Origin: Subtercola boreus
GTDB lineage: Bacteria > Actinomycetota > Actinomycetes > Actinomycetales > Microbacteriaceae
NCBI RefSeq assembly: GCF_006716115.1
Contig: NZ_VFOO01000001.1
Span: 2,108,001 to 2,172,000, forward strand
Length of the DNA: 64,000 nucleotides
Direction of reading: 5' to 3'
The notes under the pieces are model-generated. The model ran no database searches. It had not been told where the DNA came from and was given only the letters and a program-made list of their open reading frames with translations. A program made the translations under genes and the position numbers. Shown here piece by piece: positions 1 to 64,000 of the stretch (position 1 is the stretch's first letter; the number at the start of each line of letters is the position of its first letter).

Positions 1-250
1 CGCCGAGCAGTTCGAGCAGCGAGAGCACCTGAGGTAGCGTGCTGGCGAGGCGGTCGAGCCGCCATGTGACCAGGGTGTCCCCGGGGCCGATGTCGTCGAG
101 CAGAGTGGTCAGTTCCGACCGGGTCGCCGTGACGGAGTTGGCGCTGACGTCTTCGTAGAACCGCGTGACGCCCTGCTGCCGCAGCAGGTCGCGCTGGTAG
201 TCGCCGTTGTGTTCCAGCGGGCCGACCCAGATGTAGCCGACCTCAGCCAT
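1..250 (-). CDS. Serine recombinase (resolvase-type) N-terminal domain, catalytically degenerate; partial
   Basis: The frame starts at ATG 250 and runs off the left edge, leaving 83 residues. It aligns by eye with the resolvase/invertase N-terminal fold: a GYIWVGPLEH start, a QRDLLRQQG helix, the FYEDVSA turn, and a clear GDTLVTWRLDRLAS segment matching the family's GDTLVVWRLDRLGRS. The family signature near the N-terminus is Y-x-R-V-S with catalytic Arg and nucleophilic Ser. Here those positions read W and G (YIWVG), so both are absent and strand exchange by the usual chemistry is unlikely. The start overlaps the stop of the preceding acidic ORF by 8 nt, suggesting coupled translation. It may be a decayed recombinase or a DNA-binding regulator; the C-terminal part is outside the window. 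Confidence 0.75.
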   Translation of the reverse strand, partial: MAEVGYIWVGPLEHNGDYQRDLLRQQGVTRFYEDVSANSVTATRSELTTLLDDIGPGDTLVTWRLDRLASTLPQVLSLLELLG

Positions 251-431
251 GGTCAGCGCCGTCTGGGACAGCGCCGTCTGGGTCAGCGCCGCTTGAATCA
301 GCGCCGAGCGGATCGTCGTCGACGTCAGTGTCGTCGCCCGTGTCTTCGGCGTTCGGTGTGGGGGCCGCGACGAAATCCGCATCCTGGGGCACGGTGAAGT
401 CGTGGAAGGGATCGAATTCTTTGTCGGGCAT
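243..431 (-). CDS. Small acidic hypothetical protein, 62 aa
   Basis: Short ORF of unknown function ending within the start of the recombinase-like gene (ATGGCTGA overlap). The N-terminal half (MPDKEFDPFHDFTVPQDADF) is non-repetitive. The C-terminal third is a run of Gly-Ala-Asp repeats (GADSSGADPDGAVPDGADHG) encoded by a 15-bp tandem DNA repeat. Asp and Glu dominate the composition. The 8-nt overlap with the following gene is the main argument that it is translated. No domain is recognised, and it could be spurious. Confidence 0.45.
   Translation of the reverse strand: MPDKEFDPFHDFTVPQDADFVAAPTPNAEDTGDDTDVDDDPLGADSSGADPDGAVPDGADHG
251..310. repeat. 15-bp imperfect tandem repeat, four copies
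   Basis: Four consecutive 15-mers (251-265, 266-280, 281-295, 296-310) share a core of CAGCGCCG. On the minus strand they encode the Gly-Ala-Asp repeats at the C-terminus of the 62-aa acidic ORF, so unit gain or loss would be frame-neutral. Confidence 0.7.
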
Positions 432-464
432 GCCCCAACGCTACCCGGGTGTTCAATGGAATGC

Positions 465-1400
465 ATGGCAGTCAAATGGATCGCACAGGATTTCGGCGGA
501 CTCGACGTGTTCACGGAGGTCGAGGCGGATGACCTGCCGCCGGGCCGCGGTGAGGTGACGATCGAGATCCGGGCTGCCGGAATGAACCCGGCCGACTACA
601 AGCATGTCGCGTCCGGGAGCGACCGGAGCCTCCTTCCCGTGCAGGTCGGGTACGAGATCGCCGGGGTGATCCGGGGGATCGGCCCGGACACCACGATCGC
701 GTCGGGCGGCGGCGCAGTCGGCGACGAGGTGCTGGCGTTCCGCGTCGCGGGCGGTTACGCCTCCGAGCTCACGGTTCCCGCCGCCGACGTCTTCGCCAAA
801 CCGGCGTCGCTCGGTTTCCCGGAGGCCGCGAACCTCCTGCTGGCCGGGTCGACCGCCGCCGAGATGCTCGACGTCACCCGCGTCACTGCCGGTGACACGA
901 TCCTCCTCCACGGAGCATCCGGAGCCGTCGGCGTGAGCGTGCTGCAGCAGGCCGCGCTCCTCGGGGCGACCGTGATCGGCACGGCCAGCGAGAAGAGCTT
1001 CGAGGTCGTGCGGCGCTTCGGCGGGCATCCGGTGGCCTACGGCGACGGCCTCGAACAGCGGGTGCGTGATGCTGCACCGAACGGCGTCGTGGCCGCCCTC
1101 GACGCCGTCGGCACCGACGAGGCGGTCGACGTGTCGCTGGCGCTTGTGGATGACCGGCAGCGCATCGTGACGATCGCAGCGCCGGGGCGGGCCGAAGCCG
1201 ACGGTTTCCGCGCGATCGCCGGCGCGAGACCGCAGAGCGCGGCGTTCCGCAACGGCGTGCGCGCCCGGCTGATCGACCTCGCGGGCAGCGGGCGGCTGGT
1301 GGTACCGATCGCCCGCACCTGGCCGCTGGACGAGGCGCGGGAGGCGCTGGAATTCCTGATGGATCAGCACCCCGGGGGCAAGCTCGCGCTGATTCCCTGA
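465..1400 (+). CDS. NADPH:quinone reductase-like MDR-family oxidoreductase
   Basis: Medium-chain dehydrogenase/reductase of the zinc-independent quinone-oxidoreductase type, 311 aa from ATG 465 (an in-frame ATG at 456 is also possible). The N-terminal GroES-like domain contains EIRAAGMNPADYKHV and GYEIAGVIRGIG. The Rossmann domain has the nucleotide-binding segment GDTILLHGASGAVGVSVLQ (MDR pattern AxxGxxG, roughly residues 145-165). The C-terminal DEAREALEFLMDQHPGGKLAL is the usual family ending. No structural-zinc cysteine cluster is seen. Such enzymes reduce quinones or enones with NADPH in the cytoplasm; the substrate cannot be inferred. It is divergent from the acidic ORF/recombinase pair with only about 33 bp between starts. 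Confidence 0.85.
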   Translation: MAVKWIAQDFGGLDVFTEVEADDLPPGRGEVTIEIRAAGMNPADYKHVASGSDRSLLPVQVGYEIAGVIRGIGPDTTIASGGGAVGDEVLAFRVAGGYASELTVPAADVFAKPASLGFPEAANLLLAGSTAAEMLDVTRVTAGDTILLHGASGAVGVSVLQQAALLGATVIGTASEKSFEVVRRFGGHPVAYGDGLEQRVRDAAPNGVVAALDAVGTDEAVDVSLALVDDRQRIVTIAAPGRAEADGFRAIAGARPQSAAFRNGVRARLIDLAGSGRLVVPIARTWPLDEAREALEFLMDQHPGGKLALIP

Positions 1401-1482
1401 GCGGTCGACGGCGGGTCGTGGGTGCTGGCAACCGATGGTGTGCCCGAAAAGCAAGCCCCTGCCGCCTCCGGGGACCCTGGCT

Positions 1483-1488
1483 TACATT
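1483..1488 (+). promoter_or_regulatory. -10 box of a probable leaderless promoter
   Basis: TACATT ends exactly 6 nt before ATG 1495, the spacing expected when transcription begins at the A of the start codon. No Shine-Dalgarno sequence lies in the 6-nt gap. Confidence 0.55.
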
Positions 1489-1494
1489 GGAAAC

Positions 1495-1716
1495 ATGAGC
1501 GACACGAATCTCGGCACCGACGGCACCATCCCCAACTCCGAAGACGGCATCGCCGTCGGACACGTTCCGGACGGATCGCACTTCAACCCCGAGGAGGAAG
1601 CCGGGTCAGCCGCCGCTGGCGATGAGGAGTCGGGCACCTACACCGACGCCGAGGGCGACGACCGCGAGGACCGCCCCGCGGAGAAGGACGGGACCTACAC
1701 GGACGCCGACGAGTAG
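1495..1716 (+). CDS. Small acidic hypothetical protein, 73 aa
   Basis: Acidic, probably disordered protein without a recognised domain. It contains a twice-repeated GTYTDA motif (ESGTYTDAEGD and KDGTYTDADE) in its C-terminal half. ATG 1495 was chosen because a -10 box lies 6 nt upstream and upstream in-frame sequence looks non-coding. A similar acidic small protein occurs at 16740, also behind a leaderless-type promoter. Function unknown. Confidence 0.6.
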   Translation: MSDTNLGTDGTIPNSEDGIAVGHVPDGSHFNPEEEAGSAAAGDEESGTYTDAEGDDREDRPAEKDGTYTDADE

Positions 1717-1808
1717 GTCGGATCGAGTCGGGTTCCCTCCAAAACTTCACCCTCTCTTAAGATGGGACGAGTTGTCTGGTTTCATCTGATCTAAGGCGGG
1801 GTGCTGAT

Positions 1809-3620
1809 ATGGCAATCGACAAGAGTCGGGTGCTCGACGCTCCACACATCACGGCACGTCTCCGAAGTGACAACTCGGGTGTGCTGGTGGTCGATGGAGA
1901 CGAGCAGCACATCACCGCGGACTCCGCCGGAGCGGCCCTGCAGGAACTCGTCGGCCTCATCCAGGGCGAGGCTGAGCGACTCGGTCGGCCCGTGCGCGTC
2001 ACGGTGACGGCGGAGACGGGCCGCAGCATCCTGATCGCCGATGAAGACGGTTCGATCGAGGAGGAGAGCTTCGTGCCCTCCGAGGAGCTCGAAGCCGCTG
2101 CTGAAGACAGTGCCGATGGCGAGGCGAGTGCCGATGGCGAGGTCGACGACGATGCCGCGGTCGACGACGACGCCGCGGACGATGACGACGCCGCGGACGA
2201 CGTCGATGCCGACACAACGGCTGAAGATGTTGCCGACGAAGGCGACGACGACGCCGACACAACGGCTGATGAGGTTGTCGACGAAGGCGACGACGACAGC
2301 GACAGCGTCAGCGACGAAACCGATGAGGACGACCCCACCGACGAACCCGACGGCGACGTGGCCGATGAAGGCGACGACGACATCGACGACTCAGGCACCG
2401 ACGACTCACACACCCACAACTCAGACGCCCACGACTCAGACCTCGACGAAACCGACCCAGAAGACGCGGAACCGCGCGACGACCTCGCAGCGTTCCCGAC
2501 TCCCCTGCCAGCGTCCGCGCGTCCCGCGCCAGCACTGGCACCCGAACGATCAGAGCCTCCCATGCCCACTCCTGCACGAACCACCCCTGCCCCCTCGGGA
2601 GGCGCCCGCCCGAACATCCAGAGCCGACAGGGCCAGCCAGGCCCTGCTGTGGGCAGGCAGGGTTCCAGCAGCCCGGATGCCGGCAGGCCGGGCAGCCAGA
2701 AGGATCTGCTCGACGCGCCTTCGTTCCTTGCCGTCCCGAAGATCGCGGAACCCGCAGAGCAGGGCTTCAAGGGCCTTCTGAACCACCTCGGCTTCCACTT
2801 CAAGCCCGGTCGCAGCGAGCAGGCGCAGCGCAGCGACATCGAGGCGATCTCCCGCCACTTCCCCGCCCACCGCACCATCAGCGTGATCAACCGTAAGGGC
2901 GGGGCGAACAAGACGCCCACGGTTGCCAACCTCGCCGCGGCATTCGCGCGCAGCGGCGGCGGAGGCGTGCTGGCCTGGGACAACAACGAGACCATGGGCA
3001 CCCTGGGCTGGCGCACCGAGCGCGGCGAGCACGACTCCACCGTTCTCGACGTGCTCGCCAACGCCGACGACCTTCTGGATGCCCGTGCCGAGTTCGGCCA
3101 GATGTCCCGTTTCGTGCACCACCAGCAGGCCGACAAGTTCGACGTCCTGCGCTCCGACGAGGATCCCTCCGGCACGCACGAGATGACGGCCGAGGAGGTC
3201 GACATCGTGCACAGCATCGCGGCAAAGTACTACCGGCTCATCCTCATGGACTCCGGCAACAGCGACCGCGCCGAGAACTGGCTGCGCATGATCGACCACA
3301 CCGACCAGCTCGTCGTTCCCACCACCACCATGGAGGACCGCGCCCAGGCCGCCCTCCTCACGCTGCAGGCCGTGCAGAGCCGCAGCGAGAAGGCCGCGGA
3401 GCTCGCGAAGAACGCCGTCGTCGTCATCTCGGAGTGGCAGCCCAAGGAGCAGAACATCTCCGAGCGCATGGCCGAGGACTTCCGGCCCTATGTGCGCGAC
3501 GTCGTGATCGTGCCGTTCGATCCTGCGCTCAAGGCCGGGCGCATCCTCCACAGCTCGCTTCAGCCGGCCACCCGCCGAGCTTGGCTCGCGGCCGCTGCGG
3601 CCATCGCAAAGGGCCTGTAG
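1809..3620 (+). CDS. ParA/MinD-like ATPase with long acidic linker
   Basis: 603 aa. Residues 1-100 form a compact N-terminal domain. About residues 100-230 are an Asp/Ala/Glu-rich disordered linker encoded by repetitive codons (2100-2460). Residues 230-310 are Pro/Gly-rich, and a C-terminal P-loop domain begins near residue 355. Its Walker A reads NRKGGANKTPTVANLA: the ParA/MinD signature Lys of KGG and the Walker Lys are kept, but GKTT has become NKTP. The usual D-x-D-P-Q segment reads WDNNETMGTLGW, and LILMDSGN is a plausible Walker B. The divergence looks family-specific rather than decay because the rest is intact. An AAGGCGGGG Shine-Dalgarno at 1793-1801 supports ATG 1809. Without a ParB neighbour a role in chromosome partition is uncertain; positioning or secretion-related ATPases share this architecture. 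Confidence 0.8.
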   Translation: MAIDKSRVLDAPHITARLRSDNSGVLVVDGDEQHITADSAGAALQELVGLIQGEAERLGRPVRVTVTAETGRSILIADEDGSIEEESFVPSEELEAAAEDSADGEASADGEVDDDAAVDDDAADDDDAADDVDADTTAEDVADEGDDDADTTADEVVDEGDDDSDSVSDETDEDDPTDEPDGDVADEGDDDIDDSGTDDSHTHNSDAHDSDLDETDPEDAEPRDDLAAFPTPLPASARPAPALAPERSEPPMPTPARTTPAPSGGARPNIQSRQGQPGPAVGRQGSSSPDAGRPGSQKDLLDAPSFLAVPKIAEPAEQGFKGLLNHLGFHFKPGRSEQAQRSDIEAISRHFPAHRTISVINRKGGANKTPTVANLAAAFARSGGGGVLAWDNNETMGTLGWRTERGEHDSTVLDVLANADDLLDARAEFGQMSRFVHHQQADKFDVLRSDEDPSGTHEMTAEEVDIVHSIAAKYYRLILMDSGNSDRAENWLRMIDHTDQLVVPTTTMEDRAQAALLTLQAVQSRSEKAAELAKNAVVVISEWQPKEQNISERMAEDFRPYVRDVVIVPFDPALKAGRILHSSLQPATRRAWLAAAAAIAKGL

Positions 3621-3688
3621 TTCCGCGAGATTGCAGGGAATTCCGGCATTGTTGAGGCAATGTCAGTGGTTGGTGTTTGAATTGAAGC

Positions 3689-5995
3689 ATGAACCAGCCA
3701 GCCGCTCCCGCACCCGACTTTGCGTCGGTGGTGTCGTGGGTTCTGGATGCCCGGCGGGGGTTTGACGCTGTGTTGGCGTCTGCCGGTGGGGCTGCCGCGC
3801 CCTGCGGGCTTGCCGACGACGCTCTGGTGGCGGCTGTGGTGCAGGTCGAGTCGTTGGGCCGGATCATTGACGGGTTGCGGGTGCGGATGGCTGGTGAGGT
3901 GGCGGCGAGGTCTGCTGCGGAGTTCGGGGCGGAGGGTCTTGCCCGGTCGCATAATGCCCGGTCGGTTCCGAAGTTCTTGGCGGCGATTACCGGTGCTCGT
4001 GACGAGACGATCATGTCCAGGATGAAGCTCGCCTCGCAGGTGCACACGGGCATGTCGTTGGTGGGGTTGCCGAACCTGCCTCGTTTCCCGCAGGTTGCGG
4101 AGGCGCTGGCTCTGGGCGATCTGGGGGTGGATGCGGCGACGTCGATTACGCGGCGTCTCTCGGAGGCCGCGGCGAAGATCGGTTTCACGGAAGAGGTCTC
4201 GGAGGCGGAGGGTAGCCTCGTCGCGTTGGCGCAGCAGACGTCGGGTAGTTTCGGGTATTCCGCGAATCAGGTGGATGATCTGGCGATCCGGTGCCGTGAG
4301 CACCTCGACCCCGACGGCGCGGAGCCCCGTGAGGCTGACTTGCACGAGAAGCGGTACCTGGAGCTGAAGGCGCACCGTTCGGGGATGACGTCGATCCGGG
4401 GCCTGTTGTCGCCGTCGATGGCGGCGATCGTCGCGTCCGCGTTGGAGCCGTGCACGAGCCCGCGGATCGTCGCTTTCGCAGCCGACCCGAGTGAAGATGG
4501 GGATGCGGGCCCGGCGGGCGATGTGCCGGTCGATGGTCTGACGGCGGACACCCGCACGGCGGGTCAGAAACGTGTCGATGCGCTCGTGAACCTGTTGCAG
4601 GTCGCGGCGGGACGGCCGGAGATGCCGCGCCTGAACGGTGCCGCACCCACCGTGAACCTCCACGCCACCCTCGACGACGTCGTCACCGGCCGCGGCATTG
4701 GCTGGATCGACGGCCTCACCGCCCCCGTCCCGTACTCGACCGTCGAGGCGCTGCTGTGTCACGGGGATGTGATCACGACCCTGTTCGGTGAGCATGGGCA
4801 GGTGTTGCAGCACGGGAAGACCCGCCGCCTGTTCACCCCCGCCCAGAACCGTGCGTTGGCGGCGCGGGATGGCGGGTGTGTGTGGCCGGGCTGCGACGCA
4901 CCCCCATCCTGGTGCGAGTCGCACCATGTCGACGGGTGGCAATCCGACACCCACCCCGGCGGCCTGACCGACATCGACAACGGGGCACTGCTCTGCCACT
5001 TCCACCACACGAACCTGCACAAAACACACTGGAAACTCACCATCCGCAACGGCACCCCCCACCTCATCCCACCCGACTGGCTCGACTGGACCCAAACCCC
5101 AAGGCCCTGCCAACAAAACCGGGCACGACAACGAACCGGCCACCACCCACCCGGCCCGCACAACCCAGCCCGGCACCGCCCACCCCCGACCCCACCGCCC
5201 ACCCGACAACCAAGCAACCCTCCAGCCAGCGACCCTCACCACGGCGACCCCCGACCCGGCCACCCTCGACCCGGCCACCCTCGACCCGGCCACCCTCAGC
5301 CCGGCGAACCCCGACCCGGCGACCCCCAATCCGCGAGCCCCGAAACGGCCACCCTCAAACCGGCGAGGCTCGACCGAGCGACCGGCCATCGACCGAATGG
5401 TGGCTCGAACACCGCCAGAGCGACACCGGGTAGAACGATGCCGCGATCCCAGCCACCCTGGCCGACCATCCTCGGATCGTGCGCCGCCTGCCGGCCGCAC
5501 CACCGATCCGGCCACGCGCATCCAGAACCACACCCACCGACGGCAAGCCCGCAGGGCGCGGCAGGCACGACGCGGCAGCGTCCACGGCGCGGCGACAAGC
5601 AGGGCCCGGCAGCATGCACGGCGCGGCGGCGGGGCGCAGCAGCCCGCAGAGGGGCGCGGCAGCCCGTGGGACGGGGCGGCGGGCCGGGGTGCGACCACGT
5701 CGGCCACCGCACTCCGCTAACGTGGGAGCGAGACGCTGGCGTGGGCTGGCAGGAGAGCGGGTCGAGATGTTCGAGGCAGAGAACCTTCGCGACTGGATCG
5801 ACCTGCCGGTCGTCGACCAGGCCGGCGACAAGGTCGGCTCGCTGGAGAGCATCTACTTCGACACCGCTGCGGGGGTCCCGTCGTTCGCGGCCGTGCACGT
5901 GGGCATTCTCGGCGGACAGAAGCTCGTGTTCGCCCCGCTCGACGGCGCGGTCGTCGCACCCAAGTACCTCAAGGTCATGTTCCCGAAGAAGCTGA
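3689..5995 (+). CDS. DUF222/13E12-family HNH endonuclease with aberrant C-terminal extension
   Basis: The N-terminal roughly 370 residues are the helical DUF222 domain, followed by an HNH domain near residues 385-445: GGCVWPGCDAPP, WCESHHVDGW, then LCHFHHTNLHK (Cys pairs plus the H-H...H metal/catalytic set). Family members usually stop soon after WLDW-TQTPR, about base 5110. Here the frame stays open to 5995 through a Pro/Arg-rich, C-rich repeat region and then runs out of frame through the first 229 bases of the PRC-barrel gene. The true C-terminus is therefore probably altered by an indel. A neighbouring frame ends naturally at 5433 with TEWWLEHRQSDTG. These proteins recur in many copies in actinobacteria; their biological role is not established. 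Confidence 0.8.
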   Translation: MNQPAAPAPDFASVVSWVLDARRGFDAVLASAGGAAAPCGLADDALVAAVVQVESLGRIIDGLRVRMAGEVAARSAAEFGAEGLARSHNARSVPKFLAAITGARDETIMSRMKLASQVHTGMSLVGLPNLPRFPQVAEALALGDLGVDAATSITRRLSEAAAKIGFTEEVSEAEGSLVALAQQTSGSFGYSANQVDDLAIRCREHLDPDGAEPREADLHEKRYLELKAHRSGMTSIRGLLSPSMAAIVASALEPCTSPRIVAFAADPSEDGDAGPAGDVPVDGLTADTRTAGQKRVDALVNLLQVAAGRPEMPRLNGAAPTVNLHATLDDVVTGRGIGWIDGLTAPVPYSTVEALLCHGDVITTLFGEHGQVLQHGKTRRLFTPAQNRALAARDGGCVWPGCDAPPSWCESHHVDGWQSDTHPGGLTDIDNGALLCHFHHTNLHKTHWKLTIRNGTPHLIPPDWLDWTQTPRPCQQNRARQRTGHHPPGPHNPARHRPPPTPPPTRQPSNPPASDPHHGDPRPGHPRPGHPRPGHPQPGEPRPGDPQSASPETATLKPARLDRATGHRPNGGSNTARATPGRTMPRSQPPWPTILGSCAACRPHHRSGHAHPEPHPPTASPQGAAGTTRQRPRRGDKQGPAACTARRRGAAARRGARQPVGRGGGPGCDHVGHRTPLTWERDAGVGWQESGSRCSRQRTFATGSTCRSSTRPATRSARWRASTSTPLRGSRRSRPCTWAFSADRSSCSPRSTARSSHPSTSRSCSRRS
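5253..5297 (+). repeat. 15-bp tandem repeat (GACCCGGCCACCCTC x3)
   Basis: Three perfect consecutive copies at 5253-5267, 5268-5282 and 5283-5297, then degenerate copies to about 5330. It lies in the C-rich 3' part of the HNH frame and encodes a pentapeptide repeat (PGHPR). It is the likeliest place for slippage that disturbed the HNH reading frame. Confidence 0.8.
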
Positions 5996-6123
5996 TCAAG
6001 GACGCACCGTCCATCGCCACCGACGGAGAACTCGAAGCGGCGGAAGAACCCGCCCTGTTCGCCCACTACGCCCTCACCTACCAGACCGGTTCCGGCGGGG
6101 AACGCCGCCTCGGTCGCCGCTGA
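5767..6123 (+). CDS. PRC-barrel domain protein
   Basis: 118 aa. Residues 8-75 match the PRC-barrel pattern: LPVVDQAGDKVGSLESIYFD (beta strands with the typical G-x-K-V/I-G turn), then PSFAAVHVG and LVFAPLDGAVV. PRC-barrel proteins are small beta-barrels used in RNA metabolism, photosystem assembly and, in actinobacteria, stress-related proteins; the partner here is unknown. A GGAGAGC Shine-Dalgarno precedes ATG 5767, and TAACGT at about 5718 could be a -10. Its first 229 bases are overlapped, out of frame, by the runaway HNH frame. Confidence 0.8.
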   Translation: MFEAENLRDWIDLPVVDQAGDKVGSLESIYFDTAAGVPSFAAVHVGILGGQKLVFAPLDGAVVAPKYLKVMFPKKLIKDAPSIATDGELEAAEEPALFAHYALTYQTGSGGERRLGRR

Positions 6124-6138
6124 CGACACCCGCTCAGC

Positions 6139-6210
6139 GGCACGCAGGCAGGCAAGCAGGCAGGCAGGCAGGCAGGCAGGCAAGCAGGCAGGCAGGCAAG
6201 CACGCAGGCA
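6139..6210. repeat. GGCA tetranucleotide microsatellite, about 18 units
   Basis: The 72-bp spacer between two convergent genes consists almost wholly of GGCA units with a few AGCA/CGCA variants. It ends directly against the stop codon of the IclR gene (6211-6213). A tract like this is prone to slippage but lies outside both coding regions. Confidence 0.95.
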
Positions 6211-7008
6211 TCACACGGCTACAGCCGCCGCCTTCCGCAGCTGGCCCGACCGGTAGTACGTGCTCACGTGGTTCGACGCATCGCGCAGGTACCGTTCGAG
6301 CGCACGCTCGCGGGCCGGGTCGATCTGCTCGCTGGGCGCGCTGATCGCGACGGCACCCACGATCATCCCGGCCCCGTTCCGCACGCCGACCGCCGCGCAG
6401 GTCATGCCGGGCACGAACTCCTCGTGCTCCCAGGCCACACCGAGGTTGGCGACCTTGGCGAGATGCGCGTCGAGTTCCGGTCGTGATGTCATCGTCGTCT
6501 CGGTGAGGCGGGGCATTCCGTGCACCCCCAGGTAGCCGTCCACCTGGTCGACGCTCATGCCGGCGAGCATGATCTTGCCGAACGCCGTGGCGTGGGCGGC
6601 CTCGTGGAATCCGAAACCGAGGGGCGTGAGCCTCGGATGATCGGGGCTGTCGACCACGTAGGCCACGACGACATCGGCGCCACGGTACACCGCGAAGTAG
6701 CCTGCCGTCTGGGCGGTGTCGTGCAGCCGCGCGATCTCGGCGCGCACCGCCGTCGGAACACCGATCTGGCGGTGCAGCGAGACTCCGAGCCGGTCGAGTT
6801 TGTAGCCGAGTTCGAACCGGCGCTCGCCTTTCAGATGAACGAGGTAGTCGCTCTGCACAAGGGCCTGCATGAGGCGGTAGACCGTCGGGAGAGGATAGCC
6901 GAGAGCCTGGGAGACCTCTTTCGCCGACGCCCCACCACGCTCCGCCACGATCTCAAGGATTGAGAGGGTCTTCTCGACGGTGGCGACACCGGAATCGCTG
7001 GAGGGCAT
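6211..7008 (-). CDS. IclR-family transcriptional regulator
   Basis: 265 aa from ATG 7008 (an in-frame GTG lies at 7041). The N-terminal winged helix (VEKTLSILEIVAERGGASAKEVSQALG, then PTVYRLMQALVQSDYL) and the C-terminal effector-binding domain (GYFAVYRGADVVVAYVVDS; HATAFGKIMLAG; VGVRNGAGMIVGAVAIS) are complete and in canonical order. It is divergent from the glycerol-dehydrogenase-like gene with a perfect palindrome between them, so it probably controls that gene and itself; this is inference from arrangement. CACACT lies 6 nt before ATG 7008, a weak leaderless-type -10. Confidence 0.9.
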   Translation of the reverse strand: MPSSDSGVATVEKTLSILEIVAERGGASAKEVSQALGYPLPTVYRLMQALVQSDYLVHLKGERRFELGYKLDRLGVSLHRQIGVPTAVRAEIARLHDTAQTAGYFAVYRGADVVVAYVVDSPDHPRLTPLGFGFHEAAHATAFGKIMLAGMSVDQVDGYLGVHGMPRLTETTMTSRPELDAHLAKVANLGVAWEHEEFVPGMTCAAVGVRNGAGMIVGAVAISAPSEQIDPARERALERYLRDASNHVSTYYRSGQLRKAAAVAV

Positions 7009-7083
7009 GCTGCCAGTGTGGTCGCGAGCCGGCACCCGCACAACACCGGCACCGTTTCTTCTCGCATGCTGAGAACGCCGATC

Positions 7084-7100
7084 GAGCCGACCGTCGGCTC
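7084..7100. promoter_or_regulatory. Perfect 17-bp palindrome, candidate IclR operator
   Basis: GAGCCGAC-C-GTCGGCTC, two 8-bp arms around one base, in the iclR/gldA divergent intergenic region. TAGGCT at 7104-7109 just downstream could be the -10 of the rightward promoter, so a bound regulator would cover the -35 to -10 area. IclR proteins bind such dyads. Confidence 0.6.
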
Positions 7101-7161
7101 TCCCTAGGCTGTGCCCACGCAGGTCTTTCTGCGCTGTGACACCGTCGTCAGGAGTTCAACC

Positions 7162-8346
7162 ATGTCCGAAACCGCAGGATCAGAAACCGCAGGCGCACCC
7201 ACCCCCGTGCCCGTCCGCACCATCATCAGTCCGAGCCGCTACGTTCAGGGCCCCGGCGCCATCACCCGGCTCGGCGAGTTCCTCGCCCCCATCGGCAGCA
7301 GCCCCCTCATCGTGGCCGACGACATCGTCTGGGGCTTCGTCGGGCACGACGTGGAGTCGTCGCTGAAGGCCGCCGGCCTGCCGGTGCGCAAGGAGAAGTT
7401 CAACGGCATCCCGACCGCCGTAGAGATCGACCGGCTCGTCGACGTCATCAAGGAGACCGGGGCCGATGTGGTCGTGGCCGTCGGCGGTGGCAGCACGATC
7501 GACGCGGTGAAGGCGTCGGGCTTCCTCGCGGGCATCCGCTGGGTGACGGTGCCGTCGGTCGCATCGACGGATGCCCCGACCTCCGCTCTCGCCGTGGTCT
7601 ACACGGAGGAGGGGGCCTTCGAGGAGTATCGCTTCTTCCCCCGGAATCCCGACCTCGTGCTGGTCGACTCGCAGCTCGTCGCGAATGCTCCGGCCGCTTT
7701 CCTCGCGGCGGGGGTGGGCGACGCGCTGGCCACCTGGCTCGAGGCGCGCGCGACGAGCCGGTCGAACTCGAACACCATGGCCGGTGGGCTGCCGACGCTC
7801 GCCGGGACGGCCCTCGCCCAGCTCAGCTGGGACGTGCTCTGGGAGAATGCGCTGCCCGCCCTCGACGCGGTGCGCGACCACCTCGTCACCCCGTCGGTCG
7901 AGAAGGTCATCGAGGCGAACACCCTGCTCTCCGGCCTCGGTTTCGAGTCGGGCGGCCTCGCCGCAGCGCACGCCATCCACAACGGACTCACCGCCGCACC
8001 CCAGGCGCACGGGCTCGCCCACGGCCAGAAGGTCAACATCGGCTCTCTCACCCAGCTCATTCTGGAGGGAGCTCCGACCAGCGACATCCGGGACTTCATC
8101 GAGTTCACGACGCGGGTCGGCCTACCCACCACCCTCACCGAGATCGGCCTGTCGGTGGACGACACGGATGTTCTCCAGCTCGTCGCACGGGAGGCAACCG
8201 TGCCGGGCGAGACGATCCACGCCATGCCGTTCGAGGTCGGGGCTGCGGATGTGGTCTCGGCGTTGAAGTCGCTCGAACGCCTGTCACGCCGGGTTCGGGA
8301 TGAAGCGGGGCTGGCCGCCCCCGAGCTGTACCACGCGAAGCACTGA
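7162..8346 (+). CDS. gldA: Glycerol dehydrogenase-like iron-type alcohol dehydrogenase
   Basis: 394 aa, a usual length for glycerol dehydrogenase or glycerol-1-phosphate dehydrogenase relatives. Seen: the NAD-binding AVGGGSTIDAVKA (GGGS) near residue 110, PSVASTDAPTSALAVVY, and metal-ligand region GVGDALATWLEA (Asp) and, further on, AAHAIHNGLTA and QAHGLAHGQKV (His ligands). The substrate is probably glycerol or a related polyol, oxidised with NAD to the ketone. ATG 7162 follows an AGGAG Shine-Dalgarno. Likely regulated by the divergent IclR protein. The gene symbol rests on family resemblance only. Confidence 0.8.
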   Translation: MSETAGSETAGAPTPVPVRTIISPSRYVQGPGAITRLGEFLAPIGSSPLIVADDIVWGFVGHDVESSLKAAGLPVRKEKFNGIPTAVEIDRLVDVIKETGADVVVAVGGGSTIDAVKASGFLAGIRWVTVPSVASTDAPTSALAVVYTEEGAFEEYRFFPRNPDLVLVDSQLVANAPAAFLAAGVGDALATWLEARATSRSNSNTMAGGLPTLAGTALAQLSWDVLWENALPALDAVRDHLVTPSVEKVIEANTLLSGLGFESGGLAAAHAIHNGLTAAPQAHGLAHGQKVNIGSLTQLILEGAPTSDIRDFIEFTTRVGLPTTLTEIGLSVDDTDVLQLVAREATVPGETIHAMPFEVGAADVVSALKSLERLSRRVRDEAGLAAPELYHAKH

Positions 8347-8375
8347 CTGCCCGGGGCTGACGGCCTGCGATGGTC

Positions 8376-9806
8376 TCAGTCCAGGAACACCTTGCCGGGG
8401 TTCAGCAGGTGCTGCGGGTCGAACAGCGTCTTCAGCGAGCGCTGGAGTCCGTACTGCACGTCACCGAGCTCGGTGCGGAGCCATCGCCGTTTGAGCATCC
8501 CGATTCCGTGCTCGCCGGTGATGGTTCCGCCGAACTCGAGAGCACCGGCGATCATGGCGTCCGCAGCCAGCCACGCTCGTTCGGGCAGTGCGCCATCGGG
8601 CCCGAGCTCCGAACGCGGGATGCGGAGGTTCGCGTGCAGGTTGCCGTCGCCGATGTGCGCGAGGATCGTGATGACCACACCGAACCGGGCGCTGGTCGCT
8701 TCGATGAGCCGCACCATCTCGACCAGCCGGTGGCGGGGTACCGCGAAGTCCTCGTTCAGCGTGATCTCGGGGCGGGGAGCCTGGTCCTGCGATGTCCACC
8801 GGCGGATGTCGAGCAGCTCGTCGGTGCGCCGGGCATCGTCGGTGACCTCGATCTCGCCGCCGGAGCGCACCAGCACGTCGCGGAGCAGGGCGGCCTCGGC
8901 TGCTGCCGCCAGCCCGTCGGTCTGCACGAGAAGCAACCCCGCGCCCCGGGCACGGAAGTCGCTCCCCCGCCAGTCGTCGATCCGTGACAGGTGCACACCG
9001 TCGATGAGTTCGAGCATGCTCGGCCGCACCCCGGTGGCGAAGAGGTCGACGCTGGCGGCCGTCGCCTGCTCGGCGGTCTCGAAGAACGCCGCGATCGTGT
9101 GCACGCTACCGAGCGGAACCGGCAGCAGGCGGAGGGTCGCCCCGACCACGACGCCGAGGGTCCCCTCCGAGCCCACGAAGAGCGCGGTCAGGTCGTACCC
9201 GCTGACCCCCTTGATGGAGCGATGTCCGGTGTGGATGAGCTCGCCGCCGGCGAGCACCACGTCGAGGGCGAGCACGGAGTCGCGGGTCACGCCGTACTTC
9301 ACGCAGCAGAGGCCACCGGCGTTGGTGGCGATGTTTCCGCCGATCGTCGAGATCGCGGCGCTGGCCGGGTCGGGCGCGTATCGGAGCCCGACGGCCCGCG
9401 CGGCGGCTGAGATCTCCGAGGTGATCACTCCGGGTTCCACCACGCAGAGGCCGCTGTCGGGGTCGATCCCGGTGATCGCCGTGAGCTTCCCGAGCGACAG
9501 GATGATCGCCCCCTCCGTCGCGGCGGCTCCACCGGCGTACCCGGTTCCGGCACCGCGCGGGATGACCGGCACCCCGAACTCGGCAGAGACCCGGCAGACC
9601 TGCTGCACGTCGGCCACGGAGCGGGCGACGACGACCGCGAACACGACGTCGCCGGGGTCGTGGCCCGAACGGTCGCGGGCGTAGGGCAACGTAGTCTCGG
9701 CACCCGTCAGCACGACGCCGACACCGTCAGCACGGAGTCGCGCAACCGCAGCGGCGAGCGCCTGCCCCGTCCCCGGAACAGGCACCGCCCCGGGCACCTC
9801 AGACAC
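8376..9806 (-). CDS. GlcD-like FAD-binding oxidoreductase (2-hydroxyacid oxidase type)
   Basis: 476 aa from GTG 9806. A PCMH-type FAD-binding domain covers about residues 30-210 (VIPRGAGTGYAGGA; SIGGNIATNAGGLCCVKYG; GSEGTLGVV). The C-terminal FAD-oxidase domain has AHIGDGNLHANL and GTITGEHGIGMLKR, the two hallmark motifs of glycolate/D-lactate dehydrogenase relatives. It oxidises a 2-hydroxyacid; the substrate cannot be read from sequence. The start overlaps the stop of sbcC by 8 nt (GTGTCTGA), so it is translationally coupled as the last gene of the hydrolase-sbcD-sbcC operon, an unusual partner for a DNA-repair pair. Confidence 0.88.
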   Translation of the reverse strand: MSEVPGAVPVPGTGQALAAAVARLRADGVGVVLTGAETTLPYARDRSGHDPGDVVFAVVVARSVADVQQVCRVSAEFGVPVIPRGAGTGYAGGAAATEGAIILSLGKLTAITGIDPDSGLCVVEPGVITSEISAAARAVGLRYAPDPASAAISTIGGNIATNAGGLCCVKYGVTRDSVLALDVVLAGGELIHTGHRSIKGVSGYDLTALFVGSEGTLGVVVGATLRLLPVPLGSVHTIAAFFETAEQATAASVDLFATGVRPSMLELIDGVHLSRIDDWRGSDFRARGAGLLLVQTDGLAAAAEAALLRDVLVRSGGEIEVTDDARRTDELLDIRRWTSQDQAPRPEITLNEDFAVPRHRLVEMVRLIEATSARFGVVITILAHIGDGNLHANLRIPRSELGPDGALPERAWLAADAMIAGALEFGGTITGEHGIGMLKRRWLRTELGDVQYGLQRSLKTLFDPQHLLNPGKVFLD

Positions 9807-12800
9807 GCTCCCGCACCTCCTCGATCCGGCTGTAGCCGGCATCCGTCACCGTGATGCGCAGTTTGGCCGAGATCTGCTCCTTCATCGACTCGACGTGGCT
9901 GATCAGGCCGATCGTGCGGCCGCCGGTGCGCAGCCCGTCAAGGGTGGTCATGGCGATTTCGAGGGTCTCGGCATCCAGTGTTCCGAAGCCCTCGTCGACG
10001 AACAGGGTGTCGAGCGCGATGCCTCCGGTCTGGTTCGTCACCACCTCGGCGAGCCCGAGGGCCAGGGCGAGCGATGCGAGGAAGGTCTCCCCTCCGGAGA
10101 GCGAGTGCGTGGGGCGCGCCCGACCGGTGTGCTCGTCCCAGATGCGCAGCCCGAGCCCTGCCTCGACGTTCCGGTACTGCAGGGAGTCGTCGAGTTCGAG
10201 CGAGTACCGGTTGCCTGTCATCGTGGTCAGCCGGGCGTTGGCCGCTTGGATGATCTGCTCGAGCTGGGCCGCGAGAACATATGTCTCGAGGCGCATACGT
10301 TTCACATTCGTGCCACCGACCAGTTCTGCGAGCTCACGCACCTTGGCCTGCTCCTCGATGAGCCCCGCGGATGCCCGGAAGAGCGTCTCCGCCTCGCCGA
10401 CCAGCCCCGCGAGCTGTCGCGCCTCGGCCACCCGGGTGTTGCGGAGCGCCTCGGCCTCATCCCGGGCTTCGAGGGCGGTGGCCCGCGCGGCACCGGTCGC
10501 GGCGGTTTCGACGAGCACCGCCGGCAGCCCCGCGAGGTCGGGGTCGGCCAGCAGCGCCGCCGCCGCGGCCAGCCCGTCGCTGTGCCGGCGCACCCGGGTC
10601 TCGCGGGTCGCCTGCTCGGCGGGCGTGAGACGCGCCTGCTCTGCGGCGTCGCTGCTGGGGAAGTCGAGTTCGGCCAGGAGCTCCGCCTCCGCCTCGACCG
10701 CGCGGCCCAGACGCTCCCGGTTCGCTGCGGTCTCGACGAGCGCCGCCTCCAGCGCGCGGGCCGAGGCCAGCCAGGCGTCGACCTCCCGGGCCCTGGCCGA
10801 CACGGAATCGAAACCGCCCCGGAGTTCCAGTACCCGCAGGGAGAGGAGCGCGAGGCTCGTCTCCGCGGCGGTGTAGGAACTCTGAACCCCGGCCAGCTCG
10901 TCGCGCAGCTGCCGGAGCGCCGTCTCCGCCTCGGTGCGACGGCTCTCGACTCCGTCGCGTTCTGCGGTTAGCGCGGCGGCGAGCCGCACGGCCTCCGCGG
11001 CCCGGTCGACCCTGGCCGACGCGGCTTCGAGGAGCTTCAGCAGCTCGGCCGAGCTGCTGCCGCGGGCCGCCGCACGGTCGTCGGCGAGGGTGCGGCCGAG
11101 GGCGGCGACCCGGTCATCCGCCTCAGCCAGCGTTGCCTGGCAGGTCGCCCGGAGTCGCTGTGCGCGGTCGGTGTCGGCCTCGGTGACGGGTTCGGCATCG
11201 CTCTCCGCCGGCTGTGGATGCTCGGTCGAGCCGCACACGGAACAGGGCACACCCTCGACCAGTCCGCCCGCGAGCTCCGCGGCATGGCCGGCCAACCGCC
11301 GGGCCAGGAGGGTGTCGACGAGCCGTGCCGCCTCGAGGTGGGCCGAGCTCGCCGCCTTCTGCGCGAGAAGGGCGTCGGTGAGCTCCGCCGCCGACGAATC
11401 GGCTCGGCGCCCCGCCGCAAGGGCCTCTTCGAGGGACTCCTGTTCGAGGCGGAGGTCGGGAAGCCGTCCCGCTTCGACCTGGGCGGCCTCGAGACGCTCC
11501 CCCAGCGCGGTGAGCTCGGCGGGGAATCCTCCGACCCGGTGTTCGAGGGCGCCGATCCGGGCGGCCACGTCGGCCCTCGTCGCCGTGTGCGCGCGGAGCT
11601 CGCCCGCCAGCTCGTCCACCCGTTTCTCGTCGGAGAGCGCCCCGTCGAGGGAACCTCGTTCGACGACGAGATCTTCGACCGCAGCCCGGAGGGCGGCAAC
11701 ACTGTCGCCGCCCGGACCGGCGGAGAACAGTGCCCAACGCTCGCGCGCGGCGGATTCGGCAGCCTGCGCCCCGGCGAGAGCTCGCTCGGCAGCGCGACGC
11801 GCCTCGATCTGCGGCCAGACCCGGGCGGCGCGGTTCGCCCCCTCGATGCTCGCGCGGAGATCCTCGATCTCGGGAGTCTCCGCCTGGAGTGCCGCGAGGG
11901 TCTCGGCGGTGGCGTCGCGCTTCAGCTGACGGCGGAGCACTTCGAGCTCGGACGTGTGGACCCGGTCGGCGCTCTCGAAGGCTGCAGCTGAGATCCCCGC
12001 GCGCTCGGACGCCTCGTCCCGCAGGGTGACCACGTCGGCGAGCAGCCCGCTGAACCACTCGGGTGAGGGGTCCGCCGGCACGGCGATCGGGGTGCGAGAG
12101 AGCGCGGACCCCTCCGCCGCCTCGGCCTCCTGTGCCAGCGCGGCCTCGGCGATCCCCGCGGCCTGCGTCGCCCTGACGTGGATGCTCTGCCGGGCATCCG
12201 CGACCCGCGCCGTCAGCGCGCGGCTCTGCTCGGCGAGCGACTTCTCGAACGCCTCGAAGCGGGAGGTGCCGAAGAGCGTGCGGAGGAGCGCCCTCCGTTC
12301 GTCGGTCTTCGCGAGCAAAAACTGTTGGAACCGGTTCTGCGCGAGCAGGATCACCTGCAGGAACTGGTCGGCCTTCAGGGGCAGGATCTCACTCATGTGG
12401 CGGCCCACGTCGACGGGCTTCGCCGCGATGCCCCGCCACCCAGCATCAGTGCTCTCTGCAGAACCTGTCGGCCCGGCCTCTCGCACGAACAGCTCCGCTG
12501 TGGCCGCCGCTCGTGTCAGCTCGCCTGCGCGGCGCTTGTTCGGGCGCTGGTACTCCGGCGTGCGGTGGAGCCGGTAGTCGGTGCCGCCGATACTGAACTC
12601 CAGTTCGACGAAGGTCGGGTCGCCGGGGCCCGCATGGTCGCTCCGCAGCTGCGATTCGCGCCCGTCGTAGCGCGGCACCGACGCGTAGAGCGCGAAGCAG
12701 ATGGCGTCGAGGATGCTCGACTTTCCGGCCCCGGTCTTGCCCGTGATGAGGAAGATGCCGTCATCGTCGAACTGCTCGAAATCGACGGACTGTTCGTCCC

Positions 12801-12843
12801 GGTACGGCCCGAAGCCGGCCAACCGGAGGCGCTTGATCTTCAC
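9799..12843 (-). CDS. sbcC: SbcC nuclease-complex ATPase (Rad50-like)
   Basis: 1014 aa SMC-type ATPase of the SbcCD double-strand-break/hairpin nuclease. Walker A GKTGAGKSS is at residues 35-43. A long central region of heptad-rich coiled coil holds the zinc-hook CSVC near residue 535 (VPCSVCGSTEHP). The C-terminal ABC signature SLSGGETFLASLALAL is followed by Walker B DTLFVDEGFGTLD. All functional parts are present. GTG 12843 overlaps the sbcD stop (GTGA), so the two subunits are translated together. Shadow frames on the opposite strand look long because of GC bias. Confidence 0.97.
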   Translation of the reverse strand: MKIKRLRLAGFGPYRDEQSVDFEQFDDDGIFLITGKTGAGKSSILDAICFALYASVPRYDGRESQLRSDHAGPGDPTFVELEFSIGGTDYRLHRTPEYQRPNKRRAGELTRAAATAELFVREAGPTGSAESTDAGWRGIAAKPVDVGRHMSEILPLKADQFLQVILLAQNRFQQFLLAKTDERRALLRTLFGTSRFEAFEKSLAEQSRALTARVADARQSIHVRATQAAGIAEAALAQEAEAAEGSALSRTPIAVPADPSPEWFSGLLADVVTLRDEASERAGISAAAFESADRVHTSELEVLRRQLKRDATAETLAALQAETPEIEDLRASIEGANRAARVWPQIEARRAAERALAGAQAAESAARERWALFSAGPGGDSVAALRAAVEDLVVERGSLDGALSDEKRVDELAGELRAHTATRADVAARIGALEHRVGGFPAELTALGERLEAAQVEAGRLPDLRLEQESLEEALAAGRRADSSAAELTDALLAQKAASSAHLEAARLVDTLLARRLAGHAAELAGGLVEGVPCSVCGSTEHPQPAESDAEPVTEADTDRAQRLRATCQATLAEADDRVAALGRTLADDRAAARGSSSAELLKLLEAASARVDRAAEAVRLAAALTAERDGVESRRTEAETALRQLRDELAGVQSSYTAAETSLALLSLRVLELRGGFDSVSARAREVDAWLASARALEAALVETAANRERLGRAVEAEAELLAELDFPSSDAAEQARLTPAEQATRETRVRRHSDGLAAAAALLADPDLAGLPAVLVETAATGAARATALEARDEAEALRNTRVAEARQLAGLVGEAETLFRASAGLIEEQAKVRELAELVGGTNVKRMRLETYVLAAQLEQIIQAANARLTTMTGNRYSLELDDSLQYRNVEAGLGLRIWDEHTGRARPTHSLSGGETFLASLALALGLAEVVTNQTGGIALDTLFVDEGFGTLDAETLEIAMTTLDGLRTGGRTIGLISHVESMKEQISAKLRITVTDAGYSRIEEVRERV

Positions 12844-14018
12844 TGCGGGACCAGCACAGCGCCGAGGGTCTCGGTGACGAGGCGGCTCTCGAAATCGCTC
12901 GGGCCTGCACCGTTCCGCACGAACTCGACGAACCCGGTGACGATCTGCTGGTCAGTCTTCTCTGTCAGGCGCTCGGCGTAGCTCTCTGAACCGGCATCGT
13001 TCACGACCGACGGCCGGTATTCGAGAGCGACGCAGTGCGGGAAGCGCTGCTGCAGCTTGCGCATACCGTCGAGCGGCCGGGCCTGGTCGGTGACGATGGC
13101 CTTGATCCAGTGGCCCTCGTACTCGGCCAGCGACGGGTCGTCGAGCAGGTCGCCCAGCGTACCGGTCAGTTCGCGGAGCGGCCTCGGCACGGGGAAGTCG
13201 ACCCAGGTCGTGGCGGCGAGGCCCGCGGCATCCAGTTCGACAAGCCAGCCGCCGCGCACCCGGCTGCCCTCGGCGAACGAATAGTGCAACGGGGCGCCCG
13301 AGTACCGCACCCGCTCGCTGAGCGCCGCCCGGGAGTGGATGTGGCCGAGCGCCACGTAGTCGGGCCCGTCGAAGACCCGGAGCGGAACCAGGTCGAGGCC
13401 GCCGGAGGTGATGTCCCGCTCGACGTCGGTCGCGCCTGCGCCCACGACGGCATCGCCCGACTCGGAGACCCCCACGTTCACCGCGAAGCAGTGCGAGAGC
13501 ACCACGGAGCGCCCCGGACGAGCCGCGAGGTCGTCGCGGATGCGGTCCATGGCGAAGGCGAGCGCCTGCTCGTGCGATCGCAGCTGTGCTTCGGGGTAGT
13601 GGTGCCGGATGAGGCTCGGCTCGAGATAGGGGATGCCGTAGAAGTGCACCGGGCCCGTCTCGTCGTCGAGGGTGACCGGGATGTCGAGGCGGTCGTGCCG
13701 GGTGAGAACGTGCACCCCGGCCTCCGCCGCCCACTCCGACTGGAAACCGAGCCGCGTGGCGGAGTCGTGGTTGCCGCTGGTCAGGATGACCTTCGCGCCG
13801 GTCTGGCGGAGCGCCCGCAGTGTTCGCTCCAGCACCTCGTAGGCCTCGGCCGACGGCACCGCCGAGTCGAACACGTCACCCGCGACGACGACCACGTCGA
13901 CGCCGTGCTCCCGCACCGTGTCGGCCATCGCGCCTGCGACGAGCTCGAAATGGTCGAGGGTCGAGTGGGTGTGGAATGTGCGCCCGATGTGCCAGTCGGA
14001 GGTGTGCAGGAACTTCAT
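12840..14018 (-). CDS. sbcD: SbcD exonuclease subunit (Mre11-like)
   Basis: 392 aa calcineurin-like metallophosphoesterase. Metal-binding motifs in order: FLHTSDWHIG (residues 3-12, D and H), VVVAGDVFD, LTSGNHDS (GNHD), SHCFAVN and ALGHIHSRA (GHxH). ATG 14018 was chosen because it puts the first metal motif at the N-terminus as in all SbcD proteins; the frame upstream is non-coding and lies in the hydrolase gene. Acts with SbcC to cleave hairpins and protein-blocked ends. Confidence 0.96.
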   Translation of the reverse strand: MKFLHTSDWHIGRTFHTHSTLDHFELVAGAMADTVREHGVDVVVVAGDVFDSAVPSAEAYEVLERTLRALRQTGAKVILTSGNHDSATRLGFQSEWAAEAGVHVLTRHDRLDIPVTLDDETGPVHFYGIPYLEPSLIRHHYPEAQLRSHEQALAFAMDRIRDDLAARPGRSVVLSHCFAVNVGVSESGDAVVGAGATDVERDITSGGLDLVPLRVFDGPDYVALGHIHSRAALSERVRYSGAPLHYSFAEGSRVRGGWLVELDAAGLAATTWVDFPVPRPLRELTGTLGDLLDDPSLAEYEGHWIKAIVTDQARPLDGMRKLQQRFPHCVALEYRPSVVNDAGSESYAERLTEKTDQQIVTGFVEFVRNGAGPSDFESRLVTETLGAVLVPQ

Positions 14019-14028
14019 GTCTCCGACG

Positions 14029-14934
14029 CTAGCCCCGACCGCCGACAGCGGCCTCCCGCACGCGCGGACCGAGGAATTCCAGCACGGCCAGGTTGACCTC
14101 GTCGGGCTGCTCCAGGTTCGTCGCATGGCCCGCATTCTCGATCACGATGGAGCACGCAGCCGGGTTCCCGCCGAGCAGAGCGGACGCCGCGGCGTGCCCG
14201 GCCGGCCAGAACTCGCTCTCCCGGCCCGCGATGAAGAGCACGGGCAGGCGCGAGGCCGCGATCACGTCGCGCCAGTCGGCAACGGCATGGTTGTGCAGCA
14301 GCTCCAGCTCACCGGTGGTGAGTTCGTGTTTCGCCAGCACCGACCTCAGCGCCGAGGTCAGCACCGAGACCGGTGAGCCCCCGGAACCCGTCGCCCCGAG
14401 CATCCGCACGATCCGGCGCCCGCGCTTCTGCGGCGGCGTGCCGTGGCCGGTCTCCGGAACCCCGCTGCCGAAGAGGGTGTGCCGGTTGGCCTCGGTGTAC
14501 CCGTAGAAGCCGCACGGCCAGCCCGCCTCGCCCGGGTGACCCGTCGTGTTCAGCATCTTCGGCGTCTGGTCGATGATGACGATCTGCGAGACCAGCTCGG
14601 GGCCCTCGGCGTCGAGGTAGGCCCAGATGGTGTTGCCGCCCATCGACCCGCCGACCAGCACGACGTCACGGAGCGCGAGGGCGACGAGGAACTCGCGGAG
14701 ATCCGCGGCCCGTCGCGCCATCGAGTTGCCGGAGTCGCGGTGCTCAGAGGTGCCATGCCCGCGGAGGTCGAGAGCGAGCATCCGGAACCCGGCGGCGCCG
14801 AGCGCGTCGACCTGGTACCGCCAGCTCGTGGCGGGAGCGAGGAATCCTGCGAGAAGCACCACCGGCCGGCCGGCCGGATCACCGGACTCCCGGTAGTCGA
14901 GGCGCACCCCGTCAGAGGTCGTGATGGACGGCAT
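14029..14934 (-). CDS. Alpha/beta hydrolase
   Basis: 301 aa alpha/beta-fold hydrolase. Oxyanion region VVLLAGFLAP, LDLRGHGTSEH, nucleophile elbow VGGSMGGNT (Ser near residue 96), a cap region with the HPGEAGWPCGFYGY segment, VLFIAGRES with a following acidic residue, and the catalytic His in ENAGHATNLEQP. It resembles epoxide-hydrolase/haloperoxidase-type esterases; the substrate is unknown. It is the first gene of the operon with sbcD 10 nt downstream. GACACT sits 6 nt before the ATG. Confidence 0.85.
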   Translation of the reverse strand: MPSITTSDGVRLDYRESGDPAGRPVVLLAGFLAPATSWRYQVDALGAAGFRMLALDLRGHGTSEHRDSGNSMARRAADLREFLVALALRDVVLVGGSMGGNTIWAYLDAEGPELVSQIVIIDQTPKMLNTTGHPGEAGWPCGFYGYTEANRHTLFGSGVPETGHGTPPQKRGRRIVRMLGATGSGGSPVSVLTSALRSVLAKHELTTGELELLHNHAVADWRDVIAASRLPVLFIAGRESEFWPAGHAAASALLGGNPAACSIVIENAGHATNLEQPDEVNLAVLEFLGPRVREAAVGGRG

Positions 14935-14978
14935 GCCCCCAGTGTCTCACGGTGGGGGCATGGGCTATCGGCCGGGGA

Positions 14979-15485
14979 CTACAGCTCGACCTTCTCGTTC
15001 TCCCCGCCGTCGTACGGCTTTCCGGTCAGCTTCGACTTGACGAGGCTGAAGACGGTGGCAACACGACCGCCCGGGGTGTCCCAGTATTCGGCGCTGTCGC
15101 TCTCGAATTTCACGAGGGTGGCGTTCGGGTCTTCGGGGCCGTCCGGGAACCAGGCGTCGACGGCGGAGTTCCAGAGGTCCTTCAGCTTCGCCGCGTCATC
15201 GACCTGCTCGGCCCGCCCTGAGAGGGAGACCCAGGTGTCACCGGACGTGAAGGCGACGTTGACGACCGGGTCGGCGCTGATCTCCGCGATCTCGTGGGAG
15301 TCGCGGGCGACGATGAACCAGAGGTCGCCGTCGAAGGTGGTGTCCTGCACGGTGAAGGGGCGGGAGACGAGCTTCCCGTCGGCCGACCGGGTCGTCATCA
15401 TCGCGAACCGGAAACCCTTGATCAGCTCGGCGACGCGTGCGACGCCGTCGGTGGAGTTGGTATCTGTGGTGGTGCTGTCTGTCAT
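14979..15485 (-). CDS. Pyridoxamine 5'-phosphate oxidase-like (general stress protein 26 type) flavin protein
   Basis: 168 aa split-barrel FMN-binding-type domain: FRFAMMTTRSADGKLVSRPFTVQ, DGDLWFIVARDSHEIAEI, VNVAFTSGDTWVSLSGRAEQV, then the C-terminal FPDGPEDPNATLVKFE and AEYWDT typical of the GSP26 subfamily. ATG 15485 has a strong AAGGAG Shine-Dalgarno, so it can be made on its own. The frame is also open without interruption from the upstream ORF (start 16223), giving a possible 414-aa read-through fusion. Confidence 0.88.
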   Translation of the reverse strand: MTDSTTTDTNSTDGVARVAELIKGFRFAMMTTRSADGKLVSRPFTVQDTTFDGDLWFIVARDSHEIAEISADPVVNVAFTSGDTWVSLSGRAEQVDDAAKLKDLWNSAVDAWFPDGPEDPNATLVKFESDSAEYWDTPGGRVATVFSLVKSKLTGKPYDGGENEKVEL

Positions 15486-16223
15486 TTCTCTGCTCCTTCG
15501 CGAGTGGTGTGCCCCACTCTGCTCCGGATGCCCGGGGTCCCGGTAGGCCTTGACGAGCGGGGCGCGCTGCCCCAGCGGTCGCGCCACAACCCCGGTCGCG
15601 GCAGACGCCAGCGCGGGCAGGTCGACCTCGCGGAGGGCACGCATCCGCTCGTCGCGGTCGGCCGCGTAGCCGGGGTCGGCGGCGAAAGGTGGGAGTGCAG
15701 CATTCAGAACCACAGCATCCAGGCGCGCCTCGATCGCGGTGCCGATCTCCGACCACGCCCAGTCCCTCGACGCATCGACGGCCGCGGGCACGAAGGCGTC
15801 GTCGCGGCGCAGCCGGTCGAGTTCCGTTGCGAGCGCCGAGTAGATGACGCGGCGCTCGACGAGCAGGTGGTGGTCGCTGATCGTGGTCGACCTGCGGAAG
15901 CTCGGTGGGAACTCGGCCATCAGCCGACGCATATGCGCGGCCATCGAGGCCTGCTCGAGGGCCAGGGCGCGAAGTTGCCGGTCGACGTAGCGGGCGGTGA
16001 GTGCAGGGTCGTAGCGCCGGTCGGACCTCAGCGCCTCGACGACGATGTGGTTCATCGTCGCCATGGTGAGGGCGATCCGCGACATCAGGACGCCCTCCTC
16101 GACCGCTCGCGCGACGAGCTCGGGGTCGACGGCGAACCTCAGCGCACGACGGCGCCGGGCGGACGGCTCAGCGGTGCGCCCGCGGTCTCGCCCGCGCCCG
16201 CGTTTCCGCTTTTGCTCCACCAT
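15486..16223 (-). CDS. Uncharacterised basic protein, frame continues into the PPOX gene
   Basis: About 245 codons from ATG 16223. The very basic N-terminus (MVEQKRKRGRGRDRGR) is followed by a helical domain of about 200 residues without a recognised motif (FAVDPELVARAVEEGVLMSR; ALEQASMAAHMRRLM), ending around APLVKAYRDPGHP. No stop codon separates it from the PPOX domain, so either the stop was lost or the product is a fusion. It lies 38 nt downstream of the DUF7882-like gene, probably in the same operon. The basic tail suggests nucleic-acid binding; that is inference only. Confidence 0.55.
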
Positions 16224-16261
16224 CGATCACCGGTCAGGACGAGGGTCGCTCGGCGCGGCCG

Positions 16262-16576
16262 TCAGGCGACGGTGGCGGCTTCCGGGAGCGGTTCTGGCAA
16301 GAGACGGAGCCCGGAGCCGCTGTTCGCGACGGAGGTCAGCTGCTCGATCCAGTGCCGGTTCAGCGCGGTGTTCGCCGCGGTGTCGAGAACGAACTGCAGC
16401 GGGATGGCGGGGTGCAGCCAGATCGTGTGGCTCCGGCCCGTCTCGTCGTCCTCCCAGGAGAGGGCGAACTTCTCGTCGCGACGGAGCTTCGCCAGAACGA
16501 CGACGCGGAGATGCAGGAGAGCGCGATCATCGAGGGGAACCTCGACTCCGGGCGCACCATAGATGAGTTTTCCCAT
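16262..16576 (-). CDS. DUF7882-like small protein (often labelled ATP-dependent DNA ligase)
   Basis: 104 aa. MGKLIYGAPGVEVPLDDRALLHLRVVVLAKLRR and the later SWEDDETGRSHTIWLHPAIPLQFVL match my memory of a small family that is widespread in Microbacteriaceae and commonly annotated as DNA ligase without any ligase motif (no K-x-D-G is present). Function unknown. AGGACAG upstream of ATG 16576 is a reasonable Shine-Dalgarno. Confidence 0.7.
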   Translation of the reverse strand: MGKLIYGAPGVEVPLDDRALLHLRVVVLAKLRRDEKFALSWEDDETGRSHTIWLHPAIPLQFVLDTAANTALNRHWIEQLTSVANSGSGLRLLPEPLPEAATVA

Positions 16577-16727
16577 GATTCTGTCCTGACTGGAGCGCGC
16601 GGGGTCTCGGCGCGTCGTATGACGATACTAACCGCTCCGCACCCCCGGCGTGTCGCCGTTCGAGACCGGGTTGCCGCCGGCTGTCAAGGTGCGTCCGGGA
16701 AGCAGGCAGCGGGCCGGACGACCCGAG

Positions 16728-16733
16728 TAGGGT
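16728..16733 (+). promoter_or_regulatory. -10 box of a probable leaderless promoter
   Basis: TAGGGT ends 6 nt before ATG 16740, and no Shine-Dalgarno lies in the gap. Confidence 0.5.
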
Positions 16734-16739
16734 GCTGCC

Positions 16740-16979
16740 ATGACTGAATTGACTGATTCGAGCGACCAGGACACTGCGGGCGATTCGGGCGACTCCCCCG
16801 TCGAGTACCCGGACAGCGCCGGCTACCCCGACGGCGAGGGCATCGTCGGCAACGGCCCGACGACCGACGCCCCGCCCTCAGGCGTCGACGCGACCCTGGC
16901 CGACGAGCCGGAGACCGAGGAGACCCTCGATGGCGACGTCCCCACCGACGAAGAGGACACCGAAGTCAACGACGGCTGA
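16740..16979 (+). CDS. Small acidic hypothetical protein, 79 aa
   Basis: Highly acidic, low-complexity protein (MTELTDSSDQDTAGDSGDSP, then TEETLDGDVPTDEEDTEV at the C-terminus) without a recognised domain; likely disordered. It resembles the 73-aa acidic protein at 1495 in composition and promoter type, not in alignable sequence. Convergent with the PfkB-like gene. Confidence 0.6.
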   Translation: MTELTDSSDQDTAGDSGDSPVEYPDSAGYPDGEGIVGNGPTTDAPPSGVDATLADEPETEETLDGDVPTDEEDTEVNDG

Positions 16980-17003
16980 CACCGCCGCGTTCAGGCAGCG
17001 AGC

Positions 17004-17894
17004 TCAGGCAGCGAGCGCAGCCACCAGCTCTCCGTCGATGAAGCCGGCCGTCACCCCGTGTGCCCGGCTGATGGCGTCCCGGATGTCGCGGCTCTCCCGG
17101 TAGCTGAGGGCGAGGGCGGCGCTGAAGACGTCACCGGCCCCGATCACGCTGCCGACGCCCTGGCGTTCGAGCGGTTTCGCGGGCACATGCGTGGCGACCC
17201 CGTTCTCGAAGCCCGTCGCGCCATGCCTGTTCTGGGTGACCACGATCGCCCGGCCGGGGAACTCCCTCGACCAGCGGTCGGCCACGGCGAGCGCGTCGCC
17301 CAGGTCTTCGTCGGAGAACACCACGACGTCGAACAGCGGGATCACGTCGGCGTACTCGACGAAGTCCCGCTGGCCCACGGTGCCGTCTTCGCCGACCGTC
17401 CGCAGGTACCCCTGCAGGAGCAGCATCGTGAGCGTACCGGGCCGGGTCTCCGCCAGCGCGGCTGTGAGGTATTCCGGAGTGAAGTTGGCCAGCAGCGGGG
17501 CCACGACCACGATGTCGGCGTGGGCGAGCGCGCGGGCGTACGACGACGTGAGGGGCACCGGATCGGCGTTCTGGGAGTGGAAGCACTCCTGCCGCCGCAC
17601 GTCCCCCTCGATGTGGTTCCGGTAGAGCAGTGTGCCGCCGGGCGTCGCCGGGTTCAGCAGGGGCACACCCGACCGGAGGTCGACGAAGTCGTCGGAGTAC
17701 GGGGCGATCACCGAGACGGTGACGCCCGGAACAGTCCGAAGCTGCCGGTTCATGAAGAAAGCCGGCGAACCGGCGCTCCGGCGGAGCCGCTGCGGGGAAC
17801 TGTCACCTGAGTCGGTTCCGGTGTTCTCGTCGATGCAGACGTGCCCGACGACGACGACGGAGCGTTCGTCTGCGGTCGCGGGTGCCATGCTCAC
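17004..17894 (-). CDS. PfkB-family carbohydrate/nucleoside kinase
   Basis: 296 aa from GTG 17894 (ATG 17888 is in frame two codons later). Ribokinase-like features: VVVVGHVCIDENT at the N-terminus, an AGSPAFFMNRQL substrate-side segment, DVVVFSDEDLGDALAVA, AIVVTQNRHGATGF, and the ATP/anion-hole motif VGSVIGAGDVFSAALAL with the catalytic Asp near residue 252. The N-terminal G-G substrate motif is weak, so the sugar or nucleoside substrate cannot be named. The last codons and stop are duplicated as a 13-bp repeat (TCAGGCAGCGAGC) just past the gene. Confidence 0.8.
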   Translation of the reverse strand: MSMAPATADERSVVVVGHVCIDENTGTDSGDSSPQRLRRSAGSPAFFMNRQLRTVPGVTVSVIAPYSDDFVDLRSGVPLLNPATPGGTLLYRNHIEGDVRRQECFHSQNADPVPLTSSYARALAHADIVVVAPLLANFTPEYLTAALAETRPGTLTMLLLQGYLRTVGEDGTVGQRDFVEYADVIPLFDVVVFSDEDLGDALAVADRWSREFPGRAIVVTQNRHGATGFENGVATHVPAKPLERQGVGSVIGAGDVFSAALALSYRESRDIRDAISRAHGVTAGFIDGELVAALAA

Positions 17895-17904
17895 CCGCTC
17901 GAGT

Positions 17905-18408
17905 TTACCGCCCCGTACCGCCGGTGACGCCGTCGGGCAGCCAGTGCACCGCCATCACGTCCTCGTGGTTGTGCACCATGAGCCAGCGACCGGTTGCGGT
18001 GGATGCCCGCCGCCACACACTCGTGTTCCGTACCGTCTGCTCGGGCGAACCGTCGGCCAGGTCGACGGCAAGGTAGTGCAGCAGAACGGCGGTGTCACCC
18101 CAGATGCGCACCTCGGGGGCGATGCCGCGGAGCACGGGGACGGGTGAGGGCACGGTCGCGGCGGGCGCGGCGCCGGCCGGCCGGGCATCCCGGATCCGGT
18201 CCAGCTCCGCCTTGCCGTGGATGAGGGGCATCGTGTCGCTGTCGAACATCGTCGCCTCGGGCGAGATGTTCGCGTCGATCGCCGCCCTGTCGCCCGCCGT
18301 GAAGCCCGCGTAGATCGCCAGGGCCCCCGACCAGATCGCGTGCTCGTCGGTTCCCGCGTCGAAAGGGTTCTGCGTCTGCCCGGGTGATAAATCGTGCGTG
18401 TGACTCAT
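17905..18408 (-). CDS. NTF2-like / SnoaL-type protein (DUF4440-like)
   Basis: 167 aa with a single alpha+beta NTF2-like fold: AIWSGALAIYAGFTAGDRAAID, ISPEATMFDSDTMPLIHGKAELDRIRD, then strands VRIWGDTAVLLHYLAVDLADG and RWLMVHNHEDV. Such proteins are small ligand-binding or detoxification proteins; no catalytic role can be assigned. TAAGCT ends 10 nt before ATG 18408. It is followed by the kinase gene 10 nt downstream, probably one transcript. Confidence 0.75.
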   Translation of the reverse strand: MSHTHDLSPGQTQNPFDAGTDEHAIWSGALAIYAGFTAGDRAAIDANISPEATMFDSDTMPLIHGKAELDRIRDARPAGAAPAATVPSPVPVLRGIAPEVRIWGDTAVLLHYLAVDLADGSPEQTVRNTSVWRRASTATGRWLMVHNHEDVMAVHWLPDGVTGGTGR

Positions 18409-18432
18409 GATGCGTCCCAGCTTAGAAGCCGC

Positions 18433-19203
18433 TCACGCAGCGCGGATGACGCGGCGGAGCACGGCGCGTTCGCCGAGCGTCCACGTGGCACTCGTGACGA
18501 GGTACACGGCCGCCGCGAACGGAGCGATCGCGGCGAACAACACCGTGATGTACGGCAGGAACCGCGCGATCGACGCGACGGCGGCCGCGCCCGGCACGTG
18601 GTCGGCGGCAGCCCCTGCTTCGGCGTTCAGGGCAGAACCCGCCCATCTCAGGTTCGCCCGCCTGGTCAGCTCGACCACGACGGCCAGCACCACGAGAAGC
18701 GCCACACTCACCAGAACCGGCGGGAACCCCGCTGTGACGGCGGCCCCGAGCGTGGCGAACAGGTTGGAACCGAACGGGATGCCGAGGAACGTCTGCGTCA
18801 GCAGCAGGTTCGCGTGCCCGGCGAGCTGCGGATGAACGAAGAGCGCGTAGATCGCCGACAGCACCGGCGCCTGGGCGAGTGTCGGCAGGATGCCCGCCAG
18901 CGGTGAGACCTTCTCGCTGGTGTACAGCCGCAGGAGCGCCTTCTGCAGCGCTTCGGGCTTCTTCGCGTATTTTGCGCGGAGCGCGGCGATCGCGGGTGCG
19001 AGCCGCCGCCGCGTGACCTCGGCGCGCACCTGCGACACCGAGACAGGTACCAGCGCGAGGCGCACCAGCACGGTCAGCAGCGCGATCGCGAGAACCGGTG
19101 CTGCACCGCCCGCGAAGGGCTGCACCACCGTCCCGATGCCGAGAACGAGGTTGTAGAGAGCGTCGAGCGCGAGGGCGAGCGGCGGGAAAGTGGAGATGTC
19201 CAT
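18433..19203 (-). CDS. yidC: YidC/Oxa1-family membrane protein insertase
   Basis: 256 aa, multi-spanning. The conserved core starts after one N-terminal membrane segment: LLTVLVRLALVPVSVSQVR carries the groove Arg needed in YidC insertases, followed by the basic cytoplasmic hairpin (RRRLAPAIAALRAKYAKKPE) and LPTLAQAPVLSAIYALF, then further membrane segments ending in YITVLFAAIAPFAAAVYLVTSATWTL. ATG 19203 fits the family start. It is not next to rnpA/rpmH, where the housekeeping yidC of actinobacteria normally sits, so it is probably a paralogue. The small protein gene upstream (19361-19648) is its likely partner. Confidence 0.9.
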   Translation of the reverse strand: MDISTFPPLALALDALYNLVLGIGTVVQPFAGGAAPVLAIALLTVLVRLALVPVSVSQVRAEVTRRRLAPAIAALRAKYAKKPEALQKALLRLYTSEKVSPLAGILPTLAQAPVLSAIYALFVHPQLAGHANLLLTQTFLGIPFGSNLFATLGAAVTAGFPPVLVSVALLVVLAVVVELTRRANLRWAGSALNAEAGAAADHVPGAAAVASIARFLPYITVLFAAIAPFAAAVYLVTSATWTLGERAVLRRVIRAA

Positions 19204-19360
19204 GGTGGTGCGTGGCCTTTCGGGCAGAAAGAATGGTCGCCGTCGTGCGGCGAGGAAAGGGGTCGCGCGGCGCAGAGGGGTAGCGCGGGGCGCGACAGAG
19301 GAAGAAGGCGGCGTGGCGCGCCAGGCGGTGCGCGTCAGACGACGCGCCGCACCTGGCGAC

Positions 19361-19648
19361 TCAGGCTGCGCGGCGAGTGACGAACCCCGGGGCGCGCGGG
19401 CGCGCGTGTCCGGGCGCGTCGGGGTTGCTCTGCGTGATGAGGGCGGGCAGATCGGCGTTGCCGGTCGGGGCGGGGCGGCCCCGCGCATCCGGAACCGTGT
19501 GGGCCCACCGGGAGACCAGCACGACTGCGACGACGAGGAGCACGCTCGCTGCCCCGAGGAGACTCGCAACAAGAACGAGCGGCGAGCCGACGTCTCCGCT
19601 CGCGAGCGCGCCGACGAACTGCAGCGCGGCGAGCACGACGGCGATCAT
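19361..19648 (-). CDS. Small membrane protein, DUF6412-like
   Basis: 95 aa with two predicted membrane segments (VVLAALQFVGALASG and LVASLLGAASVLLVVAVVLVSRW) and a polar C-terminal tail. Its position directly upstream of a YidC-family gene and its architecture fit the DUF6412 family, which I recall as a YidC neighbour in actinobacteria. Function unknown. About 150 bp lie between it and yidC. Confidence 0.6.
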   Translation of the reverse strand: MIAVVLAALQFVGALASGDVGSPLVLVASLLGAASVLLVVAVVLVSRWAHTVPDARGRPAPTGNADLPALITQSNPDAPGHARPRAPGFVTRRAA

Positions 19649-19657
19649 GCCCCCACG

Positions 19658-22600
19658 CTACTCGACCAGGCCGATGAAGGCACTCAACTGGGCGAGGCCC
19701 AGGACGGAGCCGGGGAGGTACTCCGTGAGCGCGGGCGAATACACGAGGTACGCCGCCCACTGCGCGCGGGAGATCGCCACGTTGAGGCGGTTCGCGAGCA
19801 GCAGGAACTCCAGCCCCCGCGGCACATCGTCGGCCCCGGATGCCGCGAGCGTCACGATCGCGACGGCCGCCTCCTGGCCCTGGAACGTGTCGACTGTGCC
19901 GACGGGAACTCCGCCGAACCCCGCCTCGGAGAGCGCCCGGTGCACCAGTTCGACCTGGGCGTTGTAGGGAGCGACCACGATGATGTCCCGCTCCGCGAGC
20001 GGACGTGGCGCCGCACCCGCCGGCCCGGCCGCACCCGCCTGCCCGGCCGCGCCCGCCGGCCCTGCCGCACCCGTCTGGCCCACGCCGTCGAACCACGCCG
20101 AGCCGACCAACCCCGCGACGAGCCGCACGACCTCGTCAGCCTCTTCCGGCGAGGCCGTCGAGTTGCCCGTGTGACGCACCGGCACCGGGTGCAGCCCCGG
20201 GTCGACCCCCTCGAGCATCCGCCCCGACTCGTGCGAGTGCAGTCGGCCCTCGTAGGAGAGCTCCGACACGGGTGCGCAGAGCGCGGGGTGCATGCGCCAG
20301 CTCGTCTCGAGGAAGTAGCCGAACTCGGCCGGCAGCACCCCGTGCCCCTCAGCGAGCCAGCCGAGCGCCGACACGTCGACGGGTTCCGGATGCGTTCCCT
20401 GGCTCACCTGCGGAAGCTGCTGCGGGTCACCGAGCAGCAGCAGGCGCGTGGCGGCGACCGACGCAGCGATCGTGCTCGCGAGCGAGAACTGCCCCGCTTC
20501 GTCGATCACCAGCAGATCGAGCGAGCCGCGCGGCACCGTGTTGGCGTTCGCGAACGTCCACTGCGTGCCGCCGAAGACGTACCCGCCGGACTGCTGCACG
20601 AACCCCGGCACGGCCTTCGCGTCGAGCCTGGTCCACGAGCCGCCGGCCGCGGCACCACCCGCCGCAGAAGCCGCAGCAGCAGCAGCAGCAGCATCCTTCG
20701 GCTTCTTGCCGACCAGCCGCGGGTCGAGGCCCGCCCCGACGATCGCCTCCAGCATGTTCTCGACCGCCGCGTGCGACTGTGCGACGACCCCCACCTTCCA
20801 GCCGTGGTTCTGCACGAGATCGGCGATCACCCGCGACCCGGTGTAGGTCTTTCCCGTGCCGGGCGGGCCCTGCACGGCGATGTACGAGCGGTCGAGGTCG
20901 AGCAGCGAGCTCCGGATGCTCGCGATCACGTTCTCGCCGCGCACGAGTCCGGGCAGGGAGCCCAGTCGCGGCGGTTCGCGCCTCAGGATGTCGAGTGCGG
21001 CATCCGGTTTGAGCGCCGGAAGCCCGTTCAGCAGCTCCCGGCCCCAGTCGGCGATCGCCTCGGCGAGTTTGCCCGCGTTCGGAGGCGAGGCCGGGGTGAC
21101 CGCGATCGGCACCTGCGCATACGTCGCGCCGACCGCGTGGGCGTCGCGGCTCAGCTTCTCGGTGAGAAGGTAGGTGCCGTCACCGCAGTCGGCGAAGGTG
21201 ACACGGCTGTGCGCAGCGCGTGCGCCCGGTTCGGTCGGTCCGCCGAGCGGCGGGAACGGCGAATCGAACAGCACGAACGGCGAGGCGTCGGCCGAGAACC
21301 GGCTGCCCGGCGCAGCGGTGCCGGTGACGACCAGTTCGCGGGAGAGCGTCTGCGCGCGGGGGCCGGCGAGCGACCAGTCCCGCCGGATCATCGCCGTGTC
21401 GATCACGAAGACGCCGCGGGTGTCTGCCCACTCGTCCACAGGGTTCTGCAAACGCGCGAAGTGCTCCCACCAGAACGACTTCGCCTCGCGCCGGTGGTAG
21501 TCGATCGCTGCCGACGCGAGCGCGATGGCGGTCTGGTCGGCTGTACGCTCGGCCGAGGCCGCGTGCACCCCCGCTGCCGTCAGGTAGGCCACAAGCTCCG
21601 TGTACACGGGATCGGGTTCGCGGAGCGGCACCTGCGCGAGCAGTTCGACGGTGAGGTCGACGTCGGTCGCCGGTGTCACGCCGACCTCCGCCGCACGCGC
21701 CAGCAACCAGTCGCGGAGGCGCAGCGTCGAGACGCAGTCGTACCGGTTGTACTGCTCGATGTCCGCGCGCACCGCCGCCGCGGCATCCACCTCGCCGACA
21801 GCCTGGAACTCGGTGTACCGCACATACTCGCTGATCGAGTCGGCCGCATTCGCCGTGCCGTCGCGCCCCTCCTCCATGTACAGCGGTTCCAGCTTCTTCA
21901 GGGAGTAGCTGTGACTGCCGACCCGGATGCCCTGCCGCACGATCGGGTAGAGGTCGACGAGCACGGAGTTGCGGAGCAGATCGTCGATCTCCTCCTCGCC
22001 GACCCCGTGCCGCGCGGCGAGGGTCAGCAGGTGCGTGCGCTCATACGAGGCGTAGTGGTAGATGTGCATGCCCGGATGCTCGGCCCGCCGCACCCGCACG
22101 AAGTCGAGGAACTCCGACAGCGCCGTCTTCTCCTCCACAAGGTCGTCGGCCCAGAATGCGGTGAACCGCGCCTCGGTGTCGACCAGGCCGAAGAGGTAGT
22201 CGAGGCCCCAGAGCTGGCGTTCCTCGTGCAGCGGATCGCCCTCGAAGTCGAAGAAGATGTCGCCGGGCGACGGCTCCGGCAGCGCCGTCAGGGCGACCGG
22301 GTTGGCGATGCGCCACGGCGGCGGCGAACCTTCCGCCAGCGAGGCGCGCTCGACCTGGATGGAGGCCTGGTCGCGGAGGGCCCCGAGCGTCGCCGCGCTC
22401 ATCCCCTCCACAGGCTCCACTCGCCCGGCGAGTTCCTCGATCGCCCTGACCCCTGCCGCCCGCAGCTTCGCCCGCTGGGTGAGCCGCATCCCGGCGACCT
22501 GCAGCACGTCGTGCGTGCGTTCGACCTGCTCGGCGCAGGCGTCGCACCGCCCGCAGGCCGTGTAGCGCGGATCGCCCCACGGTGTCGGAGCGGGATCGAG

Positions 22601-23218
22601 CAGCCGGTCATCCAGAATCTGCTGCAGGCGCGCGCGCCGCTTGTGGAAAACCGGCAGGATGTCGGCCAGCCGGTGCGTGCTGATCTCGCCCGTGCCGAGC
22701 CAGAGGTGCACGTTCTCGCCGATCTCGAAGCCGAGCCGCTGCAACTGGTCGCTGTAGGCCGCGAGCTGCAGCAGCGCTGTGATCTTCGCCTTGCGGGCCA
22801 GTTTGGTGTCGTAGACCTCGTAGCGGCCTCCCGGGCCCAGGATGACGAAATCGGAGTACCCGAGGAACCGCCCGTCGAAGAACGCCCCCTGGAAGACGAC
22901 CTCGGCCCCGCTCCGGAGCGCCGCGACCGTCGCCTCTGTCGCCGACCGGATGCCCGTGAACGACCCGTCGCGAATACCTGCGTCCTCCGGCCGCTCGACC
23001 TCCACGACCACGCGCGTCGCCGCGAGGGAGTCGAGCACCTTCTTCTCGTGCAGGTCACCGAGCCGGCCGGCGCGCTTCAGCATGTCGTCTTCGACGAACG
23101 GCGGCTTCTCGATGCGCCCGAGCATCCAGTCGAGCTTGCGGAGCAGCGCCCACTCGCACGCCGAGGCCGCACTCAGGTCGGTCGCCGAATAGATGACCGT
23201 GTCGCCTGCGAGCTGCAC
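19658..23218 (-). CDS. TM0106-family RecB-like nuclease / SF1 helicase
   Basis: 1186 aa. N-terminal RecB-like PD-(D/E)XK domain: SATDLSAASACEWALLRKLD, GYSDFVIL with VYDTKLARKAKI (D, D-x-K), and a C-x2-C-x2-C cluster (CGRCDACAE) near residue 220 as in TM0106 nucleases. The middle RNase-H-like domain has DIFFDFEGDPL and YNRYDCVSTLRL. The C-terminal SF1 helicase has Walker A GPPGTGKTYTGS near residue 790, LLVIDEAGQFS, LLLGDPQQLPQVSQGTHP, VGTVDTFQGQEA and NRLNVAISRAQW. Probably a DNA processing or defence/repair enzyme. Residues 1047-1070 are a collagen-like insert of eight Gly-X-Y triplets between helicase motifs. Confidence 0.92.
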   Translation of the reverse strand: MQLAGDTVIYSATDLSAASACEWALLRKLDWMLGRIEKPPFVEDDMLKRAGRLGDLHEKKVLDSLAATRVVVEVERPEDAGIRDGSFTGIRSATEATVAALRSGAEVVFQGAFFDGRFLGYSDFVILGPGGRYEVYDTKLARKAKITALLQLAAYSDQLQRLGFEIGENVHLWLGTGEISTHRLADILPVFHKRRARLQQILDDRLLDPAPTPWGDPRYTACGRCDACAEQVERTHDVLQVAGMRLTQRAKLRAAGVRAIEELAGRVEPVEGMSAATLGALRDQASIQVERASLAEGSPPPWRIANPVALTALPEPSPGDIFFDFEGDPLHEERQLWGLDYLFGLVDTEARFTAFWADDLVEEKTALSEFLDFVRVRRAEHPGMHIYHYASYERTHLLTLAARHGVGEEEIDDLLRNSVLVDLYPIVRQGIRVGSHSYSLKKLEPLYMEEGRDGTANAADSISEYVRYTEFQAVGEVDAAAAVRADIEQYNRYDCVSTLRLRDWLLARAAEVGVTPATDVDLTVELLAQVPLREPDPVYTELVAYLTAAGVHAASAERTADQTAIALASAAIDYHRREAKSFWWEHFARLQNPVDEWADTRGVFVIDTAMIRRDWSLAGPRAQTLSRELVVTGTAAPGSRFSADASPFVLFDSPFPPLGGPTEPGARAAHSRVTFADCGDGTYLLTEKLSRDAHAVGATYAQVPIAVTPASPPNAGKLAEAIADWGRELLNGLPALKPDAALDILRREPPRLGSLPGLVRGENVIASIRSSLLDLDRSYIAVQGPPGTGKTYTGSRVIADLVQNHGWKVGVVAQSHAAVENMLEAIVGAGLDPRLVGKKPKDAAAAAAAASAAGGAAAGGSWTRLDAKAVPGFVQQSGGYVFGGTQWTFANANTVPRGSLDLLVIDEAGQFSLASTIAASVAATRLLLLGDPQQLPQVSQGTHPEPVDVSALGWLAEGHGVLPAEFGYFLETSWRMHPALCAPVSELSYEGRLHSHESGRMLEGVDPGLHPVPVRHTGNSTASPEEADEVVRLVAGLVGSAWFDGVGQTGAAGPAGAAGQAGAAGPAGAAPRPLAERDIIVVAPYNAQVELVHRALSEAGFGGVPVGTVDTFQGQEAAVAIVTLAASGADDVPRGLEFLLLANRLNVAISRAQWAAYLVYSPALTEYLPGSVLGLAQLSAFIGLVE

Positions 23219-23256
23219 TGTGACTCCCTGAAGCCCGGCCGCCCGGAAGCGGCCCG

Positions 23257-23273
23257 CCCGGCACCGTGCCGGG
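23257..23273. promoter_or_regulatory. Short dyad upstream of the RecB/helicase gene
   Basis: CCCGGCA-CCG-TGCCGGG, two 7-bp arms around three bases, 39 nt before the helicase start. It could be an operator or a 5'-UTR hairpin; GC-rich dyads of this size also occur by chance here. Confidence 0.3.
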
Positions 23274-23352
23274 ATGCGGCAAGAGTAGCGCGGGCCGCCG
23301 ACACGTGTTGCGGGTTCTCCACAGGCGCGCGTTCAACCGCGCCGGCCCCGGC

Positions 23353-23793
23353 TCACTCGTCGGTGACGAAGATGCAGAACGGGTGCCCCGCCGGGTCGGC
23401 GAAGATCACGATCGCCTCCGCCGGATCATCCGTGCCGTCTTCGAGCACGCTCGCCCCGAGGGCGATGGCCTTCGCGTGCTGCTCGCGCAGCTCCTCGACC
23501 GACGACACCCAGAAGTCGAGGTGCATCATCTGCGGCCGCGGCCCCTCCGGCCAGGTCGGCGGGGGCATCGACTCCACCCGCTGGAATGCGAGCACCCGCG
23601 CGCCAGCGTCGTCGACCAGCACCAGCCAGTCGGCCACGCCGCCGCTCTCCTCGCCCACCTCGGGCTCATCGCCCGGCAGATACTCCAGCGCCAGCAGCTC
23701 CCGGTAGAACTCGGCCAGCCCGCGCGCGTCCTCTGTGTCGAGCACCACCTGCCGCAGTCGGGGAACGGATGCTCGTGCAGTCTTCTCGCTCAT
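23353..23793 (-). CDS. VOC-family (glyoxalase/bleomycin-resistance-like) protein
   Basis: 146 aa with two beta-alpha-beta-beta-beta modules: RLRQVVLDTEDARGLAEFYRELL, then MMHLDFWVSSVEELREQHAKAIALGA, and the ending FADPAGHPFCIF typical of this subfamily. Candidate metal-site residues are His in MHLDF and the C-terminal region, but the reaction is unknown. It is divergent from the TfoX-like gene across the 20-bp repeat array. Confidence 0.85.
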   Translation of the reverse strand: MSEKTARASVPRLRQVVLDTEDARGLAEFYRELLALEYLPGDEPEVGEESGGVADWLVLVDDAGARVLAFQRVESMPPPTWPEGPRPQMMHLDFWVSSVEELREQHAKAIALGASVLEDGTDDPAEAIVIFADPAGHPFCIFVTDE

Positions 23794-23835
23794 GCACCCC
23801 AGTCTCGCCCCTCGCCCCCGCACGCTGTCAACGCT

Positions 23836-23915
23836 CCAGCTCTGGTTCTGAAAGGCCAGCTCTGGTTCTGAAAGGCCAGCTCTGGTTCTGAGCGGCCAGC
23901 TCTGGTTCTGAGCGG
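23836..23915. repeat. 20-bp direct tandem repeat, four copies, in a divergent promoter region
   Basis: Four contiguous 20-mers at 23836, 23856, 23876 and 23896. The first two read CCAGCTCTGGTTCTGAAAGG and the last two end in AGCGG instead of AAAGG. Each contains the dyad CCAG-CT-CTGG. The array lies 43 bp from the VOC start and 22 bp from the TfoX-like start. With no spacers between units it is not a CRISPR. Confidence 0.97.
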
Positions 23916-23937
23916 ATCGACGCGGGAGAATCGGGCC

Positions 23938-24255
23938 ATGCCCACACCCGACGAAGCGTTCGAAGCACTCGGCGGCGAACTGCGGGCCCAGGGAGCCGAA
24001 CGCGGCCGGATGATGGGCCGGCCGATGTACGCGGTGAACGGGAAGATGTTCGCGTGCCTCAGCAACGAACGCCTCGCGGTGCGGCTGGGCGCCGGTACGG
24101 CCGCGCTCGACATTGCCCTCGCACTGCCCGGCGCCACGCTCTTCCACCCCGGCGACTCCAACCGCACCTGGCGCGACTGGGCCGCACTCCCCCTGTCGGC
24201 GGCGAGCGCCTGGCCGGAGTTCGCCGGCCAGGCCCTTCACAACCGGCTGGAGTAG
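23938..24255 (+). CDS. TfoX/Sxy N-terminal domain protein
   Basis: 105 aa, a single TfoX_N-like domain: GRPMYAVNGKMFACLSNERLAVRLG followed by FHPGDSNRTWRDWAALPL. In proteobacteria TfoX controls competence; stand-alone actinobacterial copies have no known role. ATG 23938 follows GGGAGAA. The 20-bp repeat array ends 22 bp upstream, so the repeats overlap or abut its promoter. Confidence 0.8.
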   Translation: MPTPDEAFEALGGELRAQGAERGRMMGRPMYAVNGKMFACLSNERLAVRLGAGTAALDIALALPGATLFHPGDSNRTWRDWAALPLSAASAWPEFAGQALHNRLE

Positions 24256-24312
24256 ACGGCGCCGAGCGTCAAGGCCTGTCACCCGAACCCTGTCTGGCGT
24301 TTGACTGTGGTC

Positions 24313-26178
24313 ATGACAACAGTGAGCGACTTCATCATCCAGCGCGTGAAGGAATGGGGCGTCACCCGCGTCTTCGGCTTCCCGGGCGACGGCATCGGCG
24401 AGTTCGACGGCGCCCTCGGCCGGGCCGAGCGGGAGGGCGAGGGGCTGGAGTACATCCGCCCCACCCACGAGGAGATCTGCTCCCTCATGGCGACGGCGCA
24501 CGCGAAATTCACCGGCGAGGTGGGGGTCTGCATCGCGACATCCAGTCCCGGGGCGTTCCACATGCTGAACGGACTCTACGACGCGAGCATGGACAACCAG
24601 CCGGTCGTGGCGATCGTCGGCCAGCAGGGCCTCGCGTCCCTCGGAACGTTCGTCATGCAGGAGTCGAACCTCGAACGGGTCTTCGCGGATGTCGCGTGCT
24701 ACGTGCAGACGATCGTGAGCCCCGACCAGGCCCAGGCCGTCATCGACACGGCCTTCCGCACAGCGAAGCTGCGGCTGGCACCGGCCGTGATCATCCTGCC
24801 GCACGACATCCAGGGCATGGACTGGCACGAGCCCGCCCCCGAGAACTGGGTGGCGCGGTCGTCGGCCGCGAGCCCGTCGACGGCGATCGTGCCGCCGGAA
24901 TCCGAGTTGCAGAAGGCCGCGGACATCATCAATGCGGGGAAGAAGGTCACGTTCCTTGTCGGTGCGGGCGCGACCGGTGCGACCGATGAGGTCATCGAGG
25001 CGGCGAACCTCGCTGGGGCCGGCATCATCACTGCGCTCCGGGGCAAGCATGTCGTGCCGAGCGAGATCCCGTTCCACACGCAACAGCTGGGCCTGCTCGG
25101 CTCGCTGCCGAGCCTCCACCAGGCCGAGAAGTGCGACACGATCGTCTTCCTCGGCACCAACTACCCGTACGGCCAGTTCCTGCCGAAGACCGGCCAGGCC
25201 CGCGGCATCCAGATCGACCTGAAGCCTGAGCAGCTCGGCGTGCGCTACCCGAACGAGCTGAACCTCTGGGGTGACGTGCGGGCGACGCTCGAGGCGCTCA
25301 TCCCGCTGCTCGAGCCGAAGACCGACCTCAGCTGGCAGGAAGGGATCGCCGACGAGATGCGCGGCTGGGAGCGCGAGATGGAGACGCAGGCCATGCTCAG
25401 CTACCCCGATGGCGGCAACCCCCGCCGCGTCATCCACGAACTCAACAAGCGGCTGCCCGACGGCGCGATCGTCACCTGCGACGCCGGCACCACGGCCGAC
25501 TGGTACGGCGCACACATCCGGTTGCGGCGCGGGATGCTCGGGGATATGTCGGGGCGGCTCGCGACCATGCTCGCCGCCATGCCGTATGCGGTCGCGGCGA
25601 AGTTCGCCTACTCCGACCGGCCCGTCGTCTGCACCATCGGAGACGGCGGCTTCCAGATGCTCGGGATGAACGAGCTCATCACCATCAAGAAGTACCTCTC
25701 GCGGTGGAAGACCAAGACGTTCGTCATCGTCGTGATGCACAACGACGACCTCACGCAGGTGTCGTGGGAGATGCGCACCGAAGACGGCAACCCGCTCTGG
25801 AACACCGCGCAGGACGTCGAGTCGGTCGACTACGCCGGCTGGGCCTCACTGCTCGGCTTCCGGGGCGTCACGCTGACCCGCGACGAGGATGCCGGAGCCG
25901 TCTTCGACGAAGCGTTCGCCTTCGACGGTGTGACGCTCATCGACGCCCACGTGTCGAAGAACGTGCCGCCCCTGCCGCCGCACATCACGGCCGAGTTCGC
26001 GCTGAACACCGCGAAGGCACTGCTGAAGGGCGACCCCTCCGAGCTCGCGGTGATCGTCGACTCCGCGGAGGCTCTGGCCGCCGAGGGCGTCGAGCGGGTG
26101 AAGGGTGCGCTGCACCTCGGCGGTCGGGGCCGTCGGGCTGCCCGCCGCGACGGCGACGCCGGCCGCGAAGACGACTGA
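24313..26178 (+). CDS. ThDP-dependent enzyme, pyruvate oxidase / acetolactate synthase-like
   Basis: 621 aa three-domain ThDP enzyme. The N-terminal Pyr domain has GVTRVFGFPGDGIGEF and THEEICSLMATAHAKFTGEVG with the activating Glu. The middle domain is VTFLVGAGATGATDEV. The C-terminal PP domain has the ThDP/Mg motif CTIGDGGFQM followed by the VVMHNDDLTQVSWEM segment. A C-terminal Arg-rich tail (GGRGRRAARRDGDAGRED) is unlike the family norm. The product resembles actinobacterial pyruvate oxidase-type proteins; pyruvate is the likely substrate but the exact reaction is not settled. ATG 24313 is preferred over a TTG 12 nt upstream. Confidence 0.88.
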   Translation: MTTVSDFIIQRVKEWGVTRVFGFPGDGIGEFDGALGRAEREGEGLEYIRPTHEEICSLMATAHAKFTGEVGVCIATSSPGAFHMLNGLYDASMDNQPVVAIVGQQGLASLGTFVMQESNLERVFADVACYVQTIVSPDQAQAVIDTAFRTAKLRLAPAVIILPHDIQGMDWHEPAPENWVARSSAASPSTAIVPPESELQKAADIINAGKKVTFLVGAGATGATDEVIEAANLAGAGIITALRGKHVVPSEIPFHTQQLGLLGSLPSLHQAEKCDTIVFLGTNYPYGQFLPKTGQARGIQIDLKPEQLGVRYPNELNLWGDVRATLEALIPLLEPKTDLSWQEGIADEMRGWEREMETQAMLSYPDGGNPRRVIHELNKRLPDGAIVTCDAGTTADWYGAHIRLRRGMLGDMSGRLATMLAAMPYAVAAKFAYSDRPVVCTIGDGGFQMLGMNELITIKKYLSRWKTKTFVIVVMHNDDLTQVSWEMRTEDGNPLWNTAQDVESVDYAGWASLLGFRGVTLTRDEDAGAVFDEAFAFDGVTLIDAHVSKNVPPLPPHITAEFALNTAKALLKGDPSELAVIVDSAEALAAEGVERVKGALHLGGRGRRAARRDGDAGREDD

Positions 26179-26183
26179 GGCGC

Positions 26184-26217
26184 GGCCGGGCCCGCGTCAG
26201 CCGGCGCGGGCCCGGCC
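26184..26217. terminator. Bidirectional hairpin terminator between convergent genes
   Basis: Perfect 13-bp inverted repeat: GGCCGGGCCCGCG at 26184-26196 and CGCGGGCCCGGCC at 26205-26217 around an 8-nt loop. It lies 5 nt after the ThDP-enzyme stop and 5 nt from the stop of the convergent HhH gene. There is no U-tract, as is common in high-GC actinobacteria. Confidence 0.75.
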
Positions 26218-26222
26218 CCGCG

Positions 26223-26657
26223 TCAGCCGGCGCTCCCGATCACCTCGTCGGGAACCTCCCGCAGGAAGATCTCAGCGGTCTTCGGGCCGACACCCTTGAG
26301 ATCGAGCAGTGTCGTCTTCAACCCGGCTCTGGATGTCGCGTGCTTCACCAGCTCGCTCACCGAACCGTGTTCGCGTTTCACCGTGGCCATGACGTCGTGG
26401 AGTTCGTCCGTCATCACGTAGTCGATACGGGCGTAGTGTCCTTCGTCGAGGAGCGCCCGGAGCCCTTCCCTGTCGTAGTCCGCGAACCGGCCCGGACTGG
26501 TCAGGCCATGCCTGATCAGAACCTTCCACGTCTCAGCAGCGACGCTCTGTTGCACCGGGCGCCCGAACAGCAGACTCGCGAGGAACCAGCCGTAGAGCTG
26601 GTCCGCCTCCCCCGTCGAAGGGTCGAGCCCCAGGTCGTGGGCATCCATGTTGGCCAC
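26223..26657 (-). CDS. Small HhH-GPD-like DNA-binding protein
   Basis: 144 aa from GTG 26657, supported by GGAG six nt upstream (ATG 26648 is an alternative). It resembles a shortened endonuclease III/HhH-GPD fold: DQLYGWFLASLLFGRPVQQSVAAETWK (first helices), LLDEGHYARIDYVM, and a helix-hairpin-helix LLDLKGVGPKTAEIFLREV near residue 115. The downstream catalytic Asp and 4Fe-4S cluster region of EndoIII are missing, so glycosylase activity is doubtful. Comparable short proteins exist in actinobacteria, so it may not be a truncation. Confidence 0.7.
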   Translation of the reverse strand: MANMDAHDLGLDPSTGEADQLYGWFLASLLFGRPVQQSVAAETWKVLIRHGLTSPGRFADYDREGLRALLDEGHYARIDYVMTDELHDVMATVKREHGSVSELVKHATSRAGLKTTLLDLKGVGPKTAEIFLREVPDEVIGSAG

Positions 26658-26882
26658 CGTCGTCTCCGTTCTGTTGCGACCGTCGGACGGCCGGGACGAC
26701 CAGTCAACGCCCCCGGCTGCGGTCGTTCAACCGCTTGACCGGGCCTCCCCCCGTCGGCACCCTGTGCCGGTGAGCAGTGCCCTGAGCGAAATCCGCGCCG
26801 TGGAGTGCACCGGCTCCGTACGATCGGTGCTGCGGCGGGTGCTCGGCCCGGATCGATTCAGTACAGACCCTGAGGAAACGCG

Positions 26883-27608
26883 ATGGAACTTCTCTTCGTA
26901 CACGGCGCCCTGGTGAGGGACGGCCAGTGGTGGTGGCAGCGGACCTCCGACCTGCTCTTCGATCGCACGGGCATCCGGAGCCGCGCGCTCGCGCTGCCGT
27001 CCTGCGGCGAGACGACGCCGACCGAGGTCGCCGGCGGGCTGGTCGCCGATGCGGCGGCGCTCCGCTCGCAACTCGACGGCCTGACCGCTCTGGATGACGC
27101 GGCGGAGGTCATCGTCGTCGGGCACTCCTACGGCGGAACGGTCATCGCCGAGGCGGGTCGGCATCCCGCCGTCCGGCATCTGCTCTACGTGTCGTCGTAC
27201 CTGCCCGATGCGGGCGAGTCGCAAGGCTCGATCATGGGCGGCGAGACGGATCCGGTCTCCATCGGCGACAACGGCGACGGCACCCTCTCGGTCGCGGGGT
27301 ACGACGCCGCCTCGTTCGGGGCCCGCTTCCTGCAGGACGCCGACACCGACACCCATCGCGAGGCCTGGTCGCGGGTCGGAGCGCAGGCCGTCGACTCGTT
27401 CGTGACGCCGACCACCGCCGCCGGCTGGCAGGGCGTCGACTCGACCTACCTGGTCTGCACCGACGATCGCAGCACGTCTGTCGCGTTGCAGCGCCGGCAC
27501 GCCGCCCGGGCCACCCGCTCGGTCGACGTGCCGACCGGGCACCACCCGTTCCTCACGCGGCCCGACCTCGTCGTCGCCGAGATCGAGGCACTGCTGCAGA
27601 ACGGGTGA
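26883..27608 (+). CDS. Alpha/beta hydrolase (small esterase type)
   Basis: 241 aa. MELLFVHGALVRDGQWWW (oxyanion HG), nucleophile elbow VIVVGHSYGGTVI (Ser near residue 82), LLYVSSYLPDAGES, and a C-terminal PTGHHPFLTRPDLV with the catalytic His. It belongs with the methyl-salicylate-esterase-like short hydrolases; the substrate is unknown. TGAGG upstream of ATG 26883 may serve as Shine-Dalgarno. The 225 bp before the gene hold no other supported feature. Confidence 0.85.
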   Translation: MELLFVHGALVRDGQWWWQRTSDLLFDRTGIRSRALALPSCGETTPTEVAGGLVADAAALRSQLDGLTALDDAAEVIVVGHSYGGTVIAEAGRHPAVRHLLYVSSYLPDAGESQGSIMGGETDPVSIGDNGDGTLSVAGYDAASFGARFLQDADTDTHREAWSRVGAQAVDSFVTPTTAAGWQGVDSTYLVCTDDRSTSVALQRRHAARATRSVDVPTGHHPFLTRPDLVVAEIEALLQNG

Positions 27609-27647
27609 GCTGCTCGCCGCCCGGCTGCTCGGCTGGACGGTCACCGC

Positions 27648-27653
27648 TACCCT
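27648..27653 (+). promoter_or_regulatory. -10 box of a probable leaderless promoter
   Basis: TACCCT ends 7 nt before ATG 27661 of the RNase HI gene. Confidence 0.5.
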
Positions 27654-27660
27654 TGACCAA

Positions 27661-28230
27661 ATGACTATCACCGCATCTGCCGACGGCTCCGCGCTCGGCA
27701 ATCCAGGCCCCGCCGGCTGGGCCTGGTACATCGACGACAACACCTGGGGCGCCGGCGGCTGGCCGCACGGCACCAACAACATGGGCGAGCTGAAAGCCGT
27801 GCTCGAGCTGTTCCGCGCGACGGCGCACGTCGACGACGACCTGCACATCCTCTGCGACAGCCAGTACGTGATCAACACGATCACCAAGTGGATGCCCGGC
27901 TGGAAGCGCAAAGGCTGGCGCAAGGGCGACGGCAAACCGGTCATGAACCTCGACCTCATCAAGGAGATCGACGACGCCATCGTCGGCCGCCGCTACCGGT
28001 TCGAATGGGTGAAGGGCCACGTGGGCCACACGCTGAACGAGGCAGCGGATGCCCGGGCCCGCGGCGCCGCAGAGGCCTACTCGCGCGGCCGCGCTGCGGA
28101 CACGGGGCCGGGGTATCCGGGGGCGGGTGCGGGTGCGGCGGGTTCGGGTTCGGCGGCAGCTTCGAGTGCGGCGCCGACTTCTGGTGCGGCGCCGGCAGCC
28201 CCGCCAGCTCCTGCACAGACCCTCTTCTGA
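27661..28230 (+). CDS. rnhA: Ribonuclease HI with low-complexity tail
   Basis: 189 aa. The active-site acidic residues are visible: Asp8 in TASADGSALG, Glu43 in NNMGELKAV, Asp66 in LHILCDSQYV, and Asp near residue 131 in TLNEAADARARG, with the VKGHVGHTLNEAAD segment complete. It cleaves RNA in RNA-DNA hybrids. After about residue 140 follows a Gly/Ala/Ser/Pro-rich tail (GAGAAGSGSAAASSAAPTSG) that is outside the fold and encoded by simple-sequence DNA. Confidence 0.94.
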   Translation: MTITASADGSALGNPGPAGWAWYIDDNTWGAGGWPHGTNNMGELKAVLELFRATAHVDDDLHILCDSQYVINTITKWMPGWKRKGWRKGDGKPVMNLDLIKEIDDAIVGRRYRFEWVKGHVGHTLNEAADARARGAAEAYSRGRAADTGPGYPGAGAGAAGSGSAAASSAAPTSGAAPAAPPAPAQTLF

Positions 28231-28406
28231 GAACACCCTCCTCTGGAAACACCCTCCTCTGACCGGGGCGGGCCGGCCCTCCTTCCCTGAGGCGGCCGAC
28301 TCCGCGGCTGCGGCCTCTTCTCCTCCACAGGTGGCGTGTTTCGCGACTTATCCACCAGTTCTGGTTTTCGGCTGCGGTCGTCGGTGGATCGTGGTTGGCT
28401 TGACCC

Positions 28407-29963
28407 ATGACACGAGAATCCCTCACCATCGATCGGCCGGAAGCGGCGGCACCAACGCCCGCCGCCCGCGTGCCGGCCTCGCCGGTGGCGGGGCGGGTGG
28501 CGGCGGTGCTGGCGGTGGCGGCCACGGTGGCGTCCGTGGTTCCATCTGCGGTTCCGTCGAAGCGTCAACGTTTCGCGGTCGCGGTGTCCGCTGTCATCAC
28601 GCAACACAAAGCCGTCGCTGCCGCCCACGCCCACCTCGCCGACCTCATCGAAGAGGCCCGCCAAGCGGGGACCGCGCTGCATACGGTCGATTCGTTCACC
28701 GGCGGCCCGCAATGGTCCTCCGAGATGGTCGTGGAACGGCAGATCATCACCGAACTCGCCGTCGCCCTCCACCTGTCAGAAAACGACACCCGACGCCTCC
28801 TGCACACCAGCGAAGGATTGGCCGGCCCGTTCACCGCCACCCGGGCAGCCCTCCACTCCGGTGCGATCTCGTACCGGCACGCCGAGAAGATCGTCAACCA
28901 CAGCCACACGTTGCCTGTCGCCTCGTTCCCGGCGTACGAACACGCCCTGCTCCCGCACGCCCGGACAGTCACCGTGCAACGCCTCGACACACTCGCCCGC
29001 GCCGCCACCGAAACCGCGCAACCCACGACCGCCGTGCAACGCCACCTCGACGCCGCCAACCGGCGACGCCTGGACCTCGACCCCGCCACCGACGGCATGG
29101 CCTACCTCACCCTCTACATCCCCGCCGTCGAAGCCGTCGCGATCCACAACCGCGCCACCGACCTCGCCCGCTCCACCAAACAATCCGGCGACCCGAGATC
29201 CCTCACCCACCTCCGCGTCGACACCCTCACCGACCTCCTCCTCAACGCCGAACCCACCACCCCCGGCACCACCCCCGGCATCCGCGCCCGCATCCACGTC
29301 ACCGTCCCCGCCCTCACCCTCCTCCACCACAACCCACCCACCGACACCCACACCAGCCCCCGGGCGAGCAGCACCACCAGCCCCAGCAGCACCAGCACCA
29401 GCACCAGCACCAAGGCCGGCAGTCGGGCCACCAGCACTGACCCCACCGGCATTGACCCCACCAGCACCGATACCCCCGGCGACCTGACCGGCGGGCACGG
29501 GTGGGCGAACCTCGAAGGCTACGGACCCATCGACCAGCTCACCGCCCTCCACCTCACCCGCAACGCACCCAGCTTCACCCGCGTGCTCACCGACCCCGCC
29601 ACCGGCTGCGCCCTCGGCTACGGACGACAGAAATACAAACCCCCCGCTGACCTCGACGAACTCATCCGCCTCACCCACACCCACTGCACCTTCCCCCACT
29701 GCCCCGAACCTTCAGCGACCGCAGACCTCGACCACACCATCCCCTGGAACAACGAAGGCACCACAGAACTTCGCAACCTCAGCCCCCTCTGCAGCAGCCA
29801 CCACAAAGTCAAACACCACACCGAATGGACAATCGAACAGACCCCCGACGGCACCATCACCTGGACCTCACCCGCCGGCCACCAATACACCGTCGACCCC
29901 ACACCCCTCGCCCCACCCCAAGTCCGATTCGACAACGGACCCGACACACCCGCACCCTTCTGA
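28407..29963 (+). CDS. DUF222/13E12-family HNH endonuclease
   Basis: 518 aa. Helical DUF222 domain at about residues 50-290 (AHAHLADLIEEARQAGTALH; LLHTSEGLAGPFTATRAALHSG; YRHAEKIVNHSHTLP), a Thr/Ser/Pro-rich linker at 310-355 (SSTTSPSSTSTSTSTKAG) and a C-terminal HNH domain: THCTFPHCPEP, ATADLDHTIPWNNEGTT, LSPLCSSHHKVKHH. Metal-binding Cys pairs and the D-H/N/H set are present, and the gene ends normally. It is a distant paralogue of the gene at 3689. Codon use becomes extremely C-rich towards the 3' end. Confidence 0.9.
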   Translation: MTRESLTIDRPEAAAPTPAARVPASPVAGRVAAVLAVAATVASVVPSAVPSKRQRFAVAVSAVITQHKAVAAAHAHLADLIEEARQAGTALHTVDSFTGGPQWSSEMVVERQIITELAVALHLSENDTRRLLHTSEGLAGPFTATRAALHSGAISYRHAEKIVNHSHTLPVASFPAYEHALLPHARTVTVQRLDTLARAATETAQPTTAVQRHLDAANRRRLDLDPATDGMAYLTLYIPAVEAVAIHNRATDLARSTKQSGDPRSLTHLRVDTLTDLLLNAEPTTPGTTPGIRARIHVTVPALTLLHHNPPTDTHTSPRASSTTSPSSTSTSTSTKAGSRATSTDPTGIDPTSTDTPGDLTGGHGWANLEGYGPIDQLTALHLTRNAPSFTRVLTDPATGCALGYGRQKYKPPADLDELIRLTHTHCTFPHCPEPSATADLDHTIPWNNEGTTELRNLSPLCSSHHKVKHHTEWTIEQTPDGTITWTSPAGHQYTVDPTPLAPPQVRFDNGPDTPAPF

Positions 29964-29982
29964 CGAGCCACCCGGACCCGCC

Positions 29983-30150
29983 CCACGCCAACGCCACCCG
30001 GCCGCGCCCACCGCCAACGCCACCCGGCCGCACCCACCGCCACCCGCCACCCTGCCGCGCCCACCGCCAGCGCCACCCGCCACCCTGCCGCACCCACCGC
30101 CAGCGCCACCCGCCACCCCTGCCGCGCCCACCGCCAGCGCCACCCTCCTA
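29983..30150. repeat. 33-bp C-rich minisatellite after the second HNH gene
   Basis: About three copies of a 33-bp unit built from CCCTGCCGCGCCCACCGCC plus GCGCCACCCGCCA-type sequence (30050-30082, 30083-30115, then from 30116 with one extra C), preceded by degenerate copies from 29983. It fills most of the 297-bp gap before the gene at 30261. Confidence 0.85.
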
Positions 30151-30247
30151 CCCGCCACCGATACCCGGCCGCGCCCACAGCCGCGCCAGCCGGACTCACC
30201 CACCTGACGGCGCCGCACGGGGGCCAGCGACAGGGGGCGGCCGAAGG

Positions 30248-30253
30248 TAGCCT
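30248..30253 (+). promoter_or_regulatory. -10 box of a probable leaderless promoter
   Basis: TAGCCT ends 7 nt before ATG 30261; the same TAGCCTGA word precedes the genes at 48680 and 62858. Confidence 0.55.
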
Positions 30254-30260
30254 GACTCTC

Positions 30261-30629
30261 ATGGGAGTGATGGGACGGCTCAGACGACTGTTCGGACGGC
30301 GTCCTCAGAGAGAGGAGCAGATCGAGTACTGCGCCACGATCATCCTGTACCAGGCGATCTCGAAGCTCGACACGCTCGCGGTGATGTCCCTCGCCCTCGA
30401 CAGGCCGGTCGAAAACGCGAAACTCGGGCGTCCGATGATCCCGCTGGCGGAGGGGGCGTGGGTGGAGGTCGAGCTCCCGAAGCTCGGGGAGCCACCGCCC
30501 CTTGCGATCGACGTCTACAGCACAGTGAGCACCGACCAGGCTCGGCTGCAGGCCCTGACGCTCGTCGCGACACTCCGCCGCTCGACCGCGTGGGAGGTGC
30601 GGCCCGACTTCGGCCCCAGCGACGACTGA
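30261..30629 (+). CDS. Hypothetical protein, 122 aa
   Basis: Not recognised. It has a basic N-terminus (MGRLRRLFGRRPQREEQIEYC), a helical segment ATIILYQAISKLDTLAVMSLALDRP, and a C-terminal half with strand-like VEVELPKLGEPPPLAIDVYS and a helix QARLQALTLVATLRRSTAW. No signal peptide or membrane segment is evident. It stands between two C-rich repeat tracts and has its own leaderless-type promoter. Confidence 0.6.
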   Translation: MGVMGRLRRLFGRRPQREEQIEYCATIILYQAISKLDTLAVMSLALDRPVENAKLGRPMIPLAEGAWVEVELPKLGEPPPLAIDVYSTVSTDQARLQALTLVATLRRSTAWEVRPDFGPSDD

Positions 30630-30717
30630 CGCAGCCACCGGCGGGCACCCGCAAAGCCCCGGCGGGCACCGGTGACCGACACCAGTCGCCCGCAGCAACC
30701 GCCAGTCACCGGGCAAG

Positions 30718-30790
30718 CACCGGCATGCACGGCCAGTCACCAGCACGCACCGGCATGCACCGCCAGTCACCGGCACGCACCGGCAACCAG
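30718..30790. repeat. 30-bp tandem repeat (about 2.5 copies) in a C-rich spacer
   Basis: Unit of about 30 bp beginning GCACCGGCATGCACCGCCAG, copies at 30718 and 30748 plus a partial third. The whole 30630-30863 spacer is a related CACCGSC-rich low-complexity tract without a supported gene. Confidence 0.75.
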
Positions 30791-30863
30791 CGGCGCGCAC
30801 CGCGCGCCACCCGCAGCCACCGCCGGCCACCGCCAGCCACCGCCGGCCAGTGCCCCGCAGTCC

Positions 30864-31571
30864 CTAGAAGGGCGCGACGCCGGCGCGGTCGATGAAGGTG
30901 CCGGTCGGGCCCTGACCGCCGCGGGTGGCGAGTTCGACGATCGCGTCGGTGCCCTCCGTGACCGTCTGGGTGCCGTTGTGGCCGTTGAGGTCCGTCGCCG
31001 TGTAGCCGGGGTCGGCCGCGTTGATGCGGAACGCCGGGAACGCCTTGGCGTACTGCACGGTCAGCATCGTCACCGCCGACTTCGAGGCGGTGTAGAGCGG
31101 GGCGATGACCGTCGACTCGACGCGGGAGGTGTCGTGCACGGCGTCGAAGGAGCCGAGGCCGCTGGTCACGTTGACGATGGTGGGGGCATCCGACGCGCTG
31201 AGGAGCGGTACGAAGGCGCGGGTGAGGCGCACGATACCGATGACGTTGGTCGCGAAGACCCGTTCGGCGTCGTCGGCGGTCTGCTCCAGGGCGGGAACGA
31301 ACGGGCCGGGGATCCCGGCGTTGTTGATGAGCACGTCGAGTCCGCCCACCGCCGACACCGTGGCGACCGCGGCAGACACGGAGGCATCGCTCGTGACGTC
31401 GAGCTGCACGAACCGGGCGCCCAGGGCCTCGGCTGCCGCGCGGCCCCGCGATTCGTCGCGGGCGCCCATCCAGACGGTGTGCCCGGCCTCGATGAGTCGG
31501 CGGGCGGTTTCGTAGCCGAGGCCCTTGTTGGCCCCGGAGATCAGTGTTGTTGTGGGAGTGTTCTCTGTCAT
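30864..31571 (-). CDS. Short-chain dehydrogenase/reductase
   Basis: 235 aa classical SDR: cofactor motif LISGANKGLGYETARRL (TGxxxGxG variant), acidic LDVTSD, NNAGIPGPF, the catalytic Ser in VNVTSGLGSF, and the catalytic YTASKSAVTML (Y-x3-K). The Arg in GARDESRG after strand 2 suggests NADPH. The substrate is unknown. Divergent from the MmyB-like regulator at 31683, an arrangement common for SDRs controlled by such regulators. CAGGCT lies 6 nt before ATG 31571. Confidence 0.9.
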   Translation of the reverse strand: MTENTPTTTLISGANKGLGYETARRLIEAGHTVWMGARDESRGRAAAEALGARFVQLDVTSDASVSAAVATVSAVGGLDVLINNAGIPGPFVPALEQTADDAERVFATNVIGIVRLTRAFVPLLSASDAPTIVNVTSGLGSFDAVHDTSRVESTVIAPLYTASKSAVTMLTVQYAKAFPAFRINAADPGYTATDLNGHNGTQTVTEGTDAIVELATRGGQGPTGTFIDRAGVAPF

Positions 31572-31682
31572 ACGACAAGCCTGCACCGAGGATGCCCGGC
31601 TGTCGTGGCCCGGCCCAGCATGTGGACTCGCAGTACCACCCATCCGCGCCCGTCGGCAGCTGCGGGGGCGCAGACTGGAGGC

Positions 31683-32576
31683 ATGCAGGATGATCCGCAC
31701 GGCGACCTCGGCGCACTGCTCCGCTCTTGGCGCGACCGTCTCTCCCCCGTCGATGTCGGCCTGGCCCCCGCCACCGTCGGACTGGCCCCCGGGAGCTCCC
31801 GCCGCGCGGCCGGGCTCCGCCGTGAGGAGCTCGCCTCCCTCGCCGGGCTGAGCGTCGACTACGTCGTGCGGCTCGAACAGGGGCGGGCACGACGGCCCTC
31901 CGCCCAGGTCGCTGCGGCTCTCGCCCGCGCGCTGCAGTTGAGCGAGGCCGAGCGCGACCACCTCTTCACCGTCGCGGGGCTCCTCCCTCCCTCTCCCGGC
32001 GAGGTGCCCAGCCACGTGCCGCCGGGGGTGCAGCGGCTCGTGGCCCGCCTCGGCGAGGTGCCGCTGGCGGTCTTCACCGCCTCCTGGGATCTTCTCTCGT
32101 GGAGCCCGCTCTGGGCAGCTCTGCTCGGCGAGCCCGCCGCACCGCACGGCCGAGCCCCCGGAACCCGGCCGAACCTGATCCGCTCGCTCTTCACCGGCGA
32201 GCCCCTCCACGCAGGCGAGAACGGCATCGTCAGCCGCTCGGGCAGCATCGACCGTTTCGCGGCGTCGCTCGTCGCCGATCTCCGCCGGGTGCACGGCCGG
32301 TATCCGGATGATCGTGGGGTGAACGCCCTCGTCGCCGAGCTGCTGGCAGCCAGCGACGCCTTCCGGCAGCTCTGGGTGAGCGGGGCGGTGGGCGAGCACC
32401 AGTCCGAACGGAAGGTGATGCACAACCGGATCGTCGGCGACGTCGAGGTCGACTGCGACGTGTTCAGTGTGGCCGGCTCCGACGTGCGGATCGTCGCGTA
32501 CACCGCTGCCACGGGGTCGGAGGCTGCCGCGAAGCTCGACTTCCTCCGGGTGTCGGCGGTGGCCGCCGTCCGTTAG
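31683..32576 (+). CDS. XRE-family regulator with MmyB-like ligand domain
   Basis: 297 aa. The N-terminal helix-turn-helix (residues 10-80) shows the hallmark of this family: RRAAGLRREELASLAGLSVDYVVRLEQGRARRPS. The C-terminal domain (from about residue 110) has AVFTASWDLLSWSPLWAALLG, HNRIVGDVEVDCDVFSV and ending AAAKLDFL, the MmyB-like PAS-type fold. The linker VDVGLAPATVGLAPGSS between the first helices is an insertion. A GGAG Shine-Dalgarno sits before ATG 31683. It probably regulates the divergent SDR gene. Its stop overlaps the convergent UbiB stop by 3 nt. Confidence 0.9.
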   Translation: MQDDPHGDLGALLRSWRDRLSPVDVGLAPATVGLAPGSSRRAAGLRREELASLAGLSVDYVVRLEQGRARRPSAQVAAALARALQLSEAERDHLFTVAGLLPPSPGEVPSHVPPGVQRLVARLGEVPLAVFTASWDLLSWSPLWAALLGEPAAPHGRAPGTRPNLIRSLFTGEPLHAGENGIVSRSGSIDRFAASLVADLRRVHGRYPDDRGVNALVAELLAASDAFRQLWVSGAVGEHQSERKVMHNRIVGDVEVDCDVFSVAGSDVRIVAYTAATGSEAAAKLDFLRVSAVAAVR

Positions 32577-34594
32577 TCGGAGCCGCGGTCGCCCCGGCGC
32601 ACCAGCGCGTTCCGCACCACACGCATCACCCCGAGGAATCCGAAGAACCCCACGAACGCGCCGAGCAGGTCGAACAGGTCGAGATTTGGCGTGAGCAGCG
32701 GCCCTGTGCCCGCGACGATGAGCACGATCGCGACGACAATGGCGGCGATCGACACGAAGGCCCCCACGATCTCGCCGACGATCCCGTTGACGAACCCCCG
32801 GTCGGACGGGTCGGCGAAGTGCCGCACCTTCACGCCGAGCGTGCCCGATTCGAGCTGTGTGAGGAGCGCGTCGGCGCGCCGCGGCAGCGTGCGGAGTATC
32901 GCCGCCGAGTTCGAAGCCTCGGCCTGGGCGGACGCGGCGAGGCGCTTCAGACTGAACATCCGGCGAAGCAGGGTCGGCACCCGGTCTAGCGCGCTGCCCA
33001 TCATGTCGAAGTCCGGCACCAGCACGTGCAGGCAACCCTCGAGCGTGGCGAAACTGCGGAACGCCGATGCGAGGGTCGCCGGCAGCGCGATGTGGTGCTG
33101 TCGGATCACGTCGAGCATCAACGTGAAGATCGACCCGCCGGCACCCCCATTGCGGTGCCGCACCGTCGTCAGCATGATGCCGATGTCGTGGCGGAACGAG
33201 TCGATGTCCTCCTCGGGAGGAACATCGACGATGAGCAGCAGGGCGTCGGTTGCCGCGATGTCGTCTTCGTTCGAAGCAGCGAGCAGAAGGGTGGTGAGAC
33301 GCTCGCGCTGGCTGCGCTCGATGATGCCGATGGCACCGAAGTCGATCAGGCCGAGCGATCCGTTGTCCCGCAGGATGACATTGCCCGGGTGCAGGTCGGC
33401 GTGGAACACCCCGTACACGAGGATCTGCTCGAGCACGGTGTTCATCAGCCCGTTCGCGAGGGCGTTCCGCTGGTCATCCGTCAGCAGGGCGAGGCGATCG
33501 GATGCCCGGCTGAGCGGTGTGCCGTCGACGAGGTCCATTGTGATCATGCGCTTGCTGCTCGCGTCGGGGTAGACCGTCGGAACGCTGAGCAACGCAGCCC
33601 CTGCACCGTCGGCCTCGGCGATCCGCCGGAGCGTCGAACGGATCATCTCCGTGTTGTTGTACTCGATCGTGTAGTCGAGCTCGTCGAGCAGAGTCGTGGT
33701 GAACCCGCGGGCAACCGACTCGGCGCGAAGGTCCCGGCCCTGGTGGGTCTGCTGTTCGGCACGGCGGGCGAGGCGCAGGATGATGTCGACATCCGCCTCG
33801 ACCTGCGCGCGGGCCGTGGGGCGCTGCACCTTGACGACGACCTTCGATCCATCGAGGAGCGTCGCCGTGTGCACCTGCGCCACGGAGGCGGCCGCCAGGG
33901 GGAGCTCGTCGATGTGCTCGAAGACCTCCTCGATCGGGCGGCCGAGTTCGCTCTCGATGGCCGTGCGGATCTCCGGCCACGGCAGCGTCGTGGCGCTTGA
34001 CTGCAGCGACGCGAGTGCACTGAGGTAGGGCTCAGGGATGAGGTCCCGCCGCGTCGAGAGAACCTGTCCGATCTTGACGAAGGTCACGCCCGAGGCGTTG
34101 ATGGTGGAGATGACGGCGTTCGCGCGCTGCTGGGCCGTCGTGAGGTCGGATGACCGGCGAGCCCGCCCCGAGAAGATGAACCCCGCGCCGTGCCGCGACG
34201 CGATCTCGAGAATCTGCAGGTAGCGCCGGGTACGCCGCCGCTGGGCGAGGGCGCCGCGCACGACGTCGATCGGATTGGCCATCGGGCGCGTCGGCACCAG
34301 CGCTTCGAGGGCGACCAGAACGGCCACGCCGAGAGCGAAGATCCACGCGACGCTCAGCACGATGACGATGATGCCGACCGTGTTCGAGGTCTGGAAGCCG
34401 TGGCCGTCGCTCGACACCGTTCCGGTGCGCTCGCCCACCCAGAAGGCGAACGGGAGGGCAGAGACGAAGACGAGGATGCCCACGACGATGCTCCGCGGCC
34501 AGCCGACGGGCCCGCCGAGCACACGCCTCGACACGAGCCCGACGAGCACCGCCGAGACGATGCCGACGATGACGATGACGACGTCGGCGAGCAC
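32573..34594 (-). CDS. ABC1/AarF/UbiB-family kinase-like membrane protein
   Basis: 673 aa from GTG 34594 (TTG 34600 is an alternative), behind a G-rich Shine-Dalgarno. Three N-terminal membrane segments (VVIVIVGIVSAVLVGLV; IVVGILVFVSALPFAFWV; IIVIVLSVAWIFALGVAVLV) precede the UbiB core: FVKIGQVLSTRRDLIPEPYLSALASLQ (KxGQ motif), AAASVAQVHTATLLDGSKVVVKVQRP (A-rich loop and Lys), YGVFHADLHPGNVILRDN (HADxHPGN) and LGLIDFGAIG (DFG). Two membrane segments close the protein. Extra N-terminal segments are unusual compared with E. coli UbiB. Start lies 2 nt after the deaminase stop, so the genes are co-transcribed. Confidence 0.92.
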   Translation of the reverse strand: MLADVVIVIVGIVSAVLVGLVSRRVLGGPVGWPRSIVVGILVFVSALPFAFWVGERTGTVSSDGHGFQTSNTVGIIVIVLSVAWIFALGVAVLVALEALVPTRPMANPIDVVRGALAQRRRTRRYLQILEIASRHGAGFIFSGRARRSSDLTTAQQRANAVISTINASGVTFVKIGQVLSTRRDLIPEPYLSALASLQSSATTLPWPEIRTAIESELGRPIEEVFEHIDELPLAAASVAQVHTATLLDGSKVVVKVQRPTARAQVEADVDIILRLARRAEQQTHQGRDLRAESVARGFTTTLLDELDYTIEYNNTEMIRSTLRRIAEADGAGAALLSVPTVYPDASSKRMITMDLVDGTPLSRASDRLALLTDDQRNALANGLMNTVLEQILVYGVFHADLHPGNVILRDNGSLGLIDFGAIGIIERSQRERLTTLLLAASNEDDIAATDALLLIVDVPPEEDIDSFRHDIGIMLTTVRHRNGGAGGSIFTLMLDVIRQHHIALPATLASAFRSFATLEGCLHVLVPDFDMMGSALDRVPTLLRRMFSLKRLAASAQAEASNSAAILRTLPRRADALLTQLESGTLGVKVRHFADPSDRGFVNGIVGEIVGAFVSIAAIVVAIVLIVAGTGPLLTPNLDLFDLLGAFVGFFGFLGVMRVVRNALVRRGDRGSD

Positions 34595-34596
34595 GC

Positions 34597-35127
34597 TCAA
34601 TCCCCCGCCCCGAGACCGGCCCAGAAACCGAGGTGCGGGCGACGGGCCTCTTCGAGGAGGGCCGGGCCCGCGACATCCACCGCCCGGTTGCCGCGCGCGA
34701 AGACGTCGCGGCACGGGAGCATGAGCACGGGAGCATCGCCCGTCGAACCGGTGATGTCGTAGAGGCCGACCTCGTCGAGGGCGAAGACCACGCGGCCGAT
34801 GCCCGCCCAGAAGATCGCGCCCGAACACATCGGGCACGGTTCGCAGCTGGTGTAGAGCGTGAAGTCGGCGAGCGCGGCGGCCGGGAAGGCCGCCGACGCC
34901 TGCCGTACGAGGTTCGTCTCGGCGTGGGCCGTGACATCCGACTCGCTGATGACCGTGTTCTCGGCCGTCAGAACAACCTCGCCCGCCGCGTCGGTGAGCA
35001 ACGCGCCGAACGGGTGGTTGCCGTGCCGGACGGCCGACTCGGAGACCGAGATCGCCTGCCGCAGCAGCGCGAGGTCGACATCGGTGATCGACGGGTCTGG
35101 CTGGGACGGCTCGGGTAGCGAGGTCAT
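34597..35127 (-). CDS. Nucleoside/base deaminase (CMP/dCMP deaminase fold)
   Basis: 176 aa zinc-dependent deaminase. The zinc site is intact: VTAHAETNLV (H-A-E) near residue 66 and SCEPCPMCSGAIFWAG (P-C-x2-C) near residue 95. It resembles guanine deaminase/TadA-type small deaminases but carries the long DVFARGNRAVDVAGPALLEEAR C-terminus seen in nucleoside deaminases. Exact base unknown. First gene of a pair with the UbiB gene. Confidence 0.87.
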   Translation of the reverse strand: MTSLPEPSQPDPSITDVDLALLRQAISVSESAVRHGNHPFGALLTDAAGEVVLTAENTVISESDVTAHAETNLVRQASAAFPAAALADFTLYTSCEPCPMCSGAIFWAGIGRVVFALDEVGLYDITGSTGDAPVLMLPCRDVFARGNRAVDVAGPALLEEARRPHLGFWAGLGAGD

Positions 35128-35133
35128 GCCGCC

Positions 35134-35139
35134 AGACTA
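35134..35139 (-). promoter_or_regulatory. -10 box of a probable leaderless promoter
   Basis: On the minus strand TAGTCT ends 6 nt before ATG 35127 of the deaminase gene. Confidence 0.5.
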
Positions 35140-35167
35140 GCGAGTGCCGGCCGGTGGGGGGGAGAGG

Positions 35168-35437
35168 CTAGGCGCGACGGGCCTTCACGCGGGTGTAGAT
35201 GAACAGGACGATGATGGCGCCGATGATCGAACCGATGATGCCTGCGGGCTGGAAGAAACTGTCCTGAGCGTCGTGGTTGAAAATCAGGTAACCGAGGAAC
35301 CCGCCGACGAACGAACCGATGATACCGAGCACGATCGTCATGAGGATCGACATGTTCTGCTTGCCGGGGATGATCAGGCGGGCGAGGGCACCGGCGATGA
35401 GACCGATGACGATGAGGCTGATGATGAGACCGAGCAT
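35168..35437 (-). CDS. GlsB/YeaQ/YmgE-family stress-response membrane protein
   Basis: 89 aa with three glycine-rich membrane segments: LIISLIVIGLIAGALARLII, TIVLGIIGSFVGGFLGYLIF and IIGSIIGAIIVLFIYTRV, with the GLIAGALARLIIPGKQ signature of transglycosylase-associated proteins. Induced by stress in other bacteria; mechanism unknown. AAGGAAG precedes ATG 35437. A CGACGA-TT-TCGTCG dyad at about 35502-35515 lies in the upstream region. Confidence 0.92.
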   Translation of the reverse strand: MLGLIISLIVIGLIAGALARLIIPGKQNMSILMTIVLGIIGSFVGGFLGYLIFNHDAQDSFFQPAGIIGSIIGAIIVLFIYTRVKARRA

Positions 35438-35560
35438 TGTGTTCTTCCTTTACTGTGAACGCGCGCCTGCTGTGGTGCGCAGCCCCCAGCCTAGAAGTTC
35501 GACGATTTCGTCGTTGGGACTGGTGATCGTTCCGAAACTCTGCTTAGGGCCGGGCGAACG

Positions 35561-36430
35561 TCAGTGCTCCTCGTTTGCTTCCAGGGCGTTCGTGATGAAC
35601 GTGTGCGCATGCTTCGCGAGGGCCGGGCCGTCATTCCAGAGGTTCCGCCAGATGGAGAGGTCTGTGGAGAGCGTCTCGGAGACGACGGCGCTCGAGAACG
35701 ATTCGAAGGTGATGCCGCCGGTGTAGCCGATGTCGGCCAGCGAGTGGAAGAACGTGGTGAAGTCGAGGTGCCCGCTGCCGAGGTAACCGCGGTGGTTCTC
35801 GCCGATGTGCACGTAGCCGAGGCGGTCGCCGACGAGCGCGAAGGGGCGCACGAAGTCGTCCTCCTCGATGTTCATGTGGTAGCTGTCGAGGTGCACGGTG
35901 ACGTTGTCCTCGCCGATGTCGTCGGCCAGCGCGAGTGCCTGCTCGGCGGTGTTCACCACATTCGTCTCGTACCGGTTGCAGACCTCGAGCCCGAGGGTCA
36001 TCCCCTTGCCCTGGGCGTCTTTCGCGGCATCCTTCAGCACGGTGACGGCGTTCGCGCGGCCGGCGGCGGTCAGCGCGCGGCCGTAGTTGCCGAAGGCGCT
36101 GTATAGCGCGCCGGTCAGGAGGGTGCCGCCGAGCTCGTGCACGGCCTGCACGCTCGTGCGGAGGAGTTCGGCGCCGCGCGCGACGACCGCGACATCCTCG
36201 CTCGAGATGTCGGCGTCGAAGGTGAGTCCTCGGGAGCAGACGACCCCGAGGCCCGCCGCCTCGAGCGCGGCCTTCGCGTGTGCGGTGTCGATGGCCTGGG
36301 CATCCTGCAGGGACAGTTCGAGCACGTCGTACCCGGCCAGCTTCGTCTGCTCGATGGCGTAGTCGACGTCGGCGGGCGTGGTGCCGCCCGAGAAGACGAG
36401 GGCGTGGACTCCGAGTTTGTTGACGGGCAT
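35561..36430 (-). CDS. Sugar phosphate isomerase/epimerase (ketose 3-epimerase-like TIM barrel)
   Basis: 289 aa from ATG 36430, which has AAGGA at proper spacing (ATG 36436 is too close). AP-endonuclease-2-type TIM barrel: MTLGLEVCNRYETNVV (metal Glu), VTVHLDSYHMNIEEDD (D-x2-H), GYVHIGENHRGYLGSGHLDF (H), GITFESFSSAVV (Glu). These are the metal-binding set of D-psicose/D-tagatose 3-epimerases. It probably interconverts free ketoses at C3; which one is unknown. No sugar transporter adjoins it. Confidence 0.88.
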   Translation of the reverse strand: MPVNKLGVHALVFSGGTTPADVDYAIEQTKLAGYDVLELSLQDAQAIDTAHAKAALEAAGLGVVCSRGLTFDADISSEDVAVVARGAELLRTSVQAVHELGGTLLTGALYSAFGNYGRALTAAGRANAVTVLKDAAKDAQGKGMTLGLEVCNRYETNVVNTAEQALALADDIGEDNVTVHLDSYHMNIEEDDFVRPFALVGDRLGYVHIGENHRGYLGSGHLDFTTFFHSLADIGYTGGITFESFSSAVVSETLSTDLSIWRNLWNDGPALAKHAHTFITNALEANEEH

Positions 36431-36595
36431 AGTCATCCTTGATCTGCTGTCGGGGTTTGGTCTGCTGCAGGGGCGCTGGGGCCTGCTGGCGTCAACACTA
36501 TCGGCTGCGTGGCCCCCCTACAGGGTGTAGTCATCGCGGGGGATGCTGCCTACAGTCGAGGGTACGGATTGACACGGTGTGCAGGGGGGCCGACC

Positions 36596-36793
36596 ATGAA
36601 GACCAGGCAGTGCGACGTCGAAGCGTGCGCGAGGAAACCCGTCGACCAGGTGATCGTCGCGTTGCGCAACACTGTCGGGCTCGCGAGCGTGTGCGCCGCC
36701 CACGGGGAAGCGATCCGCGCCGGAAACCTGCAGGCGCGGGCCTTCCCGTCGGGCCGGCGGTCCCTGTCGCTGGAGCTGGTGCCGCGGCGATAG
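36596..36793 (+). CDS. Small Cys/His-containing protein, 65 aa
   Basis: Unrecognised 65-aa protein. CDVEACARKP near the N-terminus and VCAAHGEAI in the middle give a possible C-x4-C...C-x2-H zinc-ribbon-like site. The C-terminal half is basic. ATG 36596 follows a GGGGGG tract that can act as Shine-Dalgarno. The Cys/His arrangement is the reason to accept it as real; function unknown. Confidence 0.6.
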   Translation: MKTRQCDVEACARKPVDQVIVALRNTVGLASVCAAHGEAIRAGNLQARAFPSGRRSLSLELVPRR

Positions 36794-36840
36794 GGGCTGG
36801 GGGCGCCGGGGGCTGGGGGCGTTCTCACGGTTCGGCTCGG

Positions 36841-36846
36841 TACCCT
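36841..36846 (+). promoter_or_regulatory. -10 box of a probable leaderless promoter
   Basis: TACCCT ends 7 nt before ATG 36854 of the DedA-family gene. Confidence 0.5.
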
Positions 36847-36853
36847 GCGAGTC

Positions 36854-37588
36854 ATGCCCACGATCCTTCGCGTCGCATCCGCATCCGCATCCGCACCCGC
36901 ATCCGCCTCTGCAGACCCTGCCGTCGGTGAGGCGGGTGGCCTGATCGGCCTGGCCCTCACCCTGATGAACGGGATCGGGGAATGGGGGGTCGGCCTGTTC
37001 ACGCTGCTCGAGACGGTGTTCCCGCCGATACCGAGCGAGATCGTGCTGCCGCTCGCCGGGTACCTCGCGCAACTCGGTCGGATGAACATCGTGCTCGTCG
37101 TCGTGCTCAGCACCCTGGGCGCCTACGTCGGCGCCCTGCTGCTCTACGCGCTCGGGGCCTGGCTCGGGCTCGAACGCTCGATCCGCATGCTCGCGAAGCT
37201 GCCCCTGGTCGACCGCGAAGACTTCCAGAAGGCGGCCGACTGGTTCCGGAGGCACGGCCGCTCGGCGGTGTTCTTCGGGCGGCTGGTGCCGGGCATCCGG
37301 AGCCTGATCTCGCTGCCCGCCGGGGCCGAACGGATGCCGCTCGTCACGTTCAGCGTCTTCACCCTGGCCGGCAGCCTGCTCTGGAACGGCCTGCTGATCA
37401 GCCTCGGAGCGGCGCTCGGCACGCAGTACGAGCTCATCGACCAGTACTCGGAGATCCTGAACTACGCGGTGTACGCGGCGCTGGCGGGCGTCGTGGTGTG
37501 GCTGGTCGTGCGGCGGGTGCTGCGGGGCCGGCGGGCGGCCCGGGCACACCGGGCGGATGCCGTAGCGTTGGATCATGACCGACACTGA
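36854..37588 (+). CDS. DedA-family membrane protein
   Basis: 244 aa. The DedA core is clear: ETVFPPIPSEIVLPLAGYLA, TLGAYVGALLLYALGAWLG, FRRHGRSAVFFGRLVPGIRSLISLPAG (the signature F-x-R-x2-P-x2-R) and AGSLLWNGLLISLGAALG. DedA proteins act in membrane homeostasis and C55-P/lipid flipping; substrate not defined here. The N-terminus carries ASASASAPASASA encoded by a hexanucleotide repeat (36875-36904) and is of doubtful structure. The stop lies 14 nt inside the next gene. Confidence 0.9.
   Translation: MPTILRVASASASAPASASADPAVGEAGGLIGLALTLMNGIGEWGVGLFTLLETVFPPIPSEIVLPLAGYLAQLGRMNIVLVVVLSTLGAYVGALLLYALGAWLGLERSIRMLAKLPLVDREDFQKAADWFRRHGRSAVFFGRLVPGIRSLISLPAGAERMPLVTFSVFTLAGSLLWNGLLISLGAALGTQYELIDQYSEILNYAVYAALAGVVVWLVVRRVLRGRRAARAHRADAVALDHDRH
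36875..36904 (+). repeat. GCATCC hexanucleotide repeat inside the DedA N-terminus
   Basis: Five consecutive units (one GCACCC variant) encode Ala-Ser repeats at residues 8-17. Unit changes keep the frame. Confidence 0.85.
37563..37568 (+). promoter_or_regulatory. -10 box of a probable internal leaderless promoter
   Basis: TAGCGT ends 6 nt before ATG 37575. It lies within the last codons of the DedA gene, so the dipeptidase may have its own promoter besides read-through. Confidence 0.45.
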
Positions 37589-38702
37589 CAGCCAGGCGGC
37601 CGCCCAGGCCACCGTGCGGGAAGCCCTCGCCCTTGCACCCGTGATCGACGGCCACAACGACTGGGCCTACGAATGCCGACTGCACCGCGGGTACTCGGTC
37701 GACGGTCTCGAAGCGGGGCTCGCCAGCGACACCGACATCGCCCGGCTCCGCGCAGGCGGCGTCGGGGCGCAGTTCTGGTCGGTGTACGTGGAGGACTCGC
37801 TGGGCGTCGACGAGGCGGGCACCGGATCCCTCGCCGGCAGCGCCGCCGCGGTACAGGCGACACTCGAGCAGATCGACTGGGTCTACCGGCTCATCGCGCG
37901 CTACCCCGACGACTTCGCCCTGGCCCGCACGGCCGACGAGGTGGAGGCTGCACGAGCATCCGGTCGCATCGCCTCGCTGCTCGGCGCCGAGGGGGCCCAC
38001 AGCCTGAATGACTCCCCCGCCGTGCTGCGGATGCTCGCGCGGCTCGGCGTGCGGTACCTGACGCTCACGCACGTGCACAACACGAGCTGGGCCGACTCGG
38101 GCACCGACGAGCCTCTCCACAATGGTCTGTCGCCGCGGGGTGTCGAGTACATCCGGGAGATGAACCGGCTCGGCGTGCTCGTCGACCTCTCCCACGTGTC
38201 ACCGGCCACCATGCACCAGGCGCTCGACGCGACATCCGCTCCCGTCATCTTCAGCCACAGCTCCTGCCAGGCCCTCTCGCCGCACCCGCGGAACGTGCCC
38301 GACGACGTGCTCACGCGGCTCGCGGCGAACGGCGGCGTGCTCATGGTGACGTTCGTGCCGCAGTTTCTGAGCGCGGCGTACTCCGACTGGTTCGACGGGC
38401 CCCGCACCGGTCCGGCGCCATCGGTCACGGTCTCGGATGTCGCGGACCATGTCGAGCACGCCCGTTCGGTCGCGGGCGCGGCGCACATCGGCCTCGGCGG
38501 CGACTTCGACGGCACCGACGAGTTCCCGGCGGGGCTCGAGGGCGTCGACGGGTACCCCGCGCTGCTCGAGGAGCTCGCGCGCCGCGGCTGGAGCGCGGCG
38601 GACCTCGCCGCGCTGGCCGGCGGCAACGTGCTGCGGGTGTTGCGGGAAACCGACGCCGCGTACCTCAGCGGCGGGGCGGGCACGCCCGCCCTCGAGCTGT
38701 AG
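37575..38702 (+). CDS. Membrane dipeptidase (renal dipeptidase family, M19)
   Basis: 375 aa zinc amidohydrolase-fold dipeptidase. Metal motifs in order: VIDGHNDWAYE (H-x-D) near residue 25, a Glu in SLLGAEGAHSL near residue 137, LVDLSHVSPATM (His), VIFSHSSCQALSPHPRN (S-H-S) and IGLGGDFDGTDEFPAGLEG (Asp) near residue 305. It hydrolyses dipeptides; actinobacterial members also act on D-amino-acid-containing substrates. No signal peptide is seen, so it is probably cytoplasmic. The start overlaps the DedA stop by 14 nt. Confidence 0.93.
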   Translation: MTDTDSQAAAQATVREALALAPVIDGHNDWAYECRLHRGYSVDGLEAGLASDTDIARLRAGGVGAQFWSVYVEDSLGVDEAGTGSLAGSAAAVQATLEQIDWVYRLIARYPDDFALARTADEVEAARASGRIASLLGAEGAHSLNDSPAVLRMLARLGVRYLTLTHVHNTSWADSGTDEPLHNGLSPRGVEYIREMNRLGVLVDLSHVSPATMHQALDATSAPVIFSHSSCQALSPHPRNVPDDVLTRLAANGGVLMVTFVPQFLSAAYSDWFDGPRTGPAPSVTVSDVADHVEHARSVAGAAHIGLGGDFDGTDEFPAGLEGVDGYPALLEELARRGWSAADLAALAGGNVLRVLRETDAAYLSGGAGTPALEL

Positions 38703-38768
38703 CGCGCCCCCGCCCCCCGCCCCGCTCCCCCCCGCGCCCCCGCCCGCCGCTTCGGCCCCACCACAGTA

Positions 38769-38836
38769 CAAACGGACGTCGTTCCGCCCGAACGGACGCC
38801 ACTGCGAGGTCGTGTCGGCGGAGGCTCGTCCGTTTG
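38769..38836. repeat. Intergenic palindrome-ended element, copy A
   Basis: 68-bp element bounded by perfect 10-bp inverted termini CAAACGGACG and CGTCCGTTTG, lying between the dipeptidase and the DUF559 gene. The inner 62 bp (38775-38836) align without gaps to copy C at 45422-45483 (about 47 of 62 identical by eye) and more weakly to copy B at 39915-39976. The bases before it (38703-38760) are a C-rich low-complexity tract. Confidence 0.75.
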
Positions 38837-38936
38837 ACCGCGCGTCTTCCCGTCCCCACAGGTCCTCGGGGGGCAGTTGTCCACAGATCCGCGCGATCGA
38901 CCACACTGGCTCACCTCGACGCGGAACACTGCTGGC

Positions 38937-39860
38937 ATGAGCATCCTCGACGTCGTCACACAGTTGGGTGGAGTCGTGCACCAGGGCAGACTCCTCCCTT
39001 TCGGCTACACCGCCTCCGATGCGAGAAGGGCGGTGCGAGGCGGGATGCTGCTCCGCCCTCGCCAGGGCTGGGTGGCCACTCCGGATGCAGCCGACGCTGA
39101 CGTCTCCGCCGTCAGGGTCGGCGGATCCCTGACCTGCCTCTCTGTGCTGAGATCCGCCGGAATCTGGTGCATCGACGACGGTCTGCTCCATGTGCGGGTA
39201 GGTGTTCACACGACCCATCTGGCCTCGCCGCACAGTCGCACCGAACCGCTCGGCGACCCCGCGGCGAACGGGGTCTCACTGCATCGCGCGGCAGCAACTG
39301 CCGGCCCAAGGCCACCCCGAGCGCGCGACGATGTCGAATGGGCACTCATGCACATGGTCGCGTGCCAGCCACGGGACCATGCGGTCGCAGCATTCGACTC
39401 TGCGCTCAACCAGAAGCTGACCACCCGCCGACGCCTCAGCCTGCTGGCGGACCAGCTCTCACAGAAGCACCGGGACGTTCTTGCCCTGGCCGACTCCTCG
39501 GCGCAGTCCGGCCTGGAGACGAAGGCCCGGCTTCGACTCCGCGCCCGCCACATCCCCTATCGAACGCAGGTGTACATCCCGCCCGCCGGAGCCGTCGATC
39601 TGCTGATCGGCGACCGGCTGGTGATCGAACTGGATGGCCGAGAATGGCACACCTCCGATGAGGCCTTCTTCGAGGACCGCCGCCGTGACTTCGAGTTCCA
39701 CGAGCAGGGACGTATGGTCAGGCGCTTCACGTACGCGCAAGTGATGTTCGAGTGGGGCCGTATCGAGGCCATGATCAGAGGCACGGTGAAGCGGGGAGAA
39801 CACCGGTGGAGCAGACGGCAGCTCGCGGCCGGGCTCGGCCGCCCTGGTGCCGGAGCGTGA
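38937..39860 (+). CDS. DUF559 domain protein (Vsr-like PD-(D/E)XK fold) with N-terminal winged helix
   Basis: 307 aa. The N-terminal 70 residues (LGGVVHQGRLLPFGYTASDARRAVRGGMLLRPRQGWVATP) resemble the winged-helix AbiEi-antitoxin-like N-terminus frequent in actinobacterial DUF559 proteins. The C-terminal domain has GAVDLLIGDRLVIELDGREWH followed by FFEDRRRDFEFHEQGRMVRRFTYAQVM, the D...E-x-D/G-x-x-W-H pattern of the Vsr-like nuclease fold. Activity and target are unknown. AACACT ends 6 nt before ATG 38937. The gene is flanked by copies A and B of the intergenic palindromic element. Confidence 0.85.
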   Translation: MSILDVVTQLGGVVHQGRLLPFGYTASDARRAVRGGMLLRPRQGWVATPDAADADVSAVRVGGSLTCLSVLRSAGIWCIDDGLLHVRVGVHTTHLASPHSRTEPLGDPAANGVSLHRAAATAGPRPPRARDDVEWALMHMVACQPRDHAVAAFDSALNQKLTTRRRLSLLADQLSQKHRDVLALADSSAQSGLETKARLRLRARHIPYRTQVYIPPAGAVDLLIGDRLVIELDGREWHTSDEAFFEDRRRDFEFHEQGRMVRRFTYAQVMFEWGRIEAMIRGTVKRGEHRWSRRQLAAGLGRPGAGA

Positions 39861-39905
39861 GCACGGGGCCGGAGCCCGAACCCCACGCCGACCCGGGCCC
39901 GGATG

Positions 39906-39979
39906 GCACGAATCGACGAGGCTCAGCGCAGACGGCGTCGCATGGGGAGCCGTGGTGGCTGAGCCTCGTCCGTTCGTGC
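39906..39979. repeat. Intergenic palindrome-ended element, copy B
   Basis: 22-bp imperfect inverted repeat (39906-39927 against 39958-39979, 20 of 22 matching) around a 30-nt loop, between the convergent DUF559 and dppF-like genes. Right arm GCTGAGCCTCGTCCGTTCG is shared with copies A and C. It may act as a terminator hairpin for both genes. Confidence 0.75.
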
Positions 39980-40011
39980 GCGCACGGGGGGCGGGGCGGA
40001 CGGGGCGGGGG

Positions 40012-40794
40012 TCAGGCCGCCGGCAGGCGGCCGAGTCCGTCGGCGACCGGGATGGCGGCGAGCAGGCGCTGCGTGTACGGGTCGGCGGGGTGCGACCAGA
40101 CGGAGGCGACGGGGCCGGTCTCGACGATGCGGCCGGCCTGCATGACGGCGACACGGTCGGCCACGACGCGGACGACCGACAGGTCGTGGCTGATGAACAG
40201 CAGCGAGGCGCCGTTCTTCAGCGCGACATCCCGCATCAGGGTCGCGACTTTGGCCTGCAGCGAGGCGTCGAGGGAGGCGATGGGTTCGTCGCCGACGAGG
40301 ATGTCCGGCCGCGCGCCCATCGCGCGGGCGATCGCGATGCGCTGCCGTTGCCCCCCAGAGAACTGGTGCGGGAACATGCCCGCCGCGCTCCGCTCGAGTT
40401 CGACGTCGTCGAGCAGCTGGCCGACGGATGACCGCACCGACGCATCGGCGATGGCCAGGGCATCCGCGATCTGCTCTCCGACCCGCCGGCGCGGGTTCAG
40501 CGAACTGTACGGGTTCTGGAACACCATCTGGATGCGCAGCAGATGTGCCGGCCGACGCCGGAGTCCCAGCGTGACGACGGGTTGGCCGTCGAACTCGACC
40601 GTGCCGGAGGCGAGCGGTTCGAGCCCGCAGATCGCGCGCGCGAGCGTGGACTTTCCGCAGCCCGACTCCCCCACAAGCCCCAGCACTTCGCCGGGGGCGA
40701 GGTCGAAGCTGACGCCGTCGACGGCCGCGAGGAGGCGCCGCCCGGGCAGCTTGTACGTGACGTGGGCATCGCGCACAGTGAGCTGGCCGGCCAT
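40012..40794 (-). CDS. Peptide/nickel-type ABC transporter ATP-binding protein (DppF/OppF-like)
   Basis: 260 aa ABC ATPase: Walker A GLVGESGCGKSTLAR (residues 39-53), Q-loop MVFQNPYSSLNPRRRV, signature HQFSGGQRQRIAIARAM, Walker B DILVGDEPIASLD and the H-loop FISHDLSVV. The DppF/OppF mark S-S-L-N-P after the Q-loop is present. The C-terminal PYTQRLLAAIPVADG is the family end. Start overlaps the previous stop as ATGA. It is the last gene of the importer operon. Confidence 0.93.
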   Translation of the reverse strand: MAGQLTVRDAHVTYKLPGRRLLAAVDGVSFDLAPGEVLGLVGESGCGKSTLARAICGLEPLASGTVEFDGQPVVTLGLRRRPAHLLRIQMVFQNPYSSLNPRRRVGEQIADALAIADASVRSSVGQLLDDVELERSAAGMFPHQFSGGQRQRIAIARAMGARPDILVGDEPIASLDASLQAKVATLMRDVALKNGASLLFISHDLSVVRVVADRVAVMQAGRIVETGPVASVWSHPADPYTQRLLAAIPVADGLGRLPAA

Positions 40795-41663
40795 CAGATG
40801 GCGTCCTTTCCGAGCGGGAGCTGGATGGTGTTGGGCGCGTCGGCAGGAGGGGCCGGCGGGTGCGGCAGCGCATCGATCAGCGACTTCGTGTAGGCGCTCT
40901 GCGGCTCGCGGATCACCTGGTAGCGCGAGCCGTGCTCCACCACCTCGCCGTACCGCATCACGGTCACGGTGTCGGCGAGTGCGCTCATCACACCGAGGTC
41001 GTGCGTCACCAGCAGGATCGCCAGGTCGAGGGTGTCGCAGAGTTCCCGCAGCAGGCGCAGGATGCCCGCCTGCACGGTCACGTCGAGCGCCGTCGTGGGT
41101 TCGTCCGCGATGAGCACGCTGGGCTCCGAGGCGAGCGCGATCGCGATCGCGATGCGCTGCAGCTGGCCGCCGGAGAACTGGTGCGGGTACTTGCGAAGCG
41201 CCGTCTCGGGGTCGGGAACACGAACACGCGACAGGAGCGCGAGGGCACGCGAGCGCGCCTCCGATCGCGAAATGTGCAGGTGGTGCCGCATCCCGTCGGT
41301 GAGCTGCGCCTCGATGGTGATCATCGGGTGCAGGCTCGCCGTCGGGTCCTGGAAGATCATCGCGATCTCACGCCCGCGGAGCGCGTTCATCGCGCGCGGC
41401 CTCAGCGCGAGCAGGTTCGCCGCCGAGCCGCGGGGGCCGGTGTACGAGATGGTGCCGCCGAGGCGGGATCCGGCCGGCTGCAGCCCACAGATCGCGAGCC
41501 CCGTCATGGTCTTGCCGGAGCCCGACTCACCCGCTAGGCCCGTGATGGACCCGGCGGGGATGTCGAGGTCGATGCCGCGGAGGATCTGCTTGCGGGAACC
41601 CTTGGAGCCGAGTTCGAGAGTCAGGCCGCGGAGCTGGAGGCCGTGCGGCATGGTGTCGCTCAA
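40794..41663 (-). CDS. Peptide/nickel-type ABC transporter ATP-binding protein (DppD/OppD-like)
   Basis: 289 aa from TTG 41663, which overlaps the permease stop (TTGA) and follows an AGGGGG Shine-Dalgarno; ATG 41651 is possible. Walker A GLAGESGSGKTMTG, Q-loop MIFQDPTASLHPMITI, signature HQFSGGQLQRIAIAIAL, Walker B VLIADEPTTALDV, H-loop LVTHDLGVM. The C-terminal ALPHPPAPPADAP is typical of the oligopeptide C-terminal region but lacks the usual Cys pair. Pairs with the DppF-like protein to power the importer. Confidence 0.92.
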   Translation of the reverse strand: MSDTMPHGLQLRGLTLELGSKGSRKQILRGIDLDIPAGSITGLAGESGSGKTMTGLAICGLQPAGSRLGGTISYTGPRGSAANLLALRPRAMNALRGREIAMIFQDPTASLHPMITIEAQLTDGMRHHLHISRSEARSRALALLSRVRVPDPETALRKYPHQFSGGQLQRIAIAIALASEPSVLIADEPTTALDVTVQAGILRLLRELCDTLDLAILLVTHDLGVMSALADTVTVMRYGEVVEHGSRYQVIREPQSAYTKSLIDALPHPPAPPADAPNTIQLPLGKDAI

Positions 41664-42604
41664 ATCTTCACCCCCTGCACAGCGCCCGCGGTGCGCGGGT
41701 CGAGCGAGTCGCGGAGCGCATCGCCCACGAGGTTGAACGCGACAACGACCGTGAAGATCGCGAGCCCCGGGAACGCCGCGAGCCACCAGTCGCTGAACTG
41801 CTGCACGCCGTCGGCGACCATGGCGCCCCACTCCGGCGTCGGCGGCGTCGCCCCGAGCCCGAGGAACGACAGCCCCGACAGCAGCAGGATCGCGTTCCCG
41901 AAGTCGAGCGTCGCGAGCACCAGCACGGGCGCCGCCACGTTCGGCAGGATGTCGCGCTGCAGCGACCGGAACGGGCTGAAGCCGAGCAGCCGCCCGGCCA
42001 CCACGTACTCCCGCGAGCGCGCGCCGAGCACCATCGACCGCATCACCCGGGCGTAACTCGGCCACGACACGAACAGCAGCGCGATCACGGCATTCGTGAG
42101 GCTCGGGCCGAGGGCGGCCGTCACGATCATGGCCAGGATGATCGTGGGGAACGCGAACACCAGGTCGGCGATCCGCATGATGATCTCATCGACCGCGCGG
42201 CCGAAGTAGCCCGCGATGGCCCCGAGCACCGACCCGATGATGGCCGACGCAACGACGAGGATGAGTGCCAGCGGCAGCGAGATCCGGGCCCCGTAGAGCG
42301 TGCGGCTGAGCACATCGCGGCCGAGCGAGTCGGTGCCGAACCAGTTGACGGGCCCCGGCGGCTGGAGCCTGTCGAACTGCTGAGCGAGCGGATCGAAGGG
42401 CGCGATCCACGGCACGAAGATCGCGACGATGAACCAGAGCGCGATGATCGTGAAGCCGATGATCGCCATCGGGCGGCGATAGGCGCTGGGGAGCCGGAGC
42501 CGGGAGCGCACGGCCGAGAAACGGAGGCGCGTCGCGGCACCGGCGGTCGGAGCATCCAGAGCGGGATCCCGGAGGTCAGGGTTACTCAGGTCAGGGCTGG
42601 TCAC
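41660..42604 (-). CDS. ABC transporter permease (DppC-like)
   Basis: 314 aa, six membrane segments after a polar N-terminus. FGTDSLGRDVLSRTLYGAR is the DppC/OppC signature, followed by PLALILVVASAIIGSVLGAIAGY and the ABC-contact EAA loop VVAGRLLGFSPFRSLQRDILPN. The C-terminal GLGATPPTPEWGAMV motif is conserved in the family. Overlaps the DppB-like gene by 4 nt. Confidence 0.94.
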   Translation of the reverse strand: MTSPDLSNPDLRDPALDAPTAGAATRLRFSAVRSRLRLPSAYRRPMAIIGFTIIALWFIVAIFVPWIAPFDPLAQQFDRLQPPGPVNWFGTDSLGRDVLSRTLYGARISLPLALILVVASAIIGSVLGAIAGYFGRAVDEIIMRIADLVFAFPTIILAMIVTAALGPSLTNAVIALLFVSWPSYARVMRSMVLGARSREYVVAGRLLGFSPFRSLQRDILPNVAAPVLVLATLDFGNAILLLSGLSFLGLGATPPTPEWGAMVADGVQQFSDWWLAAFPGLAIFTVVVAFNLVGDALRDSLDPRTAGAVQGVKI

Positions 42605-43653
42605 TGCACACGCACCCGGGGGTCGATGACGCCGTACACGACGTCGATGATGAAGTTGGTCAGGATGTACACGACGCCGACGACGAGTCCCACACCCATC
42701 ACAGCCGGAAGGTCGAGGGTCGTCGCCGACTTGTAGGCGTACTGTCCGATGCCGCCCCAGCCGAACACCTGCTCGGTCAGCACCGTGCCCGAGAGCAGCG
42801 AGCCGAAGGCGAGGCCGACGATTGTGAGGATGGGCAGGGATGCCCCGCGGAGCACGTAGCGGAAGATCACAGCCGCCGAACTCAGGCCCTTGGCGCGTGC
42901 GGCGAGCACGTACTCCTGGTTCAGAACGTCGAGCACCGCCGACCGCGAGAAGCGCACGAGGAGGCCGACCGTGAAGAGGATCAGCACGAGGCCGGGGAGG
43001 ATCAGGTGCGACAGGGCGTTCCAGAACGTCGTGTACTGCCCCGCGACCAGCGCGTCGATCGTGTACATGCCCGTCACCTTCGGCGGGGCTTGGAGCGATG
43101 CGCTCAACCGGCCCGTTCCCGGTGCCCAGTGCAGTTGGTAGAAGAAGACGTAGAACGCGGCGAGCGCGAGCCAGAAGGTCGGGATGGAGATGCCGATGAG
43201 GCTCACGACGCGGAAGAGCTGGTCGACGAACCGGTTCTGCCGGATCGCGGCCCAGGTTCCGAGGCCGACACCGATGATGATCGAGAAGACGATCACGAAC
43301 AGCGCGAGCTCGGCCGTCGCCGGGAAGGCGACCGACAGGTCCTGCGAGACCGGGTTGTGCGACTGGGTCGACGTGCCGAGGTTGCCCTGGAGGAGGTGCC
43401 CGATGTACACGAGGTACTGCGTGACGACCGGCTTGTCGAGCCCCTGCGCCTCCCGGAACGCTGCCACGATGGCCGGGTCGGATGCCGCCCGCTCACCGAG
43501 TGCGGCCTGGGCGGGGTCGGCGGGCACCAGGTTCGCCAGCGTGAACGTGACGAGGGTGACGCCGAAGATCAGCAGCACGCTGATGCCGAACCGGATGAGG
43601 ATGTAGCGGGCCAGCGGCCCCAGGTGCGGGCCACGACGGAGCGTGACCGGCAC
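42601..43653 (-). CDS. ABC transporter permease (DppB-like)
   Basis: 350 aa from GTG 43653. The first membrane segment YILIRFGISVLLIFGVTLVTFTLANLVPADPA is the DppB mark, then a periplasmic loop, YLVYIGHLLQGNLGTSTQ, and an EAA loop VLAARAKGLSSAAVIFRYVLRGASLPI followed by VLTEQVFGWGGIGQY. Forms the channel with the DppC-like protein. Confidence 0.94.
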   Translation of the reverse strand: MPVTLRRGPHLGPLARYILIRFGISVLLIFGVTLVTFTLANLVPADPAQAALGERAASDPAIVAAFREAQGLDKPVVTQYLVYIGHLLQGNLGTSTQSHNPVSQDLSVAFPATAELALFVIVFSIIIGVGLGTWAAIRQNRFVDQLFRVVSLIGISIPTFWLALAAFYVFFYQLHWAPGTGRLSASLQAPPKVTGMYTIDALVAGQYTTFWNALSHLILPGLVLILFTVGLLVRFSRSAVLDVLNQEYVLAARAKGLSSAAVIFRYVLRGASLPILTIVGLAFGSLLSGTVLTEQVFGWGGIGQYAYKSATTLDLPAVMGVGLVVGVVYILTNFIIDVVYGVIDPRVRVQ

Positions 43654-43706
43654 CTGGGCGCTGGTGGTTGTGGTGCTGATGAGCGTCTCTTACTTGTTGT
43701 CGGTGA

Positions 43707-45293
43707 TTACTTGATGTCGGCGATGTTGACGGTCCAGACCGGGTTGAGCTCGAGGTTCGAGATCTCCGAGGTCGTGACCGCGTACTGGCCGGGCTGGATG
43801 ACCGGGATGAACGGCCCCGTCGCGTTGGCGGCGTTCTGCCAGGCCTCATACGCGGTCTTGCGGGCGTCGTCGCCGCTCGCGGCGGAGGCGGCGTCGGCAG
43901 CGGCCGTGACCGTGGCGTCGGAGCCCGCGGCCCAGCCGGCACGGAGGCCGAGCGACTCACCCGGGTTGAAGACCAGGTAGTCGGCCGGGTCCGGGTAGTC
44001 CGGGCCCCAGTACATGATGCCCGACTGGAGCTTGCCGGCGCGGAAGGCGTCGAGGAAGGTCGAGATCGGTGACGGGGCGAGGGTCAGGGTGATTCCGACA
44101 TCCTTCAGCTGGGACTGGATGGCCTCAGCGAGGGTCTGCATCTGCAGGCCGTTCACGGTGATGTCGTTCGGGTACGAGAACGTGACCGCCTGGCCCGAGT
44201 ATCCGGATGCCGCAAGCGACGCCTTGGCCGCGGTGAGGTCGAACACGTTGGCCGGGTCGCTGGTGATCGCGCCGAGGAACATCGACGGAACCATGCCGCC
44301 GGGCTGCGTGGAACCCTCACCTGCGATCGACAGCAGCTTGCTGTAGTCGATGCCCTGGCGCACGGCCTTCACGAAGTCGGCGTTGTCGGTGACGCCACCG
44401 GAGACGGCCGGGTCCTGGTTGTACCAGCTGTAGATCAGGTACGGCGAGGCATCCTTCAGCACCTTGACGGAGCTGTCCATGCCCTGCACCTGGTCGGCGT
44501 TCAGGTCGAGCGCGACCTGCGTCGAGCCGGCCTGCACATTGATCTTCTGCGTGGGGCCCTCGACGTTCTCGAGCACGACGCGGCTGTAGGCCGGCTTCTC
44601 GCCCGCATAGCTCGGGTTCGGCGCGAAAGCGACCTTCGTCGTCACATCGAACGACTCGAGCTGGTACGGACCCGAGCCCGCAGACGTCTTGTTCAGGAAG
44701 GCCTCGGCCGCGTCATCCGCACCGGTGGTGCCGCCGTTGGCCTTCAGCACCTTCGAGTTCACGATGCCGAGCGACGGGTTCGGCAGGATGAACGGCAGGG
44801 CCGGGTTCGAGGCGGCGCTGGTGAGCGTGACGGTCGTGTCGCTGGTCTTCGCGACGGTGACGCCGTCGAGCAGGAACGACGGGTTGCCCGCGATGCCCTG
44901 CACGCGCTGCAGTGAGAAGACGATGTCGTCGGCGGTGACCGGCGAGCCGTCGGAGAACGTGTGGGTGCCGGTCATCGTGAGGGTGAGCACCGTGTTGTCG
45001 GCGTTCTCCTCGAACGAGGTGATGCCCGGGACGACCTTGGTGACGTCGCTGCCCTCGAAGTCGAGCGCTGTCTCGTAGATCGCCTTGTCGACGATGCTGC
45101 CGGTGAGCTCGAACGCGCGGGCCGGGTCGCTGGTCTTGAGGTCGAACGACTTGTCGATGACGAGCGTCTTGTCGGCGGCCCCCGTCGAGGAGGTCGACAC
45201 GGAGTTGTCGGTGCAGGCCGAGACGGCGAGCACCGAGGCGAGGCCGAGGGCCACGAGGGCAGTGACCCGTACGGGTCGGGCGGGTAGTTTCAC
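43707..45293 (-). CDS. ABC transporter substrate-binding lipoprotein (SBP family 5)
   Basis: 528 aa from GTG 45293 with GAGAGG upstream. Lipoprotein signal peptide: basic start, hydrophobic VTALVALGLASVLAVSAC with Cys28-type lipobox (LAVSAC). The mature protein has the family pattern: FELTGSIVDKAIYETALDFEG, HTFSDGSPVTADDIVFSLQR, the NPSYAGEKPAYSRVV segment, VRQGIDYSKLL, and MYWGPDYPDPADYL in the C-terminal lobe. Captures peptides, glutathione-like compounds or nickel chelates outside the membrane; ligand unknown. First gene of the operon, behind the palindrome at 45355. Confidence 0.93.
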   Translation of the reverse strand: MKLPARPVRVTALVALGLASVLAVSACTDNSVSTSSTGAADKTLVIDKSFDLKTSDPARAFELTGSIVDKAIYETALDFEGSDVTKVVPGITSFEENADNTVLTLTMTGTHTFSDGSPVTADDIVFSLQRVQGIAGNPSFLLDGVTVAKTSDTTVTLTSAASNPALPFILPNPSLGIVNSKVLKANGGTTGADDAAEAFLNKTSAGSGPYQLESFDVTTKVAFAPNPSYAGEKPAYSRVVLENVEGPTQKINVQAGSTQVALDLNADQVQGMDSSVKVLKDASPYLIYSWYNQDPAVSGGVTDNADFVKAVRQGIDYSKLLSIAGEGSTQPGGMVPSMFLGAITSDPANVFDLTAAKASLAASGYSGQAVTFSYPNDITVNGLQMQTLAEAIQSQLKDVGITLTLAPSPISTFLDAFRAGKLQSGIMYWGPDYPDPADYLVFNPGESLGLRAGWAAGSDATVTAAADAASAASGDDARKTAYEAWQNAANATGPFIPVIQPGQYAVTTSEISNLELNPVWTVNIADIK

Positions 45294-45354
45294 GGTGGAA
45301 CCTCTCGTGCGAGATGCGGGGGTCGTCTGGTGGTAGGCGCTAGTGGTACGTGCT

Positions 45355-45370
45355 GTATTACCTGTTATAC
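45355..45370. promoter_or_regulatory. Imperfect 16-bp palindrome at the ABC operon promoter, candidate GntR-type operator
   Basis: GTATTAC-CT-GTTATAC (6 of 7 arm positions pair) in an AT-rich patch, 62-77 bp upstream of the binding-protein start. Read on the minus strand TATAAC inside it is a good -10 box, so a repressor bound here would block the promoter. The GTnTnnAC type of dyad resembles GntR-family sites; no regulator gene adjoins. Confidence 0.5.
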
Positions 45371-45415
45371 CGTCCAGACATTTCGAACGCATTTCTTTCT
45401 GTGCCGCTTGCCTTT

Positions 45416-45483
45416 CGGGTCGACGTCGCTCAGCCCGAACGAGTGGCTCTGCGGCACCGTGTCGGCTCAGGTTCGTCCGTCTG
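45416..45483. repeat. Intergenic palindrome-ended element, copy C
   Basis: 62-bp core 45422-45483 (GACGTCGCTCAGCCCGAACG at the left, GGTTCGTCCGTCTG at the right) aligned gap-free with copies A and B. Terminal dyad is weaker than in copy A (about 6 of 10). It lies 12 nt past the stop of the PBP gene and about 120 bp upstream of the ABC operon start. Confidence 0.7.
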
Positions 45484-45495
45484 CGTGATCTGCGG

Positions 45496-47934
45496 TCAGT
45501 TGGCTGGCGCCGGGCCTGCCGTGGCAGCGGGGCGAGGCGCCGACGTCTGGCCGGGGGCGGGGGCGGGCACCTGGCTCCCGTCGCTGGTGTACACGACCAC
45601 CGTCGAACCGCGGCCCGCGGAACCCGAGGGGTTGGTGCGTGCAACCGTGCCGGCACGCTGGTCGGAGGCCGTGGATCCACCGTCCTGGAACTCGAAGCCG
45701 GCTGCCTCGATCGCCGAACGCGCCGCCTGGATCGACTGGCCGACTACCGACGGCACCGGCACCTGGACGCCCTGCACGAGCGAACGATCGGGTGCCGGGA
45801 ACGCGTCGCCGCCGTACTTGCCGTCGGCAGCCGTCATGTAGTCCTTCCAGACGAGGTGGCGGAGGCTCGCCCCGTTCGTGCCCTCGATCGACGAGTTGCG
45901 GAGTGAGACACCGCCGACGACGTTGCCCACCCAGACCGCGGTCGTGAGGTTGGTGGTCGAGCCGACGAACCAGGTGTCCTTCTCGGAGTCGGTCGTGCCC
46001 GTCTTGCCGAAGTGCGGGATGCCGTTCCGGGGGTTGGATGCGGTGGCCGTACCACTCGTGACGACACTGGTCAGCGCGTAGGCCATGGTCGCGGCGATCT
46101 CCGGCGAGACGGCAGGGGTGCAGGCGGCCGGCGGCAGCGCGAGCTCGGCGCCCGTGGCGTCCACGATGCGGGCGATCGAGACCGGCGCGCAGTAGACGCC
46201 CTCGTTCGCGACGGCAGCGAACGCCGCCGCCATGTCGAGGGGTGCGATCTCGTTGGTACCGAGCACGTCGGAGGGGTACGACGTCAGCTCGTCGCCGTCG
46301 GCGCGCGCCACCCCGAACGCCTCGGCGGTCTTCCGGATCTCGCACTGGTCGAGCCGTTCCGCCATCGTGAGGTAGGCGTTGTTCACGCTCGACGCGGTCG
46401 CGCTCAGCACGCTGATCGTGCCCGGGTTCGACCCTCCGTCGTTCTTCGACGAGTAGGTGCCGGGGCCCGGGCCCTGACAGGAGTTCGCAAAGCTCGAGAT
46501 GTTGAAGGTGCGCTGGTTGCCGTTGACGCGGTCGTTCAGCGCGTTGCCCTGCTTCAACCACTCGGCGAGCGTGAAGATCTTGTAGGTCGAGCCGACCTGG
46601 AAGCCGGTGGATCCGCCGTCGTCGAACCGGGTGCCGTAGTTGACCGCCGTGCTCTCCGGGGTGGCCGCATCGGGGTCGGTGTTGTACTCCTTGTTCTGCG
46701 CCATCGCGAGCACCTTGCCGGTGCCGGGCTCGACGGTCACCAGCGACGCGCCGAGGTCGAGCACGCCGCTCGAACGCGGAACGTGGTCGTCGAGTTTCGC
46801 GTGGGCGGCCGCCTGCAGGTCCACGTCGAGGGTGGTGTACACGTCGTATCCGCCGCGGCTGAGGCTCTTGGCGACGCCGTCCTCGTCGGTTCCGAGCAGG
46901 GCGCGGTTGACGATCTGGCGGCCGACATAATCGCAGAAGAAGCCGGCGCCGAGACTGTTGGCGGTCGAGCATCCGGTCGACACCACCGTGATCTGGGGCG
47001 TGACCGGAGTCGCCAGCGCCTCCTCGTACTGCGCCTGGGTGATGGCGTTGGCCTTCAGCATCGCGGGCAGGATGTCGAGGTCGCGGCGCGCCTGGTTGGC
47101 GGCGATGTTGTCGGGGTCGTCGATCCGCAGACCGTTCGGCTCGTTGACGATGGCGATGAGGCTGGCGGCCTGGGCGAGGCTGAGGTTCGCGGCATCCACA
47201 CCGAAGTAGCGTTTCGACGCCGACTGGATGCCGTACGTCACCCCGCCGAAACTGGCGATGTTGAGGTAGCCGAGCAGGATGTCGCTCTTCGAGAACTGCT
47301 TCTCGAGGCCGATGGCGAGCTTCATCTCCTTGAGCTTCCGGTCGATGGAGGTCTGTGTGGCCTGCTGGTAGGCGAGGGTGCGCTCGACCTCATCGGTGAT
47401 CGCCTCGGCCCGTTGCACGAGGATGTTCTTGACGTACTGCATCGAGATCGTCGACGCCCCCGATTCGACGCCACCGGATGCCGCGTTGCCGAGCGCCGCG
47501 CGCATGGTCGCCGCCACATCGACGCCGCCGTGCTGGTAGAACCGCGGATCCTCGGTGGAGACCACGGCGTCCTTCGCGAACTGCGAGATCCGGTCCCAGG
47601 CGACCTCCTCCCTGTCCTGCTCGAAGACCGAGGCCAGCAGCACCGTCGCACCGCTGCCGTCGACCGCGTAGATGTTGCTCTTCTGCGGCAGCTGGTCGGG
47701 CCGGATGTACTCGGGCAGGCTCGTGAACACGCCCAGCGTGCTCGTCGCACCCACGCCCGCGACGGCAACGACCGGCGTGACCATGGCGGTCACGAGAAGG
47801 CCCGCGACGGAGCTCAGCCCGAGGAGCCCGACGGCCGCGCCGAGCTTCGTGCCGACGGCGCGGCCGAACCGGGAGCCGCGGGAGGCGGGGTGGGTGGTGT
47901 TGCTCGTGCGTGGGGTACGGGGGTTCTGCGTCAT
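45496..47934 (-). CDS. Class A penicillin-binding protein with one PASTA domain
   Basis: 812 aa. One N-terminal membrane anchor (residues 38-65), then a GT51 glycosyltransferase domain with catalytic Glu128 in VVSTEDPRFYQHGGVD and the SASTISMQYVKN-type motif (here GASTISMQYVKNIL). Transpeptidase domain: Ser449 in GSTYKIF (SxxK), SSVNNAY (SxN), FGKTGTTDSE (KTG). The C-terminus has one PASTA domain (VPVPSVVGQSIQAARSAIEAAGF) and a Pro/Ala-rich tail. A bifunctional peptidoglycan synthase with all active-site residues in place. Confidence 0.96.
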   Translation of the reverse strand: MTQNPRTPRTSNTTHPASRGSRFGRAVGTKLGAAVGLLGLSSVAGLLVTAMVTPVVAVAGVGATSTLGVFTSLPEYIRPDQLPQKSNIYAVDGSGATVLLASVFEQDREEVAWDRISQFAKDAVVSTEDPRFYQHGGVDVAATMRAALGNAASGGVESGASTISMQYVKNILVQRAEAITDEVERTLAYQQATQTSIDRKLKEMKLAIGLEKQFSKSDILLGYLNIASFGGVTYGIQSASKRYFGVDAANLSLAQAASLIAIVNEPNGLRIDDPDNIAANQARRDLDILPAMLKANAITQAQYEEALATPVTPQITVVSTGCSTANSLGAGFFCDYVGRQIVNRALLGTDEDGVAKSLSRGGYDVYTTLDVDLQAAAHAKLDDHVPRSSGVLDLGASLVTVEPGTGKVLAMAQNKEYNTDPDAATPESTAVNYGTRFDDGGSTGFQVGSTYKIFTLAEWLKQGNALNDRVNGNQRTFNISSFANSCQGPGPGTYSSKNDGGSNPGTISVLSATASSVNNAYLTMAERLDQCEIRKTAEAFGVARADGDELTSYPSDVLGTNEIAPLDMAAAFAAVANEGVYCAPVSIARIVDATGAELALPPAACTPAVSPEIAATMAYALTSVVTSGTATASNPRNGIPHFGKTGTTDSEKDTWFVGSTTNLTTAVWVGNVVGGVSLRNSSIEGTNGASLRHLVWKDYMTAADGKYGGDAFPAPDRSLVQGVQVPVPSVVGQSIQAARSAIEAAGFEFQDGGSTASDQRAGTVARTNPSGSAGRGSTVVVYTSDGSQVPAPAPGQTSAPRPAATAGPAPAN

Positions 47935-48034
47935 GTGCTCGGTCTCTCGGGTGCAGCTGTGCTCGGATGAGTGCGGGAGGGTGCGTGTCCGAGGCGCCCG
48001 GTCGGGGCGGTTCGGGCGGGCAGTCCGGCGAGCG

Positions 48035-48499
48035 CTAGGTGCGGTTGATCGAGAGGAGGACGGTGCGGGTGCGGCCGGTGAGCTGGGCGCCGTCGCCGGG
48101 TGCGCCCGCCGTACCGCGAACACCGGATGCCCGGGGTGCCGCCTCGGGCCGCGACGACGTCTCGGTCGGCGCCGTCGCGGGGGCCGCGCGCACAGCGAGG
48201 GTGCGGCCGGTCTGCACCCGGACGGTCTGCACCGCGAGAATTCGGGGATCGGCGGCGTCCGCGGGGAGGGCGACGGGGGTGCCGGGGGTGCCGGGGGTGC
48301 CGGCGGCCGGCGTTTCGGGGAGGGTGGTTTCGGTGGCGGCAGTGGGGGCGGCGGCTGCATCCAGTGACGGCGAAGCCGGTTGCAGCAGCATCGAGACGAA
48401 TAAGAACGCCACCGCCACCGCGAGCATCAGGACGATACGGCGATGCCCAACTGCCGCAGGCGCACGAAGGGCGTGCGTGCTCGTGGCGGTCGCGGTCAC
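48035..48499 (-). CDS. Membrane-anchored hypothetical protein, 154 aa
   Basis: GTG 48499 is preceded by AGGGGAG. Residues 18-38 form one membrane anchor (RIVLMLAVAVAFLFVSMLL); the rest is extracytoplasmic, Ala/Thr/Pro-rich, with a GTPGTPGTP repeat and a C-terminal strand-like TGRTRTVLLSIN. No domain recognised. It lies 100 bp upstream of the PBP gene on the same strand, so it may be co-transcribed and act at the cell envelope. Confidence 0.6.
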   Translation of the reverse strand: MTATATSTHALRAPAAVGHRRIVLMLAVAVAFLFVSMLLQPASPSLDAAAAPTAATETTLPETPAAGTPGTPGTPVALPADAADPRILAVQTVRVQTGRTLAVRAAPATAPTETSSRPEAAPRASGVRGTAGAPGDGAQLTGRTRTVLLSINRT

Positions 48500-48604
48500 T
48501 TGTCTCCCCTGTGCTGGCTGGCCCTGTCCTGGCTCACGCACTAGCAAACCACCCGAACATGGGAATCCCGTGCAGGCGTGCACCCCTCCGGTCGGGCGTC
48601 CGCG

Positions 48605-48640
48605 CGAAGCCCGTTAGGAAAGCGCACGAAGTCCGTTAAG
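48605..48640. promoter_or_regulatory. 22-bp-spaced direct repeat CGAAGYCCGTTARG
   Basis: CGAAGCCCGTTAGG (48605-48618) and CGAAGTCCGTTAAG (48627-48640) match at 12 of 14 positions and start exactly 22 bp apart, two helical turns. It lies in the divergent region between the genes at 48499 and 48680, upstream of the -10 box at 48668. The core GTTAGGAAAGCG recurs upstream of kdp at 51340. Confidence 0.45.
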
Positions 48641-48667
48641 GCCGCTTCGCCGGCGAGCGCGCCGTTC

Positions 48668-48673
48668 TAGCCT
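48668..48673 (+). promoter_or_regulatory. -10 box of a probable leaderless promoter
   Basis: TAGCCT ends 6 nt before ATG 48680. Confidence 0.55.
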
Positions 48674-48679
48674 GAATCC

Positions 48680-49225
48680 ATGACCCTGTACCACTCCCTC
48701 ACAGCAGCGCACCGCACCCAGGCGATGGCCGCGTTCGCCTCCCGCACCACCGAACACCTGCTCGAGGGAGACCACCGCTGGGGCAGCATCGAGGTGAGCC
48801 CCGCCGGCCGCACCTCGTGGAACCGCACACGGCTCACGGTCTACCCGCCCGGCACGAACCACGCCGAACGGCGCGCCCTGCACTTCTACCGGACCTGGCC
48901 CGTGGTGGGGGCGGTCGTCGCCCTGTTCACGATCCTCGCCCTCAGCGCGTGGCCGCCGCTCGCCGCGACCGCCGCGGCGGTGGCCGTCTATGCGCTCGGC
49001 CTCCTCGCCGGGTTCCGGATGACCAGGCACCTGCGCCCGCGCCTTAGGCGCCTGAGCGTGGTTCTCGTCGCGACCGGTGGCGGCACGGAGACGCTCGGCG
49101 ACATCGACTTCTACAACACGGCGACCGATGAGTTCCGGGCGTTGGACAGACTCCACGATGCCGGGCTCGTCAGCGCCGCCGAGTACGAGCTCGCCTGGGC
49201 CAAGATCTACAACGCCCTGCCCTGA
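48680..49225 (+). CDS. Membrane protein of unknown function (DUF6611-like)
   Basis: 181 aa. A soluble N-terminal part (LLEGDHRWGSIEVSPAGRTSWNRTRLTVYPPG) is followed by a two-segment membrane hairpin (VVGAVVALFTILALSAW and AATAAAVAVYALGLLAGF), then a cytoplasmic C-terminal domain with LSVVLVATGGGTETLGDIDFY and a helical end EFRALDRLHDAGLVSAAEYELAWAKIYNALP that looks like a SHOCT-type motif. I recall this architecture as DUF6611 but cannot verify it. Confidence 0.65.
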   Translation: MTLYHSLTAAHRTQAMAAFASRTTEHLLEGDHRWGSIEVSPAGRTSWNRTRLTVYPPGTNHAERRALHFYRTWPVVGAVVALFTILALSAWPPLAATAAAVAVYALGLLAGFRMTRHLRPRLRRLSVVLVATGGGTETLGDIDFYNTATDEFRALDRLHDAGLVSAAEYELAWAKIYNALP

Positions 49226-49243
49226 CCGAGCGGAGAACCCCGT

Positions 49244-51169
<1,926 letters not shown>

Positions 51170-51298
51170 CGGCTCAGTGTAGTTCCAGCATGCCGATCAG
51201 GTTCACGGGCGCGAGGGCCGGCCGGCGGATGTCGCGGAGCAGGGAGACGCCGGCGACGAAGACGTCTGTCGTCGTTGCTGTGGTAGCGGAGGAAATCC

Positions 51299-51359
51299 GT
51301 GAAGAACGTAGGAGAACCGTAAGGATCGCGGAGCCGAGCGTTAGGGAAGCGTGAAGACC
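51299..51359. promoter_or_regulatory. Phased GTnAGGA-type direct repeats upstream of kdp
   Basis: Nonamers GTGAAGAAC (51299), GTAGGAGAA (51308), GTAAGGATC (51319), GTTAGGGAA (51340) and GTGAAGACC (51351) are spaced 9, 11, 21 and 11 bp, i.e. roughly one or two helical turns. Direct repeats in this phase are typical of OmpR/PhoB-type response-regulator sites; KdpE, encoded 3' in the same cluster, is the obvious candidate. Confidence 0.45.
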
Positions 51360-51438
51360 GCGAATACGCCGCATCCAGGGGTGTCTAATCGTGTGCTGTA
51401 CCAATCCCCCACACACCACCTTCCGGATGGAGTTTCCC

Positions 51439-51522
51439 GTGCTCGACGTCTTTTACGTTGCCGGCATCATCGTGTTGTTCGCGATCGTTGCCCTCGTGGC
51501 CAAGGGGGTCGAGAAACTGTGA
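51439..51522 (+). CDS. 27-aa single-span membrane ORF coupled to kdpF
   Basis: GTG 51439 has GGAG six nt upstream (an ATG at 51427 is in frame but lacks a Shine-Dalgarno). The product is one hydrophobic helix, [22 protein letters not shown] at its C-terminal side, with a short basic end. Its stop overlaps the kdpF start as GTGA, so the two are translated together. It is not KdpF, which follows. Too short for routine gene callers. Possibly an extra Kdp-associated microprotein or a translational leader. Confidence 0.55.
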
Positions 51523-51608
51523 TCGTCTTCAGTATCCTCGCTGCCGCCCTCGCCATCGCTGCCCTCGGCTACCTCGTGTACGCCCTCGTGAAACCGGAGC
51601 GTTTCTAG
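51519..51608 (+). CDS. kdpF: KdpF, small stabilising subunit of the K+-transporting ATPase
   Basis: 29 aa single membrane helix. The ending [14 protein letters not shown] matches the KdpF signature (GYLVYAL...E-x-F). It stabilises the KdpABC complex. GTG start overlaps the preceding small ORF by 4 nt; kdpA begins 5 nt downstream. Confidence 0.85.
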
Positions 51609-51613
51609 CCACA

Positions 51614-53287
51614 ATGGACACTTTCTTCGCCATCCTCCAGGTCTCGAGCCTCGTGTTGCTGCTGGTGCTCATCTACCGCCCGCTCGGCGACTACATGGCC
51701 CTCATCTACACCGGCAAGCGCGACCTCCGCGTCGAACGCGGGTTCTACCGCCTCATCGGCGTCGACTCGCAGTCCGAGCAGACCTGGCGTGCCTACCTCC
51801 GCAGCGTTCTCGCGATCTCGCTGGTCGGCGTGCTCCTGCTCTACGCCATCCAGCGCCTGCAGGCCGTTCTGCCCTACGCCCTCGGCTTCCCGGCCATCCC
51901 CGAAGGCCTCTCGTTCAACACGGCCATCTCGTTCGTCACGAACACCAACTGGCAGTCCTACTCCCCCGACGTCACCATGGGGTACGCGGTTCAGCTGGGC
52001 GGCCTGGCCGTGCAGAACTTCGTCTCCGCCGCCGTCGGCATCGCTGTCGCGGTCGCCCTCGTGCGCGGTTTCGCCTACCGCCGGTCGGGAACCATCGGCA
52101 ACTTCTGGGTCGACCTGACCCGCGGCATCCTGAGGCTGCTGCTGCCGTTCGCGATCCTCGTCGCCATCGTGCTCATCGCCGGCGGCGTCATCCAGAACTT
52201 CAACGGCTTCACCGACGTCACCACCCTCACCGGCGGCACCCAGTCGATCCCGGGCGGGCCCGTCGCCTCGCAGGAGGCGATCAAGATGTTCGGTACCAAC
52301 GGTGGCGGCTTCTTCAACGCCAACTCGTCGCATCCGTTCGAGAACCCGACCGCCTGGACGAACCTGCTGCAGATCGTTCTTATGCTCGCCATCCCGTTCA
52401 GCCTCCCCCGCACCTTCGGCCGCATGGTCGGCGACAACAAGCAGGGCTACGCGATCCTCGGCGTGATGGCGACGATCTTCCTGGTGTCATTCACCTCGCT
52501 CACCCTGCTCGAGAGCTCGGGGGCCGGTTCGGCAGCCCAGGCCGCAGGCTCGGCGATGGAAGGCAAGGAGGACCGGTTCGGCATCTTCGGGTCGACGCTC
52601 TTCGCCTCCACCTCGACGCTCACCTCCACGGGCGCGATCAACTCGACGCACGACTCATTCACCGCGCTCGGCGGCATGATGCCGATGCTGAACATGATGC
52701 TCGGCGAGGTCGCCCCGGGCGGTGTCGGATCGGGTCTCTACGGAATGCTCATCCTCGCCGTGATCGCCGTCTTCATTGCCGGGCTCCTCGTCGGGCGCAC
52801 GCCCGAGTACCTCGGCAAGAAGCTCGGCCCGCGCGAGATCAAGCTGGCGAGCCTCTACATCCTGGTCACGCCCACCATCGTGCTGCTCGGCACTGCCGCG
52901 AGCTTCGCCATTCCGGGCATCCGTGACGACGTGACCACCACGTCGATCTGGAACCCGGGGGTGCACGGCCTCAGCGAGGTGCTCTACGCGTTCACCTCGG
53001 CAGCGAACAACAACGGATCCGCCTTCGCCGGCATCACCGCGAACACACCCTGGCTGAACACGGCCCTCGGCGTGGCCATGCTGCTCGGCCGTTTCCTGCC
53101 GATCGTGCTGGTGCTGGCGCTGGCCGGCTCGCTCGCAGCCCAGGACAAGGTCCCCGCCACCGCAGGAACGCTGCCCACCCACCGCCCGCAGTTCGTCGGG
53201 CTGCTCGTCGGCGTCACCGTCATCATCACCGCACTCACCTACTTCCCGGTCATCACGCTCGGACCGCTCGCCGAAGGGCTCCAGTAA
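51614..53287 (+). CDS. kdpA: KdpA, K+-translocating subunit
   Basis: 557 aa, about ten membrane segments, with all four selectivity-filter loops visible: [41 protein letters not shown] and [13 protein letters not shown] 51614 gives the usual N-terminus. No separate Shine-Dalgarno is needed if coupled to kdpF. Confidence 0.97.
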
Positions 53288-53292
53288 CCACC

Positions 53293-55452
53293 ATGTCCAC
53301 CTTGACCCCCACACGCCCGTCAGACCCCCAACCCACCGACACCGCCCCTCCGGCCAAGAAGGGCGCCTTCAGCCTCGGCCAGCTCGTCGCCGCGACCCCC
53401 GGAGCGCTCCGCAAGCTCGACCCGCGGGAGATGTGGCACAACCCGGTCATGTTCGTCGTCGAGATCGGCGCCCTGCTGACCACCGCGATCGCGATCGCCG
53501 AGCCGTTCATCGGCGGGCCCGAGCAGTCAGGCGGGTCGACCGTCCCCGGCTCGTTCACGGCCGGCATCGCGATCTGGCTCTGGCTCACCGTCGTCTTCGC
53601 GAACCTCGCCGAGGCCGTCGCCGAGGGCCGCGGCAAGGCGCAGGCCGACAGCCTGCGGAAGACCCGCACCAGCACCTCCGCCAACCGGGTCGTGACCTAC
53701 GACGGGAAGGCCGACCCCTCGGCCGACAACAGCGCCGTCGAGGTGGTCTCCTCGGCCGACCTCACCCTCGGCGACGTGGTGGTCGTCACGGCCGGCGAAC
53801 TGATCCCGGGCGACGGCGACATCGTCGACGGCATCGCGAGCGTCGACGAATCCGCCATCACCGGCGAGTCGGCGCCGGTCGTCCGCGAGTCCGGCGGCGA
53901 CCGCAGCGCCGTCACCGGCGGCACCCGCGTGCTCTCCGACCGCATCGTCGTGCGCATCACCTCCAAACCGGGTGAGACGTTCGTCGACCGGATGATCGCG
54001 CTGGTCGAAGGCGCGTCGAGGCAGAAGACGCCCAATGAGATCGCCCTGAACATCCTGCTCGCGAGCCTCACCATCGTCTTCGTGGTGGTCTGCCTGACCC
54101 TGAACCCGATCGCGAGCTATGCCGCCTCGACCGTCAGCCTCCCCGTGCTCGTCGCCCTCCTGGTCTGCCTCATCCCGACGACCATCGGCGGCCTGCTCTC
54201 GGCCATCGGCATCGCGGGCATGGACCGCCTCGTGCAGCGCAATGTGCTCGCCATGTCGGGCCGCGCGGTCGAAGCTGCCGGCGACGTCACCACCCTGCTG
54301 CTCGACAAGACCGGCACCATCACCTACGGCAACCGCCAGGCCGCCGAGTTCACGCCTCTCACGGGTGTGGCTCTGGATGACCTGCGGTACGCCGCCGCAG
54401 TGTCGTCCCTCTCCGACCCCACACCCGAGGGCAAGTCGATCGTCGACCTGGCGGTGAAGCACGGCTTCAACCGCAACGTGACGATCGCGGGCGACATCGT
54501 GCCGTTCACCGCCCAGACCCGCATGTCGGGGCTCGACCTGCCCGACGGCTCGCAGATCCGCAAGGGCGCAGGCTCATCGGTCACCGCCTGGGTCGAGGAG
54601 TCGGGCCGCATCGCCAGCACGGAGCACGCCGAACTCGAGGAGAACATCGAACGCATCTCGAATGCGGGCGGAACCCCCCTCGTCGTCGCGAGCAAGACCC
54701 CCGACGGAGTCGCCCGGGTGCTCGGCGTCGTCTACCTCAAAGACGTCGTGAAGGAGGGCATCGCCGAACGCTTCGCGGAGCTGCGTGCCATGGGCATCCG
54801 CACCGTCATGGTGACCGGGGACAACCCCCTGACGGCTGCCGCGATCGCGGCGGAGGCCGGTGTCGACGACTTCCTCGCGGAGGCGACACCCGAGCAGAAG
54901 CTAGCGCTGATCCGGCGCGAGCAGGAGGGCGGCAACCTCGTCGCGATGACCGGTGACGGCACGAACGACGCCCCCGCACTCGCCCAGGCCGACGTCGGCG
55001 TCGCGATGAACACCGGCACCTCGGCCGCGAAGGAGGCCGGCAACATGGTCGACCTCGACAGCGACCCGACGAAGCTGATCGACATCGTGCGCATCGGCAA
55101 GCAGCTGCTGATCACACGTGGTGCCCTGACCACCTTCTCGATCGCCAACGACGTCGCGAAGTACTTCGCGATCATCCCGGCCATGTTCGCCGGGATCTTC
55201 CCGGGGCTGCAGGTGCTCAACATCATGCAACTGCACTCGCCGGCCTCGGCCATCCTGTCGGCCATCATCTTCAACGCGATCATCATCGTGATCCTGATCC
55301 CCCTGGCGCTCCGCGGTGTGAAGTACCGGCCGCTCAGCGCGTCGAAGGTGCTCAGCCGCAACCTGCTCGTCTACGGGCTCGGCGGCGTCATCGCCCCGTT
55401 CGTCGGCATCAAGATCATCGACCTGCTCGTCAGCGTCATCCCGGGCTTCTAG
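53293..55452 (+). CDS. kdpB: KdpB, P-type ATPase subunit
   Basis: 719 aa. The phosphorylated Asp is residue 338 in [13 protein letters not shown]; the actuator loop is [17 protein letters not shown] and the hinge is [24 protein letters not shown]. An approximately 30-residue polar N-terminal extension ([20 protein letters not shown]) is longer than in E. coli. Hydrolyses ATP to drive K+ through KdpA. Begins 5 nt after kdpA. Confidence 0.97.
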
Positions 55453-55487
55453 AAGCCCGCGATCAGAGAAACACCGAAAGGTTCACC

Positions 55488-56099
55488 ATGAGTACAGCTT
55501 CACGCACCGCCGGACGCCAATACTGGGTCGCCCTGCGGGCGATGATCGTCTTCACCGCCGTTCTCGGCGTCGCCTACACCCTCCTCATCACCGGCATCGG
55601 GCAGCTCGCCCTGCCCGCCCAGGCCAACGGCTCGCTCGTCACGCAGGGCGACACCGTCGTCGGGTCGGCGCTGATCGGGCAGTCCTTCACCGACGCCGAC
55701 GGCAACGCCCTGCCGGAGTGGTTCCAGTCCCGGCCGTCGGCGGCCGGCGACGGCTACGACGCCGCGGCCTCCAGCGGCAGCAACTACGGTCCCGAGGACG
55801 AACGTCTCCTCACCGCGATCGCCGACCGGAAGGCCGCGATCGAGGCCTCCGACGGCGTGCCGGCCTCCGGGATCCCCGCCGACGCGCTCACGGCGTCGGC
55901 GTCGGGACTCGATCCGCACATCAGTCCCGAGTACGCTCAGATCCAGGTCGAACGTGTCGCCACGGCGCGGGGCCTCACGACAGAAGAGGTGCAGAAGTTG
56001 GTCGACACCGCCACGCAGTCGCCCGATCTCGGTTACCTCGGCGAGCCGACGGTGAACGTTCTGCAGCTGAACATCGCCCTGGCCCAGCTGGCCGGCTAG
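55488..56099 (+). CDS. kdpC: KdpC subunit
   Basis: 203 aa. One N-terminal membrane helix (AMIVFTAVLGVAYTLLITGIGQL) then the periplasmic domain with GSALIGQSFTDADGNALPEWFQSRPSAAG, SNYGPEDERLL, GVPASGIPADALTASASGLDPHISPEYA and the C-terminal PTVNVLQLNIAL, all family hallmarks. AAAGG precedes ATG 55488. Confidence 0.96.
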   Translation: MSTASRTAGRQYWVALRAMIVFTAVLGVAYTLLITGIGQLALPAQANGSLVTQGDTVVGSALIGQSFTDADGNALPEWFQSRPSAAGDGYDAAASSGSNYGPEDERLLTAIADRKAAIEASDGVPASGIPADALTASASGLDPHISPEYAQIQVERVATARGLTTEEVQKLVDTATQSPDLGYLGEPTVNVLQLNIALAQLAG

Positions 56100-56129
56100 G
56101 CGGTATGCGCGCGTGAGTGACGACGCCCG

Positions 56130-58724
56130 ATGAAGCGGGGAGCACTCCGGGTGCTGCTGGGTGCAGCACCCGGAGTCGGCAAGACCTACACCATGCTGGA
56201 GGAGGGTCGCCGGCTGAAGGGCGAGGGGAAAGACGTGGTCGTGGCGGTCGTCGAGACCCACGGCCGCAAGGGCACCTCCAGCATGCTGCTCGGTCTCGAG
56301 ACCGTTCCCCGCACGGTCACCGTGCACCGCGGCGTCGAACTGTCGGAGATGGACATCGCCGCGGTGATCGCCCGCCGCCCCGATGTCGCCCTCGTCGACG
56401 AGCTCGCCCACACGAACGCCCCCGGCTCGCAGAACGAGAAACGCTGGCAGGATGTGGAGAACCTCCTCGACGCCGGCATCAACGTCATCTCCACGGTCAA
56501 CATCCAGCACATCGACTCCCTGACCGACGTCGTCGAGCAGATCACCGGCGCCCCGCAGCGCGAGACGATCCCCGACAGCGTGCTGCGCTCGGCCGAGCAG
56601 ATAGAGGTCGTCGACCTCGCCCCGCAGGCGCTCCGTGACCGGCTGGCCGGGGGGTTCGTCTACCCGGCCACGCGTATTGATGCCGCCCTCTCGAACTACT
56701 TCCGGCTCGGCAACCTCACCGCACTCCGCGAGCTCGCGCTGCTCTGGCTGGCCGACGAGGTCGACAGCGCGCTGAAGAACTACCGACGCGAGCACGGCAT
56801 CCAGAACAAGTGGGAGGCGCGGGAACGCGTCGTCGTGGCGCTGACCGGCGGACCGGAGGGCGAGACGCTCATCCGCCGCGGCGCACGCATCGCCGCACGG
56901 TCGGCCGGCGGGCAGCTGCTCGCCGTGCACGTCTCGAGCGACGACGGGCTGCGGAACGCCAACCCGGGCGCCCTCCTCGCGCAGCGCCGCCTGGTCGACT
57001 CGCTCGGCGGCTCCTATCACCAGGTCGTCAGCGACGACATCCCGCACGGCCTCGTCGATTTCGCCCGGGCCGAGAACGCCACCCAGCTCGTCATCGGTGT
57101 CAGCCGCCGCAGCCGGCTCAATGCCGCACTGACCGGGCCGGGAATCGGCGCCACGGTCATCCGGGAGTCCGGCGACATCGACGTGCACATCGTCACCCAC
57201 TCCGCAGCGGGCGGGCGTTTCGCGCTGCCCCGACTGGGCGGTGCGCTCACGCTGCGGCGCCGGATGTTCGGACTCCTCATAGCGCTCGTCGGCGGTCCCC
57301 TCGTCACCTGGCTGCTCGTCAGCCTGCGCTCCGACGAGTCGATCACCAGCGACGTGCTGACCTACCAGCTGCTCGTCGTCGTCGTCGCCCTGGTCGGGGG
57401 CTTCGGGCCGGCGCTGTTCGCCGCGCTGCTGTCGGGGCTCACGCTCGACTACTTCTTCGTCGAACCGATCTACACCATCACTGTCGCGGAGCCGGTGCAC
57501 CTCTTCGCCCTGGGCCTCTACGTTCTGAACGCGGTGCTCGTCAGCGTGGTCGTCGACCAGGCCGCGCGCCGGTCGAGGGCCGCGGCACGGGCGACAGGCG
57601 AGTCCGAGCTGCTCGCGACCGTCGCCGGCAGCGTCGTGCGCGGTCAGGATGCCCTGCAGGCGCTCGTCGACCGGACCCGTGAAGCGTTCGCCCTCACGAC
57701 GGTGCGCCTCGTCGTCGACGGTGCGGTCACCCACACGGCCGGGGCCGACGGCGACACGGGCACCGAGGGCGGGACCGGGACCGGCATCACCCGCATCCCC
57801 GTGGGCGACCACGCCGAACTTGAGCTGCACGGAGGCGACCTCGCCGCCTCCGAACGTCGACTGCTCGCGGTCATCGCCGCCCAGCTGGACGCGGCCCTCG
57901 AATACAGCGACCTCGCGGAGACCGCGGGCGAGATCGGGCCGCTCGCGCAGGCCGACCGCGTGCGGAGCGCCCTGCTGGCCGCCGTCGGCCACGACCTCCG
58001 TCGTCCGCTCACGGCCGCGACCGCAGCGGTGGGCGGGCTCCGCGCGACCGACGTGACCCTGTCGCAGGCCGACCGCGACGAACTGCTCACCACCGCGGGC
58101 GAGAGCCTCGACACGCTGTCGCTCCTCGTCACGAACCTGCTCGACGTCACCCGCCTGCAGGCCGGGGCGCTCGCCGTGTTCCTCACCCCCGTCGATGTGG
58201 AGGACATCGTGCTGCCGGCGATCGACGAGCTCGGTCTCGGCCCCGACACGATCGAACTCGACCTGCCCGACGCGACCCATCCGGTCACCGCCGACTACGG
58301 ACTCCTCGAGCGGGTGATCGTCAACCTCCTCTCGAACGCGGTACGGTTCTCGCCCCCGGGCGAGCGCGTGCTGATCTCGACCAGCGAGTTCGCCGGTCTC
58401 GTCGAGATCCGCATCGCAGACCGCGGCCCGGGGGTCGCGCCGGATCGCCGGGAGGAGATCTTCGTTCCCTTCCAGCGCCTCGGCGACACCGACAACCTCA
58501 CCGGCCTCGGCCTCGGCCTCGCCCTCTCCAAGGGGTTCGTCGAAGGAATGGGCGGCACCCTCGAAGCCGACGACACCCCCGGCGGCGGCCTGACCATGGT
58601 CATCTCCCTGCCCGCCGCCACCGAGACGGCGGCGACCGAAGCGATCCCCGCCGAACCGAGTGCGACCGAACCGACCGTGACCACGACGAACGACCACGAA
58701 ACGATGCCGGAGACCACCCCGTGA
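56130..58724 (+). CDS. kdpD: KdpD sensor histidine kinase
   Basis: 864 aa. The N-terminal KdpD domain has Walker A GAAPGVGKTYTML (residues 11-23) and DELAHTNAPGS; a USP-like domain follows from about residue 235. Four membrane segments lie near 375-490. The kinase core has H621 in AAVGHDLRRPLTAATA (H-D variant of the usual H-E), NLLSNAVRF (N box), RIADRGPGV (D box) and GLGLGLALSKGFVEGMGG. A Thr/Glu/Ala-rich C-terminal tail follows. Senses K+ limitation and phosphorylates KdpE. Confidence 0.95.
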   Translation: MKRGALRVLLGAAPGVGKTYTMLEEGRRLKGEGKDVVVAVVETHGRKGTSSMLLGLETVPRTVTVHRGVELSEMDIAAVIARRPDVALVDELAHTNAPGSQNEKRWQDVENLLDAGINVISTVNIQHIDSLTDVVEQITGAPQRETIPDSVLRSAEQIEVVDLAPQALRDRLAGGFVYPATRIDAALSNYFRLGNLTALRELALLWLADEVDSALKNYRREHGIQNKWEARERVVVALTGGPEGETLIRRGARIAARSAGGQLLAVHVSSDDGLRNANPGALLAQRRLVDSLGGSYHQVVSDDIPHGLVDFARAENATQLVIGVSRRSRLNAALTGPGIGATVIRESGDIDVHIVTHSAAGGRFALPRLGGALTLRRRMFGLLIALVGGPLVTWLLVSLRSDESITSDVLTYQLLVVVVALVGGFGPALFAALLSGLTLDYFFVEPIYTITVAEPVHLFALGLYVLNAVLVSVVVDQAARRSRAAARATGESELLATVAGSVVRGQDALQALVDRTREAFALTTVRLVVDGAVTHTAGADGDTGTEGGTGTGITRIPVGDHAELELHGGDLAASERRLLAVIAAQLDAALEYSDLAETAGEIGPLAQADRVRSALLAAVGHDLRRPLTAATAAVGGLRATDVTLSQADRDELLTTAGESLDTLSLLVTNLLDVTRLQAGALAVFLTPVDVEDIVLPAIDELGLGPDTIELDLPDATHPVTADYGLLERVIVNLLSNAVRFSPPGERVLISTSEFAGLVEIRIADRGPGVAPDRREEIFVPFQRLGDTDNLTGLGLGLALSKGFVEGMGGTLEADDTPGGGLTMVISLPAATETAATEAIPAEPSATEPTVTTTNDHETMPETTP

Positions 58725-59413
58725 AGATTCTCGTCGCCGACGACGACCCCCAGATCATCCGGGCCCTGACGGTGACACTCCGTGCGCGGGGCTACGACAT
58801 CGTCGCGGCGGCCGACGGCACTGCGGCTCTCAACGGAGCCATCGAGCACCACCCCGACCTGGTGATGCTCGACCTCGGCATGCCGAACCTCGACGGGGTG
58901 GAGGTGATCCACGGTATCCGCGGCTGGAGCCAGGTGCCGATCCTCGTGGTGTCGGGGCGCACCGGTGAGGCCGACAAGATCGAAGCTCTGGATGCCGGCG
59001 CCGACGACTACGTCACGAAACCGTTCAGCATCGACGAACTGCTGGCGCGCATCCGGGCCCTCACCCGGCGCACGCTGGCCGTCGACGAGGCGCCGCTGAT
59101 CACCTTCGGAACGGTGACCGTCGACCTCGTGGGCAAGCAGGCCTACCACGGAACCGCCGCCGAACCGCAGACCGTGCGGCTCACGCCCACCGAGTGGGCA
59201 ATCCTCGAAGTGCTGTTGCGGAACCCGGGCAAGCTCATCACGAGGGACTCGCTGCTCACCGAGGTGTGGGGCCGGCACCACACCAACGACAGTGGATACC
59301 TCCGCGTCTACCTCGCCCAGCTGCGCAAGAAACTCGAGCCCGTGCCGGCCAAGCCGCGCTACCTGCTCACGGAATCCGGAATGGGTTACCGCTTCCGCCC
59401 CGACCCCGCCTGA
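58721..59413 (+). CDS. kdpE: KdpE response regulator
   Basis: 230 aa OmpR-type regulator. Receiver: acidic DDD at 7-9, phospho-acceptor Asp51 in LVMLDLGMPNLDG, and the Lys in DDYVTKPFS. C-terminal winged helix: LTPTEWAILEVLLRNPGKLITRDSLLTEVWG, then YLRVYLAQLRKKLEP and the end TESGMGYRFRP. Overlaps kdpD by 4 nt (GTGA). Probably binds the phased repeats upstream of the operon. Confidence 0.97.
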   Translation: MKILVADDDPQIIRALTVTLRARGYDIVAAADGTAALNGAIEHHPDLVMLDLGMPNLDGVEVIHGIRGWSQVPILVVSGRTGEADKIEALDAGADDYVTKPFSIDELLARIRALTRRTLAVDEAPLITFGTVTVDLVGKQAYHGTAAEPQTVRLTPTEWAILEVLLRNPGKLITRDSLLTEVWGRHHTNDSGYLRVYLAQLRKKLEPVPAKPRYLLTESGMGYRFRPDPA

Positions 59414-59435
59414 CCCGAGGCGCGGCGCGCGGGAG

Positions 59436-59702
59436 TCAGACGACGACGCGGCGCACGGCGTCGCGCCAGTCCGGCGCGTGTATGGTGCGACCGCGGTCGA
59501 CCGGCGACGCGACCCACTCGGAGCCACGCGCGTCGAGCAGGTGGGTCATCTGCGGCGTCGACTTCGAAATGGCGAAGAGACACCAGGTGCCCTGCCTGTG
59601 GTGCAGCAGCGTGTACTTCCGGTGGTTGGTCCAGAAGTCCACCCGGTCGTCGAGGTCGGCGGGCAGGTCGATGTCAGAGAGCGTGGGATTCCCGTTCAGC
59701 AC
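59436..59702 (-). CDS. Hypothetical protein, 88 aa
   Basis: From GTG 59702 (an ATG at 59753 gives 105 aa). Not recognised. The core DDRVDFWTNHRKYTLLHHRQGTWCLFAISKSTPQMTHLLDARGSEWVASP looks like a compact alpha/beta domain, rich in Trp and His; the C-terminus PDWRDAVRRVVV is helical. Convergent with kdpE, divergent from the DUF2207-like gene. Composition and internal consistency favour a real gene. Confidence 0.6.
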   Translation of the reverse strand: MLNGNPTLSDIDLPADLDDRVDFWTNHRKYTLLHHRQGTWCLFAISKSTPQMTHLLDARGSEWVASPVDRGRTIHAPDWRDAVRRVVV

Positions 59703-59816
59703 AGCCCCGACGCTACGCGGCTGAGGCGAACAGCAGGTGGCGAGCATCCGCACGGCAGGTGACAGGCGGCAGCACCGCGGGAACCGCAGGTTCTACGATG
59801 GAGGCGGGGGGCACGG

Positions 59817-62800
59817 ATGGTTTCAGAGCACGAGCCCGATGATCGCGGCGCGGGTGCCGGCACGTTTGCTGGCACGGGCATCGGTGACCCCGAGCGCATC
59901 CCCGCGCTGTACCCGACGGCTTCGCCGCTCTGGGTGCTGCTCTCGCGCTGGCTGCTGGGCCTCGAGGCCTGGCTGCGCTCCCACGGCGGAACCCGGCTGC
60001 GGTTCGGCCTCCGCGCGTTCTGGGCCGTCGTCGCGATCGGCGGCGCCGTGCTGCTGTTCGGCCCGGTGATCAACCCGCCACTCACACTCGACGACATCAC
60101 GAGCTCCGCCGACACCGCCACCGACCGCTGGATCGCCCGCACCTTCGCCGTCGACTACCGCGTCGAACGCGCCGACGACGGCACCCTGGTCGCGCATGTG
60201 GAGGAGAGGATCGGTGCGTTCTTCCCCGACGGAACCGCCGAGCCGGGCATCCAACGCGTTCTCGCCACCGAGTACCAGGGTCATGCTCTCTCCCCGTCGA
60301 ACATCTCCGCGACGGTGGATGGCAGGGCGATCGACGTGGTCCACTCCGAGGTGCCCGACCGCGAGACACTGACCCTGGATGCCGGCACCTCCGCCCTGCA
60401 GGGCGACCACGCCTTCGTGCTCAGCTACGACCTCGCGAACCTCGCCTATGACGCGACCGACACGGCAACCGGGCAGTCGGTCGACCTGCTGCAGTGGGAC
60501 GTCTTCGGGCCGTCCTGGCCGCAGGCCTTCGCAGGGCTCGACGTGAGCATCACCCTCCCCCAGGAACTCGACGACCGGCTCGTGCGCCAGCCCCGCGGCA
60601 CACTCGCGTGGACCCTGCTGAGTTCCGGAGAGTGGCTCGAACCCGAGGCGGACGCTCCTGTCGGCCAGGTGACGTACCGGTTCACCAACGAGCAGAACAT
60701 CCCGCCGCACGCCCAGGCGCGGTTCACGATGAGTTTCGAGCCCGGAACCTTCCGGATGCCCGCACCCACCCCGCTCTTCTTCGTTCAGACACTCGGTCCT
60801 CTCGCCCCGCTCGCGTTCCTCGCCGTCACGCTGCTGCTGGCCGTCGCCGCTCGCCGGGTCGCCTGGGGTGATGCGCGTGGGCGGCCGTGGTTCGTGGCCC
60901 AGCCCGATCCGCCGGAGGGGATCACGCCGCGAACGGCCGCCCAGGTCATCAAGGCGGCGCGCAGCATGGAGCTCGCCGAGACGCTCGGCGCAGCCCAGAA
61001 GGGTGCCTCGAAGACCCGGCGGGTGCGTCTCGTCGCGGCCGTCCGGGTGGCGCACCGGTCGGGGCGGATCGGCGACCTGCCACGAGCGCTCACCCGCTAC
61101 CTCACCGCACCGGAGAGACGTGCGCAGCTCACGTCTGGGCTCCGCCGGGTGCCGCGCGGGTTCGTGCGCGACCTCTTCATCGCCGCACCGCTCGCGCTCA
61201 CCGTGCTGCAGTGGGGTCTCGTCCGCCAACTCTCTGAGCAGACGAAGCTGGCGATCGTGTGGTGGCCGGTGGCCTTCGTGCTGCTCTCGAGTGCGATCGC
61301 CGTGGTCGTGCTGGCGATCGCTCTCACGGCGCGTCCGCTCACCCGGCGCGGGGCCCTGCTGAAGCAGCACCTGCTCGGCATCGACGTCTTCGCCTCGCGC
61401 ACGCAACTGCTCGACCGCACCACGCTGAAGGACCCTCTGCTGCCCTACGCCGTTCTGCTCGCCCCACCCCGTGCCGCGGGCGAGCAGATCGTCGCCCTGG
61501 CCTCGGCCGAGCGGGGCGGGGCGGAAGACCCCGAGGGGACGGACTGGCGCACCCCGTCGTTCCTCACCTGGCCGCGACTCGTCGTACGGGCCCTCTCGGT
61601 GCTACTCGTCGTCGGCACCGTCGTCGCGGTCTCCGTGCTGCCGAACCCGTACGATCGCGGCAACGACGTCGTCTCCTTCTCCGGCGACATACCGGGCACC
61701 CTCTCCACGACAGTGACGTCGATGGATGCTGTCGCCGACCTCTCACGCACCACCGACGGCCACGCGCGACTGGCCGTCACCGAGACGCTCCGTGTCACGT
61801 TCGGCGACGAGGGGTCGCGAGTGCCCCAGTTCGTTCAGGAATGGCCGAGCATCCTGAACGGGCAGAGCCTCGGGCTCACCGTGCAGTCGGTCACGATCGA
61901 CGGGGCAGCCGTTCCGTTCGCGACCCAGCAGCTGGCGGAGACCGTTCTGATGAAGACCCAGCTCAGGAATGTGCTGACCGGCGGGCACGACCTGCAGGTT
62001 GCTTACGCACTGGATTCGGCAGCGGTGGCTGCGGACGCCGGCGGCGCTGTCGTCGACCGGATCCGCTGGACGACGCTGCTCGACGGCTGGCACTACGACT
62101 CCACCTGGGGTGACGAGCCGGCCCCGGATCCGCTGCGGATCGAACTCCGCGTGCCCGCGGAGCTTGCCGCGGCGACCACGACGGCGGGCTGGAACAGTCT
62201 CGACACCAGTGCCTCCGACAACCCGCGCGAGTGGCCACCGTCGGTGGTGCCGTTCGACGCACCCGAATACGCGGGTGGGGTCGGCGGGAGCAGCAGCAGC
62301 GCGGCCGGCAGCACCGGCAGCACCGCTCGCGACACGACGAGCACCACCACCACGGCTCCTGACGGCACCGTCTCGCACGTTCTCGACCTGCGGGGCGGAG
62401 ATGACGAGGGCGGCTACCCGTTCGACCTCACCGTCGACGGCACCGGAGCGACGGTCGACTTCCCCTCCGGAACATTCCAGGGCCCCGACACCGGAACCCT
62501 CGGCTACACCCGGATCGCTGCGGCTGCGCCCGTCTCCGTGGTGCTCCTCCTCGGCGCACTCGCCCTGGTCTTCGGCGGACTGGGCGCGTGCTTCGGGTTC
62601 TCCCGCCGGCCGCGGGTGTTCACCCCGGGCCTCCTCCGGGACCTGGTGCGCTGGCTCGCCCCGACCGCGTCACTTGCGACGATCATCCTGTTCATCTGGA
62701 TGACGATCGACATGCCGAGCGACCATCCCGACTTCGCACCCCTCGGGATCTCTGCGCTCGTGGCCCTGGCTGCCGGCACCGCCGGGCTCCTGCTGACCCG

Positions 62801-62828
62801 GCGGAAGCGTACCCCGAAAGCGCCGTAG
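59817..62828 (+). CDS. Large membrane protein with two DUF2207-like regions
   Basis: 1003 aa. One N-terminal membrane helix (residues 66-85) and an extracytoplasmic domain with YRVERADDGTLVAHVEERIGAFFPDG, LSYDLANLAYD and FTMSFEPGTFRMP, the DUF2207 pattern, then membrane and cytoplasmic parts (320-420). After a central double-helix membrane region (VVRALSVLLVVGTVVAVSVLP) a second related extracytoplasmic domain begins (LAVTETLRVTFGDEGSRVPQFVQEWPSIL; LQVAYALDSAAV). A Ser/Gly/Thr linker (GGSSSSAAGSTGSTARDTTSTTTT) precedes two final membrane segments. Function unknown. A G-rich Shine-Dalgarno precedes ATG 59817. Confidence 0.8.
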   Translation: MVSEHEPDDRGAGAGTFAGTGIGDPERIPALYPTASPLWVLLSRWLLGLEAWLRSHGGTRLRFGLRAFWAVVAIGGAVLLFGPVINPPLTLDDITSSADTATDRWIARTFAVDYRVERADDGTLVAHVEERIGAFFPDGTAEPGIQRVLATEYQGHALSPSNISATVDGRAIDVVHSEVPDRETLTLDAGTSALQGDHAFVLSYDLANLAYDATDTATGQSVDLLQWDVFGPSWPQAFAGLDVSITLPQELDDRLVRQPRGTLAWTLLSSGEWLEPEADAPVGQVTYRFTNEQNIPPHAQARFTMSFEPGTFRMPAPTPLFFVQTLGPLAPLAFLAVTLLLAVAARRVAWGDARGRPWFVAQPDPPEGITPRTAAQVIKAARSMELAETLGAAQKGASKTRRVRLVAAVRVAHRSGRIGDLPRALTRYLTAPERRAQLTSGLRRVPRGFVRDLFIAAPLALTVLQWGLVRQLSEQTKLAIVWWPVAFVLLSSAIAVVVLAIALTARPLTRRGALLKQHLLGIDVFASRTQLLDRTTLKDPLLPYAVLLAPPRAAGEQIVALASAERGGAEDPEGTDWRTPSFLTWPRLVVRALSVLLVVGTVVAVSVLPNPYDRGNDVVSFSGDIPGTLSTTVTSMDAVADLSRTTDGHARLAVTETLRVTFGDEGSRVPQFVQEWPSILNGQSLGLTVQSVTIDGAAVPFATQQLAETVLMKTQLRNVLTGGHDLQVAYALDSAAVAADAGGAVVDRIRWTTLLDGWHYDSTWGDEPAPDPLRIELRVPAELAAATTTAGWNSLDTSASDNPREWPPSVVPFDAPEYAGGVGGSSSSAAGSTGSTARDTTSTTTTAPDGTVSHVLDLRGGDDEGGYPFDLTVDGTGATVDFPSGTFQGPDTGTLGYTRIAAAAPVSVVLLLGALALVFGGLGACFGFSRRPRVFTPGLLRDLVRWLAPTASLATIILFIWMTIDMPSDHPDFAPLGISALVALAAGTAGLLLTRRKRTPKAP

Positions 62829-62845
62829 CCCCGGCGCGCCCGCGC

Positions 62846-62851
62846 TAGCCT
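62846..62851 (+). promoter_or_regulatory. -10 box of a probable leaderless promoter
   Basis: TAGCCT ends 6 nt before ATG 62858. The GAAGGG gap might alternatively serve as a poorly spaced Shine-Dalgarno. Confidence 0.5.
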
Positions 62852-62857
62852 GAAGGG

Positions 62858-64000
62858 ATGGGCACCACCGACCAGTACACGTTCCGCACCTTCCCGGCCG
62901 CCACAGCCGCCGACGGATCGGCCGACCCCGACACCGCGGCCTGGCTCGACGCCGAACGGCGGGGCTTCCATGACAACCGTCTGGACCCGGCGGGCAGGGC
63001 GGCCGCCGCGGCGCGTCTCGTGGCCGACGGTCGTCAGCTCACGGGGGTCTACACCGGTGATTCCGGGCCCGTCGCCACGTTCGCCTCGTTCACCGGGACC
63101 CTCAACGTCGGCGCCGAAGACCTCCTGCCCACCCACCTGATCTCGAACGTGACCGTGCGCCCCACGCACCGCCGTCGCGGCCTGCTCCGCAGCATGATGA
63201 CCGAGAACCTCCGCCGGGCATCCGAAGCCGGCTTCCCGCTCGCGGCGCTCACCGTCTCCGAGGCCACCATCTACCGCCGTTTCGGGTTCGGCGTGGCCAC
63301 CACCGTCGGGCACAGCACCGTCAGCACCGGCGAGCGGTTCCGGATGCTCGTGCCGCCGCCCGGCCGCGCCGAGTACATCGAACTCACCGAACTCGCGCGC
63401 CTCGCGCCCGCCGTCTTCGCGCGCTTCCACGCCGCGCACCCCGGCTCTGTCGACCGGCACGCCGCCACCTGGCAGCGCATCACCGGCGAACTCACCGACA
63501 GCGGCCAACCCGACCTCTCGGTCTACGCGGCCGCCCACTACGACGACGACGGCCATCCCGACGGCTACGTCTCCTACCGGTCGACGAGCGACAGCAACCC
63601 GCGCACGCTCGAGGTACTCGACCTCATCGCGGCCACCGACGGCGCCTATCTCGGACTCTGGGACTTCCTCGCATCCATCGACCTCGCCGGCCTCGTCGAC
63701 TGGAAGATCGCGCCCGCCGACGACCCCCTCCGCTGGGCCGTCGCGGACTGGCGCGGCATCACCCAGACCTTCGTCGAGGACTGGCTCTGGCTCCGCGTGC
63801 TCGACGTGCCCGCCGCCTTCGAGGCGCGCGGTTACCTGCCGGCCGCCTCCGGTGAGATCGTGCTGCAGGTCTCGGATGCGCTCGGCTACGCGGCGGGCAC
63901 GTTCCGCCTGCGGGTCGCGGATGCCCGGGCCAGCGTCACCCGCCTCGCCGACACCGACGCCCCCGACCTCACCCTCGACGCGCCCGAACTCGGCTCGCTC
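62858..64000 (+). CDS. Eis-like GNAT N-acetyltransferase, partial at the right edge
   Basis: 381 codons read to the window end without a stop; Eis proteins are about 400-420 aa, so only the C-terminus is missing. An N-terminal GNAT domain has LISNVTVRPTHRRRGLLRSMM (acetyl-CoA pyrophosphate loop R-R-R-G-L) and LTVSEATIYRRFGFGVAT (conserved Y-x-R-F-G-[FY]-G). The second GNAT-like domain and the start of the sterol-carrier-like third domain follow (EIVLQVSDALGYAAGTFRLRV). Eis enzymes acetylate amines, including aminoglycosides and Lys side chains; this substrate is unknown. Confidence 0.88.
   Translation, partial: MGTTDQYTFRTFPAATAADGSADPDTAAWLDAERRGFHDNRLDPAGRAAAAARLVADGRQLTGVYTGDSGPVATFASFTGTLNVGAEDLLPTHLISNVTVRPTHRRRGLLRSMMTENLRRASEAGFPLAALTVSEATIYRRFGFGVATTVGHSTVSTGERFRMLVPPPGRAEYIELTELARLAPAVFARFHAAHPGSVDRHAATWQRITGELTDSGQPDLSVYAAAHYDDDGHPDGYVSYRSTSDSNPRTLEVLDLIAATDGAYLGLWDFLASIDLAGLVDWKIAPADDPLRWAVADWRGITQTFVEDWLWLRVLDVPAAFEARGYLPAASGEIVLQVSDALGYAAGTFRLRVADARASVTRLADTDAPDLTLDAPELGSL

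Follow-up and report, generated by a model that had tools for sequence, protein, structure and literature searches.

Palindromic repeats paired with DUF559 genes in Subtercola and other Actinomycetota: a possible selfish repeat system of a type that has drawn little notice

Dispersed palindromes are common in bacteria. Among the closest described systems, REPIN-RAYT joins REP doublets, which form hairpins, with REP-associated tyrosine transposases. The repeats are short, inverted, extragenic and dispersed, and conserved ends enclose a variable paired middle in which compensatory changes are frequent; the cognate gene is flanked by copies of the repeat, repeat-specific cognate genes are found where several families share one species, and the gene tree mostly follows the species, according to parts of two published accounts (PMC3116915, PMC3733652). 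The CGTC-tagged REPs, one large class, are apparently without a dedicated transposase, as far as part of the second account goes (PMC3733652). A different kind of comparison is offered by the EDxHD enzyme I-Bth0305I, which, according to a review, binds as a dimer to a target that spans nearly 60 bp (PMC3943268).

The window, that is, the whole 64-kb stretch of DNA analysed here, contains a DUF559 gene lying between two copies of a palindrome. This pairing of gene and palindrome recurs in other genomes of the phylum, each time with a different palindrome sequence, and may well be a type of selfish repeat system that has attracted little attention; no report linking DUF559 genes with palindromes was found in the literature searched, which comprised listings and the openings of abstracts.

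Palindromes on either side of DUF559 genes

Three copies of the element are present in the window (Table 1), all of them imperfect palindromes. An earlier note on this DNA had placed three intergenic copies here; all were recovered, with a unit of 68 bp, and its by-eye identities for A-C (47/62) and B-C (39/62) were reproduced exactly on recounting, the ungapped value for A-B being 40/62. Over 68 bp, the ungapped matches were 43 for A-B and 48 for A-C, against a best of 38/68 for A in 500 dinucleotide shuffles of the spacers of the three copies. Each copy also lies at a gene 3′ end, as had been claimed: A is located 3′ of a dipeptidase gene, B between the 3′ ends of the DUF559 and ABC-transporter genes, and C about 13 bp 3′ of the minus-strand gene 45496-47934 and also 5′ of the next minus-strand gene.

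Table 1. Coordinates of the features described; the last line lies outside the window
Feature	Position	Strand	Description
Palindromic element copy A	38769..38836	+	68 bp; upstream bracket of DUF559 gene; model R1 63.3 bits
DnaA-box-like motif TTGTCCACA	38877..38885	+	between copy A and DUF559 start
Free-standing class I DUF559 gene	38937..39860	+	307 aa; AbiEi-like N-terminus (detected in some relatives), C-terminal EDxHD/Vsr-like predicted nuclease domain
Palindromic element copy B	39909..39976	+	68 bp; downstream bracket of DUF559 gene; model R1 71.4 bits
Palindromic element copy C	45416..45483	+	68 bp; dispersed, solo; model R1 32.6 bits
Tsukamurella tyrosinosolvens plasmid NZ_LR134454.1	gene EL451_RS09230		bracket score 54

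That A and B bracket the Vsr-like DUF559 gene, as had also been observed beforehand, is not a coincidence. With a bracket defined as two palindromes of one family, one on either side of the gene, a score of at least 50 was reached by 25/44 DUF559 genes and by 0/442 other genes in 12 Subtercola genomes, and a score of at least 48 by 28/44 and 4/442, respectively. Among the 19 of 44 genes below threshold, some have visible weaker brackets and others have none. The palindrome family differs from one DUF559 gene to another, even in one genome, and the view that DUF559 is unlinked, drawn from the fact that only one of the four DUF559 genes of the window's genome adjoins the window family, was overturned because other DUF559 genes are bracketed by other palindrome families. 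The element model R2 was matched on both sides of 9 of the 17 class I genes, on one side of 3 and on neither side of 5, and at none of the 27 class II genes; TTNTCCACA is found upstream of 11/17 class I and 0/27 class II genes. The DnaA-box-like motif of Table 1 may be a DnaA box. Copy number does not clearly depend on whether a genome has a bracketed class I gene.

A second palindrome family, F2, the one other family for which occurrence was compared among genomes, brackets another DUF559 gene of the window's genome. Its arm word was matched 87 times in the window's genome (G000), 23 times in G002, 86 in G003 and 13 in G007, and not once in the other 8 genomes. The genomes with the word are exactly those holding the four proteins closest to the F2-bracketed one, namely that protein itself and three at 71-75% identity, the next, at 62% in G006, being without the F2 word. 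In G007, the F2-type gene has no F2 word on its 3.5-kb contig, and the 13 occurrences lie elsewhere in the genome. When the arm words of 20 bracket elements were compared with those of dispersed copies, the genome carrying the bracket gave the best match for 10, the second best for 2 and a match of rank four to ten for the remaining 8, in a dispersed sample found mostly with the model of the window's genome and including one copy from G010 and two from G011. Judged from these sequences, the cognate pairing of palindrome and DUF559 gene is almost certainly real.

Elsewhere in the phylum, 14/39 long-type DUF559 genes scored at least 46, compared with 0.69% of 1452 cross-genome pairs, 1/1170 shuffles and 0/78 same-locus controls; the 25 below that threshold include some with weaker brackets and others with none. 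In another genus, R2, which was built from Subtercola copies only, found a pair of elements in each of G200 and G087, with spacings of 1043 and 1044 bp, and between the pair lies, in both, a class I DUF559 gene with 50% amino acid identity to that of the window. Two Tsukamurella plasmid matches were scored, one at 54 (Table 1) and one at 46, the latter not being counted. A plasmid homologue is annotated as an AbiEi family antitoxin. Across the 35 dipeptidase loci scanned, a DUF559 gene was found at L173, L200 and L207 only.

Dispersed copies, their placement and their arms

The Subtercola-like genome to which the window belongs holds about 40 or more dispersed extragenic copies of the window family. 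In this genome, 16 occurrences of the right-arm word CTCGTCCGTTYG were counted, against 0 in a reversed control; two of these sites (L001, L006) lack the fold of the element and seem coincidental, and arms acting as DNA-uptake words were ruled out, since 14/16 arm words sit in whole palindromes. A covariance model built from 13 copies found at least 37 distinct sites at E <= 0.1, a closer search added one further site, and additional ones, among them 1749133, 1772301, 3128321, 3269518 and 3569541, came from a wider model; these copy counts are lower bounds because 150 candidates were scored per genome. The length of the element is nearly fixed, mostly 67-68 bp, and none of the 38 placed copies is inside a gene, so that the tens of copies confined to intergenic DNA sought by the earlier note do exist. 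Rfam 15 returned only sub-threshold microRNA-precursor matches, at 8 loci, none at gathering score.

At orthologous sites, the element was found in 9/17 readable spacers of the close relative S. boreus P27444, compared with 13/372 spacers overall, and 8/17 sites were without it; it was not found at the orthologous spacer of copy C in this strain. The element is often kept, and its outer arm words differ between species, the difference affecting both arms and many sites together. Species specificity of the arm words is not strict, since the S. boreus word is also carried by some copies in the window's genome. The earlier note had asked whether A, the DUF559 gene and B are present or absent as one unit. 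In S. boreus P27979 (G001), the orthologous spacer has none of the three. The gene is found in three other Subtercola genomes (G002, G003 and G007), flanked on either side by elements with different arms in G003 and G007, and with a clear element at the B position only in G002. No target-site duplication was seen on inspecting the copy flanks, in spacers whose divergence obscures any vacant site. Alignments across such sites showed no clear insertion junction, since the spacers evolve too fast to align, and no copy was observed to move.

The compensatory arm changes that the earlier note had looked for appear once relatives are included, 24/26 arm pairs having changed on both sides among 63 copies, most of which were found with a structure-aware model and are thus biased towards pairing. 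Double-change cells numbered 245, against 98 in shuffled and at most 108 in slid alignments, and in the 13 copies of the window's genome alone the covariation count was not above shuffles. Within copies, G-T pairs were not favoured over A-C pairs on either strand (77 vs 75.8 expected; outer pairs 54 vs 51.7); a single-strand (RNA) function inferred from such pairs was therefore dropped, and the data do not indicate which nucleic acid is recognised.

In the window's genome, spacers with an element are convergent in 21/33 cases, compared with 17-20% expected, and divergent in only one. This placement would suit palindromes that act as bidirectional terminators without a U-tract, or as RNA-processing hairpins, their flanking of DUF559 genes being fortuitous, and copies A and B do fold better than shuffles (z-scores of -3.3 and -5.9). 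However, copy C is a poor hairpin on its own, given its folding z-score of -0.4, no T run was found on inspecting the 20-base flanks of 37 copies, and there is no strand skew within copies. The absence of the element from 8 of the 17 sites in a close relative, the restriction of F2 to genomes with the closest DUF559 type and the lack of any same-family pair scoring at least 50 on both sides of the 442 control genes all argue against such hairpins, which would account for position only and neither for the upstream-side bracket nor for the cognate pairing, making this explanation improbable.

The DUF559 protein and a probable two-part repeat system

By its sequence, the window protein is an EDxHD/Vsr-like predicted nuclease with an AbiEi-like N-terminus. 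Among 19 aligned DUF559 members, PF18741 and PF04480 were matched by all 19 at E <= 0.01, with a few of the scores under the curated thresholds, the AbiEi-like N-terminus by 7 and the Vsr model by 3 at the same E-value. S-G-x-E, V-D, E-x-D, H and D are invariant in 19/19 members, as are the candidate catalytic residues E194, D221, E231, D233, H238 and D247, and we take these invariant residues to be the EDxHD motif. The best solved relative is 3r3p, ‘Mobile intron protein’ (E 1.4e-4), presumably I-Bth0305I, and 3hrl is a further structural relative (E 1.9e-4). The EDxHD/Vsr-like fold is a prediction from sequence: the window protein alone scores 18.6 bits, just short of the Pfam DUF559 cut-off of 20.6, and AlphaFold models its nuclease half poorly (mean pLDDT 51). 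The protein is 55-60% identical to three orthologs, the adjacent dipeptidases being 84-88% identical. The gene stands alone between Peptidase_M19 and ABC_tran neighbours, and a family search at the window locus found no adjoining AbiEii partner gene.

The AbiEi-like N-terminus of 7/19 members, the dyad symmetry of the site and the family-by-family matching of gene and palindrome would also be expected of sequence-specific regulators, for which the palindromes would be autoregulatory operators and the dispersed copies a regulon or chromosome-organising sites. Nevertheless, this role seems unlikely, since divergent, promoter-bearing spacers are avoided (1/33), no copy lies inside a gene (0/38), sites filled in one close relative are empty in another, and nuclease-type residues invariant in 19 proteins would be needless for a pure regulator.

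Similarity to homing endonucleases, together with the occurrence of class I genes at five different Subtercola loci, each common to at least two genomes, could point to DUF559 genes as parasites that use MITE/REP-like palindromes, moved by an unrelated transposase, as landing or homing sites. This is equally doubtful, since family-by-family matching in one genome would require many unrelated transposases, and no arm-only copies mark an autonomous parent, 14/16 arm words being in whole palindromes. Moreover, a Y1/RAYT transposase (PF01797) was found in 0/12 Subtercola genomes, in a search that covered this family alone and whose control was positive in 5/14, which also rules out RAYT-moved REPs.

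The palindromes and the DUF559 gene are rather likely to be one two-part repeat system, similar in function to REPIN-RAYT but with an unrelated enzyme, in which two ideas of the earlier note, a REP/MITE-like element and a nuclease-carrying unit, are combined. A cut-and-copy mechanism, to which we would give an even chance, may be proposed for it. A protein dimer would bind its own palindrome with one subunit per arm, using the AbiEi-like end together with the EDxHD/Vsr-like catalytic domain, and would cut or nick at the palindrome. Repair copying another element, through gene conversion of a homing-like kind or, now and then, through insertion into further extragenic sites, would then spread the element and replace old arm words by the word preferred by the current protein, and the gene would be kept by lying between two copies. 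More tentatively, long-type DUF559/AbiEi proteins across Actinomycetota might be the enzymes of a separate class of palindrome-based selfish elements. The palindrome would be recognised by a nuclease dimer and copied between sites through homing-like repair, and the protein would evolve together with its arm word, so that whole genomes switch arm dialect in step.

The pairing provides a testable gene-repeat association outside the RAYT family that occurs in more than one genus, and it suggests what a protein group so far without an assigned function might do, the long-type DUF559/AbiEi proteins now being filed as orphan antitoxins or as nucleases of no known role. Arm words that change in concert while their sites are conserved offer a natural record of co-evolution between a protein and its DNA target, and the several gene-palindrome pairs per genome make recognition testable by pair swapping in vitro.

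Comparison with known systems

The AbiEi-like N-terminal segment is shared with the type IV toxin-antitoxin system AbiE; however, the gene of the window locus is a lone one without an AbiEii neighbour, and its product has a nuclease-like C-terminus. The EDxHD homing endonucleases are closer in their catalytic domain, as indicated by the similarity to 3r3p, and a dimer of I-Bth0305I covering nearly 60 bp is comparable with a dyad site as large as the present one. Unlike homing endonuclease genes, the DUF559 gene is not found in an intron or intein; it lies between two whole sites and interrupts none, and the target-like sites are many and dispersed. With the CGTC-tagged REPs, the present family has in common that it is palindromic, extragenic and unaccompanied by a RAYT, and the arms in the window's genome contain CGTC; it differs in having a cognate nuclease-like gene. 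As in REPIN-RAYT, the Subtercola repeats are dispersed, extragenic and inverted, carry compensatory changes and flank a cognate gene, whereas the bracketed protein is a DUF559/EDxHD-like predicted nuclease and the element is a near-symmetric whole palindrome of nearly fixed length.

Palindromic elements in the window and in the genome

The three-copy intergenic repeat described in an earlier note proved real, since A, B and C are each imperfect palindromes of one length, the identities estimated there by eye (47/62 for A-C and 39/62 for B-C) were exact, and the best match to A in 500 shuffles of these spacers reached 38/68. The window corresponds to positions 2108001-2172000 of contig C1 in a genome of 4.2 Mb; among named genomes, those of Subtercola (Microbacteriaceae) are the closest to it. 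In this genome 16 occurrences of the 12-base right-arm word were counted, 14 of them inside whole palindromes, versus none in a reversed control. The genome-wide family search proposed in that note recovered tens of copies: a 13-copy covariance model located 37 distinct places which, with one further copy and at least five from a wider model, represent a lower bound, and none of the 38 placed copies lies within a predicted gene. Four copies form an array at 3856673-3857182 (L078 4074-4583) with a spacing of about 147 bp, and two others lie close together at 3843334 and 3843438; the short spacer orthologous to the array in S. boreus P27444 yielded no element. Counting each spacer once, 21/33 were convergent against an expectation of 17-20% (P 2e-9 based on counts, 5e-8 based on length), and 1/33 divergent versus 29% expected (P 2e-4), the expectation being derived from the window and P27444 stretches, with genes called by an in-house codon-score script, not a published gene finder.

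Positions of the elements and of the upstream motif in the window
Feature	Position	Length	Context
Palindrome copy A	38769-38836	68 bp	
Motif TTNTCCACA	38877-38885		upstream of DUF559 gene
Palindrome copy B	39909-39976	68 bp	
Palindrome copy C	45416-45483	68 bp	

Compensatory arm changes, which would support a structured family, were present once relatives were included. In an alignment of 63 copies from 10 Subtercola genomes, double-sided changes affected 24/26 arm pairs, with 245 double-change cells, whereas column shuffles gave 98 and slid versions no more than 108. Most of these copies were recovered with a pairing-aware model, which biases the result towards pairing; synteny served to recover the orthologues of copies A and B. 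Covariation in the 13 copies of the genome under study alone was not above shuffles. Judging from the alignment, it is the structure that this family conserves. No excess of G-T over A-C was found within copies, so the data give no pointer to RNA on one strand.

Association of DUF559 genes with palindrome families

Long palindromes numbered 50 in 0.96 Mb of P27444 (40 intergenic) versus 2 in a Markov sequence of 0.4 Mb, and included several unrelated repeated families as well as ordinary short terminators. Many were accounted for by DUF559 flanks, distinct DUF559 genes lying between distinct palindrome families in the genus. The unrelated families of 45-70 bp in P27444 (L219-L258, L266-L274) carry words such as CATCGAGTGGGCAGTT, CGATCCACCGAAATCTGTCG, GTCGACTTTCCCGTTTGCGC and CATCGACTGGGGAGTT; their intergenic spacers are often convergent, and not every family was matched to a DUF559 gene.

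It was shown that gene and palindrome family go together. Under the same fixed test for same-family palindromes on both sides of a gene, a bracket score of at least 50 was reached by 25/44 DUF559 genes versus 0/442 other genes, and of at least 48 by 28/44 versus 4/442; the copies were 1.0-1.2 kb apart in 20 of the 25 bracketed genes, and the window's own bracket scored 50. The proteins fall into two classes, class I with 17 members, to which the window's protein belongs, and class II with 27. Matches to R2, the element model built from Subtercola copies, lay on both sides of nine class I genes, on one side of three and on neither side of five, while none adjoined a class II gene (0/27). Additionally, TTNTCCACA was found upstream of 11/17 class I versus 0/27 class II genes; it resembles a DnaA box, and expression may be tied to replication.

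A second family, F2, brackets another DUF559 gene of the genome under study (3634270). Its arm word matched 87 times in this genome, 23 in S. boreus P27479, 86 in P27444 and 13 in Subtercola sp. Z020, with none in the other 8 of 12 genomes searched and one match overall in the reversed control. The three proteins nearest to the F2-bracketed one (71-75% identity) occur in exactly P27479, P27444 and Z020, and the next nearest (62%) in G006, a genome lacking the F2 word (Fisher P = 0.002 for 4/4 versus 0/8, genomes taken as independent and kinship ignored). F2 brackets surround the genes of the genome under study, P27479 and P27444; the Z020 gene lies on a 3.5-kb contig without an F2 word.

Three orthologs of the window protein matched PF18741 (REase_MTES_1575) and PF04480 (DUF559), the Vsr match was weak, and AbiEi_4 was matched at E <= 0.01 in 7/19 aligned members, N-terminally wherever a location was given, some of all these matches falling under curated cut-offs. 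A profile search of solved structures retrieved 3r3p, 'Mobile intron protein' (E 1.4e-4), and 3hrl, 'Endonuclease-Like Protein' (E 1.9e-4). Acidic and histidine positions, which we take to be those expected of an EDxHD-type site, are invariant in 19/19 members. Identity to the three orthologs is 50-53% over the first 200 alignment columns and 65-75% over the remainder, versus 84-88% for the neighbouring dipeptidase, a pattern to be expected if recognition of DNA is fast-evolving. Confidence in the predicted structure is confined to roughly the first 50 residues.

Beyond the genus, R2 matched 15/199 family genomes under strict filters, four of them Subtercola. One further genus provided two genomes (G200 and G087) in which paired matches, spaced 1043 and 1044 bp, enclose a class I gene whose product is 50% identical to the window's, and in a third genome of that genus (G149) a single element adjoins one; the remaining 10/13 R2 loci had no class I gene within about 1.5 kb on either side. 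In a phylum sample, DUF559 was present in 72/198 genomes. Among 50 loci (30 from the search, 20 picked from a listing before their flanks were known), 14 of 39 long-type (>=270 aa) loci scored at least 46, versus 0.69% of 1452 cross-genome pairs, 1/1170 shuffles and 0/78 same-locus controls; of the 11 short-type loci, 1 did so. A plasmid gene of Tsukamurella tyrosinosolvens scored 54. At L351 (G348:C1:2293730), TGTTTCACGTGAAACA repeats, which resemble parS sites, lie on both sides of a short-type gene.

Persistence of sites and a proposed mode of action

Strains were compared for A-DUF559-B as one unit. Gene and elements are both missing at the orthologous site of S. boreus P27979, and in P27444 and Z020 same-size palindromes with different outer arms bracket the orthologous gene; in P27479 a palindrome occupies site B, the element at site A being seen by eye only. 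Where the orthologous P27444 spacer was readable, 9/17 sites carried an element versus 13/372 P27444 spacers overall, or 6/14 without three sites (692028, 2861330, 3675474) read in stretches fetched for holding a match. The other eight, C among them, lacked it, and at two (81631, 2172191) other sequence was inserted between the flanks. These nine sites hold ten P27444 elements, and all but one of the two at 692028 (9/10) carry CGGGAGG, versus ACGGRCG-like words in the genome under study. On these sequences, element positions often persist while arm words change together.

The S. boreus arm word CGGGAGGAGC also occurs in a few copies in the genome under study (L061 3238-3296, L077 5482-5552), beside ACGGRCG-type copies, so that arm words are dialects differing in abundance, not strict species marks; these copies are possibly an older dialect or a foreign arrival. 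Three draft contigs of Z020 (C21, C2, C87; L115, L263) all start 15-26 bases from an element, which suggests that assemblies break at palindromes and copies are undercounted.

The system most likely works through dimer reading, cut-and-copy repair and rare insertion. A DUF559 dimer would read the dyad of the palindrome; for the related enzyme I-Bth0305I, PMC3943268 describes dimerisation on a target site nearly 60 bp long. A cut or nick at an element would then be repaired by copying another element, so that positions would be kept and arms exchanged, and rare insertion at new extragenic sites would give rise to unshared copies. Within the genus, class I genes are found at five different loci, each of which is common to two to five genomes, which suggests that the whole bracket has also moved, though rarely. 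Of the mobile unit carrying the nuclease gene envisaged in the earlier note, the pairing of gene and palindrome is supported, and rare relocation is suggested by these five loci.

Place among known systems

No publication joining DUF559 with palindromic repeats was found among the open-licence papers searched. Strictly speaking, the DUF559 protein is no homing endonuclease; an AbiE toxin-antitoxin pair was likewise rejected for this locus, and a set of classical T-run terminators for the palindromes. The REP/MITE-like reading fared better, as the elements are dispersed extragenic palindromes with REPIN-like features; however, RAYT, the defining partner of REPIN-RAYT systems (Y1, PF01797), was not found in 12 Subtercola genomes, and the system is therefore not classed among them. 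Its way of working would nevertheless be similar to that of REPIN-RAYT, whose repeat features, as examined here, are found in these palindromes.
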